Assembly: GCA_022822785.1 (NCBI GenBank)
Contig: JAJEAL010000001.1
Span: 1-47,247, forward strand
Source of the DNA: Candidatus Poribacteria bacterium
Lineage (GTDB): Bacteria > Poribacteria > WGA-4E > PCPOR2b
Length of the DNA: 47,247 bases
Direction of reading: 5' to 3'
A program made the position numbers and the translations under genes. Below are positions 1 through 47,247 of the stretch, one piece after another (the first letter of the stretch is position 1; each line of letters begins with the position of its first letter). Below the pieces are notes generated by a model, which saw nothing but the letters and a program-made list of their open reading frames with translations, was not told the DNA's origin and did not search any database.

Positions 1-2
1 TC

Positions 3-1025
3 GCAGGTAAGATTAAAGAGATAGCAACTCGCATGGCAGGCTGGGAAAAAAAGGTGAAACGGGTTGAGGAGGCGTGCAACCTATCCGCGCCCGAAATCTG
101 TCAACAGGTACAGGCTCACACGCTCGGCAAATCAGAACTAGCGGTCTCTGACTACATCGAGACCCTGAAAGCATATAACCGGAAAATTGTCCAAGCAAAG
201 CGAACCATTAAAAGATTGGAGCGTGAAATTGGGGCATCACGCGAACAAGTGAACTGTGCAACCCATCGAATCCACACAGGAGAAACAATGGCCCAGGAAG
301 CGAAAATGACGATTGTTGAAGCTAACCTGCGGCTTGTTGTTAGCATTGCGAAAAAATATAGGAATCGGACACCGGGATTAACTTTTCTAGACCTCATCCA
401 AGAGGGGAACATCGGCTTGATGAAAGCGGTTGACAAATTCGAATATAGGCGGGGCTATAAATTTAGCACCTATGCAACATGGTGGATCCGTCAAGGAATT
501 ACGCGCGCTATTGCAGATCAGGCACGCACGATTCGCATCCCTGTCCATATGATTGAGACCATCAATAAGCTGATTCGGACTTCCCGTTATCTTGTTCAGG
601 AGAAAGGCAGAGAACCGCTGCCGGAGGAAATCGCCGGTGAGATGGATATACCCATCGACAAGGTGCGCCAAGTTTTTCGGATTGCACAGGAGCCAATTTC
701 TTTAGAGACCTCGGTCGGGGAGGACGAGGACAGTCAACTTCGGGATTTTATTGAGGACAAGACTTCAAAATCTCCCGTCGCCGAAGCGACATTTACCATG
801 CTCAAAGAACGTATTGAAGAGGTGCTTTGGACACTGACCGAACGCGAAGCGAAAGTCATCCGTTTGAGGTTTGGGATAGGGGATGGATACCCCCGAACGC
901 TAGAGGAGGTAGGTACGGAGTTTCAAGTGACCCGCGAGCGGATACGTCAGATAGAGGCAAAGGCGCTACGAAAACTGCGTCACCCGACCCGGAGTCAGCA
1001 GTTACGTGGTTTTCTTGATGGTTAA
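3..1025 (+). CDS. rpoD: primary RNA polymerase sigma factor (sigma-70 family), 5'-partial
   Basis: This is the promoter-recognition subunit of RNA polymerase. The frame is open to the left edge with no stop before the ATG at 33, so the gene probably begins outside the window and only its C-terminal part is seen. Residue numbers here count from that ATG. Region 2 starts near residue 90 ([14 protein letters not shown]). It continues through the core-binding stretch [20 protein letters not shown] and the -10-recognition stretch [19 protein letters not shown]. Region 3 follows ([13 protein letters not shown]). Region 4 carries the helix-turn-helix ([20 protein letters not shown]) and ends with [18 protein letters not shown]. 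The match to the RpoD/SigA group is strong; a group 2 paralogue cannot be excluded without the N-terminus. The perfect sigma-70-type promoters at 1069 and 6693 suit this factor. Confidence 0.93.
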
Positions 1026-1068
1026 ACGGTTTCTGAGACAAACGAGATCGGATACCTTGCGATTTCCG

Positions 1069-1097
1069 TTGACAAATCCATAGCAAATTTTTATAAT
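1069..1097 (+). promoter_or_regulatory. perfect consensus sigma-70 promoter of the tRNA operon
   Basis: TTGACA at 1069-1074 and TATAAT at 1092-1097 are separated by exactly 17 bases. The -10 box lies 18 bases before the first tRNA. Both hexamers match consensus fully, as expected for a strong stable-RNA promoter. Confidence 0.9.
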
Positions 1098-1115
1098 ACT
1101 TATGCAACTTAAGGG

Positions 1116-1191
1116 GGGCCTGTAGCTCAGGGGTTAGAGCAGCCGGCTCATAACCGGCCGGTCCTAGGTTCGAATCCTAGTGGGCCCACCA
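1116..1191 (+). tRNA. tRNA with CAU anticodon, probably tRNA-Ile2 (lysidine type)
   Basis: All arms fold. The acceptor is GGGCCTG paired with TGGGCCC. The D arm is GCTC/GAGC. The anticodon stem is GCCGG/CCGGC around loop CTCATAA (anticodon CAT). The T stem is CTAGG/CCTAG around TTCGAAT. The 3' CCA is encoded. CAU could be elongator Met, initiator Met or Ile2. Initiator features are absent, because the 1-72 pair is a Watson-Crick G-C. The C4-G69 and C5-G68 pairs are the ones TilS is known to recognise, so Ile2 read as AUA after lysidine modification is favoured. Confidence 0.88.
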
Positions 1192-1228
1192 CTATTTCCC
1201 ACCTTGATTCCGCTTTTCCATTTAATTA

Positions 1229-1304
1229 GGGGCGTTAGCTCAGGGGTACGAGCGCTACCTTCACACGGTAGAAGTCACTGGTTCAAATCCAGTACGCCCC
1301 ACCA
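1229..1304 (+). tRNA. tRNA-Val (CAC)
   Basis: The acceptor is GGGGCGT with ACGCCCC. The D arm is GCTC/GAGC. The anticodon stem is CTACC/GGTAG around loop TTCACAC (anticodon CAC, valine GTG). The T stem is ACTGG/CCAGT around TTCAAAT, and CCA is encoded. It lies 37 bases after the preceding tRNA and is almost certainly cotranscribed with it. I see nothing further in the 166 bases before the terminator. Confidence 0.92.
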
Positions 1305-1470
1305 TTTTCCATAGGGTTTCTTCCTATCTATCCGCTTAATTTCGAGAATACTGCTATCGCCGCGAGTCTTGCTGCCGAAATAGAAATCCCACCTTTAATC
1401 TTTCCAACGCGCTGCTCTTATTCATGTCAATTCCGTTAGCGCGTAAAATCACTTACCGAACGTAAAAAGA

Positions 1471-1510
1471 AAAACAGCCTGAAATCGCGTTAAAAATTTC
1501 AGGCTGTTTT
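1471..1510. terminator. bidirectional intrinsic terminator
   Basis: A perfect 15-bp inverted repeat (AAAACAGCCTGAAAT / ATTTCAGGCTGTTTT) flanks a 10-base loop. It has an A-run on one side and a T-run on the other, so it can act in both directions. It ends the tRNA operon from the left and the korAB transcript from the right, whose last stop codon is 47 bases away. Confidence 0.88.
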
Positions 1511-1556
1511 CTGATTGTGACTGATATAGACTATACTGAGCACGTCGCGGTCCAGT

Positions 1557-2456
1557 TTACATCATCCCTTTGAGGATCGCCTCGCCTTGCTCTTTTGTAA
1601 TGGCGAGATCCGTCTTTCTGCCGAGCGCGCCATCCTGTAGGACCGGTTCGAGGTCCTCCAGCGCGTCACGGGTTGTGTCCTCATAGAATAGACCAATAGG
1701 GATTTCATCGCCCCAAATCATCGATTGCTCAAGGGCAGCTTGCATATTGGTGGGATCATGTCCTTGCTCTTCAAGTTTATTCAGACGCTGTTTGAAGAAA
1801 GCAAAGGTATTATCCTTATTAAAAGTGATGCAGGGACTGAAAACATCTATGAGGGCGAACCCGTTATGCTCAATCCCTCTATACATCAATTCGGCGAGGT
1901 GTTTTGTGTCGCCACTAAATCCGCGTGCCACATAAGTAGCACCTGACAGGATTGCCAACGCGAGCGGATTAAGCGGTTGTTCGACACTGCCAAATGGGGT
2001 GCTTTTGGTCTTCATACCCATCCGGCTTGTCGGCGAGGTTTGACCAATCGTCAATCCGTAAATCTGATTGTTCATCACAATATACAGGAGATCGATGTTA
2101 CGGCGCACAGTATGCAGGAAGTGATTTCCGCCGATACCGTATCCATCGCCATCGCCCCCCGTGACAACAATCTTCATTTCGTGATTGGCAAGTTTCATGC
2201 CCGTTGCCACAGCGAGCGACCGCCCGTGTAGCGTGTGCATCCCATAAGTATTGATGAACCCGGGCAGGTTGGATGAGCAGCCAATCCCACTAATCGTAAT
2301 GAAGTCATGGGGTTGACGTCCGGTTTTCGCACAAGCCATCTCAAGAGACCGCAACACACCAAAATCACCGCAACCGGGACACCAATCTGGGGAAATGTCC
2401 CCCCTAAAATCCTTCGCTGTCGGAGCCGCCACTATCGGCTTTCCATCGTTTGCCAT
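1557..2456 (-). CDS. korB: 2-oxoacid:ferredoxin oxidoreductase, beta subunit
   Basis: This is the thiamine-diphosphate-binding subunit of a cytoplasmic 2-oxoacid (probably 2-oxoglutarate) ferredoxin oxidoreductase, which decarboxylates the oxoacid to acyl-CoA and reduces ferredoxin. CPGCGDFGVLRSLEMA near residue 27 is the family signature. GDGDGYGIGGNHFLHTVRRN (about residues 100-119) with the following MNNQIYGLT is the TPP/Mg fold. The length of 299 residues is normal for stand-alone beta subunits. The ATG has a strong GGAGGAATAAG ribosome site that overlaps the stop of korA, 11 bases upstream, so the two are translationally coupled. Substrate choice between 2-oxoglutarate and other oxoacids cannot be read from sequence alone. 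A possible electron acceptor is the 7Fe ferredoxin at 25139. Confidence 0.93.
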   Translation of the reverse strand: MANDGKPIVAAPTAKDFRGDISPDWCPGCGDFGVLRSLEMACAKTGRQPHDFITISGIGCSSNLPGFINTYGMHTLHGRSLAVATGMKLANHEMKIVVTGGDGDGYGIGGNHFLHTVRRNIDLLYIVMNNQIYGLTIGQTSPTSRMGMKTKSTPFGSVEQPLNPLALAILSGATYVARGFSGDTKHLAELMYRGIEHNGFALIDVFSPCITFNKDNTFAFFKQRLNKLEEQGHDPTNMQAALEQSMIWGDEIPIGLFYEDTTRDALEDLEPVLQDGALGRKTDLAITKEQGEAILKGMM

Positions 2457-2467
2457 CTTATTCCTCC

Positions 2468-4249
2468 TTAAACTACAATTTCTTGATACGGGATATATAA
2501 CTCGGTCTTACCCGCCTCAATCTCTTTAGCACCATCAACAACATGGTGTGGCATGAAAGGCTCACCATCATATTTGCGAATATGACCAGCAGCCTTGAAG
2601 CCGGTTTCGCCACGCAGGAAGCGAGCAAACTGACCGGTATAGTTACCTTCAACAATAACAGCACACTTACACTTCGAGAGTATGTGATTCACTTTCTCTT
2701 CATCCATTGGGTAGAGCCATCTGAAGTGTATATGGTTCGTCTTGTACCCCTCCGCTCTGAGCAAGCTCGCTGCCTCGTCGAGGAGGCTATCTGTGGAGCC
2801 CCATCCAACCAAGGTGAGGTCCGCATCTTCGGGCCCGGTAACCGTAGGCGCCGGTAATTCAGCCATAATGCCGTCCATCTTACGCTGACGTTTTTCCATG
2901 ATGTCTCGGCGTTTGTGGGGATTCGTAAACTCATCACTAATCAGTACACCGTCTTCATCATGGTCATCCGTTGCGACAACATGGACATGTCCCGGCGTGC
3001 CGGGCAACGCTCGTGGAGAAATACCGCTCTCGGTAATCTTAAAACGCTGATATTTGTCGCCGGAATCGTCATCGTCCGTAATAATCTCGCCGCGATCAAT
3101 TTTCTGATTCCAATTGATAAGCTCTGGGGCAATATTTGTGTATCCCATGGAGAGTGTGAGATCGGAAAGTACCATCCCCGGACACTGATATTTATCCACT
3201 AAATTGAAGAGCTCTGGAATCACCTCGAAACCGTCAACGATACTGGTTGGCGCAACAATAATTTTTGGGAAGTCGCCTTGGCTAGCACCAAGTAACTGCC
3301 ACAGGTCGCCCTGCTCAGTCTTGGTCGGTAGCCCAGTGGAAGGGCCGCCACGTTGGACGTTAATAAACACGACCGGAATTTCCATCATCCCAGCACTACC
3401 AATAGCTTCGGACATCAAAGCGAAACCGCCGCCGGAAGTCGCGCACATCGCACGACAGCCACCATGAGCGGCACCAATTGCCATATTTGCGACACCGATT
3501 TCGTCTTCAACCTGCCGAACCATGATACCCAAATCGCGTGCGTTGGCAGCCATCCAGTGCAGCACACCAGTTGAAGGACTCATCGGGTACGCACAATAGA
3601 ATTTGACACCGGCTGCAGCACCACCCATTGCCATCATGTCGTTACCGGTCGTTACCGCTAGCGGTTTGTCCTGTATAGGCAGGGGTGTAGCAAACGGTGT
3701 GAAATGTTCGGCAGCATGCTCATAACCTGCCCTGGCAATACCGACGTTTTCGTCAACAACTGCTTGCCCCTTGCGCTGAAACTGGATTGTTAAAATATTT
3801 TCCAACTGTTCCAAACCAGCACCAATCATGTTAAGCGTGGCGCCGAGCAACAGGGTATTTAGCATAATCCGGTTCCGACTGTTGTTAGACAGTTCCTTAA
3901 AAGAGAGCGGACATAACTGAACGTTCTCTGGGACCTCCGCGCCGGGCTTCGTATTGTCACTGTTATAAAGAATTGCGCCGCCGGAGACAACGTTCTGAAG
4001 ATGTTTGTCCATTGCGTCTTGATTTAACGCAATAACCAAGTCGATCTTATCACCATGGTTTGCAACGGGTTCGGAGCAGAGCCGCATCGTTAAAAAAGTG
4101 TGGCCACCACGGATGAGGGATTGATAAGCACTGTAAGTAAACGCATAAACGCCACGACGTGCACAAATCCTCAACAACAGTGGCCCACTACTTTCGATTC
4201 CCTGGCCGGGTGCTCCACCCATACCAATGGCAAAATCGTATTTTTCCAT
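2468..4249 (-). CDS. korA: 2-oxoacid:ferredoxin oxidoreductase, fused gamma-alpha subunit
   Basis: This is the partner of korB in a two-gene operon. The first 190 residues form the gamma domain (GMGGAPGQGIESSGPLLLRI at the start, then YSAYQSLIRGGHTFLTMRL). The alpha/PYR domain follows from about residue 200, with GNDMMAMGGAAAGVKFYCAY, YPMSPSTG and RQVEDEIGVANMAIGAAHGG, the stretch that carries the conserved glutamate. The C-terminal transketolase-like domain includes VVGWGSTD-type sequence (LTLVGWGSTDSLLDEA) and IVEGNYTGQFARFL. At 593 residues it has the usual size of the fused gamma-alpha KorA/OorA type. The ATG is preceded by AAAGGATATGAA. Upstream lies about 290 bases without an intact gene (see 4288-4479). 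Confidence 0.94.
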   Translation of the reverse strand: MEKYDFAIGMGGAPGQGIESSGPLLLRICARRGVYAFTYSAYQSLIRGGHTFLTMRLCSEPVANHGDKIDLVIALNQDAMDKHLQNVVSGGAILYNSDNTKPGAEVPENVQLCPLSFKELSNNSRNRIMLNTLLLGATLNMIGAGLEQLENILTIQFQRKGQAVVDENVGIARAGYEHAAEHFTPFATPLPIQDKPLAVTTGNDMMAMGGAAAGVKFYCAYPMSPSTGVLHWMAANARDLGIMVRQVEDEIGVANMAIGAAHGGCRAMCATSGGGFALMSEAIGSAGMMEIPVVFINVQRGGPSTGLPTKTEQGDLWQLLGASQGDFPKIIVAPTSIVDGFEVIPELFNLVDKYQCPGMVLSDLTLSMGYTNIAPELINWNQKIDRGEIITDDDDSGDKYQRFKITESGISPRALPGTPGHVHVVATDDHDEDGVLISDEFTNPHKRRDIMEKRQRKMDGIMAELPAPTVTGPEDADLTLVGWGSTDSLLDEAASLLRAEGYKTNHIHFRWLYPMDEEKVNHILSKCKCAVIVEGNYTGQFARFLRGETGFKAAGHIRKYDGEPFMPHHVVDGAKEIEAGKTELYIPYQEIVV

Positions 4250-4287
4250 TTCATATCCTTTCTATCGTAGGGTTTCCACCTATTTGA

Positions 4288-4479
4288 AACTCACACATTA
4301 ATAAAGCCGACCGTCATTTACATAAAAAACTTGCTTTTGACTATACCAAATTCAGGAGTGCAGAGGTTCAAAAGTTCGTCAATCAATTAGACAAATACAC
4401 CAATTTTGATGGTTGGATAAAATCTGAGCAGCAGAAAGCCACTTTAAGAATACCACATCACGGCTTAATTTTCAAATGA
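4288..4479 (+). pseudogene. possible decayed gene 3' fragment
   Basis: An open frame of 63 codons runs from just after a stop at 4285 to a TGA at 4477. It has no ATG and no ribosome site. The translation is hydrophilic and looks protein-like (FDYTKFRSAEVQKFVNQLDK, then YTNFDGWIKSEQQKATLRI). It sits in the intergenic space between the divergent korA start and the HEAT gene end, so it is not the shadow of another gene. I do not recognise the family. It may be a relic of a lost gene or a chance frame. Confidence 0.25.
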
Positions 4480-4541
4480 ATTCACAATAACTGTATCAGA
4501 TGCCTTAGTCAAGGAGAGCTGTTCGCTCCTTGGACAAGACT

Positions 4542-5135
4542 TTACAGCTCACTTAACGCTTTTTCTGCCTCCGGTGTTCCGATTTCTGACAAAGCAAAGG
4601 CAGCATGTTCACGAACCCGATCAGACTCATCCGTCAAGATAGGTATCAAAGCTGGTACAGCATCGCTTGCAGCCTCACCCACGTTTGCTAGTCCAACAGC
4701 AGCGTAGGTCCGAATATCTACTTCATCGTCACCAAGTGCTTGAATCAATGCAGGTACAACCGCTTGAGTAGATTTTCCGATTGTGCTCAACGCACGGACA
4801 GCGTATTCACGGACAGGGTCGTAAGTATCGTTTAATGCGTCAACCAAAGCCGGAACGGCAGGTTCTCCAATACGAGCGACGGCGTCGGAGGCATTGAGTG
4901 CAACATGCCTGAATTCATGAGCAAACGTATCTATCAGAGCGGGAACTGCGGGTTCTCCAATCTGTGCCAAGGCGTCAGCGGCGCCATCACATACATCCCA
5001 AATCACGTTTTCTAACGCCGCTATCAAGTCAGGCACAGCGGGTTCTCCAATCTCGACCAATGCTGAGATTACTGCTTCTCGATCCTCATCGTATTCCAAC
5101 TGTTCGATTAATTCATCAATGTCGTAATCTGCCAT
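4542..5135 (-). CDS. HEAT-repeat (PBS-lyase-type) protein
   Basis: A 197-residue all-helical repeat protein built from about five 30-residue HEAT-like units. Each contains a version of the phrase IGEPAVPALIDAL (IGEPAVPDLIAAL, IGEPAVPALIDTF, IGEPAVPALVDAL, IGKSTQAVVPALIQAL, VGEAASDAVPALIPIL). There is no signal peptide or membrane segment, so it is cytoplasmic. Such repeats serve as protein-protein scaffolds and the partner is unknown. The N-terminus is strongly acidic (DYDIDELIEQLEYDEDREA). The start ATG has AAGGATATATT upstream. A hairpin at 4510-4532 (CAAGGAG/CTCCTTG) follows the stop but has no T-run. Confidence 0.85.
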   Translation of the reverse strand: MADYDIDELIEQLEYDEDREAVISALVEIGEPAVPDLIAALENVIWDVCDGAADALAQIGEPAVPALIDTFAHEFRHVALNASDAVARIGEPAVPALVDALNDTYDPVREYAVRALSTIGKSTQAVVPALIQALGDDEVDIRTYAAVGLANVGEAASDAVPALIPILTDESDRVREHAAFALSEIGTPEAEKALSEL

Positions 5136-5193
5136 AATATATCCTTAGAAATATCTTCTGAAAACGCTATATCCTTTATTTTAGACGCTTTAT

Positions 5194-6315
5194 TTAGCGC
5201 CCCAGTACGAGCAAAAAAGGGTTCTCCAGCACATCAATCAACCAACGCAGAAAACGGGCTGCATCGGCACCGTCAATTAAACGATGATCATAGGACAGTG
5301 CGAGCGGTAGCATCAGGCGTGGTTGGAATTGGTCATCGATAAATACCGGTTCAATCCGGCTGCGGGCAACACCGAGAATAGCGACTTCGGGAGCGTTGAT
5401 AATCGGTGCGAAGTTTGTCCCACCGATACCACCGAGATTGCTTATCGTGAAGGCTCCGCCCTGCATATCTTCCACGCTGAGTCTCCTGTTTCTTGCTTTC
5501 TCCACCACTTGACTGAGTTCAACCGCTAACTCGATAATGTCTTTCTGATCAACATCACGAATGACAGGTGCAAGAAGCCCTTGCGATGTGTCAACTGCGA
5601 CACCGATGTGATAATATCTCTTGTAGATAATCTCCGCTCTCTCCATATCTACGCTTGCACAGAATTGCGGAAACTGCTTTAGTACGCCGGCAGCAATTTT
5701 GAGGAGTATCGCCGTGATGGTGAGTTTGCCGCCGGCAGCTTCAACTTTTGAGGCATACTGTTTTCGGAGCTTCTCTAACTCGGTGATATCCGCTTGATCG
5801 AAATTCGTAACATGTGGAATCGTCGCCCAAGCAGTAGCCATATGCTTCGCAGTAGCACGGCGTACTCCTTCCATCGCTGCCCGTTCAATTTTACCCCACC
5901 TTGAGAAATCTGGTAACGGCTCAGCCATTTCCGCAGTCAATTGTGTCTCGGATGCCACGGTAGCAGGCGTTCGCTCCCGCTGTTCCGCCGCGCTGACGGG
6001 TACAGATTGCGCCATTTCGGGAGCGGAAACGGTTTTCTCAGGTGGCTCTGTAGTTTCGATCGCCCTTTCAGCCATTCCCTCCGTATCAACGGTGAGGATT
6101 GGCTTGCCGACTTCCACTATCCCACCTTCCTCCACATGGATCGCTGTGATGACACCGCTGACAGAAGAAGGTATTTCGATAGCAGCCTTATCCGTTTCGA
6201 TCTCCAGCACCGGTTGATCTATTTCTATGGTGTCGCCAACAGAAACCAGTAAGGCAACGACATCGCCGGCGTCAATATCTTCTCCGAGTTGAGGAAGGTT
6301 GAATTCGGTGGTCAT
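5194..6315 (-). CDS. 2-oxoacid dehydrogenase E2 (dihydrolipoyl acyltransferase), lacking an evident subunit-binding domain
   Basis: This acyltransferase core carries acyl groups on lipoate and passes them to CoA. An N-terminal lipoyl domain (residues 1-78) has the modification lysine K43 in EIETDKAAIEIP. A Pro/Thr/Glu-rich linker runs to about residue 140. The catalytic CAT domain begins PLPDFSRWGKIERAAMEGVR and ends with the active-site motif SYDHRLIDGAD (H344, D348). At 373 residues it is shorter than usual E2 proteins. The peripheral subunit-binding domain normally found between linker and CAT domain is not visible. No E1 or E3 gene is adjacent. Substrate (pyruvate, 2-oxoglutarate or branched-chain) cannot be assigned, though HVTNFDQADITELEKLRKQ resembles pyruvate-type E2. 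No good Shine-Dalgarno precedes the ATG. Confidence 0.88.
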   Translation of the reverse strand: MTTEFNLPQLGEDIDAGDVVALLVSVGDTIEIDQPVLEIETDKAAIEIPSSVSGVITAIHVEEGGIVEVGKPILTVDTEGMAERAIETTEPPEKTVSAPEMAQSVPVSAAEQRERTPATVASETQLTAEMAEPLPDFSRWGKIERAAMEGVRRATAKHMATAWATIPHVTNFDQADITELEKLRKQYASKVEAAGGKLTITAILLKIAAGVLKQFPQFCASVDMERAEIIYKRYYHIGVAVDTSQGLLAPVIRDVDQKDIIELAVELSQVVEKARNRRLSVEDMQGGAFTISNLGGIGGTNFAPIINAPEVAILGVARSRIEPVFIDDQFQPRLMLPLALSYDHRLIDGADAARFLRWLIDVLENPFLLVLGR

Positions 6316-6419
6316 ATCTGTTACCCGTCAAGCATGAAACGTAACGCTTGCATTCTCGATGTGTGGTAGTAACGCCCAGCTACACCGTAGGTTGTAGAGC
6401 GGTTACGGCATATTACTTT

Positions 6420-6452
6420 GAATCCCAATCCATTCGGCTAGAGTACACCTCA
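6420..6452 (+). repeat. degenerate copy of the IS608-like right end
   Basis: GAATCCCAATCC, then TT, GGCT and AGTAC, with TCA close to the end, repeats the order of the intact right end at 8337-8370 with several mismatches. The hairpin is decayed. It lies about 170 bases left of the intact element and is probably the trace of an earlier insertion or excision. Confidence 0.4.
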
Positions 6453-6645
6453 GCTGCTGTAATTATACATTTTACCTACCTCAGAGTCAACCAAGAGAGG
6501 GAATAGTTTACGGCATATAGGCAGAAAGCGCTGAAACCTGTCAGAGATATTAGAGGTTTAACTTCACAGATCGGCGCTCCTCAGGTTGCCACGCAGTGCA
6601 GCAGATCTCTTACACAATTACCGAAAAAATCCTTTAGGTCTAAAG

Positions 6646-6665
6646 CCTAAGCATTTATGCTTAGG
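6646..6665 (+). other. left-end subterminal hairpin recognised by TnpA
   Basis: CCTAAGCAT and ATGCTTAGG pair with a two-base loop (TT). The guide AAAG sits immediately on its 5' foot, 20 bases from the left cleavage site. In this family single-stranded hairpins of this kind are bound by the Y1 transposase. A second small palindrome, CTTTAG-GT-CTAAAG, lies at 6632-6645. Confidence 0.8.
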
Positions 6666-6692
6666 ATACAGATTGCTTTAGCAGGCTTCCTC

Positions 6693-6721
6693 TTGACAAA
6701 ACAATCTGAATATATTATAAT
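6693..6721 (+). promoter_or_regulatory. perfect consensus promoter of the IS transposase genes
   Basis: TTGACA at 6693-6698, a 17-base spacer and TATAAT at 6716-6721, 38 bases before the tnpA ATG. A perfect promoter is unusual for insertion sequences, which generally limit their own expression. Confidence 0.85.
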
Positions 6722-6759
6722 AGTAGTAGCATAACTAACTATTTAGAAAGGTTTATATT

Positions 6760-7173
6760 ATGCACCTGCTAACAAAGTCGTCGGAATATCAGTATAAACC
6801 ATCGCTTGTATTCCGTTGTGACTATCACATTATATGGTGTTCAAAATATCGTCGTCCTGTTTTGACAGGTGCGATTGCAGAACGCCTTAAAAGTTTGGTG
6901 TATGAGAAACAAGAGGAATACGGCTATGAGGTGCATGAGGTTGAAGTCATGCCCGATCATGTTCATTTAGTTGCTGGATTCAACCCGCAACGTGCTCCCA
7001 CCTTGATAGTGGGAAACATCAAAGGCTACACTGCTCATATACTCCGTAAAGAGTTTCCTAAATTGCGTAGCCGCTTGCCGTGTCTTTGGACTCGTTCAAA
7101 GCTCATATCAACAACAGGTGGCGTAACCCTTGACGTTCTCAAGCAGTATGTTGAAAGTCAGAAGGGGGTCTAA
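6760..7173 (+). CDS. tnpA: IS200/IS605 Y1 transposase TnpA
   Basis: A small single-strand HUH transposase of 137 residues that cuts and rejoins the hairpin ends. The metal-binding pair is H67-V-H69 in MPDHVHLV. The catalytic tyrosine is most likely Y130 in VLKQYVESQ. The N-terminal strand FRCDYHIIWCSKYRRPVL is typical. The length is close to that of IS608 TnpA, so the gene looks intact. AAAGG lies upstream of the ATG. Its TAA overlaps the tnpB ATG in the sequence TAATG, giving translational coupling. Confidence 0.94.
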   Translation: MHLLTKSSEYQYKPSLVFRCDYHIIWCSKYRRPVLTGAIAERLKSLVYEKQEEYGYEVHEVEVMPDHVHLVAGFNPQRAPTLIVGNIKGYTAHILRKEFPKLRSRLPCLWTRSKLISTTGGVTLDVLKQYVESQKGV

Positions 7174-8324
7174 TGCACACGACAAAGCAGCTCAAAGCCA
7201 AACCCACCTCTGAATTGGATGCGCTTGCTCGTGAGTCAGGCCGTCTCTACTCTAAGGTCTTATCCTATGCCCGTAAGATTCAAAGAAAAAAGGGGATTTG
7301 GCTGTCCGAGAATGCAATGCAAAAGTGTATGAGACTCAGAGGATACAAACTCCATTCTCAAACGGTGCAAGCGGTTGTGAGCAGCTACTATGACTCACTC
7401 AAGTCCTATTTCCGTGCGGTCAAGTCTAACCCCGATGCCAAGCCACCGAAACGAACACCGAGACACTTCAAGGTGCGTTGGAAGTCACGTGCTATCCGAC
7501 ACAGGGATGGCATTGTGTACTTGAGCAACGGCAAAGGCCGTGAGCCTATCACCCTCAAGTCTGATGCTCTCCCTGTCTATGTAGAGTTGTATTTTCAACG
7601 GGGTTGCTACTACTTTTCACTGGTCTACAAGGTGCAAACACCTCCAAAACTATCAACGGGCAAAGCGGTTGCGGTTGATATGGGTGAGATTCACCCAATC
7701 GTTTCGCATGACGGCGATCAAACAATCATCTACAACGGTCGTGAAGTTCGGGCTATCAAGCAATACCTCAACAAGTTTAAGGCATATATCCAGTCCAAAA
7801 TGGATAGGTGTGTGCAACGAAGTAACCGCTGGTATCGAATCAAGCGAATTAAGACGAAGATACTGGCGAAGTTGAACGCTCAGTTGCGGGATGCCGAGCA
7901 TAAGATAACGAGTCGATTTATATCTGACTGCATTAAGGCGAAGGCAGATACGATAGTCATCGGTAAACTCAAAGGCATCCGTAAGCGAGCGAAGTTTTCT
8001 AAAAAGTCTAACCAGAAGGTGCATCAGTGGGCGTTTGCCCGTCTCCAGTCTATGATATGCTACAAGGCAGAACTTGCAGGACTAACAGTTAAGTTTGTAT
8101 CTGAAGCATATACAAGCCAAACCTGTCCGCAGTGTGGAAATCGAAAAAAACCTGCAAATCGAAACTATCATTGCAACCATTGTGGCTTTGCGTATCATAG
8201 AGATGGTGTTGGTGCTATCAATCTCTGGAACAAAGTATCGGGATTCATCCTGAGTCCCGTAGTTGGGGTCATGGCGTCCCCCATCGGTGTAAGGTTTCAC
8301 CCACACCTATGTAAATCCGGCTAA
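7173..8324 (+). CDS. tnpB: TnpB RNA-guided nuclease of the IS608-like element
   Basis: A 383-residue OrfB/TnpB protein, ancestor-type to Cas12, expected to cut DNA guided by an omega RNA made from the element's right end. RuvC-I aspartate is D169 (AVDMGEIHPIV). The C4 zinc finger begins TCPQCGNRKK (C318, C321) and closes with YHCNHCG. RuvC-III aspartate is D344 (HRDGVGAINLW). The RuvC-II position that usually reads ExL is TIVIGKLKGI here, with G264 in place of glutamate. E311 in VSEAYTSQTC is a candidate relocated catalytic acid. The N-terminal helical/WED region (residues 1-165) is basic. Full length and no frameshift suggest an active protein. Confidence 0.93.
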   Translation: MHTTKQLKAKPTSELDALARESGRLYSKVLSYARKIQRKKGIWLSENAMQKCMRLRGYKLHSQTVQAVVSSYYDSLKSYFRAVKSNPDAKPPKRTPRHFKVRWKSRAIRHRDGIVYLSNGKGREPITLKSDALPVYVELYFQRGCYYFSLVYKVQTPPKLSTGKAVAVDMGEIHPIVSHDGDQTIIYNGREVRAIKQYLNKFKAYIQSKMDRCVQRSNRWYRIKRIKTKILAKLNAQLRDAEHKITSRFISDCIKAKADTIVIGKLKGIRKRAKFSKKSNQKVHQWAFARLQSMICYKAELAGLTVKFVSEAYTSQTCPQCGNRKKPANRNYHCNHCGFAYHRDGVGAINLWNKVSGFILSPVVGVMASPIGVRFHPHLCKSG

Positions 8325-8370
8325 CATAGCGGATAAGAATCCCAATCCTTTAGGCTTGGGAGTACGTCAA
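8200..8370 (+). ncRNA. candidate omega RNA (TnpB guide scaffold)
   Basis: In characterised IS200/IS605 elements the guide RNA spans the 3' end of tnpB and the right end, and its guide comes from the flank just past the element. Here the terminal part has the expected form: GAAT, hairpin CCCAATCCTTTAGGCTTGGG, then AGTACGTCAA ending at 8370. The predicted guide would start at 8371 inside the ABC gene. The 5' boundary is a guess. Confidence 0.5.
8341..8360 (+). other. right-end subterminal hairpin
   Basis: CCCAA/TTGGG and CCT/AGG pair around a short T-rich loop with one internal mismatch. Guide GAAT is directly 5' (8337-8340) and cleavage site TCAA follows at 8367-8370. The minus-strand stop codon of the ABC gene (TTA read at 8350-8352) lies inside this hairpin. 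Confidence 0.8.
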
Positions 8371-10101
8371 TTCTTCTAAACCTGTCTTGAGTAGTTGTGA
8401 AAAGCGTGAATCCGGATTCTTCACAAGGTGTTCCCGATCGCCATACTCTCGAATTTCGCCATCTTCCAAGATCATGATTTCGTTGACCCGTTCAACGGTG
8501 CCAAGACGATGGGCGATAATAATACCTGTTCGGTTATGAAGCAATTTCTGAACAGCACGGTCAATCTGTTGTTCGGTCGCTGGATCCAGCCGAGACGACG
8601 GCTCATCAAGGATGATGATTCCCGGATCTTTGAGAAATACGCGTGCGAATGCGAGCAACTGCGCCTCGCCAGCGGACAGTCCGCCGGAAGTAATCACAGT
8701 ATCAAGCCCTTTCGGGAGCGATGCGTACCATGATGACATACCGAGCTCCTCAATCACTGCCAAAATCTGTGCATCGGTAATCTCGGCGTTAAATAGCGTG
8801 ATATTATCACGGACGGTCGCATAAAAGAGCTGAACATCTTGTGTGACCAACCCCACATGCTGGCGCAAACTATCGAGTTGTAATTTGGCGATTGCCGTAC
8901 CATCCAGCCGGATCTCACCTATATTCGGCTCGTAGAACCGAAACAGCAAGCGGGTTATGGTTGTTTTTCCGCTGCCTGTACGTCCCAATAAGCCAAGAAC
9001 TCTGCCCGGTTCTAGGTTAAAGGAGACCTTTTCTAAGACTGGATCTCCCTCAATATAGCTGAATGTTACGTTATCAAATTCAATTGAGATTGCGCCCGAA
9101 GCGGACAGCGTTTCCGTTCCATCTTGGATGCGAGGGGTAGTCCGTTGCAAGGATTCAATCCGTTGTAAACCCGCTGTCGCCCGCTGAAGGTCGTTAAGCT
9201 GACGACTAATTTGGTCAAGAGGATGCCGGAGCATAGCGGTATACTGAACAACCAAAAAGACGGTGCCGATGGTGAACCCCCCTTCCCGATAGAGGTAGAT
9301 GCCCATGCCCATTGAAATCGCAAGGCCTAAGGCAAACATAATCCGTGTTATCGCTTGCACGATTTCACCCATAATCTGTGACCTCAGCACACGTCGATAC
9401 GCATCACTATTGACATCGTAGAACCGATCCATCGTATAGGCATTTGCACCGTTTGTCCGGATGTCTTCAATCCCAATTAGCCGTTCTTCGATGAATCCGT
9501 ACAGTTTAGAATAGCCCTCCCGTTCAGCGGTATACGCTGGCACAGCGATACTTCGTATAAGGTTGTAGATAAGAAAAGCGACAACGACAAACGCTGTTAG
9601 CGCAACGCCGACTCGCCAATCTTCTCGCGAGACCATAATGACGACGCCGGCTAGGAGAAATGTACTACCGACGACCTGCAGCACAAATTCGGAGAAGAAG
9701 TTTGAGAGTGCGGTTGTATCGCCATCCACACGTTCGACCATCTCTCCAGGGGTATACTGATGATGGAAAGACATATCGAGATTCAGGCAGTGGAGCGCTA
9801 AGTCGCCTCGCATCCGATTGGTTGACCGCCACCCCACATCCTGACCGAGATAGGAACTGATTAATGTAACAATCTGTCCGAAGATACCAACTACGAGGAA
9901 GAGCCCACCGGCGATAAGCAGATTTCGGAGTGCCCCACCGGCTTTTGCTGTGTCAATGAAATAACGAAGGATCTGTGGGTTGAGCAGGCTTAAGCCTATC
10001 CCACCAAACATGAAAACGGCAAGTAGGGTTACCCGAAACCACTGGGGCTTGAGGTAGTAAGCGAGAAGTGAAAGGTATTGTCTAAGTGGTACTCTTTCCA
10101 A
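8350..10101 (-). CDS. ABC exporter, fused permease-ATPase, 3' end rewritten by IS insertion
   Basis: A half-size multidrug/lipid-type exporter (MsbA-like fold) of 583 residues: six membrane helices in the first 310 residues, then an ATPase domain. Walker A is GLLGRTGSGKTT (about residue 371). The signature is the variant LSAGEAQLLAFAR instead of LSGGQ. Walker B is GIIILDEPSS, with the H-loop in IIIAHRLGT. The start is TTG, preceded by GAAAGGACAG. It lies 33 bases after pyruvate kinase on the same strand. The last six codons (LTYSQA) and the stop are IS sequence. The empty site would end GLEEVIV. The C-terminal change is small and distal to all motifs, so function is likely kept. Substrate unknown. 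Confidence 0.9.
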   Translation of the reverse strand: MERVPLRQYLSLLAYYLKPQWFRVTLLAVFMFGGIGLSLLNPQILRYFIDTAKAGGALRNLLIAGGLFLVVGIFGQIVTLISSYLGQDVGWRSTNRMRGDLALHCLNLDMSFHHQYTPGEMVERVDGDTTALSNFFSEFVLQVVGSTFLLAGVVIMVSREDWRVGVALTAFVVVAFLIYNLIRSIAVPAYTAEREGYSKLYGFIEERLIGIEDIRTNGANAYTMDRFYDVNSDAYRRVLRSQIMGEIVQAITRIMFALGLAISMGMGIYLYREGGFTIGTVFLVVQYTAMLRHPLDQISRQLNDLQRATAGLQRIESLQRTTPRIQDGTETLSASGAISIEFDNVTFSYIEGDPVLEKVSFNLEPGRVLGLLGRTGSGKTTITRLLFRFYEPNIGEIRLDGTAIAKLQLDSLRQHVGLVTQDVQLFYATVRDNITLFNAEITDAQILAVIEELGMSSWYASLPKGLDTVITSGGLSAGEAQLLAFARVFLKDPGIIILDEPSSRLDPATEQQIDRAVQKLLHNRTGIIIAHRLGTVERVNEIMILEDGEIREYGDREHLVKNPDSRFSQLLKTGLEELTYSQA

Positions 10102-10134
10102 ACGGATTCTGTCCTTTCGTCAAAACGAACTATT

Positions 10135-11553
10135 TTAGAGCACATCCGCTTTGATCATGTTTGTAGTTCCGGGGGCGTCCGCTGGTACGCCTGCGATAAT
10201 GACCACCCGCTCTCCCATCTGGGCAAGGCCTGACTTCAACACAGCTTGCTTAGCACTCGCAATCATCGTGTCTGTGTCAGGCGCGAACTCAATTGAGATA
10301 GGGAATGCACCCCAAAAGAGCCCTACCCGGCGGAGTGTGACTTCATAAGGACTAACAACCGCAATCGGCGCAGATGGACGGTATTTCGCAACAAGCCTCG
10401 CAGTTTGACCTGTTCGTGTACAACAGATAATTACTTTTGCACCAATTTCTATAGCGGTGTGACAAGCGGCGTGCGCGATTGCGTCTGGCACGTTCTCCTC
10501 AAGGGTGAATGGTTGACTTTTGAAGTGTTCCACATGGTCAATCGTGGCTTCGGTTGCCGTCGCAATTTGAGCCATTGTTCGGACCGCATCAGCGGGGTAT
10601 CTGCCGATAGCAGTTTCGCCCGAAAGCATTAAGGCGTCCGTACCGTCAAAGATTGCGTTGGCGATATCCGTAATCTCTGCTCGTGTAGGTCGCGGATTGA
10701 CAATCATCGATTCGAGCATCTGGGTGGCGGTGATGACCGGTTTACCCACAAGGTTTGCGCGTCTGATAATCTCTTTTTGGAGGAGCGGTACCTCCGGCAA
10801 CGGCACCTCTAACCCTAAGTCTCCTCTAGCAACCATTACACCGTCCGCTTCGGCAAGGATGTTATTCAGATCATCCAATGCTTCACGCTTTTCCAATTTG
10901 GCAACGATCGGTATGTCAGAACCGTGTTGTGCCAAGATCGATTTAAGGTGCTGAAGTTCTGCAGCGTTTCTGATAAATGACTGAGCAATCCAATCAACGC
11001 CGTGTTGTATGCCAAAGCGCAGGTCCTCAAGGTCCTTTGGGGTCGGAATAGGTGTTTGTAAGGAGATGCCGGGAACGCTGATACCCTTGTTTGAACGGAG
11101 CACCCCACCGGCGATGACTTCGCAGATGATGTCCGTGCTCGTCGTCGAGATTACACACAGCTCAATCTCGCCGTCCGCTAACAAGATGCGATTTCCCGGT
11201 TTGACATCTGCAACCAGCTCAGGATAGCTAATCGATACAGTAGCGTGATCGCCAATTACCTCCCGCGTTGTGAGGGTGAACCTTGCATTAGGAGACAGCT
11301 CGACCTGTTCATCCAAGAACTTGCCGATCCGCATCTTCGGTCCCGAAAGATCCTGCAAAATTGGGATTCGTACACCGAGCTGCTTCGAGGCTGTTTTTAG
11401 GCGGGCAATGGTTTGGGCGTGATCGGCGTGCGAGCCGTGGGAGAACGAAACCCTTGCGACATTCATCCCTGCATCAATCAGGGAATGTAACATTTCCGGC
11501 GAACTGCTAGCGGGACCGATGGTACAGACAATATTTGTGCGTTTCCGTTTCAT
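10135..11553 (-). CDS. pyk: pyruvate kinase
   Basis: Glycolytic enzyme converting phosphoenolpyruvate and ADP to pyruvate and ATP; cytoplasmic tetramer in the family. Starting at the ATG MKRKRTNIVCTIGPAS gives 472 residues, the usual length without the extra C-terminal domain. Visible motifs are MNVARVSFSHGSHADH, DLSGPKMRIG, MVARGDLGLEVPLPEVP, KPVITATQMLESM and DGTDALMLSGETAIGRYP (K, R, D and E residues of the active site). The C-terminal domain includes IICCTRTGQTARLVAKYRP. The frame stays open 141 bases further upstream, but that stretch belongs to a MITE-like element, so the longer start is rejected. The downstream ABC gene is probably cotranscribed. Confidence 0.95.
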   Translation of the reverse strand: MKRKRTNIVCTIGPASSSPEMLHSLIDAGMNVARVSFSHGSHADHAQTIARLKTASKQLGVRIPILQDLSGPKMRIGKFLDEQVELSPNARFTLTTREVIGDHATVSISYPELVADVKPGNRILLADGEIELCVISTTSTDIICEVIAGGVLRSNKGISVPGISLQTPIPTPKDLEDLRFGIQHGVDWIAQSFIRNAAELQHLKSILAQHGSDIPIVAKLEKREALDDLNNILAEADGVMVARGDLGLEVPLPEVPLLQKEIIRRANLVGKPVITATQMLESMIVNPRPTRAEITDIANAIFDGTDALMLSGETAIGRYPADAVRTMAQIATATEATIDHVEHFKSQPFTLEENVPDAIAHAACHTAIEIGAKVIICCTRTGQTARLVAKYRPSAPIAVVSPYEVTLRRVGLFWGAFPISIEFAPDTDTMIASAKQAVLKSGLAQMGERVVIIAGVPADAPGTTNMIKADVL

Positions 11554-11555
11554 AC

Positions 11556-11734
11556 TATAGTAAAGTTTAGAATTAATTGGACACTCTTTACCGGCGAGGG
11601 GAAAATCCGGGGTATCATCCCGGTAGGTGCGGTTTCTAACCCCACCGAATCCCGACGAGTCCCCGATTACATCGGGACAGACGGGACAGGACATGAGGGG
11701 CGAAAGTGTCTATTTATTTTTAGAATTCACCATA
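11556..11734. repeat. MITE-like element, copy A
   Basis: About 180 bp bounded by imperfect inverted arms. The left arm contains TTTAGAATTAATTGGAC (from 11566). The right arm contains GTGTCTATTTATTTTTAGAA and ends ATTCACCATA. The interior carries TAGGTGCGGTTT and further GC-rich hairpins, with no coding capacity. A second copy lies at 25992-26093. It begins two bases upstream of the pyk ATG, so pyk may take its promoter from it. The target duplication is unclear; TA at both edges is possible. Confidence 0.6.
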
Positions 11735-11802
11735 TAATTCAACCTACTACCTAAAGTTAAGTGATTATACCATAGACGTAGAGTGGGACACGCAGGTTTG
11801 CT

Positions 11803-14800
11803 TTACTTCAGTATCAGCATCCGTCGCGTCGCTGTAAACTCACCGGCTGTCAGCGTATAAAAATAGACGCCGCTAGCAAGGGACTCACCAAGCCCATTCC
11901 GACCATCCCAATAGGCAGCACGGCTTCGACTCCGATACATACCCGCCGCTCGATGCCCTACCTCCAAACGCCGAACCAATTGCCCATTTATGTCGTAAAT
12001 TTTCAGCGTTACCTCCCCCGATTCTGCCAACTGATACGGTATCCATGTCTCCGGGTTAAACGGGTTCGGATAATTTGCCAACAACGCCGTCGCTTCAGGA
12101 ATTAGTGAAGCCAGTAGCTTTTCAAGGTTCGCGATACCCTGTTTGAAAGCGAGTGAACCGTCGTCTTCCAACCGTGCCTGTGCTATCCACGCCTCTATCA
12201 TCGCAGCGTCTACGCTTTCTGTCCCCACCGATGGCGCAGCGGACGCTGTGGTGTTGCCGAGACTTCGTGCCGTGAGGATGAGGTCGAGGATACTGACGAC
12301 ACCATCGCCGTTGAGATCCACCGGCGAGCCAGCGGGTACTCTCCTCCCTAACTGCTGTGCGATGAGAATTAGATCCAGAATGCTGACCACACCGTCCCTA
12401 TTTACATCTCCGGTGGCAAGTCCCTCCTCCACAGTAATACGGATTTCATGCGGCCCTGCGGGGATAGCTTCTCCGGTAGTGGAGCCGAATTGGAAGTTCT
12501 GCAGTGCTAACTCCGTTTCGCCGGAAGCTTTCGCCTTGAACCGTACCTGAACTAGAGTGCCGGTGCCGGTCACCCCTTGGGTAGACAACCGCGCTGCACT
12601 GAGTCCCGTGATTTTCCCCGCTACGTTATCAATGCTTCCACTCTGAAAGAGGGTTGTGCTGCCTGTCTTTAGGAAATCCCCTTCACTGATATTGATGGCT
12701 TCAAGTATGTTTGGGTCGAAAGCGATATCAAACTGCCAACCTGCGAAATCGAAGACATTTTCTGCACGGATATCAAGCGTAAAGGTATCACCCGCGTGAA
12801 TTGGCGTCTGAGAAAAAGTGGAGCCGACACCGGGATTTGCGACTGTATATTCCGTGCCTTCTTCAAACCCAAAAAAGGAATTATAGTTTGCTTCAACCGC
12901 TACTAACAAGACATTTCTTCCCTGCTTCAGCGTGACCGGGAGAAAATCTGTGTAGCCATGGGACGCATGATAACGGAGGGACTCGTAAATCAGAACCCCA
13001 TTGAGCCAGACCTGAAAATCGTTATGGCTGCCGACATACATCGTGGTGTCTTGTTGTCGCGGTGAATAGAGAGACACAGTACCGTAGAGCATATTGGAAA
13101 GACGGAAAGTGTCATCAAGATTACCTCCAAGCATATCCTCAACGTTCTTACCCCCCGTAGCAGGAAGTCTACGGGAGGTCCAGACGTCATCTCCGACAGG
13201 GCTTCCCTCTACTGCCCCATGGGTAGCAATCTCTATCTCCGTCACCGCACCTCCACTCACTTTTGACAGTAAATCGCTACTACTACTCGGTGCATGGTAC
13301 GGCAGCATGACCCATAGCCACGGTCCTTCTATTTTAGGCCCGCCCTTTGGGAACGCCGGATTGCCGTGCCAAAGAAGCATTATATCCTGGCGTAACTCAT
13401 CCAAAGGCGAAATGTCGAAAATTTCATTATTATAGACCCCTAGCCATTTCAAATTGATTAACCCGGCAAGCGGGGATATATCTGATATGTCGTTGTCTGC
13501 AACCCTTAGCCATTTCAAGTTGGTTAACCTCGCAAGTAGGGATATATCTGATATGTTGTTGCTTGAAAGATCCAGACGATTTAACTCGGATAATCCCGCA
13601 AGTAGGGATATATCCGATATGTCGTTACCATCAAGTATCAGATCGGTTAACCCGGTTAATTCCGCAAGGGCGGATATATCCGATATTCTGTTGTTGGTAA
13701 GACGTAGGTGTTTCAAACCTTTTAAGTTTGCCAAAGGTGTTAAATCTGATATAGTCCCGCCGTAAGTATATAGATTTTCTAGTTTCGTTAGCCCCACAAG
13801 GGGTCGTAAACTGGATATAGGGTTACCCCGAGCACTAATGGTTTTCAGGTTGACTAATCTAGCAAGCGGTGACAGGTCAGTTATGTTGTTGTGTGCAAAA
13901 TCTAAACTTTCCAAGTTGATTAATCCAGCGAGTGGAGACAGGTCGGATACATTGGTACGAGAAAAAGGCAAATTTATTAGATTGACTAATCCAGCAAGTG
14001 GTGACAGGTCGGATACAGGGGTATTAGTAAGCCAGATTTCAGCCAAGTTGATTAATCCTGATATCGGTGAGAGGTCAGAAATCTGATTATCTTCGATATT
14101 TAACCAGCCTATGTTTGTTGCAAATTGAAGGCCTGTCAAATCACGGATGCCTTTGCTTGGCACGTCGAGGTGGCCTAAGGTTTCCATCTCCTTCACAGTA
14201 ATCGAGGCATCGGAGCTTTTGCCAAGTGCTTCCGCAATTGCCGTACGCAGATTCAAATCAGGAATCTGAACAACGGTATTCGGCTTCTGTTCTGGCGGCG
14301 TCACGACGGGAGGCACCACGAGGGCTGTTGGGAAATTCAGTGCAAAAACTATATCCCTGAAATTTGATGTCCATGCGTCCCGTTTCATAGTGCCATTCGG
14401 GCTGCCTAATACCAACAGACCCGCATTCTGCAATCCCACATTCTCTCGAATCTCTTCCAGGAGGGTTTCGGTCTCTAACCCGACCACCGCAGCGGCGTAT
14501 GCTACGTCCACGTCGCCTTGAAACGCCTCATGGAAGCGGGAAATTGGCTCAATGTTATCAATCGTACCACCTGTCTCTTCCAGTGCTTCTTTATACCGCT
14601 CCGTATCCTCTGCTATAAGCATATCCATCTCTGACTTTTCGACATAGAGACGTAACGCTTGTGCTTTGTCGTAAGTCGGGTTGGCGTTGCTCTCTATCAC
14701 CGGACGTACCTGATCCTCAAAGGTCTTCATACCTTCGGTGTGGCAACCGAAACAGGACAATCCATTCCGCACCCTCGGATCACTTGCCGCAGGATTGGAA

Positions 14801-16005
14801 ACAATGTTTATCGGTGCTGCGTCCAAACGGACCCCAGACGCATTGGTAATGTAGTAGGCTTGTAACCCATTAGGGAGATTAAAGATAACCTCCCCACCAT
14901 CATGAGTGAAAGTGAGCGGATGGCTAAAGATGTTCTGTGTCCCAACACTGCCAGCAAAGTCGTAACTCTTCCAATACGCTCCATCTCGAAAGGCATGTCG
15001 CTCCACCATCCGGTTGTTATTGGAGACACCGGAGTTGTTGAATCCAGCGCGCCAGACACGCACACCCGGCGCATTGCGGACGTTGCCGTCTACATCAATC
15101 CCTAGTCGGCTTTCTAACTCTTTGTCTGTCAATGGTAAAGAGAGGAGGTCATGGTATAGCGGGGGTAAAGACCCCTGTGCCAGAAACCAGTCAACATGAA
15201 CTGATGGGATACTACTACTTGTTTCTGTTTGCAATCGCCCCAGCTGCTGTTTCAATATAGCTTGTGTAGGAGCATCAAACGAAATATGGTAAGAATATGC
15301 CCCTTCAATCTGCCCCCAAGCGTCATTGCGATCCCATTCGTAGCGTCGGAGGTCAATGTAGAAGATGGTCTCTTGTGGGTCGATGGGTTGTGGGTTGGTG
15401 ACAGTGCTTCCCCATGAGAGGCTATTGACCAGTTTGGAGAGCCCCTTACGATACGCTTGAAGGATCTCTATGCGCTCACCGGCGTTATAGAGATGTGTCA
15501 TTGTGAAGTACCGAGCAAATGCACGGTCAAACGATGGAAGTGACATTAGGTGGGTCTCAATGGTAGTGAGTATTTCACCGGTGGAGATAAATTGTCTGTC
15601 GGTTGTAGGGGCTGCTGCCCAATTAGGCGCACCGGCTAATATCCAGTTTCGGATGGTGCTGATTGCTTGGGTGGATAGCTGACTGCCGAGTGGCATCCGT
15701 TTGGCGGTGTCAGTGGTAATGAGCCGGTTATATAGTTCGGAGGCATCAGGGTTTCCCGGCACAACGGTTCCGTTTTGGATGAGTGCACTGTGTTCGATTA
15801 AGAGTGTTTCTTTATAGGAGCCGTCGGGACCGTGGCAGATCAGGCAGCTCTGTTCAAAGATGGCGTAGGCGTCTTGAGCTATCTGTTGTTGCGCGGATAC
15901 AGTTGGAGCACATACGGTGAGAAACAATACACAGACGAATGCGGTGCGATGCTGCTGTCGCTTACAAATCCCAATCAAGTGTGGGACTAGGTAACACTTA
16001 AACAT
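11803..16005 (-). CDS. secreted chimeric protein: diheme cytochrome, LRR, lectin-like, cohesin-like, dockerin and sorting domains
   Basis: A 1400-residue exported protein. The signal peptide covers residues 1-38 (FVCVLFLTVCAPTVSA, then QQQ). Haem c motif 1 is CLICH at 54-58 in a planctomycete-type cytochrome domain. Motif 2 is CFGCH at 418-422 within an uncharacterised region (160-560). About twelve 22-residue leucine-rich repeats of internalin/SDS22 type (DLSPLAGLINL, DISPLAGLINLKWL) span about 580-880. A beta-sandwich resembling carbohydrate-binding modules follows (DFQVWLNGVLIY). Next is a cohesin-like stretch (FDPNILEAINISEGDFL, GTLVQVRFKAKASGETEL). A dockerin pair carries the calcium loops DVNRDGVVSILDL and DLNGDGVVSILDL. 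The end is a FlgD/T9SS-like module (NYPNPFNPETWIPYQL). It is probably cell-surface attached. No ribosome site is seen at the ATG, so the start is uncertain. Confidence 0.85.
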   Translation of the reverse strand: MFKCYLVPHLIGICKRQQHRTAFVCVLFLTVCAPTVSAQQQIAQDAYAIFEQSCLICHGPDGSYKETLLIEHSALIQNGTVVPGNPDASELYNRLITTDTAKRMPLGSQLSTQAISTIRNWILAGAPNWAAAPTTDRQFISTGEILTTIETHLMSLPSFDRAFARYFTMTHLYNAGERIEILQAYRKGLSKLVNSLSWGSTVTNPQPIDPQETIFYIDLRRYEWDRNDAWGQIEGAYSYHISFDAPTQAILKQQLGRLQTETSSSIPSVHVDWFLAQGSLPPLYHDLLSLPLTDKELESRLGIDVDGNVRNAPGVRVWRAGFNNSGVSNNNRMVERHAFRDGAYWKSYDFAGSVGTQNIFSHPLTFTHDGGEVIFNLPNGLQAYYITNASGVRLDAAPINIVSNPAASDPRVRNGLSCFGCHTEGMKTFEDQVRPVIESNANPTYDKAQALRLYVEKSEMDMLIAEDTERYKEALEETGGTIDNIEPISRFHEAFQGDVDVAYAAAVVGLETETLLEEIRENVGLQNAGLLVLGSPNGTMKRDAWTSNFRDIVFALNFPTALVVPPVVTPPEQKPNTVVQIPDLNLRTAIAEALGKSSDASITVKEMETLGHLDVPSKGIRDLTGLQFATNIGWLNIEDNQISDLSPISGLINLAEIWLTNTPVSDLSPLAGLVNLINLPFSRTNVSDLSPLAGLINLESLDFAHNNITDLSPLARLVNLKTISARGNPISSLRPLVGLTKLENLYTYGGTISDLTPLANLKGLKHLRLTNNRISDISALAELTGLTDLILDGNDISDISLLAGLSELNRLDLSSNNISDISLLARLTNLKWLRVADNDISDISPLAGLINLKWLGVYNNEIFDISPLDELRQDIMLLWHGNPAFPKGGPKIEGPWLWVMLPYHAPSSSSDLLSKVSGGAVTEIEIATHGAVEGSPVGDDVWTSRRLPATGGKNVEDMLGGNLDDTFRLSNMLYGTVSLYSPRQQDTTMYVGSHNDFQVWLNGVLIYESLRYHASHGYTDFLPVTLKQGRNVLLVAVEANYNSFFGFEEGTEYTVANPGVGSTFSQTPIHAGDTFTLDIRAENVFDFAGWQFDIAFDPNILEAINISEGDFLKTGSTTLFQSGSIDNVAGKITGLSAARLSTQGVTGTGTLVQVRFKAKASGETELALQNFQFGSTTGEAIPAGPHEIRITVEEGLATGDVNRDGVVSILDLILIAQQLGRRVPAGSPVDLNGDGVVSILDLILTARSLGNTTASAAPSVGTESVDAAMIEAWIAQARLEDDGSLAFKQGIANLEKLLASLIPEATALLANYPNPFNPETWIPYQLAESGEVTLKIYDINGQLVRRLEVGHRAAGMYRSRSRAAYWDGRNGLGESLASGVYFYTLTAGEFTATRRMLILK
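13440..14110 (-). repeat. DNA-level repeats encoding the leucine-rich repeats
   Basis: A roughly 66-base period recurs about ten times, with shared phrases such as GGGATATATCTGATATGT and AGTGGTGACAGGTCGGATAC. It encodes the 22-residue LRR units of the surface protein. It comes in two sub-families (DISLLAGL-type and DLSPLAGL-type), suggesting growth by local duplication. Confidence 0.8.
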
Positions 16006-16019
16006 AGAGGAGGTCTCTT

Positions 16020-16154
16020 ATGGATAATTTTATTGATGAATCCCGAGGGCTTTGCCCGGTTGCAGCTATTTTATCAGGATTGGTAACCTCAATCAAGCGA
16101 AAAAGCCGGAAAAAATCGTTCTTGATTTCAAAGATAAACTTTGCTACACTTTAA
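16020..16154 (+). CDS. candidate small ORF, 44 residues, divergent from the LRR protein
   Basis: The ATG at 16020 follows a perfect GAGGAGG, six bases upstream. The frame runs 44 codons to TAA. The product starts MDNFIDESRGLCPVAAILSG and ends basic (SIKRKSRKKSFLISKINF). No family is recognised. The opposite strand here carries CCTCCTC rather than a ribosome site, so the signal belongs to this strand. It overlaps the proposed promoter of the histidine kinase. It may be real, or a leader peptide. Confidence 0.35.
   Translation: MDNFIDESRGLCPVAAILSGLVTSIKRKSRKKSFLISKINFATL
16122..16150 (+). promoter_or_regulatory. probable promoter of the histidine kinase
   Basis: TTGATT at 16122-16127, a 17-base spacer and TACACT at 16145-16150, 120 bases before the kinase start. 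Four of six bases match consensus in each box. Confidence 0.5.
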
Positions 16155-16269
16155 CTTAGACGTTTCCATAATCAGTGATCGGTGTGAGTTTCTTGGAACG
16201 CGGATATGGTTGCCTAGTAGACCGAACTTTCGCCGCCATATTCAATGACAGTGCTCCAAACCGTAAAGG

Positions 16270-18063
16270 ATGTTTACCATCAACAGACTCCATCACAAAA
16301 TCTTCTTCACTTATAGCTCTGTATTTCTCATTATAATCGTCGGGATCCTTGTGGTCGCGCGCTTTTTTATCGCGGAGCTTTTTGATCGGCAAATTCAAAC
16401 GGATGCCCAAGAATCCAAAACACGCCTTACCCACACGATAGATTTGCTTCGCCAAGATATCGAAGATAAAGTTCGACGCGAAATCAAGGACTGGCGCGTT
16501 GTTCAAGCGATTCGAGAGCGCGGGCCGTATCCTCCTAGCCTTGCGGATAGTGCGTTGGATATTTTGGAATATGGGACTCACGAAGGGGTTATCACCGCAA
16601 GTAAGGCTGGAAATAATGACCGGTATTCCCTCAATCTGCGTCACGGCGTAAAAGATCTGGAAGCGCTAGATCGGGTACAAAAATTAAAGCCAACAGGATT
16701 GAGGTTCCGAACCCTTGAAGCTCGATCCGCAATAGAGATTACATTGCCAATCCAAGCAGAAGGTAAACTTCTCGGATTTGTTACCGGTGGGTATTTTTTA
16801 CATAAACACCTTAGCCAAGCTTTGCAAGATTTGACGCTTCATCCAGCTTTTCTCAAAGAAGGCACTCGCCTCGTACCGTTAAACACACCGGGCGATACAA
16901 TCCCAGAGTACCAACGGAAATCGCTCCTAGCAACTCCGGAGGGCGCGAATCAGCCTTTCCAAAAGATTGAGCTAATAGGGGTCCCACACAGTGTCAGTCG
17001 TATTCCAATTTTAACCTCAAATATAGAGATACCGGTTGAACCACAGGGACAATTGCAAGCTGTCGAGGCTGAATTGATTCTCGCGTACTCTCATAGGGAT
17101 GAAGCTGCATTACGACAGCAGCTGACCATCATCCTGCTCACGATCGGTGGGATTGGCTTGGCTTCGGTGTATATTGTCAGCTATATTGTCGGACTTCGAA
17201 TGACAAAACCTATCAACCAGTTGGCATCGGGGGCGGCTGAAATTGCGTCAGGCAATCTTGAACATCAGGTCGCCATTCAGAGTCCAGATGAGATTGGCAG
17301 ATTGGCAGGGGCTTTCAACCAAATGGCGGCAGCACTGAAGACGAGTCTCGAAAGACGGCTTGCTGCCGAGCGGCTTGCAGCGTGGGGAGATGCCGCCCGT
17401 TGGGTCGTCCACGAGATTAAGAACCCACTATTTCCGATTCGGCTTTCAATCGAAAATCTGCAGCGAGCTCATCAAGGTAGGGGGAACCAACCTCAAGTAT
17501 TTGAGGAAATTTTCGCCCAATGCACCGACATCGTTATCGAAGAAGTGGAACGACTACAGCGACTGGTGGATGAGTTCAACCAATTTGCGCGAATGCCTCC
17601 TTCCGAACGGAAATCAGCGAATCTCAATCAGATTGTGCAGAATGTGGCAAACTTATACGCGGAATCCGTCACGAATATTCAGGTGAAGACAAACCTCGAT
17701 CCCAAACTGCCTCTCCTCCTTATCGATTCCGAGCAGATCGCACAGGCGTTGGGGAATCTGATTAAAAATGCAATTGAAGCAATGCCAAACGGGGGCACGC
17801 TGAACGTCTCAACTCAGTTGGTAGATGCGGCGAAGATTCGGATTAACATACAGGACACAGGTATCGGTATGTCATCAGAGACGCGTGCACAGGTTTTTGA
17901 ACCCTATTATACAACGAAAGATACAGGGACAGGACTCGGTATGGCGATTGTTCAGCGCATTATCACCGATCACGACGGAGAGATTTTCATCGAAAGCGAA
18001 GAAGGGATTGGTACAACAGTTTGGATTGAATTGGAAACGCCCGAAACGGAGCACAAAATGTAA
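16270..18063 (+). CDS. membrane sensor histidine kinase (NtrB/NtrY-like), orphan
   Basis: A 597-residue two-component sensor. TM1 (about residues 12-35, SSVFLIIIVGILVVARFFI) and TM2 (about 285-310, IILLTIGGIGLASVYIVSYI) flank a 250-residue extracytoplasmic sensor region. A HAMP domain follows (TKPINQLASGAAEIASGNL). The phospho-acceptor is H381 in WVVHEIKNPLFPIRLS, of the type seen in NtrB/NtrY kinases. ATP-binding boxes are N (LGNLIKNAIEAMPNGG), G1 (DTGIGM) and G2 (GTGLGMAIV). No response regulator is adjacent; the next gene is convergent rpiA. The signal sensed is unknown. An in-frame stop lies two codons before the ATG, so the start is fixed at or after 16270, although AAAGG sits too close to it to be a normal ribosome site. 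Confidence 0.92.
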   Translation: MFTINRLHHKIFFTYSSVFLIIIVGILVVARFFIAELFDRQIQTDAQESKTRLTHTIDLLRQDIEDKVRREIKDWRVVQAIRERGPYPPSLADSALDILEYGTHEGVITASKAGNNDRYSLNLRHGVKDLEALDRVQKLKPTGLRFRTLEARSAIEITLPIQAEGKLLGFVTGGYFLHKHLSQALQDLTLHPAFLKEGTRLVPLNTPGDTIPEYQRKSLLATPEGANQPFQKIELIGVPHSVSRIPILTSNIEIPVEPQGQLQAVEAELILAYSHRDEAALRQQLTIILLTIGGIGLASVYIVSYIVGLRMTKPINQLASGAAEIASGNLEHQVAIQSPDEIGRLAGAFNQMAAALKTSLERRLAAERLAAWGDAARWVVHEIKNPLFPIRLSIENLQRAHQGRGNQPQVFEEIFAQCTDIVIEEVERLQRLVDEFNQFARMPPSERKSANLNQIVQNVANLYAESVTNIQVKTNLDPKLPLLLIDSEQIAQALGNLIKNAIEAMPNGGTLNVSTQLVDAAKIRINIQDTGIGMSSETRAQVFEPYYTTKDTGTGLGMAIVQRIITDHDGEIFIESEEGIGTTVWIELETPETEHKM

Positions 18064-18114
18064 GCAGCAAATTTATCGCTCTGTTTTTTTGGCAGGAGCA
18101 CATCGGTAAAGACT

Positions 18115-18786
18115 CTATTTCTCCCGCTTTAAGATTTGAATGCCTGAATCAGCGCCGATAATAACTTGGTCGGTGCGGTTAATGAAAAGTCCGTTTTCAA
18201 CAACGCCGGGGAGATTATTGATGATACTCTCTGTAGCAGCTGGGTCCGGAATGCCGTCGAAAGTGCAATCCAGAATATAGTTGCCGTTGTCGCTGACAAA
18301 ATCGGGACGCAGTGTTGAGCGGCGGCAGATTTGGTTAAGCGCGAGTTGGGTTGACCCCCAGCCGAATGGAACGACCTCCACCGGTACTGGGAAATTAGAA
18401 CCTAACTGTTCAACTAGCTTCCCTTCGTCAACAATGATGACCAGTCGTTTGGAGGCGTGGGCAATGATTTTTTCTCGGACTAGCGCCCCCCCTGCCCCCT
18501 TGATGAGGTCGAGGGTGGGATTAACTTCATCCGCGCCATCGATGGTCAGGTCAATCACAGGGTGTTCTCGAAGCGTTGAGAGCGGTATCCCCTGCTGAGC
18601 TGCAATTTCTTCTGTCTGTTTGGAGGTCGGAACCCCAATAATATTGAAACCGTCCCGAACCTGTTCGCCAAGTTTTAGCAGTGCGTAGTAAATTGTTGAA
18701 CCCGTACCAAGTCCAACAATCATGCCGGACGCTACCTCTTCAACAGCGCGTTCTGCTGCGAGTTGTTTCAGTTTTTCTGTTTCCAT
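18115..18786 (-). CDS. rpiA: ribose-5-phosphate isomerase A
   Basis: Interconverts ribose 5-phosphate and ribulose 5-phosphate in the pentose phosphate pathway. Motifs seen are GLGTGSTIYYALLKLG, DLTIDGADEVNPTLDLIKGA, ALVREKIIAHASKR, DEGKLVEQLG and PVPVEVVPFGW, covering the substrate loop and catalytic Asp/Lys/Glu positions of the RpiA family. METEKLKQLAAERAV is taken as the start because AGGAGAAAGT lies just before it. This gives 223 residues, normal for RpiA. An upstream in-frame ATG adds 12 residues but has no ribosome site. It is convergent with the histidine kinase. Together with zwf at 22571 it supports a working pentose phosphate route. Confidence 0.95.
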   Translation of the reverse strand: METEKLKQLAAERAVEEVASGMIVGLGTGSTIYYALLKLGEQVRDGFNIIGVPTSKQTEEIAAQQGIPLSTLREHPVIDLTIDGADEVNPTLDLIKGAGGALVREKIIAHASKRLVIIVDEGKLVEQLGSNFPVPVEVVPFGWGSTQLALNQICRRSTLRPDFVSDNGNYILDCTFDGIPDPAATESIINNLPGVVENGLFINRTDQVIIGADSGIQILKREK

Positions 18787-18954
18787 ACTTTCTCCTGAAG
18801 GTTGTACAAATAGATGGGACATGACATTCGCTTATCTCGGACTGCCCATCTGCGATAGGCTTCTAATTTTAACATCTCACGGAATGGTTTTCTACCAAAT
18901 TGTTAGGTTACATTACGCAATACACACATCATGATCACCCAAGGATAACTACAG

Positions 18955-20685
18955 ATGAATCTATATCTCCGTTTACTGAGTTATGTTAAACCGTACTGGA
19001 AAAGCACAACCGTCTCATTGCTAGCAATGCTGATTGTATCCATCGGCAATCTCGCCCCAACATGGATTGGGGGCAGAATTGTTATCGACGAGGTAATCGT
19101 CCAGCGGGATATCAGCCGCTTACACTGGATTGCGCTGATACTGCTGGGTATTTATCTAGCAAAGAGTATCGGGGTGATGTTGGCAGAATGGTTATCCCAT
19201 GAAATCGCCGAAAAAATTATCTACGATATGCGGACGCAAATCTACAGCCACCTGCAGAAACTGTCGTACCGCTTTCATAAGAATAACGCCACCGGCGATC
19301 TGATGTCGCGAGTGGTCAACGATATTGACGCGATGCGAGATATGCTCGCCCATACTGTACACATCATTACCGTGCAAGCGTTGACTTTTATTGGTATTGC
19401 CATCTTGCTGTGCAGTATGAACTTAAAAATGGCAAGCTTGACCCTCGTCCCAATCCTGATTTTGGGACCGCTAATTGTCTATTTCGGTATAAAGCTACGA
19501 CTTATCTCTCGCGATGTGCGTACAAAACTAGCGGACGTCAACGCCCGTTTGCAAGATAACCTGTCGGGAATTTTCGAGATTCAAGCCTTTGCCCGTGAAC
19601 CTTATGAAGAACGACGGTTTACCGTTCAATGTGCCAATTATCGCAACTCAATCATTCGGGGGGTACGTCTGTGGGCACGCCTGAATCCCGCCGTTCAGTT
19701 TCTGCTTGGTGCAACCTGGACAGCGATTCTGTGGTACGGTGGGTGGCAGATGATTAACGGATCTAGCGACATGACCGTCGGACAACTGTTCATTTTTCTC
19801 GGATTTCTGTGGCGACTGTTCATGCCGATCGAGATGGCAAGCCACGAAAACGAACGGTTACAGAAAGCGCTTGCCGCAGGCGAACGGATGATGGATTTGC
19901 TAGACACAGCACCTGAAATTAAAGATGTTCCAAACGCTTGGACAGGCAAGGCTAAAGGAGAGGTCCTATTTGAAAATGTCTCGTTCCAGTACACAGACGA
20001 GGATGTGTTGACAAACGTGAATCTTAAAATTCGGCCGGGGGAGACAATCGCTTTTGTCGGCCCCAGCGGTGTCGGCAAAACGACATTGGTTGGCCTCGTG
20101 CCGAGATTTTACGATGTAACTGCCGGACAGGTAAAGATTGATGGCATCAGCGTGCGAGATTGGCAGATTGAGGGGTTGCGGCGTCAGATTGGCCTCGTGC
20201 CACAAGAAACGTTCCTGTTTAACGGAACAGTTGGGGAGAATATTGGTTACGGCAAATTGAACGCAACACAGATGGAAATTGAGATGGCAGCGAAATCTGC
20301 TAATATCTATGACTTCATCATGGACCTACCAGACCGCTTTGACACCCTAGTGGGGGAACGGGGCATGCGTCTTTCCGGTGGACAGAAGCAACGGATTTCA
20401 ATTGCACGCGCTATCTTGAAAGACCCACCTATCCTCATCCTCGACGAAGCGACATCTTCTGTTGATACGGAATCGGAACAGCTGATTCAGCAGAGCTTGA
20501 CTAACCTACTGCATGGACGTACCACACTAATTATCGCGCACCGATTGGCGACCATCAGATTTGCGGATCGAATCGCTGTGTTGGCGGACAATCAAATTGT
20601 CGAGCTTGGCACACACATTGAGCTGCTTTCACAGGATGGACTATACGCCCGGCTTTACAAGGCACAGTTTGGGGACAAGGGTTGA
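18955..20685 (+). CDS. ABC exporter, fused permease-ATPase
   Basis: A 576-residue half-transporter of the MsbA/LmrA type. Six membrane helices lie in residues 1-300 (for example VSLLAMLIVSIGNLAPTWIG and IHWIALILLGIYL-like segments). The coupling-helix region FHKNNATGDLMSRVVNDIDA is typical. The ATPase has Walker A GPSGVGKTT (370-378), Q-loop LVPQETFLFNGTV, canonical LSGGQKQR (473-480), Walker B ILILDEATSS and H-loop IIAHRLATIR. All catalytic residues are present, so it can work as a homodimer. The degenerate exporter at 8350 could be a partner only if heterodimers form across loci. AAGGATAACTACAG precedes the ATG. Substrate unknown. Confidence 0.92.
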   Translation: MNLYLRLLSYVKPYWKSTTVSLLAMLIVSIGNLAPTWIGGRIVIDEVIVQRDISRLHWIALILLGIYLAKSIGVMLAEWLSHEIAEKIIYDMRTQIYSHLQKLSYRFHKNNATGDLMSRVVNDIDAMRDMLAHTVHIITVQALTFIGIAILLCSMNLKMASLTLVPILILGPLIVYFGIKLRLISRDVRTKLADVNARLQDNLSGIFEIQAFAREPYEERRFTVQCANYRNSIIRGVRLWARLNPAVQFLLGATWTAILWYGGWQMINGSSDMTVGQLFIFLGFLWRLFMPIEMASHENERLQKALAAGERMMDLLDTAPEIKDVPNAWTGKAKGEVLFENVSFQYTDEDVLTNVNLKIRPGETIAFVGPSGVGKTTLVGLVPRFYDVTAGQVKIDGISVRDWQIEGLRRQIGLVPQETFLFNGTVGENIGYGKLNATQMEIEMAAKSANIYDFIMDLPDRFDTLVGERGMRLSGGQKQRISIARAILKDPPILILDEATSSVDTESEQLIQQSLTNLLHGRTTLIIAHRLATIRFADRIAVLADNQIVELGTHIELLSQDGLYARLYKAQFGDKG

Positions 20686-20690
20686 AATCC

Positions 20691-21419
20691 TTAATCAGTG
20701 TAGCGTTGTTCTCCGTTGAAGGAGATACGGGGCCAGCTGGTGTGGGGCCAATCAGTAAACCGATACGGTATATAGTGGTTTGCCATGACGTGGCGCAGCG
20801 CGCCGGGCTTTTGAATTGGCCCTCCACGATGAATCAAACGACCGTGAAATAACACCGCATCCCCCTGATTGGCTATAATGGAAATCTCAGGACGGTTGTT
20901 CTCTTCAAAAATCCTTTCGGTCCTCGCGTGGCGATATTCGTAGTCCATCTTTCCGTTCTCGTCCAGCGTCTCCCAATATGTCACAAGTTGCCCTTTATGC
21001 GAACCGGGCTGCACATAGATAGTGCCATTTTCTTCGTTGACATCTATCAGAGGCAGCCAAGCGGACATGCAGCCGGGGAGCGGGCATTGATCTTGGTGAC
21101 GTACCCCTTCAGAACCTTTGTAGAAATACATGGTCTGTATGCCCTCAACATCACCTTCAAAGCAGTCTTCCAACGGCTGACGTAGACGCGAATCAATCAG
21201 CAATGCAAGTGCTTTTGGGTCGTACAAATGCTGGTTGTGTGTACGCCCCCAATCGTTTGGTTCGCGGGGAGTGAACCCTTCGAGTGTCTTTTGCCCCGAA
21301 TGTAGTGCCATCATGTGCTCAACGAACGCCTCACACTCCGCTTTAGAAAAGACCGATTTCAGGATGGTATAGCCGTCCCGCTCGTACTGTGCTTTCTGTT
21401 CTGGGGTCAGACCTTGCAT
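20691..21419 (-). CDS. phytanoyl-CoA dioxygenase (PhyH) family protein
   Basis: A 242-residue Fe(II)/2-oxoglutarate-dependent oxygenase. The double-stranded beta-helix carries the iron ligands H-x-D in GVRHQDQCPLPG and a distal histidine in FHGRLIHRGGP, with the arginine region (GALRHVMANHYIPY) that would bind 2-oxoglutarate. The N-terminus EQKAQYERDGYTILKSVF is typical of the family. These enzymes hydroxylate small molecules in many bacteria; the substrate is unknown. It ends five bases from the convergent ABC gene. GAAGGGAG precedes the ATG. It is divergent from the PhyH paralogue at 21631. Confidence 0.9.
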   Translation of the reverse strand: MQGLTPEQKAQYERDGYTILKSVFSKAECEAFVEHMMALHSGQKTLEGFTPREPNDWGRTHNQHLYDPKALALLIDSRLRQPLEDCFEGDVEGIQTMYFYKGSEGVRHQDQCPLPGCMSAWLPLIDVNEENGTIYVQPGSHKGQLVTYWETLDENGKMDYEYRHARTERIFEENNRPEISIIANQGDAVLFHGRLIHRGGPIQKPGALRHVMANHYIPYRFTDWPHTSWPRISFNGEQRYTD

Positions 21420-21516
21420 TAAAAAACTCCCTTCATGCCGGTAGAAATTCTATATCTCCGTGTATAGCCACTCGCTAGAATCTGCCATTGGCCGTGTCCT
21501 CTTCAAATGTCAAAAA

Positions 21517-21573
21517 TATGTCATGTCTTTTTCGCAATTCTGTGACATAATATAGGGCAAATCATTGTATAAT
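21517..21573 (+). promoter_or_regulatory. possible operator and -10 box upstream of the second PhyH gene
   Basis: A 7-bp inverted repeat TATGTCA (21517-21523) / TGACATA (21543-21549) is followed by a perfect TATAAT at 21568-21573. No -35 box at normal spacing is seen, which would fit an activator-dependent promoter. It lies between the two divergent PhyH genes. Confidence 0.3.
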
Positions 21574-21630
21574 GTTTTAATTTTTCATTCAACAAGATTA
21601 TCCGAAAAATGAGGGGCGAACAGAAACGAT

Positions 21631-22419
21631 ATGATTACCGAGCAGGAAATACAACAGTTTTCAGAAATAGGGGCAGTGACAATTGATACACCGCTGACGC
21701 AACAGCAGCTCTCAGCAGCATCGGCTGTATTTGATCGCCTACTGCCTTTCCGTGACCCGGAAGCGGGAGAGCAACTCCGTCACCGGGTCGGCCTGACGTG
21801 TAGCTTCTACGAGCCGGAACTGTTGGATATCCTCCAGCATCCATTCTTTGAGGAGGTAGCCAAGCGCGTTCTGCACGCTGACAGAGTTAGTTTCTTTCAA
21901 ACTGCCATCGTAACAACTTATCCGCAGCCGAACACTCCGTTCAGCTTCGACCAGCATGTGGATATTCAGTACTGTCTTTCGGATCTTGAAGCGATTCCTA
22001 GACGTATGGTTTGCAGCTATTTCCTCTGGATAAGTGATGTGACAGAACAACGCGCGCCGTTGATGTATCGCCCCGGAAGCCATCGCTTGATAGCCGAGGC
22101 GCGGGAACAGCAGCCGGAATTAAAAGGTGATATCCCGCGCGTCGCAGGTGTTTCCCTGCCCGGGCTCCCTGCATTTGACTATACCGATGCAATCCCTGTG
22201 GTCGCACGGTCAGGACAGGTGACTGTGCTCACCACTGCAATGGTACACGGTGCATCAATCAATGTGGACACCGCTCCCCGCAAGGTAATGGTTATTACCT
22301 TCACGGCAGCAGATGTAGAGATTGGTCTGCCCCAAAATCAGGCAGAGACTAAACAAACTTATGACCGTGAGTTGAAAAGGCGTCTCCGTCCTGAAAGAGC
22401 ACATATCGTTCCCGCCTGA
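21631..22419 (+). CDS. phytanoyl-CoA dioxygenase (PhyH) family protein
   Basis: A 262-residue Fe(II)/2-oxoglutarate oxygenase, a distant paralogue of its divergent neighbour. The iron ligands are probably H and D in FDQHVDIQYC and the histidine in TTAMVHGASINVD. The jelly-roll strand YRPGSHRLIAEAREQQ is the family hallmark. The N-terminus EQEIQQFSEIGAVTID matches PhyH starts. GAGGGG lies rather far (14 bases) from the ATG. The substrate is unknown. Divergent arrangement with 20691 suggests shared control. Confidence 0.85.
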   Translation: MITEQEIQQFSEIGAVTIDTPLTQQQLSAASAVFDRLLPFRDPEAGEQLRHRVGLTCSFYEPELLDILQHPFFEEVAKRVLHADRVSFFQTAIVTTYPQPNTPFSFDQHVDIQYCLSDLEAIPRRMVCSYFLWISDVTEQRAPLMYRPGSHRLIAEAREQQPELKGDIPRVAGVSLPGLPAFDYTDAIPVVARSGQVTVLTTAMVHGASINVDTAPRKVMVITFTAADVEIGLPQNQAETKQTYDRELKRRLRPERAHIVPA

Positions 22420-22570
22420 CAGCTAGGGGCAACATAAGCGCACCATAAGGCTTTTCCTTAACAACATATGCGGTGTGTGATTAAATGCCGGTGTGTGGCG
22501 AAGAGTTAGATACCAAGATATATCTAGAAAAAGTACGCGACGCTCAATCGATTACCGTGCCGTAACTACT

Positions 22571-24103
22571 ATGAGTAATAATGCTAAAACTAGTCTAGGA
22601 CAAGTTGCAGACCCATGCGTGATGGTCATATTTGGTGCTTCAGGGGATTTGACCCAACGTAAATTAGTACCAGCCCTGTATAACCTTGCTCAGAATGGAT
22701 TGTTGAACGAGAACACTGTAGTTCTCGGTTTCGCGCGCCGGGAGAACAACCACGATAATTTCCGCGCCCAGATGACCGAAGCAATTAAGGCGTTCGGCAC
22801 AACTGCGTTTGCTCCATCGCTTTGGGAACGGATGAAGAAACGGCTCTATTATCATCGAGGCAATTACGACAATATCGATGATTACAAGCACCTTGCAGCA
22901 CTGCTTAAGCAGTTGGATGGGGAATGGGGAACAAATGGCAACTATCTCTACTATTTTTCGACTCCGCCGAGTTCCTTCGGGACAATTTCCAACAATCTGG
23001 GGGGAGCGAGGCTCGCAAAATCCGGAAACAGTGGGGCATGGCGACGCGCCATTGTCGAAAAACCGTTCGGGCATGACTTGAATTCCGCCAAGGCACTGAA
23101 TCGCCGTTTACTTGAAAGTTTTGATGAAGAACAGATTTACCGGATCGACCACTATTTGGGGAAAGAGACCGTACAGAATATCATAGTCTTTCGGTTCGCC
23201 AACGGTATTTTTGAACCGATGTGGGACCGTCGCTATATAGACCATGTACAAATTATGGTCGCAGAGAGCATCGGCATCGAGGGACGTGGCACATATTACG
23301 AAGAGTCCGGAGTCCTGCGCGATATGATTCAAAACCACATGTTCCAGCTGTTGACGTTAGTGGCGATGGAGCCCCCAATTTCTTTCGAGGCGGATGCCGT
23401 ACGAGATGAGAAGGTGAAAGTACTGAATGCAATTCGTCCAATGCGTCCCGAAGAAATTATCTACAATACGGTACGTGGACAGTATAGCGAGGGAATAGTG
23501 GCTGGCAAGCGAGTCACTGGATACCGCGAGGAGCCGGGAGTCTCCCCCACTTCAGAGCGAGAAACTTACGCGGCGCTGAAATTTTTTATAGAGAATTGGC
23601 GTTGGGCAGGGGTCCCGTTTTTCTTGCGATCCGGGAAACGATTAGCCAAGCGCGACACACAGATTGTGATTCAATTTCGGAGTGTGCCGCACCTCTTATT
23701 TCGCGGTAGTGCAGAAGAACAGATGGAAGCGAATCGGCTTGTCCTCCACATCCAACCCGATGAACGCATCACCATCCGGTTCCAAGCAAAGATTCCAGGA
23801 CCAACAGTACGTCTGACCCCGGTTGACATGGACTTCCGCTACGAAGACTTAGCGGGAAGCAGTCCCGCAACCGGATACGAGACGTTACTTTACGACTGTA
23901 TGAACGGTGATTCAACGCAATTCCATCGTGCGGATATGGTAGAAGCAGCGTGGGAGATTGCAACTCCTATCTTGGATGTCTGGGAAGCTTTGCCCCCTCG
24001 CGACTTTCCAAACTATGAAGCTGGTACATGGGGCCCCAACCCCGCGAATAATCTTATTGAAAGGGAGGCCCCCGGCCGTCAGTGGTTGAATCCCAATCCC
24101 TGA
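22571..24103 (+). CDS. zwf: glucose-6-phosphate 1-dehydrogenase
   Basis: Oxidises glucose 6-phosphate to 6-phosphogluconolactone with NADP, the entry to the oxidative pentose phosphate pathway. The coenzyme fingerprint is VIFGASGDLTQRKLVPALYN, and VEKPFGHDL follows. The catalytic motif RIDHYLGKETVQN contains the active-site histidine and lysine. RSGKRLAKRDTQIVIQF is also typical. The ATG at 22571 gives 510 residues, the family norm. A GTG 78 bases earlier in frame is rejected because it precedes the conserved N-terminus. No strong ribosome site is seen. The gene overlaps nothing and is followed 65 bases later by a glucose-kinase-like gene, probably in one operon. Neither a lactonase nor gnd is in the window. 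Confidence 0.95.
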   Translation: MSNNAKTSLGQVADPCVMVIFGASGDLTQRKLVPALYNLAQNGLLNENTVVLGFARRENNHDNFRAQMTEAIKAFGTTAFAPSLWERMKKRLYYHRGNYDNIDDYKHLAALLKQLDGEWGTNGNYLYYFSTPPSSFGTISNNLGGARLAKSGNSGAWRRAIVEKPFGHDLNSAKALNRRLLESFDEEQIYRIDHYLGKETVQNIIVFRFANGIFEPMWDRRYIDHVQIMVAESIGIEGRGTYYEESGVLRDMIQNHMFQLLTLVAMEPPISFEADAVRDEKVKVLNAIRPMRPEEIIYNTVRGQYSEGIVAGKRVTGYREEPGVSPTSERETYAALKFFIENWRWAGVPFFLRSGKRLAKRDTQIVIQFRSVPHLLFRGSAEEQMEANRLVLHIQPDERITIRFQAKIPGPTVRLTPVDMDFRYEDLAGSSPATGYETLLYDCMNGDSTQFHRADMVEAAWEIATPILDVWEALPPRDFPNYEAGTWGPNPANNLIEREAPGRQWLNPNP

Positions 24104-24168
24104 TAGCATCTGACGTATCCTATTCCTTCACGAATTTTTTGATAAACTCAAAGGGGGATTTGATAGCA

Positions 24169-24864
24169 ATGGCAGCTCAGAAAACTTTGACAATTGATAT
24201 AGGCGGCAGCGGTATAAAGGCTATGGTTCTTGACGCAGAAGGAAATCCGATAGGAGAGAGGACGCGCGTCTCGACACCAAAGCCGGCTAAACCAGATGCT
24301 GTTCTTCCAAGAATTGTTAAATTGGCAAAGCAACAGTCGGACTTTGACCGTGTATCCATCGGCTTTCCCGGTGTGATGCGTAACGGTGTACCCTTAACGG
24401 CGGTGAACCTCCACGACAATTGGATTGGGTTCGATTTGGAAGGGACCTTATCCGAACAGCTTGGCAAACCGGTGCGCGCGTTGAACGACGCTGATGTTCA
24501 GGGGTACGGCGCGATTTCTGGCAAAGGCGTGGAACTGGTTATCACCCTAGGAACAGGTTTCGGATCCGCGCTGTTTGTCGATGGGAAGCTAGTACCCAAC
24601 CTTGAGATGGGGCACCATCTATTTCGTGGCCGTAGGACCTACGAGGAGCACTTAGGCAGCGCTGGACTAAAAAAAGCCGGCAGGAAAAAATGGGAACGGC
24701 GGATTCATCAAGCGATTGCAGCCCTCGAATACTTATTCAACTACGAAACCCTCTATATTGGTGGTGGTAACGCTCAGAAGCTGAAACGGGAGCTGCCTCC
24801 AAACGTCAAAATAGTACCTAACGTCGCGGGCTTGTTGGGCGGTATTGCTCTATGGCGGGGCTAG
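24169..24864 (+). CDS. ppgK: polyphosphate-glucokinase-like ROK-type sugar kinase
   Basis: A 231-residue kinase of the polyphosphate/ATP glucomannokinase group, which phosphorylates glucose to glucose 6-phosphate. The N-terminal phosphate loop is TIDIGGSGIKAMVLD. The catalytic aspartate region is ALNDADVQGYGA. LVITLGTGFGSALFVDGKLV, PNLEMGHHLFRGRRTYEEHL and LYIGGGNAQKLKREL follow the PpgK order. The zinc-binding cysteines of classical ROK glucokinases are absent, which supports the PpgK assignment. The ATG at 24169 (MAAQKTLTIDIGG) has AAAGGGGGA upstream; an earlier GTG frame inside zwf is rejected. Coupling with zwf would feed glucose straight into the oxidative pentose pathway. Polyphosphate use is inferred from family. 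Confidence 0.85.
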   Translation: MAAQKTLTIDIGGSGIKAMVLDAEGNPIGERTRVSTPKPAKPDAVLPRIVKLAKQQSDFDRVSIGFPGVMRNGVPLTAVNLHDNWIGFDLEGTLSEQLGKPVRALNDADVQGYGAISGKGVELVITLGTGFGSALFVDGKLVPNLEMGHHLFRGRRTYEEHLGSAGLKKAGRKKWERRIHQAIAALEYLFNYETLYIGGGNAQKLKRELPPNVKIVPNVAGLLGGIALWRG

Positions 24865-24901
24865 ATACCACCCCATTCACCGGAATCTCCTTGAGATCTA
24901 T

Positions 24902-24930
24902 TTGACAAAAGCTGATAGATATGATATGAT
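24902..24930 (+). promoter_or_regulatory. strong promoter of the ferredoxin gene
   Basis: TTGACA at 24902-24907, a 17-base spacer and TATGAT at 24925-24930. Transcription would start near 24937, leaving a leader of about 200 bases before the ferredoxin ATG. Confidence 0.8.
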
Positions 24931-24936
24931 TAAATC

Positions 24937-25138
24937 GCCCAATCAAGCTGAAAACGCCGGCGTTTTGATGGTTCCCAGATTCATAGAAAAACCTGAATTA
25001 TCTGTATCAGGTTGAGAGGGCCCAGTCGTCAATTTTCCATATTTGGAGACTTTCCGCTATAAATGACGGAGTTTTAGATCGGAAGATTTTGATAATTTCA
25101 ATAACTTTATTTTTTTAGTGAAACAGGAGGATAAATCG
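24937..25138 (+). promoter_or_regulatory. long structured 5' leader of the ferredoxin mRNA
   Basis: The leader starts with a perfect 16-bp palindrome AAAACGCCGGCGTTTT (24951-24966), which could act as a weak terminator or attenuator. A second hairpin follows, AACCTGA/TCAGGTT (24990-25013). The ribosome site AGGAGG sits at its end (25127-25132). It does not match a riboswitch consensus I know. The palindrome could instead simply end zwf-ppgK transcription. Confidence 0.4.
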
Positions 25139-25396
25139 ATGACCTACGTCATCACTGAACCTTGCATCGATGTCAAAGATACTGCATGTGTTGATGTTTG
25201 CCCCGTTGATTGCATTCATCCAACCTCAGATTCAGATGACTTTGAAAATCACAACCAGCTGTATATTGATCCGATAGAGTGCATTGACTGCGGTGTATGC
25301 GAGCCGGAATGTCCGGTCGAAGCGATTTTCATAGATGAAGATGTCCCAGAAGAATGGGAGCACTTCACTCAGTTAAACGCCGACTACTTTCTGTAA
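25139..25396 (+). CDS. fdxA: 7Fe ferredoxin ([3Fe-4S][4Fe-4S])
   Basis: An 85-residue low-potential electron carrier of the FdxA/Azotobacter FdI type. Cysteines C9, C17, C21 and C25 (EPCIDVKDTACVDVCPVDC) and the second set in ECIDCGVCEPECPVEAI give ligands for one [3Fe-4S] and one [4Fe-4S] cluster. As in FdI relatives, the second position of the first classical motif (V12 here) is not needed for 7Fe binding. The tail is acidic (DEDVPEEWEHFTQLNADYF). The start is the ATG after a perfect AGGAGG; a GTG seven codons upstream overlaps that ribosome site and is rejected. It is a likely electron acceptor for korAB. It has its own promoter and terminator, so it is monocistronic. Confidence 0.95.
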   Translation: MTYVITEPCIDVKDTACVDVCPVDCIHPTSDSDDFENHNQLYIDPIECIDCGVCEPECPVEAIFIDEDVPEEWEHFTQLNADYFL

Positions 25397-25414
25397 TAAT
25401 GCACTTCACAACCT

Positions 25415-25473
25415 AAAACAGGCAGCGACTTGAGCGGAATGCAAGTGTAACCTCCCAATCGCTGCCTGTTTTT
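25415..25473 (+). terminator. intrinsic terminator of the ferredoxin gene
   Basis: The 14-bp perfect stem AAAACAGGCAGCGA / TCGCTGCCTGTTTT is separated by a 30-base loop and runs into TTTTT. It sits 18 bases after the ferredoxin stop. Confidence 0.75.
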
Positions 25474-25505
25474 GATATACCACAAATAGTGTAATGGTCT
25501 GGTAG

Positions 25506-25835
25506 ATGACACCTCAACCAACCCAGATTAAACGCCTCCCAGATGCGATTGATGTCCAATGGAACGATGGGCACCACAGGGTGTATTCCTATCAATTGCT
25601 GCGTCAAGAATGTCCATGTGCACGGTGTAAATCAGATAAAAATCCGCTACGGCTATTGTCCGCCGATTCGTCAGTAAAAAATCTCACAATCGTTGATATA
25701 CAGCTTGTCGGCCGTTATGCCATTCGATTGATTTGGAATGACGGGCACAAGACAGGCATCTATACATTTGAATTTTTGCGCTCACTCCAACCCAGTCCAA
25801 CCGAAACTACCTCACCTGATAACTCGTTTGATTAA
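25506..25835 (+). CDS. DUF971 family protein
   Basis: A 109-residue protein equal to the N-terminal domain of gamma-butyrobetaine hydroxylases, found alone in many bacteria. Characteristic phrases are DAIDVQWNDGHHRVYSYQLL, RQECPCARCKS (possible metal-binding Cys-Pro-Cys-x-x-Cys), IVDIQLVGRYAIRLIWNDGH and TGIYTFEFLRSL. DUF971 proteins often occur near iron-sulfur or Mrp/ApbC genes, so the ferredoxin neighbour may be meaningful. The exact role is unknown. The ribosome site is weak. Confidence 0.88.
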   Translation: MTPQPTQIKRLPDAIDVQWNDGHHRVYSYQLLRQECPCARCKSDKNPLRLLSADSSVKNLTIVDIQLVGRYAIRLIWNDGHKTGIYTFEFLRSLQPSPTETTSPDNSFD

Positions 25836-25991
25836 TCGGTTCACGCTTCCACCGCTTTATTATAGATAGCTTCCCAATCATTCCCAGTACCACTTTGGTT
25901 ATCTCTGTCTATCCGTTTTTGTGGCTTGCATACTAACAAATCTGGCAGTCGGACAATATGCTGTAGAGCGAGCGTGTTACCACCGTTAGTT

Positions 25992-26093
25992 TATGGTAGA
26001 TTTTAGAATTATTTGGACGCGTCAAACCGGTGCGGTTGGAAACCGCACCTACCGGGGGACGAAAGTGTCTACTTATTTCTCTAATTCACCATA
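25992..26093. repeat. MITE-like element, copy B
   Basis: A 102-bp relative of the element at 11556. The left arm TATGGTAGATTTTAGAATTA and right arm GTGTCTACTTATTTCTCTAA, ending ATTCACCATA, are near inverted repeats. The middle holds the hairpin GGTGCGGTT/GGAAACCGCACC. Both copies share GAAAGTGTCTA and ATTCACCATA. Its right arm supplies the last codons and stop of the polysaccharide deacetylase. I see no gene in 25836-25991. Confidence 0.6.
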
Positions 26094-26888
26094 GTAATAG
26101 CAGGGAAGATTTCTGCCTTGGATAGGGTCAACGTATTTTGCCAAATCACGTAGGGCGATGACAGTGCAATCGTTATCGTGAAGATAATCCATATAGGTTT
26201 CAAAGACCTTTGGCTCTGTATTGACCCAAGGATGCTCAAGAGCGGGTACACCGTGGAACGTCAAGACAGCAATCTGCCCATCCCCTGCCCCCTCAACTGT
26301 CCACACCAAGTCATCAAACGTCCAGTGTGGTCCTGAGGCGCCTGTCGTCGGGATAAGCAGCGGATGATGTTTCGCCGGATCGTATGCTGGACCTCGTCCC
26401 CCTTCCGAATCGTAAGAAAACTCCGGTGCAACGCCGCGTCGTGCGAAGAGGAACCCTTTCTCAGTTAGGGCTTTCACAGCTTCAGATCCATTGGAGTAAC
26501 CCGGATAACAGAAGGTTTCAGGCACAGGGATACCATGTTCCTTGCAACGTAGATCGATGTGCTCCAGGTCTGCGAGCAGCTCTACACTTGATTGGGTGTT
26601 TACGTTTTTATGATGGCGCGTGTGATTACCGATTTCAAACCCGGCTTCGTGCAGCTCCCGAACCTCTTCCCATGTTACGTAGTGCCCCTTGTTTTTAAGA
26701 AAGTTGAGTCCTTCAGTGATAAAAAAAGTCGCACCAAATCCATAACCCTTCAGTAACGGTGCAACATAGGTGGCATCGGACTTATTACCGTCATCGAAGG
26801 TCAAGACGACCAATCGATCAGGGATGGGGTGGAGGTCTTGTGAGGCGGGTATATTCCTGTCATTATCGTAAACATCTGATTCGTTCAT
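26073..26888 (-). CDS. polysaccharide deacetylase (NodB-homology) family protein
   Basis: A carbohydrate esterase 4 type hydrolase removing N- or O-acetyl groups, or a related amidase. Motif 1 is VVLTFDDGNKSDATYV (catalytic and metal Asp pair). Motif 2 is EIGNHTRHHKNVN, with the metal-binding H-x-x-x-H (HTRHH). TFCYPGYSNGSEAVK is motif 3. AVLTFHGVPALEHPW holds the C-terminal histidine. There is no signal peptide. The start is the ATG at 26888 behind AAGGGGAAACCG (271 residues); a TTG 48 bases upstream is possible. The final residues YGELEK and the stop come from the MITE-like arm, so the original C-terminus may have differed. Substrate unknown. Confidence 0.88.
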   Translation of the reverse strand: MNESDVYDNDRNIPASQDLHPIPDRLVVLTFDDGNKSDATYVAPLLKGYGFGATFFITEGLNFLKNKGHYVTWEEVRELHEAGFEIGNHTRHHKNVNTQSSVELLADLEHIDLRCKEHGIPVPETFCYPGYSNGSEAVKALTEKGFLFARRGVAPEFSYDSEGGRGPAYDPAKHHPLLIPTTGASGPHWTFDDLVWTVEGAGDGQIAVLTFHGVPALEHPWVNTEPKVFETYMDYLHDNDCTVIALRDLAKYVDPIQGRNLPCYYYGELEK

Positions 26889-26947
26889 CGGTTTCCCCTT
26901 GATATGATTGATTAGCTGCTTTCCAAAAACTTCCAAAGCCGATCAAA

Positions 26948-27115
26948 CTACAATCCTGTAATAGGCTGATGTCGCAAGATAGTGTTGGCCCCCTTTTTCT
27001 CCATACAACTCGGTGCTAACTCCAATTTCAGTAGTCCCGAATCGCAGCGAATGTCATATTCTACCGCCGGTTTCATCTGGCTCGCCTGGGACCAGCAGCG
27101 TCCTGCTTTATTCAT
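26948..27115 (-). CDS. candidate small ORF, 55 residues, upstream of the deacetylase
   Basis: The ATG at 27115 has GAAAGGTAGAAGGT upstream and the frame ends at TAG 60 bases before the deacetylase ATG. The product begins MNKAGRCWSQASQMKPAVEY and contains three cysteines. No family is recognised. Two longer ATG frames exist on the opposite strand but lack ribosome sites. It could be a leader of the deacetylase operon or chance. Confidence 0.25.
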   Translation of the reverse strand: MNKAGRCWSQASQMKPAVEYDIRCDSGLLKLELAPSCMEKKGANTILRHQPITGL

Positions 27116-27523
27116 ACCTTCTACCTTTCATTTTCGACCACTTTTTGAAAACATTTTCCGGATTTTATCCGATTGGGTCTCAGTTTTCAATGCTTTTCTA
27201 ATCTTACATCCACGCAAATTGTTCCACCGCTGAATCGACGCTTTAATGTGATAAAATCGTGATAAATTTCAGATGTAATCGGTGACCGCTTGCAGTATAA
27301 TTAGACCAGTTTTGCTTCCAATCGGTTATATAGCCGATCACCTAGTCATCATGGGGGTTGCCATTCTACGATAATCTGCGAAATCCGCGGATAATTCAAG
27401 ATGAGTCAATAGATGGCACCCTGATACGTTTGATTGTCAACATTGGAAGGGAAGAACCTACGCCTCCCTTCCGTCCACACTCACGCTACATTTTCTTCAT
27501 AAGCGACGAAGGGAGCGAACGGT
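27116..27523. other. intergenic region before the Gfo/Idh gene
   Basis: No convincing gene. TATAAT at 27296-27301 is a possible -10 box, but no -35 box at normal spacing is seen. GTGATAAA is repeated at 27248 and 27260. The region may be the regulatory space for the oxidoreductase at 27524. Confidence 0.3.
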
Positions 27524-28618
27524 ATGCAGCCGACGAAAGTTGCTGTCATTGGCTGTGGAAGAATTGCCAACGAGGGACACCTGCCTGCCTATCGCACAGC
27601 GGCAGACGCAGGTCTTTGCACACTAGTAGGTATTTGCGATGTCATCCCAGAGCGGGCACAGCAGACCGCCCGACAATATAACACGCAGGCTTTTGAGGCA
27701 GTTGAAGATATGATTACCGAAACGCAGCCGGAGGTGGTGAGCATTACCACTATGCCCTCGAGTCACCATCACCTAACGTTACACGCACTTAACGCCGGGT
27801 GCCATGTGTTGTGTGAGAAGCCGGTTGCGATGAATCTCAGCGAAGCGGAGGAGATGGTCGAAGCGGCTGAACATGCCGGACGTCTCTTGAGCATCTGTTT
27901 CGAGTATCGCTATTGGGATGAATCGGTCTATCTGTATAACCGCATTGCCGCTGGCGACCTCGGTCCAGTACATGCACTACGCACCTGGGGCGGGAGCATA
28001 TACGGTTTCCCGACAATTACGAGTTTCCACCGACAAGCGAGTGCAGGTCGTGGTGTTCTAGACCATTGGACGATTCACAATATAGATTTGGCGCTCTGGC
28101 TGTTGGGCAACCCTGAACCGCTCACCGCTAGCGCATTCTGTCATCAACGTCTAGCTCGGTATCCGGCGGGATTGGGCCCATCGCTCAATACGATCAAACC
28201 GGAGGCAGTGGATCCAGAGATTGAAGATTTCGCCATGGGCTTCGTGCGGGTGGAAGGGGGCACAGTAATCACTGTTGAAGCAAACTGGCTACAACCCCCG
28301 TCCGACCGCCCTGAGGGGTGGGAATTGCTTGCAGAGCGTGGGGCAGCGTCAATCTCACCCCTCCGCGTGTGGCACGACCACGATGATAAATGGATTGATG
28401 CTACCCCCCCGCCGGGAACACTAGCACCATGTGACTACCGTATGGAACGGTTAATCACGGGCTTTCTGCAAGCCCTTCGCGCCGGCAAACCAGCGCCGGT
28501 ATCAGGTGCAGAGATTTTGCGTATCCAGCGCCTCATGGATGCGCTGTACGAATCTGCGGCGCGGGGGCATGAGGTCGTCGTTACACCAACACCGTTGAAT
28601 CCGACGGAACAGAAGTGA
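27524..28618 (+). CDS. Gfo/Idh/MocA family oxidoreductase
   Basis: A 364-residue NAD(P)-dependent sugar or inositol dehydrogenase-type enzyme. The Rossmann fingerprint is VAVIGCGRIANEGHLPAY. The catalytic-lysine motif is CEKPVAMNLSEAEEMVEAAE. The C-terminal alpha/beta domain includes GRGVLDHWTIHNIDLALWLL, whose H-x-x-x-x-x-H/D region is where substrate-binding His/Asp normally lie. AAGGGAGCG precedes the ATG. Substrate cannot be assigned. It is followed by a protein with a duplicated small domain at 28746, possibly in the same operon. Confidence 0.92.
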   Translation: MQPTKVAVIGCGRIANEGHLPAYRTAADAGLCTLVGICDVIPERAQQTARQYNTQAFEAVEDMITETQPEVVSITTMPSSHHHLTLHALNAGCHVLCEKPVAMNLSEAEEMVEAAEHAGRLLSICFEYRYWDESVYLYNRIAAGDLGPVHALRTWGGSIYGFPTITSFHRQASAGRGVLDHWTIHNIDLALWLLGNPEPLTASAFCHQRLARYPAGLGPSLNTIKPEAVDPEIEDFAMGFVRVEGGTVITVEANWLQPPSDRPEGWELLAERGAASISPLRVWHDHDDKWIDATPPPGTLAPCDYRMERLITGFLQALRAGKPAPVSGAEILRIQRLMDALYESAARGHEVVVTPTPLNPTEQK

Positions 28619-28656
28619 ACTATCTGGACAGACGAAGTATATCAGACGGATACAAT

Positions 28657-28755
28657 ATGGCGTCACGTTTATTTAAGAGGAGGCGCGAAAAGGTGCAGGC
28701 GTTTCATCAGGCTTCTCACGCACGCTCTGAGAAGGGATATAGCTCATGGGACTAA
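28657..28755 (+). CDS. candidate overlapping small ORF (32 residues)
   Basis: An ATG frame (MASRLFKRRREKVQAFHQAS) ends 10 bases inside the next gene. An internal GTG at 28693 in the same frame has a perfect AGGAGG nine bases ahead, giving a 20-residue peptide. Either could couple translation to the 203-residue protein. It is basic and unrecognised, and may be chance. Confidence 0.2.
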   Translation: MASRLFKRRREKVQAFHQASHARSEKGYSSWD

Positions 28756-29357
28756 TCTACATCGAATATATCAGTCGTCGCCCGGGTGTAAATATGGCAG
28801 ACTTTCGAGCCGGGGTGACCCACGGACAGGAGGGCTGGGATACCGGCTATGGGGAAGACCAGCTGGTATTAAACATTGGTCGGACGTGGCGGCTGGGACC
28901 AGAACCGGAATATCTGGCAGTCTGGTATTCACCACAAGCAAGTTTTGATCGGATTGATGCTTGGGATCACATCTTTCGCAGTGATGAAGTAGATCCGCTG
29001 GAACGCCCTTTTTTTCAGGTTGCGCGGATTGATGTCGCCGGCTGTTATACGCCATTGGTCAAACCGGTTTACGCCCGCAATGGACCCTATTATGCCGAAT
29101 TCTTTCGCGCCCAAGCAGATTTGGATATCGTCCGCAGTTTCTACACCGCACGGTCTCAGAGGCATCCTCACTTTGTCCTCAATCTGCTGGTGAATCGCAT
29201 CGGAAAACTCGGTCCGGAGCCGGGTGGACTCGCCATCTGGCAGATACCGAACTTCGTAGCATTGGAGGAAATTGCTCAAGAATTGGATGGGGTACGCTTG
29301 CCCATTGAATTGGTAACTGCTGGAACCTACATGGATTTTGGACACGAGATTTTGTGA
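28746..29357 (+). CDS. uncharacterised protein with two copies of a ferredoxin-like-fold domain
   Basis: 203 residues with clear internal duplication. LVLNIGRTWRLGPEPEYLAV in the first half matches FVLNLLVNRIGKLGPEPGGL, followed by AIW, in the second. GCYTPL near the middle mirrors GTYMDF at the end. The pattern suggests a fused dimeric alpha/beta-barrel (NIPSNAP/EthD-like) protein, but this is inference from shape, not a recognised match. There is no signal peptide. AAGGGATATAGCTC precedes the ATG. It follows the Gfo/Idh gene by 127 bases and may share its pathway. Confidence 0.7.
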   Translation: MGLIYIEYISRRPGVNMADFRAGVTHGQEGWDTGYGEDQLVLNIGRTWRLGPEPEYLAVWYSPQASFDRIDAWDHIFRSDEVDPLERPFFQVARIDVAGCYTPLVKPVYARNGPYYAEFFRAQADLDIVRSFYTARSQRHPHFVLNLLVNRIGKLGPEPGGLAIWQIPNFVALEEIAQELDGVRLPIELVTAGTYMDFGHEIL

Positions 29358-29486
29358 ACGCTTGCGAATCAATTCGTCGCCCCTGTTCCAATCCAAATTT
29401 ATTGGGCTTCATAATCACCACGCCCAGACCTGAATGGGAGAAAACATGGACCACTTGGCAGAATGGAAAGGATTGCCGTAATGAAA

Positions 29487-29500
29487 GATGTCATGACATC
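29487..29500. promoter_or_regulatory. 14-bp perfect palindrome
   Basis: GATGTCATGACATC is a perfect palindrome in the 360-base gap before the AtoE gene, 132 bases upstream of its proposed promoter. It may be a regulator-binding site; the regulator is unknown. Confidence 0.3.
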
Positions 29501-29631
29501 GGAAAAATTTACGTTCTGGGATGTGTCATCAGGGTTTTAGAACCGGTTGTAAATTGGTGTCATTTGAACAATTGACTAAAAGCTGCAGATGGTGTCCGTA
29601 AACTGATTGCTCCAAACGACAAAGCAGATTC

Positions 29632-29661
29632 TTGACTTTCACAAATTGGTCGTGCTATGAT
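29632..29661 (+). promoter_or_regulatory. probable promoter of the short-chain fatty acid transporter
   Basis: TTGACT at 29632-29637, an 18-base spacer and TATGAT at 29656-29661, 56 bases before the ATG. Confidence 0.65.
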
Positions 29662-29717
29662 AAATTCTGTGATTTGCCTTTTTCCAATCTATTGAGCAGA
29701 TAGGTAATTTTTAACCC

Positions 29718-31106
29718 ATGACAAGCGACCGCCAGCGACACGCCAACATACTCCAGCGTTGGGGGACAGTGTTAACCATATGGACCGAAAGGTGGATTCC
29801 GGATGCCCTCGTGATTGTCTGGATTCTGACTGGGGTCTGCTTTATTTTCGCCCTCATCTGGGGAGATGCTTCTCCGGTGTCAGCGGTAAAAGCATGGGGC
29901 AATGGGTTTTGGGTGCTGCTCGAATTTGGGATGCAGGTGTGTTTAACAATGATAACGGGATACATTGTCGCTAGTGCATCGCTCGTCAGGCACGCCCTTC
30001 AGAAATTGGCATCGCTACCAAATCCAGATAAACCAGCACAATCGATTATTCTGATGAGCCTATTTTCAATGGTTACCGCTTGGCTTAGCTGGGCTTTTAG
30101 TCTGATTGCGAGCGCACTGTTCGCTGTGTTCTTGGTGCATCGAAATCAAAAGGTCGATTATCGGCTGCTTGTGGCAGCAGCTTATCTCGGACTTGGGTGT
30201 ACGTGGCATGCCGGATTGTCCGCTTCCGCGCCCCTTTTAGTGAATACACCCGACAATTTTTTGATTCAGGGTGAGATTCTCCAGACCACCATCTCGACGA
30301 GCGAAACTATTTTCAGTCTGTTTAACATCGTCTTGCTTGTATTAGTCATCCTTGTGGTCACTGCAATGATGGCGGTGATGCACCCTTCGACGGAAAACAG
30401 TTACCGGATTAAGCCTGAGCTCTTAGACCAGCTGCAGTTATTCGAGACGCCTGAAAAACCAGATTTGGTGTCATCGTCAATGCGGCTGAATTGGTGGCCC
30501 GGTTTTAATTTAATTGTCGGAATCGCTGGTTTGGCTTGGCTGTTTGATAACTTCCTGCGTTTAGGTGTTGCCAATGCAATTACGCTCAACACCATAAATT
30601 TCTTTTTTTTAATGCTCGGTATCCTCCTACATTGGTATCCATGGCGATTTCTTAAAGCGGCAGAAAACGCCGGTAGGGTCGTATGGGGGGTCATCATTCA
30701 GTTTCCATTTTACGCCGGTATTTTCGGCTTATTCAAATTTACCGACCTTGCGACCGCGTTCACCAAAGCGTTCATCGCTATCGGAAGCCAACATACGTTC
30801 TTGTTGATAGCGTATTGGTATGCAGGTATCTTGAATTATTTTATTCCATCTGGCGGTTCGGAGTGGGCAGTCACAGCGCCATATCTTATACCCGCGGGGA
30901 ACGCACTTGAGATTGAAGCATCAAAATTGGTTGTTGCATACGCCTGGGGTGATATGATGACTGACATGATTCAACCTTTCTGGGCAATTGCAATGCTCGC
31001 CATCGTGAAACTAGAATTTAGAGAGATTATGGGGCGTCTCTTACTCGTTTTCTTTGTATATTTTGCGGTTACATCAGCGGCATTTTTCCTGTGGCCCCTG
31101 TTGTAG
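29718..31106 (+). CDS. atoE: short-chain fatty acid transporter, AtoE family
   Basis: A 462-residue inner-membrane permease with about twelve hydrophobic segments, for example ALVIVWILTGVCFIFALIWG and FGMQVCLTMITGYIVASASL. LLVAAAYLGLGCTWHAGLSA, then SAPLLVNTP, and YWYAGILNYFIPSGGSEWAV are typical of the AtoE family. Members are annotated as taking up acetoacetate, butyrate or similar acids. The C-terminal stretch VVAYAWGDMMTDMIQPFWAI is also conserved in the family. The substrate is inferred only from family. It is a single gene with its own promoter; no CoA-transferase is nearby. Confidence 0.88.
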   Translation: MTSDRQRHANILQRWGTVLTIWTERWIPDALVIVWILTGVCFIFALIWGDASPVSAVKAWGNGFWVLLEFGMQVCLTMITGYIVASASLVRHALQKLASLPNPDKPAQSIILMSLFSMVTAWLSWAFSLIASALFAVFLVHRNQKVDYRLLVAAAYLGLGCTWHAGLSASAPLLVNTPDNFLIQGEILQTTISTSETIFSLFNIVLLVLVILVVTAMMAVMHPSTENSYRIKPELLDQLQLFETPEKPDLVSSSMRLNWWPGFNLIVGIAGLAWLFDNFLRLGVANAITLNTINFFFLMLGILLHWYPWRFLKAAENAGRVVWGVIIQFPFYAGIFGLFKFTDLATAFTKAFIAIGSQHTFLLIAYWYAGILNYFIPSGGSEWAVTAPYLIPAGNALEIEASKLVVAYAWGDMMTDMIQPFWAIAMLAIVKLEFREIMGRLLLVFFVYFAVTSAAFFLWPLL

Positions 31107-31243
31107 AGGGCAAAATATGTAGAACAAATCGTTAAACCGCTATACGTGAAGAAGAGAGCGTGCGGAAACAACAAAATAGATATATTGATGTAACTGTAAA
31201 TAATTTTGGACCATATATTTTTAGGACCTGTGGAGGTTTAACA

Positions 31244-32335
31244 ATGACAAGGCACTTCGATTCTTTTTGGCTGTTTGTACTGATTCTACTCCTTCCAACT
31301 GACGGCTACGCTCCCTGCGTTATGTTCACACCACCAAATCAGGAATTAAACGGCACCGGGCAGCGTGCGTTTATTGCCTATGATTCGCAGACGCAAGAAG
31401 TCAACCTCGTTCCTAGCATCAACATCAGAGGTGAAGCAACAGAGTTCGCAATCGTCATCCCAACACCCTCCATTCCGAAACTTGACACAGTCAATCGGCA
31501 AATCTTTTGGGAATTGAATGACGTCACAAGGTCAGTCACCCGGTGGCGTGGAGGCGGTGGAAGTTCAGGTTGTAACGTTTTCACAACAGGGGAGAGCGAC
31601 GATGGTGTTTTCGTCACTAGTCCTAGCGAGGAGGAGGAGGGAGTTACGGTTATCTCTGAACAAAGTGTGGGAGCTTTTGATACCGTTATCCTTACCGCTG
31701 ATAATCCGATGGCGCTAACCGATTGGCTCGATAGACACGGCTATCATCACTCTATTGAAGACAATGCGATACTACAGAGCTACATCGACCAGAGATGGAT
31801 ATTCACCGCCATGCGATTAAGCGTCAATGTTGAGAGCGGTGAGCGTCATCGAGCCCACTTTTTCGACGAGCCCATTGATCCAATCTTGTTGACATATAGG
31901 GCAGAGAAGTTAATCTATCCGTTGCGCCTAACCTCGATTAGTGCACGGGAAGGCACAGATGTAACCGTATATATTCTTACCAAAAACAAAATGCACTTTC
32001 CGAGCGCAAGGATTGAGTATGCCAACCGAATCACCGACAGTGAGCGCGATGCGATTCGTCTGCGTTACCCGACTTTCGGCAGCTTTATTGGAGAGTCACG
32101 CTACTTAACTCGTCTACGTCGAAGCTTTGCCCGCACCGAAATGAATACAGATTTTGAGCTAGCTCCGCACCAAGATAACCACGAATTTCGGCGCGTCCAG
32201 TATATGGGGATTGCTTTTCTTCCCGACCTCCTGCTGCTCGGCTTGATGACAATTGGCTACTTTGCGTGGAGACGAATACAGCCGCTAAGACGTTGGTCGC
32301 AAACGATATCGACCAAATCAAAGGAGAATAACTGA
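31244..32335 (+). CDS. DUF2330 domain-containing exported protein
   Basis: A 363-residue protein with an N-terminal signal peptide (FDSFWLFVLILLLPTDGYA, then PCVMF) and a membrane anchor near the C-terminus (GIAFLPDLLLLGLMTIGYFA). Between them lies the DUF2330 region: RAFIAYDSQTQEVNLVPSIN, TEFAIVIPTPSIPKLDTVN and YHHSIEDNAILQSYIDQRW. DUF2330 is of unknown function and common in surface proteins of uncultured bacteria. The ATG at 31244 is chosen because TGGAGGTTTAACA precedes it; an earlier in-frame start lacks a ribosome site. The stop TGA is directly followed by the ATG of the next gene, so the two are coupled. Confidence 0.85.
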   Translation: MTRHFDSFWLFVLILLLPTDGYAPCVMFTPPNQELNGTGQRAFIAYDSQTQEVNLVPSINIRGEATEFAIVIPTPSIPKLDTVNRQIFWELNDVTRSVTRWRGGGGSSGCNVFTTGESDDGVFVTSPSEEEEGVTVISEQSVGAFDTVILTADNPMALTDWLDRHGYHHSIEDNAILQSYIDQRWIFTAMRLSVNVESGERHRAHFFDEPIDPILLTYRAEKLIYPLRLTSISAREGTDVTVYILTKNKMHFPSARIEYANRITDSERDAIRLRYPTFGSFIGESRYLTRLRRSFARTEMNTDFELAPHQDNHEFRRVQYMGIAFLPDLLLLGLMTIGYFAWRRIQPLRRWSQTISTKSKENN

Positions 32336-32968
32336 ATGGATTCTCAATGTCGTAGATTCATCATACTGTTCGGATTTGTGTGTATCGCTTTCATCTTTCC
32401 ATGCGTTTCGTCCGCTAGGTTCCAAGAAGGTGTCGGACTATACGCTGGGTTCCATAGCCCAGTAGAGTCTAGCACCGATAGTATATACGGAAGCGTCCCT
32501 ATGTTCGGGCTGCAATATAAACTTGCGGTTTCGACCCACACGGGGTTAGCAGCATCAATCGGTGTTCTACAGAAACAGGGGGATCCGTATAACGATAACA
32601 CCTTCATCGGCACAGATTCCTCATCCAGTATGACATTTGTCCCGGTTGAGATTAGTTATATTATCAATCTCATATCAAACCTCCCCGAAACAGCACGGCG
32701 AATTCATAGTTTGTACATTGGTTTGGGTGTTAATCATATTTGGACCCGTGAACGAGCACCCGGATCACCGCTCGCTCAAGGCAGTACCTTTGGTAGTCAG
32801 CTCCTAGCTGGTACCACCTTCTCAATATCGAAAAACTTCGTTTTGGGTTTAGAATTCAAATATATGAGAAATCGACCGCTCATGAAGTTGGATTCGGGCC
32901 GCAACTATCGTGTACGACTCGATGGCGCACAGGCTCAAACCACATTTGTCTGGCATTTTGGACGTTAG
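32336..32968 (+). CDS. predicted outer-membrane beta-barrel protein
   Basis: A 210-residue exported protein. The signal peptide is IILFGFVCIAFIFPCVSSA, after which alternating hydrophobic strands follow (GVGLYAGFHSP, GLQYKLAVSTHTGLAASIGV, YIGLGVNHIWT, FVLGLEFKYM). It ends TTFVWHFGR, with aromatic residues near the terminus as in outer-membrane barrels. It suggests a Gram-negative-type envelope. AAGGAG lies within the end of the DUF2330 gene. It is translationally coupled to that gene, so the two probably form an envelope pair of unknown role. Confidence 0.75.
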   Translation: MDSQCRRFIILFGFVCIAFIFPCVSSARFQEGVGLYAGFHSPVESSTDSIYGSVPMFGLQYKLAVSTHTGLAASIGVLQKQGDPYNDNTFIGTDSSSSMTFVPVEISYIINLISNLPETARRIHSLYIGLGVNHIWTRERAPGSPLAQGSTFGSQLLAGTTFSISKNFVLGLEFKYMRNRPLMKLDSGRNYRVRLDGAQAQTTFVWHFGR

Positions 32969-33162
32969 CGGTTTGTGCGGGTAGTTATAGCGATGGCATC
33001 GCGAATTCCAACATTAAGCAGCTGCCCAAAGATGTGCCCAGTGATTGATTTACCCACTTGCTAGCGGCCTGTTTATACGCAGCAAGTTAAAATAGATATC
33101 AGCGTATCGCGGCAAAAATAAGCGTGAACATGTAATTTTATTGCTATTCCTGTATCAACTCA

Positions 33163-33171
33163 TGGTATAAT
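33163..33171 (+). promoter_or_regulatory. extended -10 promoter element
   Basis: TGGTATAAT is a perfect TGn extended -10, 52 bases before the next ATG. TTGCTA at 33141-33146 is 19 bases upstream, too far for an ideal -35. I see nothing else in 32969-33162. Confidence 0.55.
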
Positions 33172-33223
33172 CATTCTTGATTTTAATATAGCTCAGATTG
33201 TTTTAACAGGGGAGGAAACCAAA

Positions 33224-34885
33224 ATGGTAGACGACAGCAGAGAAGAACACCGAATGATCATTTTTGGCAATGACAGTGACCCCGTCCAAGAACATCTGAT
33301 TCGAGGAAATAGCGTAGATAGAAGCTTTTCTACGCCAAACGGTATTCTAGAGCGAAAAATACATGACGAATCCTATACAGTCACACTGTATGCATTGCTA
33401 AAAGATTATGGACTAATCCCGGTTTTTCGGATTAAGCCCAGAATACGATTCCGCCGATTTAACTATGATAACCAAGCTTCAAGTGCACCACTCCGTTACA
33501 ACTTTAAGGACATTGTTGATTTTGCCGAAGTCAAACGCGGTATCGAATCGGGTGAACCCGTAGATAATACGATTCAGGAACAGGTTTTCGGAGATGCGCC
33601 TACCCTTAAAGGTTTGTCAGAGGATCCTGCACTACAATTGGTCTCGCAGCGAGACCTGTTTTTACGGAATCCCCCTTTTAAAACCAAAACCAAGGTTTTC
33701 GGCGGCGAGGACGATGATACACACGGGATTCCAATCGGGAAATTCCTTGATGCTCTCAACTATCCTGCACAAACCCAATCCATCTTTAAGCCCTTTCCGC
33801 AGGGGACAGCGTTCGCCACGGATCTCCGAGAAGCGTTAGAACCGTTCGATCACTTGGAATTTCAGTTTGGTATCTACTCACGATATGAACGGCGAGATTG
33901 TGTGCTAGCCAGTGATATCTCTAAAGCAGCAGGGGGATATCGCACTACCTTTGATCCGTGGACAGTATTAGGGTATATCCACGCTAATGGTCAGACACAA
34001 CAACTTCAAATTCTTGCCCATGAGAGAGGTACACGATGGGAACATAAAATTATGATTGAAGAAATGGACGTTCCCACGCTTGAGCTAATCTCTCAAAAGA
34101 TTCGCACCTTACGACAGGATAACCTCATCGGTCGGGTACTGTCCAAAAGTCAGACCGCTTTAACGCTCCTAGCAAACGCACAAGAAGGGCGAGTCAATGC
34201 AACGAACGACCTGTTTGTTGATTACGAATTAAAGTTAGAAATGCCGCTCCCAAGAGACAGATTCTCTGACATTGAATATCGAAGGAAATTACGAGCTGCG
34301 TTTAACTCGAATGGTCAATATCAGCTTCACCCATTCAATAAGAATATTGTTGAAAGACATCTTAACCTCGCGAAAGGCATCAACAATAGTGTGGTATATA
34401 CGCTGGATAACGTCTATCTGATGCAAGCACCGACTTCGCAAAAGGTTAAAGAAGAGGATATAGTCATCACAAGAACCCCAATTCGTGAAAGAGTCATTAT
34501 GCGGTCAGCACAGGATCTGAGGGATCGCATGCCAACAAATGGATTTGAGAACTGTTGGAATGAGTCCATTGATGAAGCGGGGTATACGATTATCAACAAG
34601 GCAAGTGACAGATGTTATACTGTCAGTTACGGCAGGAAAAAAACTGGAAATATCCTTGATGGCACAGTGACAAGACATCCCTCAGAACATTACGTTTCAA
34701 TTAAATATCTGGGAATCGTTCCTGAACGTTACAGAGATTTCATCTCCAAGACTGCCAAGGGCACTGAGAGGAAAAGAAGCCTGCCACCACGTACCCTGTT
34801 TAATATGGTTGCCACGCGTGAAGATAAAGTCATTCGGGAAATGAAGACTCTAATGGCCTATCTAAAAAACAAACGATTAATCTAA
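33224..34885 (+). CDS. uncharacterised 553-residue protein
   Basis: No confident family. The ATG follows GGGGAGGAAACCAAA. There is no signal peptide or membrane segment; the protein is charged and soluble. The N-terminal third is basic and strand-rich (GLIPVFRIKPRIRFRRFNYD). The central region YSRYERRDCVLASD, YRTTFDPWTVLGYI, WEHKIMIEEMDVPTLELISQ and LIGRVLSKSQTALTLL loosely follows the order of CYTH/VTC triphosphate-tunnel domains (ER..., RxTFD, ExK, then SKS). That resemblance is weak and could be chance. The C-terminal half includes RTPIRERVIMRSAQDLRDRM and ends basic. It stands alone with its own promoter. Confidence 0.6.
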   Translation: MVDDSREEHRMIIFGNDSDPVQEHLIRGNSVDRSFSTPNGILERKIHDESYTVTLYALLKDYGLIPVFRIKPRIRFRRFNYDNQASSAPLRYNFKDIVDFAEVKRGIESGEPVDNTIQEQVFGDAPTLKGLSEDPALQLVSQRDLFLRNPPFKTKTKVFGGEDDDTHGIPIGKFLDALNYPAQTQSIFKPFPQGTAFATDLREALEPFDHLEFQFGIYSRYERRDCVLASDISKAAGGYRTTFDPWTVLGYIHANGQTQQLQILAHERGTRWEHKIMIEEMDVPTLELISQKIRTLRQDNLIGRVLSKSQTALTLLANAQEGRVNATNDLFVDYELKLEMPLPRDRFSDIEYRRKLRAAFNSNGQYQLHPFNKNIVERHLNLAKGINNSVVYTLDNVYLMQAPTSQKVKEEDIVITRTPIRERVIMRSAQDLRDRMPTNGFENCWNESIDEAGYTIINKASDRCYTVSYGRKKTGNILDGTVTRHPSEHYVSIKYLGIVPERYRDFISKTAKGTERKRSLPPRTLFNMVATREDKVIREMKTLMAYLKNKRLI

Positions 34886-34945
34886 GGCGATTCGACTCCT
34901 CCCCTAGTCCCGCAAAGCATTGCACAAATAGGAGCAGCCAAACCG

Positions 34946-36064
34946 GTGATTGAGATTCTGGGTACTGGTCACATTTACCGCAATCCGAAGCCACACCTTC
35001 GCGCTCGACATGCATGGCATCCAACATTGGTAGTTGTTGACCGAAACGAACTCATTGCTGCGTTTGACATTGGGGAAGCCGTTGAGAGCTTAGATTATCG
35101 TACTTATATCAGCCGCAGCCGTGACGGTGGAGGGACTTGGAACGTGCCTGTGCCGATGTTTCCTGATGACCTGATTCAGCATCCGACGAGGCGCATCACG
35201 CACATCGCACGACCGAGGCGGATGTCCGACGGCGACCTGGTCGCATTTATTGCCCGCTTCTACCGCGATGACCCCGAACAGGGCATCTGGAATCCGGACA
35301 CGACCGGCTTGGTTGAGATGGACCTGATGGTAGCGCGGAGTTCAGATGACGGTTCGACTTGGGGACAACCCCAGTGCATCATACCACCTCTAGGGGGACA
35401 ACCCTTTGAAATTTGTCACACCATTATCGAGTTATCGGATGGACGATGGTTAGCTCCGGTGTCATGCCTACGACGCTGGAACGGAGCAGCGCCCCATGGC
35501 CTGAAGGTTATCGGGCTGGTTTCCACTGATCAGGGACGGACTTGGCCCACGTACATGGACATCCTTGATGATTACCCCAACGGGATTGTCCATTTTGAGC
35601 AATCCGTTGTCCAATTGGCAGATGAGCGCCTACTTGCTGTTGGGTGGGCCTTCAATGAACGTAGCGGCAAGACCAAGGCAGTCAACTACGCAGTCAGTGA
35701 CGATGGTAAGACGTTTTCCACTCCGCCACGTCCGACAGGTTTGAGTGGAGAGACCAGCAAGCTCTTGGCGTTGCCGGATGGACGCGTCGTCTGTGTCTAC
35801 CGCGGCATTGACCCATCCGGTTTGTGCGGCACCATAGCCTATCTTGACGGAGAGGAATGGCGGCACGACGAACCGCAGGTCCTGTGGCAGGGCGACAGCC
35901 TCACGAAAATGTTTGGGGAGGCAACCGCGACGGAAGAACTGCGCTCACTGAAGCTCGGCTGTCCGAATCTCGCGCTGCTGCCCGATGGCGATGTGCTAGT
36001 TGCGTTTTGGTGCCATGAGGATGAGGTCTACAACATCCGCTGGATACGCCTTGCGGTCAGTTGA
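34946..36064 (+). CDS. sialidase-like (BNR/Asp-box) beta-propeller protein
   Basis: 372 residues with a GTG start (AGGAG 11 bases ahead). Four Asp-box motifs (S-x-D-x-G-x-T-W/F) are visible: SRSRDGGGTWNVP, RSSDDGSTWGQP, STDQGRTWPTY and SDDGKTFSTP. They mark blades of a six-bladed sialidase fold. TIIELSDGRWLAPVSCLRRW and EQSVVQLADERLLAVGWAFN are typical of exo-alpha-sialidase-like families. The absence of a signal peptide means a cytoplasmic enzyme, perhaps a hydrolase or lyase acting on imported sugar. The true substrate is unknown. It is convergent with the Gfo/Idh gene. I see nothing notable in the 212 bases that follow. Confidence 0.85.
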   Translation: MIEILGTGHIYRNPKPHLRARHAWHPTLVVVDRNELIAAFDIGEAVESLDYRTYISRSRDGGGTWNVPVPMFPDDLIQHPTRRITHIARPRRMSDGDLVAFIARFYRDDPEQGIWNPDTTGLVEMDLMVARSSDDGSTWGQPQCIIPPLGGQPFEICHTIIELSDGRWLAPVSCLRRWNGAAPHGLKVIGLVSTDQGRTWPTYMDILDDYPNGIVHFEQSVVQLADERLLAVGWAFNERSGKTKAVNYAVSDDGKTFSTPPRPTGLSGETSKLLALPDGRVVCVYRGIDPSGLCGTIAYLDGEEWRHDEPQVLWQGDSLTKMFGEATATEELRSLKLGCPNLALLPDGDVLVAFWCHEDEVYNIRWIRLAVS

Positions 36065-36276
36065 GGTGGCAGAGCATGTTATCATTATTCCGATTCTAAA
36101 TACCAGCCATCAAGGGCAAGGAATAGGGCTATTCAGTTTTTGGCTTTTTACTCATTTTGTTTGAAAAATCGGAGTCGGGAAGTTGTTTCTAGGGCAAAGT
36201 GTCGGGATTGGGAAATCCATCCTACAGAAAAACTAAATGACCTTGGGCAAGGAACTGGAATTCCATCCGCTATCGC

Positions 36277-37356
36277 TCATGAATATGATCGTCCGCCCGC
36301 ATATATCCCATCAACAATAGCCTGATCTGTCCACATCTCCTTCGGTGTAATGAGTGGAGACGTTTTGCCGAGGGCACAATCGATAAAATGAAGCACTTCG
36401 GTACGGGTTCGTACTCTGGGGTTATCTTCAAACGTGTCGGCGATGCCGGGAGCTACCTCCTCAGTCACATCTACATAATCACCGTCCCGCCACGTCAATA
36501 ACTGAAACGGCGACAGTGAAGCATAGCCTTCCGTTCCCCACACATCAACGCCGTTATCCCCGACTTTCGGGGGTGCCAACCACATACTCTCAACCGACAA
36601 CGTAACATCATCGGCAAAGGTGACATAACCGCTCACCAAATCTTCGACATCGTAAGTGTCTCCGACCGCTTCCAGATCCGGGGGCAGCGTGGGCAGATCG
36701 CCAAAACGTGCACTCGCCCGACCCTCTACGGAGAGGAGGGGCGGACAACCGAGGAACCAAACCCCCAGGTCCAGCGTATGCACACCGGTACTGGCGAGTG
36801 AGCCGCCCCCGGACCGGGACTTGATGTAGTGGGGTCCCCATACTGGGATGCTTCCTGCGTGTATCCAAGTGCGTGCGAAGCGGGGTGTTCCCAAACCGCC
36901 GCTACGGATAAATTTATGCGCCGCCTGTGCATCCTTCCTGAAGCGGAAATTATATCCGACCATCAGCATCCGGTCTGCCCCCTCCGCTGCTTGAAGCATC
37001 GCTTCGGCATCAGCGAGTGAGGGCGCCATCGGCTTGGCCGCCAACACGTGGGCACCGCTATTGAGTGCGGCAATGGTCACGGTGGGGCGGACATCTGCCA
37101 TTGTCCCAACCATGACCACATCAAGAGATTCTTTGTCAAACATCTCTTGGTAGTCGGTGTAGGTTGCCGCGCGTGGTCGCTGTGGGTGCACATCGAACAG
37201 GTCGCGAGCGACTGTTTCAGCACGTTCTAAATCGACATCGCACACCGCAGTCAGGTTGGCGTCTGGATGATCAACTACATTGTCTGAGTAGGCGTGGCGC
37301 CCAAAGGAGCCGCAGCCTACAACACCGACGCGCAATGGACGAGAGACGTTGTTCAT
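36277..37356 (-). CDS. Gfo/Idh/MocA family oxidoreductase
   Basis: A 359-residue NAD(P)-dependent dehydrogenase. The fingerprint is VGVVGCGSFGRHAYSDNVVD. The catalytic-lysine motif is VLAAKPMAPSLADAEAMLQA. The C-terminal domain has GGGSLASTGVHTLDLGVWFL, with the histidine and aspartate of the active-site helix. A perfect AGGAGG lies before the ATG. It begins a minus-strand run that continues with PhyH, Ldh2 and M32 genes upstream, spaced by 65-100 bases and possibly one transcript. Low sequence similarity to the enzyme at 27524 implies a different substrate. Confidence 0.92.
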   Translation of the reverse strand: MNNVSRPLRVGVVGCGSFGRHAYSDNVVDHPDANLTAVCDVDLERAETVARDLFDVHPQRPRAATYTDYQEMFDKESLDVVMVGTMADVRPTVTIAALNSGAHVLAAKPMAPSLADAEAMLQAAEGADRMLMVGYNFRFRKDAQAAHKFIRSGGLGTPRFARTWIHAGSIPVWGPHYIKSRSGGGSLASTGVHTLDLGVWFLGCPPLLSVEGRASARFGDLPTLPPDLEAVGDTYDVEDLVSGYVTFADDVTLSVESMWLAPPKVGDNGVDVWGTEGYASLSPFQLLTWRDGDYVDVTEEVAPGIADTFEDNPRVRTRTEVLHFIDCALGKTSPLITPKEMWTDQAIVDGIYAGGRSYS

Positions 37357-37421
37357 GTTGCCTCCTCAAAAGTTAGGACCTAGCATTAAAGTCAAGGCAG
37401 GTAATATGAAGCAGATGTTGG

Positions 37422-38243
37422 TCACGCTTCCACCGAACCTGGTGCATCAAAGTAGCCGACCTCTGTCAGACGGTCAATCCACACTTGACGGGCTAAGCTG
37501 CCATGCGGATTGGACATCCACTGTTTCGAGTATAGATACTGCCGTTTGGGATTGAATGCCTTGACCCCGGCTTGAGCGTTACCTTCCCCTTGCCTACGAA
37601 GTGCTTCAACTTCAGCGGAATTCTTCGGATTTGAGTAATAGACGACCGTACACATCTGGCGGTCATTGCTGCCGCCAAACGATGCGTGCCACATGCGAAG
37701 GTCGAACGCGACGACATCTCCCGGCTCAGAAGAGAGCGCGGTACACGGTACTTGTTCTAACGGCAGCGACCGGACACCATCGGCGAACTCGTCATCATTA
37801 GGGAGTCGATGTGTGCCGGGAATGACACGCAAAGCCCCTGTATTCTCGTCCACCGGTTCTAGGTAAAATGCAAACTTCACGCCGTATTGATCAACGGTAC
37901 CGGTATCGCGGTGCCAACGTGTGTCGCCGGTATAGCGATTGGCGTCTGTGCCGATACCGAGCACATCGTCACCGTACAACTGTTTAGCAACAGTCAAAAA
38001 GCGCGGGTCTTCCATCAGGCTCGCAAAGAAAGGGGTATCTTCGTCCGTCATCGGTGTCCAGTGGCGTTCCGAGCCATCGTATGGTCTGTGCGCGTACTGC
38101 TCTGCCATAGTCGTATCAAACTCTTTGCGGATCGTTGCGAGTTCATCGGCTGAGAACAGCTGCTTCAGTACCGTATAGCCAAACGTCTTGTGGAAGTCGA
38201 TCTGATCCGCTGTAAGCCCTATTGTGTTGGTAGTTTGATTCAC
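37422..38243 (-). CDS. phytanoyl-CoA dioxygenase (PhyH) family protein
   Basis: A 273-residue Fe(II)/2-oxoglutarate oxygenase with all expected residues. The iron ligands H-x-D are in TRWHRDTGTVDQYG and the distal histidine is in FDLRMWHASFGGSNDRQM, where the arginine two residues before QM can bind 2-oxoglutarate. GALRVIPGTHRLPND is the family strand. The N-terminus DQIDFHKTFGYTVLKQLF is typical. The GTG start has GGAAGGAGATACGAAC upstream. It is the third PhyH gene in the window and the best conserved. It lies between a Gfo/Idh dehydrogenase and an Ldh2-type dehydrogenase, so it may hydroxylate an intermediate of the same pathway. Confidence 0.92.
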   Translation of the reverse strand: MNQTTNTIGLTADQIDFHKTFGYTVLKQLFSADELATIRKEFDTTMAEQYAHRPYDGSERHWTPMTDEDTPFFASLMEDPRFLTVAKQLYGDDVLGIGTDANRYTGDTRWHRDTGTVDQYGVKFAFYLEPVDENTGALRVIPGTHRLPNDDEFADGVRSLPLEQVPCTALSSEPGDVVAFDLRMWHASFGGSNDRQMCTVVYYSNPKNSAEVEALRRQGEGNAQAGVKAFNPKRQYLYSKQWMSNPHGSLARQVWIDRLTEVGYFDAPGSVEA

Positions 38244-38344
38244 GTTCGTATCTCCTTCCGTACCTTAACCTTGAGGAAAATTCGACCCTTTTAGTAGAGT
38301 TAAATTTTTTTCGGTGAGCACACTTCAATTGCGTAGTAATCTAC

Positions 38345-39391
38345 CTAAGGAACCTCCACACCTAATGATGTCGCTGTCTCGGTGACGGACTGCCAAATAT
38401 CTTCAGCAATAGGGATGCCATCGCGTCGGCGGACGGCGCGTGTCCGAACCTCCGGATCGCCGGGCATCAGGACTTCATCGAAGCCGGGTGCCGGTGGAAT
38501 CGCCCGGATTCGACGTCCCATCTCATCGGCGCGATCCGCATAATCTGAGAACGACTGGAATAGATCCGCTTTGAAAGCGATAAATGTTACGCCTTGGTGC
38601 CGCATAATCGGACCGCCATGTTTGGGATCGACAAAAGCGTCCGCCCCTGTGAAGATTCGTCCAAGAAACTCTGTCGCCATCATCAAGGCATACCCCTTGT
38701 GTCCACCAAACGGGACATGTCCGCCTCCGTTGACGAAATCGTTCGCATCCGTGCTGGGATTCCCATCTTTGTCAACAATACAGTTAGGTGGCAGCGGTTC
38801 CCCTCTGCGTTGCGCGTTGAGAACTTTGACACCCGAAACCGCCGCTGTTGCGAAATCGAACATCATTCGTGGTCCGTCGCCGGACGGAAAACCCATCGCT
38901 AAGGGATTGGTATGAAGGACTGTCTCTCTGCCGCCGTAAGGAACGGTCGCCGGTTCTTCCTCGGAGTATCCACCCGCCCAGACCATAGCAATCAGTCCTT
39001 CAGACGCCGCCATCTCGACATAATGCCCTAACCGCCCGATATGATCCGCTTGAACAAGCCCGACCACGGCGATGTCATTCTCTTTTGCCTTTGTTATTGC
39101 GACTTCCATCGCATATTTGGCAGCAACCTGACCGAAAGTCCAATTCCCTGTCACTCGGACGCTTGTGACTGTTTCATGTAAGATCTCCGGGTGGGCGGTC
39201 GCTACAATCTCACCGGATTGGGAGGATTCCACATAGCGCGGCAAATGCCAGATGCCGTGTGTATCAACGCCGCTAAGATTTGCCAAAACCAAATGTTCCG
39301 CAACGTCCTGCGCGTTTTGTTCATCCGCACCTGCGGCTAAGAGAACGTCCTTGACCAGTTGATGAATTTCGCCTGCTGTCTTGATTATCAT
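38345..39391 (-). CDS. malate/L-lactate dehydrogenase (Ldh2) family oxidoreductase
   Basis: A 348-residue NAD(P)-dependent 2-hydroxyacid dehydrogenase of the Ldh2/YlbC/ComC fold, unrelated to classical LDH. DTHGIWHLPRYVE holds the catalytic histidine. HTNPLAMGFPSGDGPRMMFD, FATAAVSGVKVL and GHVPFGGHKGYALMMATEFL are family motifs for coenzyme and substrate binding. Members act on malate, lactate, ureidoglycolate, sulfolactate or 2,3-diketogulonate, and the choice here is open. The ATG at 39391 has AGGAGAGATCA just upstream and is preferred over an ATG five codons earlier that overlaps it. Confidence 0.92.
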   Translation of the reverse strand: MIIKTAGEIHQLVKDVLLAAGADEQNAQDVAEHLVLANLSGVDTHGIWHLPRYVESSQSGEIVATAHPEILHETVTSVRVTGNWTFGQVAAKYAMEVAITKAKENDIAVVGLVQADHIGRLGHYVEMAASEGLIAMVWAGGYSEEEPATVPYGGRETVLHTNPLAMGFPSGDGPRMMFDFATAAVSGVKVLNAQRRGEPLPPNCIVDKDGNPSTDANDFVNGGGHVPFGGHKGYALMMATEFLGRIFTGADAFVDPKHGGPIMRHQGVTFIAFKADLFQSFSDYADRADEMGRRIRAIPPAPGFDEVLMPGDPEVRTRAVRRRDGIPIAEDIWQSVTETATSLGVEVP

Positions 39392-39471
39392 TGATCTCTC
39401 CTGCATCGTACTGTTTGGACTTCCAGACGCTCTAGTTTTGCGGGACGGATTGAAATTTGCTCCACAAACGA

Positions 39472-40977
39472 CTATAAGCTGTACAAGTCTCCGTACTTTG
39501 ACCGCAGATAGTGGATATACGGTTCGATGCGTAACGGTCCGCCGGTAACGCGCTCGATAAGCTCAGGTGCGGTGTATTTACTGCCGTGCTGATAGATATT
39601 CGCCTTGAGCCAATTGTGTAAGATGTCAAATGTTCCTTCCTCAATCTCGCTTGTAATCTCAGGGTGTGTCTCCAAAGCGGTTGCAAAGAACTGCGCCCCT
39701 AGAATATTGCCCAATGTATAACCTTGAAAACTGCCGCCGATTGTGCCGGCATACCAATGGACATCTTGTAGTACGCCATCGCGGTCATCCGGCGGAACGA
39801 TTCCAAAATCCGCTTGAAATCGCTCACGCCACGCTTCAGGGAGATCACTCACAGCCAGCTTCCCCTCAAGCAGCTCAAGCTCGAAATCGAACCGTAGCAT
39901 GACGTGCAGGTTGTAAGTAACTTCATCGGCGTCCGTGCGGATCAGTGAGCGTTCGACTTTGTTAATCGCACGGTAAAAGGTATCTAGCGACACCCCCCTA
40001 AGCTGATCGGGAAAGGTTGCTTGGAGTTTCGGGTAGAAAAAGTTCCAGAAACCCCGGCTTCGTCCGACGACGTTTTCCCAAAGCCGCGATTGACTTTCAT
40101 GCACCCCTGATGACGCCCCACCGTCGAGAGGAAGACCTTCATAGCTCGTGCAGGTGCCCTGTTCATAAAGTGCGTGTCCCGCTTCGTGGGTCATGCTGAA
40201 GAGGCCTTCACTCAGGTCATCTTCCTTTGTGCGGATAGTGATGCGGACATCGCCAATCGAAAATTTCGTCATGAACGGATGGTGAGTTTTATCCCGCCGG
40301 CCACGCTCAAAGTCATAGCCGAAACGTTTGATGACATCATCGGCAAATTCAAGTTGCTGTGCCTCCGGGAAGATTTGGTGTAAGCAGCTATCGTCCGCAG
40401 CCGGTTGAGCGGTGATGGCACTCACGATTGGTATAAGCTGCCCGCGGAGATCGGCAAAAAGCGGACGAACTGTTGAGACTTTCATGCCTTCGTCAGCGTG
40501 GTCAATCAGGGGATCTGCAATATGTTCGTAGCCGGGAAAGAAATCAGCGAGTCGGCGGCCCAAGTCGAGCGTCTTTTCGAGATAAGGCTGCACGGCAGCG
40601 AAGTCATTTTCCGGTCGCGCTTTCGTCCAAACCTGATACGATTCAGCCGAATGGTTCTGGAGTTCCGCTGTAAACGCAGGGGGCACTTTGGACGCCCTCT
40701 CATATTCGCGCCGTGTAACGCGAATTAAGCTAGCATCGTCGGAGTCGTAGGGCAAACTTTCCTCGTAAGATTGTAGTTCATCAAGCAGCCTTCCAATCTT
40801 TGGATCGGTAAACTTCTCGTGTGAGAGGCGGCTCAGGGTCGCAAGCTGACGCCCCCGCGCAGCTGCACCGCCGGGCGGCATATAGGTGGTTTGGTCCCAA
40901 TGTAGGATCGAAGCCGCTGATCCTAGGTCGTTAATCTCTATTAAAAGCGTTTTGAGTTCTTGAAGTTTGGATTCCAA
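39472..40977 (-). CDS. M32 family carboxypeptidase (Taq type)
   Basis: A 501-residue cytoplasmic zinc metallocarboxypeptidase. The zinc and catalytic motif HEAGHALYEQGT lies near residue 262, with the third ligand glutamate in the downstream GVHESQSRLWENVVGRSRGF. IRTDADEVTYNLHVMLRFDF and SDLPEAWRERFQADFGIVPP are diagnostic, and the C-terminal stretch YTLGNILGAQFFATALE is also family-typical. Length is normal for M32. The start is a TTG behind AGGAGGAGGCACAC. It broadly trims peptides from the C-terminus; no functional link to neighbours is apparent. Confidence 0.95.
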   Translation of the reverse strand: MESKLQELKTLLIEINDLGSAASILHWDQTTYMPPGGAAARGRQLATLSRLSHEKFTDPKIGRLLDELQSYEESLPYDSDDASLIRVTRREYERASKVPPAFTAELQNHSAESYQVWTKARPENDFAAVQPYLEKTLDLGRRLADFFPGYEHIADPLIDHADEGMKVSTVRPLFADLRGQLIPIVSAITAQPAADDSCLHQIFPEAQQLEFADDVIKRFGYDFERGRRDKTHHPFMTKFSIGDVRITIRTKEDDLSEGLFSMTHEAGHALYEQGTCTSYEGLPLDGGASSGVHESQSRLWENVVGRSRGFWNFFYPKLQATFPDQLRGVSLDTFYRAINKVERSLIRTDADEVTYNLHVMLRFDFELELLEGKLAVSDLPEAWRERFQADFGIVPPDDRDGVLQDVHWYAGTIGGSFQGYTLGNILGAQFFATALETHPEITSEIEEGTFDILHNWLKANIYQHGSKYTAPELIERVTGGPLRIEPYIHYLRSKYGDLYSL

Positions 40978-41046
40978 GTGTGCCTCCTCCTAACATCACG
41001 AATATCAGCGGGCGTACCAAGCGAATCGAGGAAAAATCCCCATGTG

Positions 41047-41226
41047 TTAATCGGGAATCTCCTCAAAAGGCAATTGTAGTCTCTCTAGAACCTCTAACTG
41101 ACGGCGAGAAATGAGGTACAACTTTCCTTTCTCTTTTGATTTAAAACAGTGGACAGGTTCTTCAGTGTCAAGAAGTGCACGCCAAGATTTTTCTTCTGAA
41201 GCGGGAAGTAAACGGATAGTTGGCAT
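41047..41226 (-). CDS. small protein of unknown function, 59 residues
   Basis: A short gene preceded by a perfect ribosome site (AAAGGAGGGATAATT, then ATG). The product begins MPTIRLLPASEEKSWRALLD and continues with TEEPVHCFKSKEKGKLYLIS, ending in a leucine-rich amphipathic helix (RRQLEVLERLQLPFEEI). No transmembrane segment or signal is seen, and one cysteine is present. The layout (short charged beta part, then a helix) resembles small DNA-binding or antitoxin-like proteins, but I cannot name a family and no toxin gene is adjacent. The strong ribosome site and good coding look make it likely real. It sits 51 bases after the uvrA stop on the same strand and could be in its transcript. Confidence 0.6.
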   Translation of the reverse strand: MPTIRLLPASEEKSWRALLDTEEPVHCFKSKEKGKLYLISRRQLEVLERLQLPFEEIPD

Positions 41227-41277
41227 AATTATCCCTCCTTTGTTATGAAATTTTTACATAAGAACTATTACCAGTTA

Positions 41278-44200
41278 TCAGGCGGAGGTTGTGAGTGCTT
41301 TTCGCAGAAACCGTCCTGTATGCGATTCCTCTACAGCCGCTATCTCCTCTGGCGTCCCCATAGCGACGACTTCCCCACCTTCAATCCCACCCTCAGGACC
41401 GAGGTCAATAATCCAGTCGGCGGATTTAATCACGTCCATGTTGTGTTCAATAATGACAATCGTATTGCCTTTATCCACCAAGCGATTGAGCACCATCAGT
41501 AATTTTTGCACATCATCAAAGTGCAACCCTGTCGTCGGTTCATCCATGATGTAGATAGTTTTGCCAGTGCTTCGCTTTGAGAGCTCACGCGCTAGCTTGA
41601 CACGCTGGGATTCACCGCCGGAGAGCGTCGCCGCCGACTGGCCAAGTTCGATGTAATCAAGACCGACATCGAATAACATCTGTAAGGGTCTATAAATGGT
41701 CGATATGCTTTGGAAGTGTTCTAGCGCTTCCTGAACTGTCATCTCCAAGATATCGGCGATATTTTTGCCCTTGTAGCGGATTTGCAAGGTTTCGTGGTTG
41801 TATCCTGTGCCGCCACATGTCTCACACTTCACCCACACATCCGCGAGAAAGTGCATCTCAACCTTATTGAAACCGTGCCCACGACATGTCTCGCACTGTC
41901 CCGTCTTCTGGTTAAAACTAAATCGACGGGAATCGAAACCGTGGACCTTAGCGTCTGGCAGATCGGCGAAGAGATAACGCACCTTGGTGAACAGGTCAGT
42001 GTAGGTCGCAGGATTTGAGCGTGGGGTATCCCCAATTGGCTGCTGATCAATATTAATCACTTTGTCAAGATATTCTAACCCACGAATCCTCCGATATTTT
42101 CCCGCCCGCCTCCGTGTTCGATTCAGGTTAGAAACGAGCACAGGATAGAGCGTTTCCTCGACTAATGAGCTCTTCCCCGAACCAGAAACGCCCGTCACGC
42201 ATGTCAGAGTTCCCAACGGGATTTGAACATCAATATTCCGCAGGTTATTAGTTCGGACACCAATCATCTCAAGCCATTCCCCTTTACCCTGGCGTCTTTC
42301 TGGTGGGGTTTCGATCTTGAACTTTCCTGTGAGATAGCCCCCTGTCAGTGAATCTTCGTTCTGTTGGATTTCAGTCGGCGATCCGGCGGCGACGATTTCA
42401 CCGCCGAATTTTCCGGCGCGCGGGCCAAAATCGAGAATATGGTCCGATGCCAACATGGTTTCCAAATCATGCTCAACAACGAGAACACTGTTCCCAAGGT
42501 CTCGAAGCCCTTTCAACGCGTCGAGGAGTCGGTCCTGATCTCGCTGATGCAACCCAATACTCGGTTCATCAAGGATATACGTTACTCCTGTGAGGCCACT
42601 GCCAAGTTGACTCGCCAGACGGATGCGCTGCATCTCTCCACCTGAGAGACTTGGTGCGGATCGGTCTAACGTCAGATAGTGTAGCCCAATATCGACAAGG
42701 AATCGCAGGCGTTGTCGAATCTCTGTGAGCAATGTTCCACCGATCTCCATCTGATGCGCCGACAAATTGAGGAGATCAAAGAAGTCAGCGGTTCTTCCAA
42801 TCTGCATCGCTGTTACCTCCGCAACGGTTGCCCCTCCTAACGTCACCCCTCTTGCCAACGGTTGAATTCGCGTGCCTTCGCATTCCTGACAAGCGTAGAA
42901 CTGATGCCCGATGGTTCCAATACCCTCGCACGCCGGACACTGACCGATAGAACTGTTGAATGAGAAGTGACGCGGTGTAAGTTCGGGAAAACTTAAACCG
43001 CACGGGAGACAAGCAAAATGTTCGCTGAAGAGATGGTGTGTAATCCCTGCTTCCTCGTTCCCTCGCTCCTTTTCACTTAACTCCCCTATCGCCACCGTTC
43101 CACCGCTCTGTTGGGTTGCGGTTTCCACAGCTTCTGCTAGACGCGCACGTTCATCGGGTTCAAGGGCGAGGCGATCGACAACAATTTTGACATCATGTCG
43201 AATGCTCTTCCCAATCCTCGGTGCTCGGTCGATTGGGTAAACCTCTCCATCAATTTCGACCCGAGCATAGCCGTCACGCTGCAAACGGTGGAACGCGTCA
43301 GGATAATCCTCATTAGGTCGCAGCACCAGCGGAGATAGCACATAAAGCCGTGTTCCACTTGATAATTCCATGACTTTGTCAACAATCTGCTGCACGGATT
43401 GCGCGCTAATCTCCAGTCCGCACTGCGTACAGTGAGCAATTCCAACTCGTGCATAAAGGACACGCAAATAGTCATAAATTTCTGTAACTGTTCCGACCGT
43501 AGAACGCGGATTCTTACTCGGTGCCTTCTGTTCGATCGCTATTGCCGGCGAGAGCCCCTCAATCTTTTCGACCTTCGGTTTTTCTAATTGTCCTAAAAAC
43601 TGTCGCGCATACGCTGAAAGGGATTCGATGTAGCGCCGTTGCCCTTCTGCATATATGGTATCCAACGCCAACGATGATTTCCCTGAACCACTCACACCGG
43701 TAAATGTGGTGAACTTCCGATGTGGAATATCTACATTGATATTCTTCAGGTTGTGTTCATGCGCCCCGTGCACGGAGATATGTCTCTGTTCATTGATGTT
43801 AGTTAATTCATAAGAAGTCGTTGATTCTTGTAGGCGGTGTGGCGCAGCATGTATTGCGTATTGGTGAGGATCAATCGGAGGTTCTTCCGTCTTTCTCAGC
43901 TTCAGTACTGGCTGCAATGCTACCCCGGTATACGACTCCTCAACCGCTATCACCTGCTCCGGGGTCCCCGTTGCGACAACATATCCGCCCTCTTCGCCCC
44001 CTTCGGGACCGAGATCGATAAGATAGTCTGCAGTTTTTACCACCTCCAAGTTGTGCTCAATGACGACAACAGTATTACCAACATCGACAAGCTGATGCAA
44101 TACTTCTAGGAGTTTCCTCACATCGTCGAAGTGTAACCCGGTTGTAGGTTCGTCGAGGATATAAATAGTCTTGCCTGTACTGCGTTTAGCAAGTTCCCGC

Positions 44201-46779
44201 GCGAGTTTAATCCGTTGTGCCTCACCACCGGAGAGTGTCGGTGCAGGCTGTCCAAGTTTGATATAGTCTAAACCAACATCGTGTAGGGTTTGTAAAATCT
44301 TCGCAATTTTGGGGACGTTCACAAAGTGCTCTAAAGCCTCTTGGACATCCATGTCGAGCACATCAGAGATGTTCGCGCCCCGGTATTCAACCTGTAGCGT
44401 TTCATCATTATATCGTTTTCCCTGACAAACATTACACTTCACCCACACATCAGCGATAAAGTGCATTTCGATCCGTTTGGACCCGTTGCCCTGACACGCT
44501 TCACACCGGCCACCTTTGACGTTGAAACTGAAACGTCCCTGTTTGTAACCCCGCAGTTTAGACTCAGACATCTCGGCGTAAAGGGCACGGATCTGATCAA
44601 ACACCTTGGTGTATGTAGCTGGATTCGATCTCGGTGTCCGCCCAATCGGCGACTGATCAATATCGATAACCTTATCGATAACCTCTTCAATTGGAGTGCA
44701 TTGGGTATGACTAGCTGGGGTTTCCCCTTCTGTCGTAATTGCTCGTATTAAATCGTAGTCTCCCGGCTGTGCATGTGCCTTCATGAGATCGCGGGCAAGT
44801 GCTTCATAGAGGATATCGTTGATGAGCGAGCTTTTACCGGAGCCACTGACACCCGTGACACAGGTGAAAATCCCGGTCGGAATTCGCACATCAACGTTTT
44901 TGAGATTGTTGTGACGCGCTCCACAGATTTCAATCCACTGATTGCCAATTGGACGGCGTTCGGTCGGAACCTCGATCTGTTGCTCACCACGGAGATATTG
45001 CGCCGTCAGGGCAGTTGAACTTTTGGCGACCTCTTGTGGTGTGCCGATTGCTACAATTTCACCCCCCTTGATTCCGGGTCCTGGCCCAAAATCAACGATC
45101 ATGTCCCCTGCCCACATGGTATCTTCGTCATGTTCGACAACAATTACAGTATTACCCTGATCGCGGAGGTGCTTGAGTGTGGTGAGGAGGTGTTGGTTAT
45201 CGCGTGGATGCAAGCCAATACTCGGTTCGTCAAGGACGTAAACCACTCCCCGCAACCCCGATCCAATCTGGCTGGCTAACCGAATGCGTTGAGACTCGCC
45301 GCCGGAAAGCGTCGGTGCGGTTCGATCCAAGGTGAGGTAGTGCAGCCCAACATTCATCAAGAACCGGAGGCGTCCCTGTATCTCCTTGAGCAGGTCGGTC
45401 GCAATAAACGCTTCACGCGCAGGTAGTTGGAGTTTTTCAAAGAACTTACAGCAATCTCCAACCGCCATTTCAACGACATCAAGGATGGATTTTTCACCAA
45501 TTGTTACTGTTCTGACCTCTGGTCTGAGTCGAGTTCCATTGCACTCTGGACATGTACGAGAAACCATGAATTTTCTATAGTATCGCTTCACAATCTCTGA
45601 GGTCGCTTGGAAATACTTCCGTTCTTCGGGTGGAATTACCCCCTCAAACACGGCGTGATACTTATAGCGTCGATTGCGACGGGAACGATAGACAAAAAGG
45701 ATCTTCTCCTTTCCAGTGCCATAGAGGACAGCGTGCTGGTGTGCGTCGCTCAACTGTTCCCACGGGGTATCAAGGCTAAAGCCGAAATGTGCCGCCAAGC
45801 TCTCGGCGTGGTGCCGTGTTTGCAGCGTATTCAGCTGTCCCCAAAAGATAATCGCTCCTTCCCGAATTGATTGTGTTGGATCGGAGATAACCAAATTGGG
45901 GTCCATCGCTGTTAGGGTGCCGATGCCTTTGCAGGTTGGACACATTCCCGCCGGACTGTTGAAGGAGAAATTCCGTGGTGCGGGTGGTTCATAGCTGATG
46001 TTGCAGCGCACACAGGTGTAATCCACCCCGAACAGGAGATCACCCGCTGCCGGCTCCCCCTCGACAATGTTCACAATCAAACGCCCTTCTCCCATACGAA
46101 GCGCTGTCTCAACGGCTTCCGCAACGCGGCTGCGGATGTCAGGCTTGATGATGATTCGGTCAACCACAATTTCAATGTTATGTCGCTGGTTGCGGTCGAG
46201 CTGAATTTCAGCCGGCAGGTCATAAATCTGTCCATCAATTCGAGCGCGAACAAATCCCGCCTTGAGCGCGTCCTCAAGGTCATCACGATATTCACCACGG
46301 CGACCACTGACAATTGGTGCAAGGATTAACAGGCGAGTGTTCTGTGGCAGGTTTACGATTTGGTCAATAATTGCTTCTGAAGTTTGGGCACCTACCGGTG
46401 CCCCGCACTGCAAGCAGTGTGGCGTGCCTACACGCGCAAACAGGACACGTAGGTAGTCATAGATTTCTGTAATTGTGGCGACCGTTGAACGAGGGTTGTT
46501 CCCGCCCGCTTTCTGATCAATCGAGATGGCTGGGGAGAGCCCACCGATAAAGTCAACATCAGGTTTCTCCAATTGTCCAAGAAATTGGCGGGCATAAGCG
46601 GAAAGGGATTCGATGTAGCGGCGCTGACCTTCAGCATAGACGGTATCGAATGCCAGCGATGATTTTCCTGAACCGCTGACACCGGTAAAAATGATGAGTT
46701 CATCTTTAGGAAGTTTAATATCAATGTTTCTGAGATTATGTTCGCGTGCGCCGCGGATATCGATAAATTCTTCCGGCAT
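41278..46779 (-). CDS. uvrA: tandem UvrA excinuclease subunit (two UvrA copies in one chain)
   Basis: The damage-recognition ATPase of nucleotide excision repair, here 1833 residues against about 940 for standard UvrA. Four Walker A motifs read GVSGSGKSS (near residues 31, 639, 1025 and 1526), so two complete pairs of ABC domains are present. Signatures are LSGGESQRIRL, LSGGEAQRIKL, LSGGEMQRIRL and LSGGESQRVKL. The second zinc-module is intact in both halves (CEACQGNG...CNVCQG; CETCRGHG...CETCGG). Half 2 starts near residue 990 after a linker (EEPPIDPHQYAIHAAPHRLQ). Half 2 keeps a UvrB-binding-like region but lacks the segment of about 110 residues after CPACEGIG that half 1 has (insertion domain). 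Double UvrA proteins are known from other phyla. The start MPEEFIDIRG follows AAAGG; an in-frame ATG at 46827 is an alternative. Confidence 0.95.
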   Translation of the reverse strand: MPEEFIDIRGAREHNLRNIDIKLPKDELIIFTGVSGSGKSSLAFDTVYAEGQRRYIESLSAYARQFLGQLEKPDVDFIGGLSPAISIDQKAGGNNPRSTVATITEIYDYLRVLFARVGTPHCLQCGAPVGAQTSEAIIDQIVNLPQNTRLLILAPIVSGRRGEYRDDLEDALKAGFVRARIDGQIYDLPAEIQLDRNQRHNIEIVVDRIIIKPDIRSRVAEAVETALRMGEGRLIVNIVEGEPAAGDLLFGVDYTCVRCNISYEPPAPRNFSFNSPAGMCPTCKGIGTLTAMDPNLVISDPTQSIREGAIIFWGQLNTLQTRHHAESLAAHFGFSLDTPWEQLSDAHQHAVLYGTGKEKILFVYRSRRNRRYKYHAVFEGVIPPEERKYFQATSEIVKRYYRKFMVSRTCPECNGTRLRPEVRTVTIGEKSILDVVEMAVGDCCKFFEKLQLPAREAFIATDLLKEIQGRLRFLMNVGLHYLTLDRTAPTLSGGESQRIRLASQIGSGLRGVVYVLDEPSIGLHPRDNQHLLTTLKHLRDQGNTVIVVEHDEDTMWAGDMIVDFGPGPGIKGGEIVAIGTPQEVAKSSTALTAQYLRGEQQIEVPTERRPIGNQWIEICGARHNNLKNVDVRIPTGIFTCVTGVSGSGKSSLINDILYEALARDLMKAHAQPGDYDLIRAITTEGETPASHTQCTPIEEVIDKVIDIDQSPIGRTPRSNPATYTKVFDQIRALYAEMSESKLRGYKQGRFSFNVKGGRCEACQGNGSKRIEMHFIADVWVKCNVCQGKRYNDETLQVEYRGANISDVLDMDVQEALEHFVNVPKIAKILQTLHDVGLDYIKLGQPAPTLSGGEAQRIKLARELAKRSTGKTIYILDEPTTGLHFDDVRKLLEVLHQLVDVGNTVVVIEHNLEVVKTADYLIDLGPEGGEEGGYVVATGTPEQVIAVEESYTGVALQPVLKLRKTEEPPIDPHQYAIHAAPHRLQESTTSYELTNINEQRHISVHGAHEHNLKNINVDIPHRKFTTFTGVSGSGKSSLALDTIYAEGQRRYIESLSAYARQFLGQLEKPKVEKIEGLSPAIAIEQKAPSKNPRSTVGTVTEIYDYLRVLYARVGIAHCTQCGLEISAQSVQQIVDKVMELSSGTRLYVLSPLVLRPNEDYPDAFHRLQRDGYARVEIDGEVYPIDRAPRIGKSIRHDVKIVVDRLALEPDERARLAEAVETATQQSGGTVAIGELSEKERGNEEAGITHHLFSEHFACLPCGLSFPELTPRHFSFNSSIGQCPACEGIGTIGHQFYACQECEGTRIQPLARGVTLGGATVAEVTAMQIGRTADFFDLLNLSAHQMEIGGTLLTEIRQRLRFLVDIGLHYLTLDRSAPSLSGGEMQRIRLASQLGSGLTGVTYILDEPSIGLHQRDQDRLLDALKGLRDLGNSVLVVEHDLETMLASDHILDFGPRAGKFGGEIVAAGSPTEIQQNEDSLTGGYLTGKFKIETPPERRQGKGEWLEMIGVRTNNLRNIDVQIPLGTLTCVTGVSGSGKSSLVEETLYPVLVSNLNRTRRRAGKYRRIRGLEYLDKVINIDQQPIGDTPRSNPATYTDLFTKVRYLFADLPDAKVHGFDSRRFSFNQKTGQCETCRGHGFNKVEMHFLADVWVKCETCGGTGYNHETLQIRYKGKNIADILEMTVQEALEHFQSISTIYRPLQMLFDVGLDYIELGQSAATLSGGESQRVKLARELSKRSTGKTIYIMDEPTTGLHFDDVQKLLMVLNRLVDKGNTIVIIEHNMDVIKSADWIIDLGPEGGIEGGEVVAMGTPEEIAAVEESHTGRFLRKALTTSA

Positions 46780-46827
46780 AAGTTTTCCTTTGGCTGAAAG
46801 TCTTACCATTATTGCAGATGGTTCCAT

Positions 46828-46848
46828 TCATTTAATGGACCTCTGCAT
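46828..46848 (-). CDS. possible 6-residue leader peptide upstream of uvrA
   Basis: ATG with a perfect GAGGAGG (46856-46862) opens a frame of six codons (MQRSIK) whose TGA is followed at once by an ATG in the uvrA frame (46827). This arrangement would couple translation into uvrA. A shorter uvrA start at 46779 has its own weaker ribosome site. Confidence 0.35.
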   Translation of the reverse strand: MQRSIK

Positions 46849-46885
46849 TCCACTGCCTCCTCAAATTGAATGATTAACGAACCTC

Positions 46886-46914
46886 ATTTTATCATAGATT
46901 TTAGGCATCAGCAA
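46886..46914 (-). promoter_or_regulatory. probable uvrA promoter
   Basis: On the minus strand TTGCTG (46914-46909) and TAAAAT (46891-46886) are separated by 17 bases, about 107 bases before the preferred uvrA start. No SOS/LexA box that I recognise is visible. Confidence 0.55.
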
Positions 46915-47231
46915 CACCGTTTGGGAGGATTAATTACGGCAGGTAGGCAGCCGATAAAATACATCTGAGGATGTCTCTTCATGATTTTACAAGTCTTTAA
47001 TATAGCACATATACGTTAAGTGTTCAATAGAAAGTTTCAACATAAAAATGCCCTTCCCCAATTCTGCGAGACAAAGCACGGTATATCTTAAAAGAAAGGC
47101 AAGAGCACTAAACGGTATGAAACGTAATGTCCGGTTCCGAAGATCTCCTAATGTTATCGGAAGGTGAAATGTGAAAACCATCGGTCCATCAGTTCATCAG
47201 AACATCGGAGTAAAAAGAAAATAGGTGCAAT

Positions 47232-47247
47232 ATGCCAAGAAACGCAG
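47232..47247 (+). CDS. possible start of a gene cut by the window edge
   Basis: ATG with AGGTG six bases upstream, only five codons visible (MPRNA). The function cannot be read. Between 46915 and 47231 I see no other gene; short frames at 47117 and 47172 lack support. Confidence 0.2.

Follow-up and report, generated by a model that had tools for sequence, protein, structure and literature searches.

A mobile element has rewritten the end of a polysaccharide deacetylase gene in this Candidatus Poribacteria genome. The element, 102 bp long, lies within the former stop codon of the gene, between duplicated copies of TA, and provides both a tail (YGELEK) and a new TAA stop codon. Copies of the same family have altered the ends of other genes in a similar way, and the sites share a palindromic target motif that contains stop-codon letters. 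We consider it very probable that a single chain of events accounts for these observations: a MITE with many copies, for which an IS630-family transposase probably acts in trans, inserts at the TA within the target AWYTARWT. Landing in ...TAC-TA^A-AC... at the end of the deacetylase gene changed the stop codon to TAT, and translation now enters the A-end arm for six codons and ends at the TAA of the arm. The extended deacetylase is presumably produced and would still be functional.

The deacetylase gene and its former stop codon

The window analysed here is the whole stretch of 47,247 nucleotides, which forms contig C4 of this genome. In it, the deacetylase ORF occupies positions 26073-26936 of the minus strand (287 aa; the TTG start is as listed and provisional) and matches Pfam Polysacc_deac_1 with an E value of 1.1e-21. 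Its C-terminus reads ...LPCYYYGELEK*, of which the last 6 residues are element-derived. The sequence-only reading had held that YGELEK and the TAA are read from the arm of the repeat, and this was confirmed: the tail and stop (26073-26093, with the new TAA at 26073-26075 within the element, minus strand) form part of the right, or A-end, arm at 26065-26093 (minus strand). The first residue of the tail is encoded by a hybrid Tyr codon, made of the TA of the old stop and the first T of the element; after this change from stop to TAT, the arm contributes GGT GAA TTA GAG AAA TAA. The TA of the former stop codon (26092-26093) is the first copy of the target duplication, and the second copy (25992-25993) is followed by the former 3' flank. 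Because it was the old stop codon that received the insertion, the deacetylase has been lengthened by six residues, not cut.

Relatives preserve the earlier state of the site. From the matches in 58 genomes, 30 loci (our own and 29 others) were taken for an orthologue alignment, and no orthologue was found to end in the same residues: YGELEK terminates 0 of the 29 aligned loci. The present genome is designated G000 and its same-genus relatives G001-G005. Among the five same-genus orthologues, 4 terminate in LPCYY or LPCYF followed by TAA, and those of G005 and G003 run on as ...TAC[TAA]ACCAA... At the end of the G005 gene the DNA reads TACTAAACCAACGG. When the flanks of the deacetylase site are joined across the element they read TAC-TAA-ACTAACGG, the joined-flank sequence being TACTAAACTAACGG. 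Since the joined flanks match the site in the relatives, the element entered between the TA and the A of the stop codon and the TA was duplicated. The fifth orthologue (G001, locus L065) diverges after RDLAKYV and has 322 aa with an unrelated, longer tail, and is therefore uninformative about the former stop.

The element family

The element spans 25992-26093 (minus strand, the TA at each end included). Besides the A-end arm it comprises a B-end arm (25992-26020, plus strand), with 3 mismatches to the B-type consensus, and a central GC-rich hairpin (26028-26056). The terminal inverted repeats are identical at 23/29 bases between A and B ends. At up to 3 mismatches the arm motif occurs twice in the window, versus 0 times in 100 shuffles.

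Copies were collected from 127 stretches of the present genome (1.03 of 5.60 Mb), picked among the matches listed: 42 of the 63 in one match list, 100 of the 211 A-type end matches, and all 88 of another list. From 286 ends, 106 first-pass pairs of less than 700 bp and 26 looser ones gave 132 pairs; 116 copies were left once 8 overlapping pairs and 8 that lacked TA at one or both ends had been removed. Pairing demanded opposite orientation, not opposite type, and all 108 first-pass end pairs join an A with a B end (59 A-B, 49 B-A). TA is found at both ends in 100/108 first-pass pairs and in 116/124 of the refined set. All 116 insertion sites are distinct, as are the 49 sites of 49 elements sampled from 60 stretches chosen among the matches listed in G004 and G005. 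Copy length among the 116 ranges from 94 to 458 bp (within the <700 bp limit of the search), and no transposase lies inside the element. With inverted repeats, TA duplication, small size, no transposase and many copies, the element is a multi-copy MITE. G000 has 211 matches to the A-type end; in G001, host of the divergent deacetylase tail, none was found at up to 2 mismatches. Nested or adjoining copies were seen at L162 3911-4155, L217 3911-4116 and, in G000, C7:4364-4558, C65:5269-5812 and C94:25609-25843. In the literature on Poribacteria combined with MITE, insertion sequence or transposase, judged by titles, no earlier report of this element was recognised.

The second copy in the window, copy A (11556-11734, minus strand, 179 bp), has an ORF that ends at 11803 on one side and pyruvate kinase on the other. 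As had been noted, the same arm and frame here give YGEF and then TAA; however, no listed gene ends there, and the minus-strand ORF that would enter copy A already terminates at 11803, leaving 68 nt between it and the element. In the list of ORFs, pyruvate kinase (10135-11694, minus strand) begins at 11694, inside copy A. The element makes up its first ~45 codons, and the true start is thus probably further in.

As RNA, the 102-bp element folds with -29.8 kcal/mol (z -3.41, 1/200 shuffles). A role as transcription terminator was considered and rejected, there being no terminator-like site in 25400-27000 despite the good RNA fold.

Other genes with element-derived ends

A look for similar tails elsewhere in the genome, as proposed along with the original reading, found them in other genes of the sampled stretches. 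Of the 116 TA-flanked copies in G000, 5 sit in stop codons: besides the deacetylase (YGELEK), these affect an amidase (YGES), a GH88-like protein (YGRF; the likeness is weak, below the Pfam cut-off), a PDDEXK_2 protein (YGEL) and a SurA-like protein (YSGP). In close orthologues, which lack the element, the corresponding codon is a stop in 3/3 cases for the amidase, 4/4 for the GH88-like protein and 1/1 for PDDEXK_2. The ends of the 5 orthologues of the SurA-like protein vary, so that its putative former stop is read only from the joined flanks. Among the 49 copies in G004 and G005, 1 appears to sit in a stop codon, with a predicted tail of YSEF.

Two more of the 116 copies lie within 45 nt of the 3' end of an ORF. 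ORFs were defined mechanically (at least 80 aa, longest first), and 15 copies fall inside one, a count that includes uncertain starts: 9 of these 15 lie no more than 150 nt from where an ORF begins. Some further ORFs end in the arm by another frame and not via a stop codon (L119 2729-4024, L166 4017-5180, L106 7392-8045, L196 807-1178), with tails such as MVNSKNK, MVH, MVNNINM and MVN.

Target motif

When the insertion sites are joined, a palindromic target, AWYTARWT, is revealed. Its core YTAR is present at 107/116 sites in G000 and at 46/49 in G004/G005. In the same DNA, YTAR makes up 22.9% of all intergenic TAs, 17.0% of coding TAs and 43.9% of stop-codon TAs. YTAR holds TAA or TAG on both strands, and hence a stop codon TAA or TAG becomes a possible target whenever a pyrimidine precedes it. 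For the same reason, YTAR is absent from ORFs with its TA in the first codon position, where it would itself be a stop (0 cases, versus 3412 and 2532 in the remaining frames). Within ORFs its density is 6.9 per kb, and elsewhere it is 14.6 per kb.

With each TA weighted by the target matrix, the expected numbers of insertions are 73.0 for ORFs, 4.4 for stop codons and 38.6 for intergenic DNA; those observed are 15, 5 and 96. Insertions into ORFs are strongly depleted, as purifying selection would give. The number of stop-codon hits is that predicted from the target sequence alone.

A candidate helper transposase

A 908-bp insertion sequence at G000:C119:17199-18106 (L231) has an IS630-family transposase whose coding sequence is spread over two frames. 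It scores 115 bits with DDE_3; with NF033545 (cut-off 100) the larger frame reaches 102.1 bits and the smaller 24.6, below the cut-off. Transposases split over two frames, as in this IS630 element, also occur in elements for which frameshifting is described. The ends of the C119 element agree with the A and B arms of the MITE at 21/29 and 22/29 bases respectively (0/20000 shuffles each). Among the 6 DDE_3 loci, arm-like ends above 18/29 were found only in this copy and in its contig-end partial copy. Four further identical fragments of its end, located at contig ends, suggest that the IS is present in several copies. From the likeness of the ends, this resident IS630-family element is a likely source of the transposase that would move the MITE in trans. 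Two observations speak against it: the C119 copy itself occupies CTAT, not YTAR, and chance yields matches of up to 20/29 somewhere in a shuffled locus. A full-length parent bracketed by the ends of the MITE was considered and rejected: the sole such pair, of 3036 bp, holds ordinary genes and no transposase.

Alternative explanations

The recurrence of stop-codon insertions might be taken to mean that insertion is actively directed to gene ends, or that the arms of the element have been selected to give replacement stops, stop codons being a designed safe harbour. We regard this as very unlikely. The 5 stop-codon hits of 116 are indeed more than the 1.48 that TAs drawn at random from anywhere would give (p 0.017), and the distance to the upstream stop is shorter for the 74 same-strand intergenic copies in G000 than for control YTAR sites (median 61.5 versus 124 nt, p 0.0002), although the distance to the downstream start is not (p 0.51). 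The enrichment in stop codons nevertheless disappears when target sequence is weighted (4.4 expected) or coding sequence is set aside. With only noncoding and stop-codon sites counted, the stop share is 5/101 versus 5.8% for TA (p 1.0); versus YTAR it is set against 6.3-13.7%, depending on the ORF cut-off, with p from 0.69 to 0.02, all towards fewer. On this comparison, a lower tolerance of stop-codon than of intergenic hits would hold at some ORF cut-offs and not at others. The pooled hits (6/140) give p 0.023 versus a rounded share of 0.10, which itself depends on the ORF cut-off. The arms are uneven as evidence for selection. Read inward in the stop-codon frame, the B end meets a stop within 10 codons in 102/106 copies (76% in composition-shuffled sequence), but the A end does so in 69/106 (shuffled 78%), and 32 A ends run for 16 codons in this frame; one arm is thus above and the other below chance. 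Over all readings of both ends in each frame, 515/636 stop within 10 codons versus about 63% in shuffles. Selection of the arms for stops was rejected as uneven among readings, with the A end in the stop frame below shuffles. The arm supplies a stop often, not always, and we do not think that it is built to end genes. The earlier generalisation that the arm tends to give invaded genes a short tail and stop is supported only in part: no more than 5 of the 116 copies lie in stop codons and another 15 in ORFs, the two arms differ, and copy A ends no gene. It also seems quite unlikely that, with stops as built-in landing sites through YTAR, the ends are kept so that the opened frame closes within 4-6 codons, an idea disfavoured by the A-end stop counts. 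If true, the MITE would be a stop-codon-swapping parasite, persisting at the ends of genes because it repairs its own damage.

Two further proposals concern the identity of the element and the origin of the tail. The element could belong to an IS427/IS711-like mobile family (IS5 superfamily), since the reported target of IS711 is YTAR with TA duplication (PMC2266754), and YTAR is what is found here, at 107/116 sites, with duplicated TA. The search for a helper covered the transposase families DDE_3 and PF13340; the sole PF13340 locus in the genome has no arm-like end of at least 18/29, unlike the IS630 copy, and we judge membership in that family to be unlikely. That the deacetylase tail is native and its resemblance to the repeat a matter of chance is extremely improbable. 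None of the 29 aligned orthologues carries the tail, the arm motif has no match in 100 shuffled windows, and a duplicated TA borders the element at precisely the position of the old stop; nothing was found in support of a native tail. The insertion of a MITE into a stop codon that matches its target, probably with an IS630-family helper, is the account that we retain.

Comparison with known systems

We suggest that the exchange of a stop codon for a short extension is an ordinary side effect of a mobile element whose target contains stop letters. The presence of TAA or TAG on both strands of such a target would be a simple reason why some small repeats often end bacterial genes. For annotation, endings such as YGEF, YGEL, YGES and YGELEK in these genomes should be treated as element-derived and not as protein-family sequence.

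With regard to transposition, IS630 and Tc1-mariner elements, including ISY100, insert at TA and duplicate it (PMC2170065, PMC6400869), and IS630 is reported to prefer CTAG, which is a YTAR site (title cited in PMC2170065). By contrast, the preference here spans eight bases, AWYTARWT, and the element contains no transposase. IS711 of Brucella, with a reported YTAR target and duplicated TA (PMC2266754), is an autonomous IS of about 0.8 kb; the one PF13340 locus in the present genome is without matching ends. RUP and Correia elements resemble the present element in size (about 100-150 bp) and in their TA termini, and the ends of RUP resemble IS630-Spn1; they differ in that RUP is described with stops in each of the six frames and the 107-bp Correia element with open frames that are fused (PMC2229807, PMC3049150).

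Repeats that supply gene ends and stops are already known. In Streptococcus pneumoniae, BOX repeats provide the end, including the stop codon, of 36 of the 58 CDSs that they overlap, with no strong evidence of truncation (PMC3049150). Like the present element, BOX is a small high-copy repeat that supplies stop codons, but repeat and host are different, and the excerpt on BOX does not describe a stop-containing target (PMC3049150). RU-1/ERIC is fused to the 3' end of the ECA3499 amidase of Erwinia carotovora, where it appears to have removed the normal stop (PMC2759123); the tail there is about 35 residues, versus 4-6 for the present element. QMITE1 and QMITE2 of Coxiella burnetii are MITEs that lie over gene 3' ends, for example adding 33 residues to enhC with a stop immediately downstream (PMC5896051), and differ in their longer coding tails and in element family. 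What is added to these by the present case is that the former site is clear, that nearly the same tails recur, and that a target motif accounts for them.
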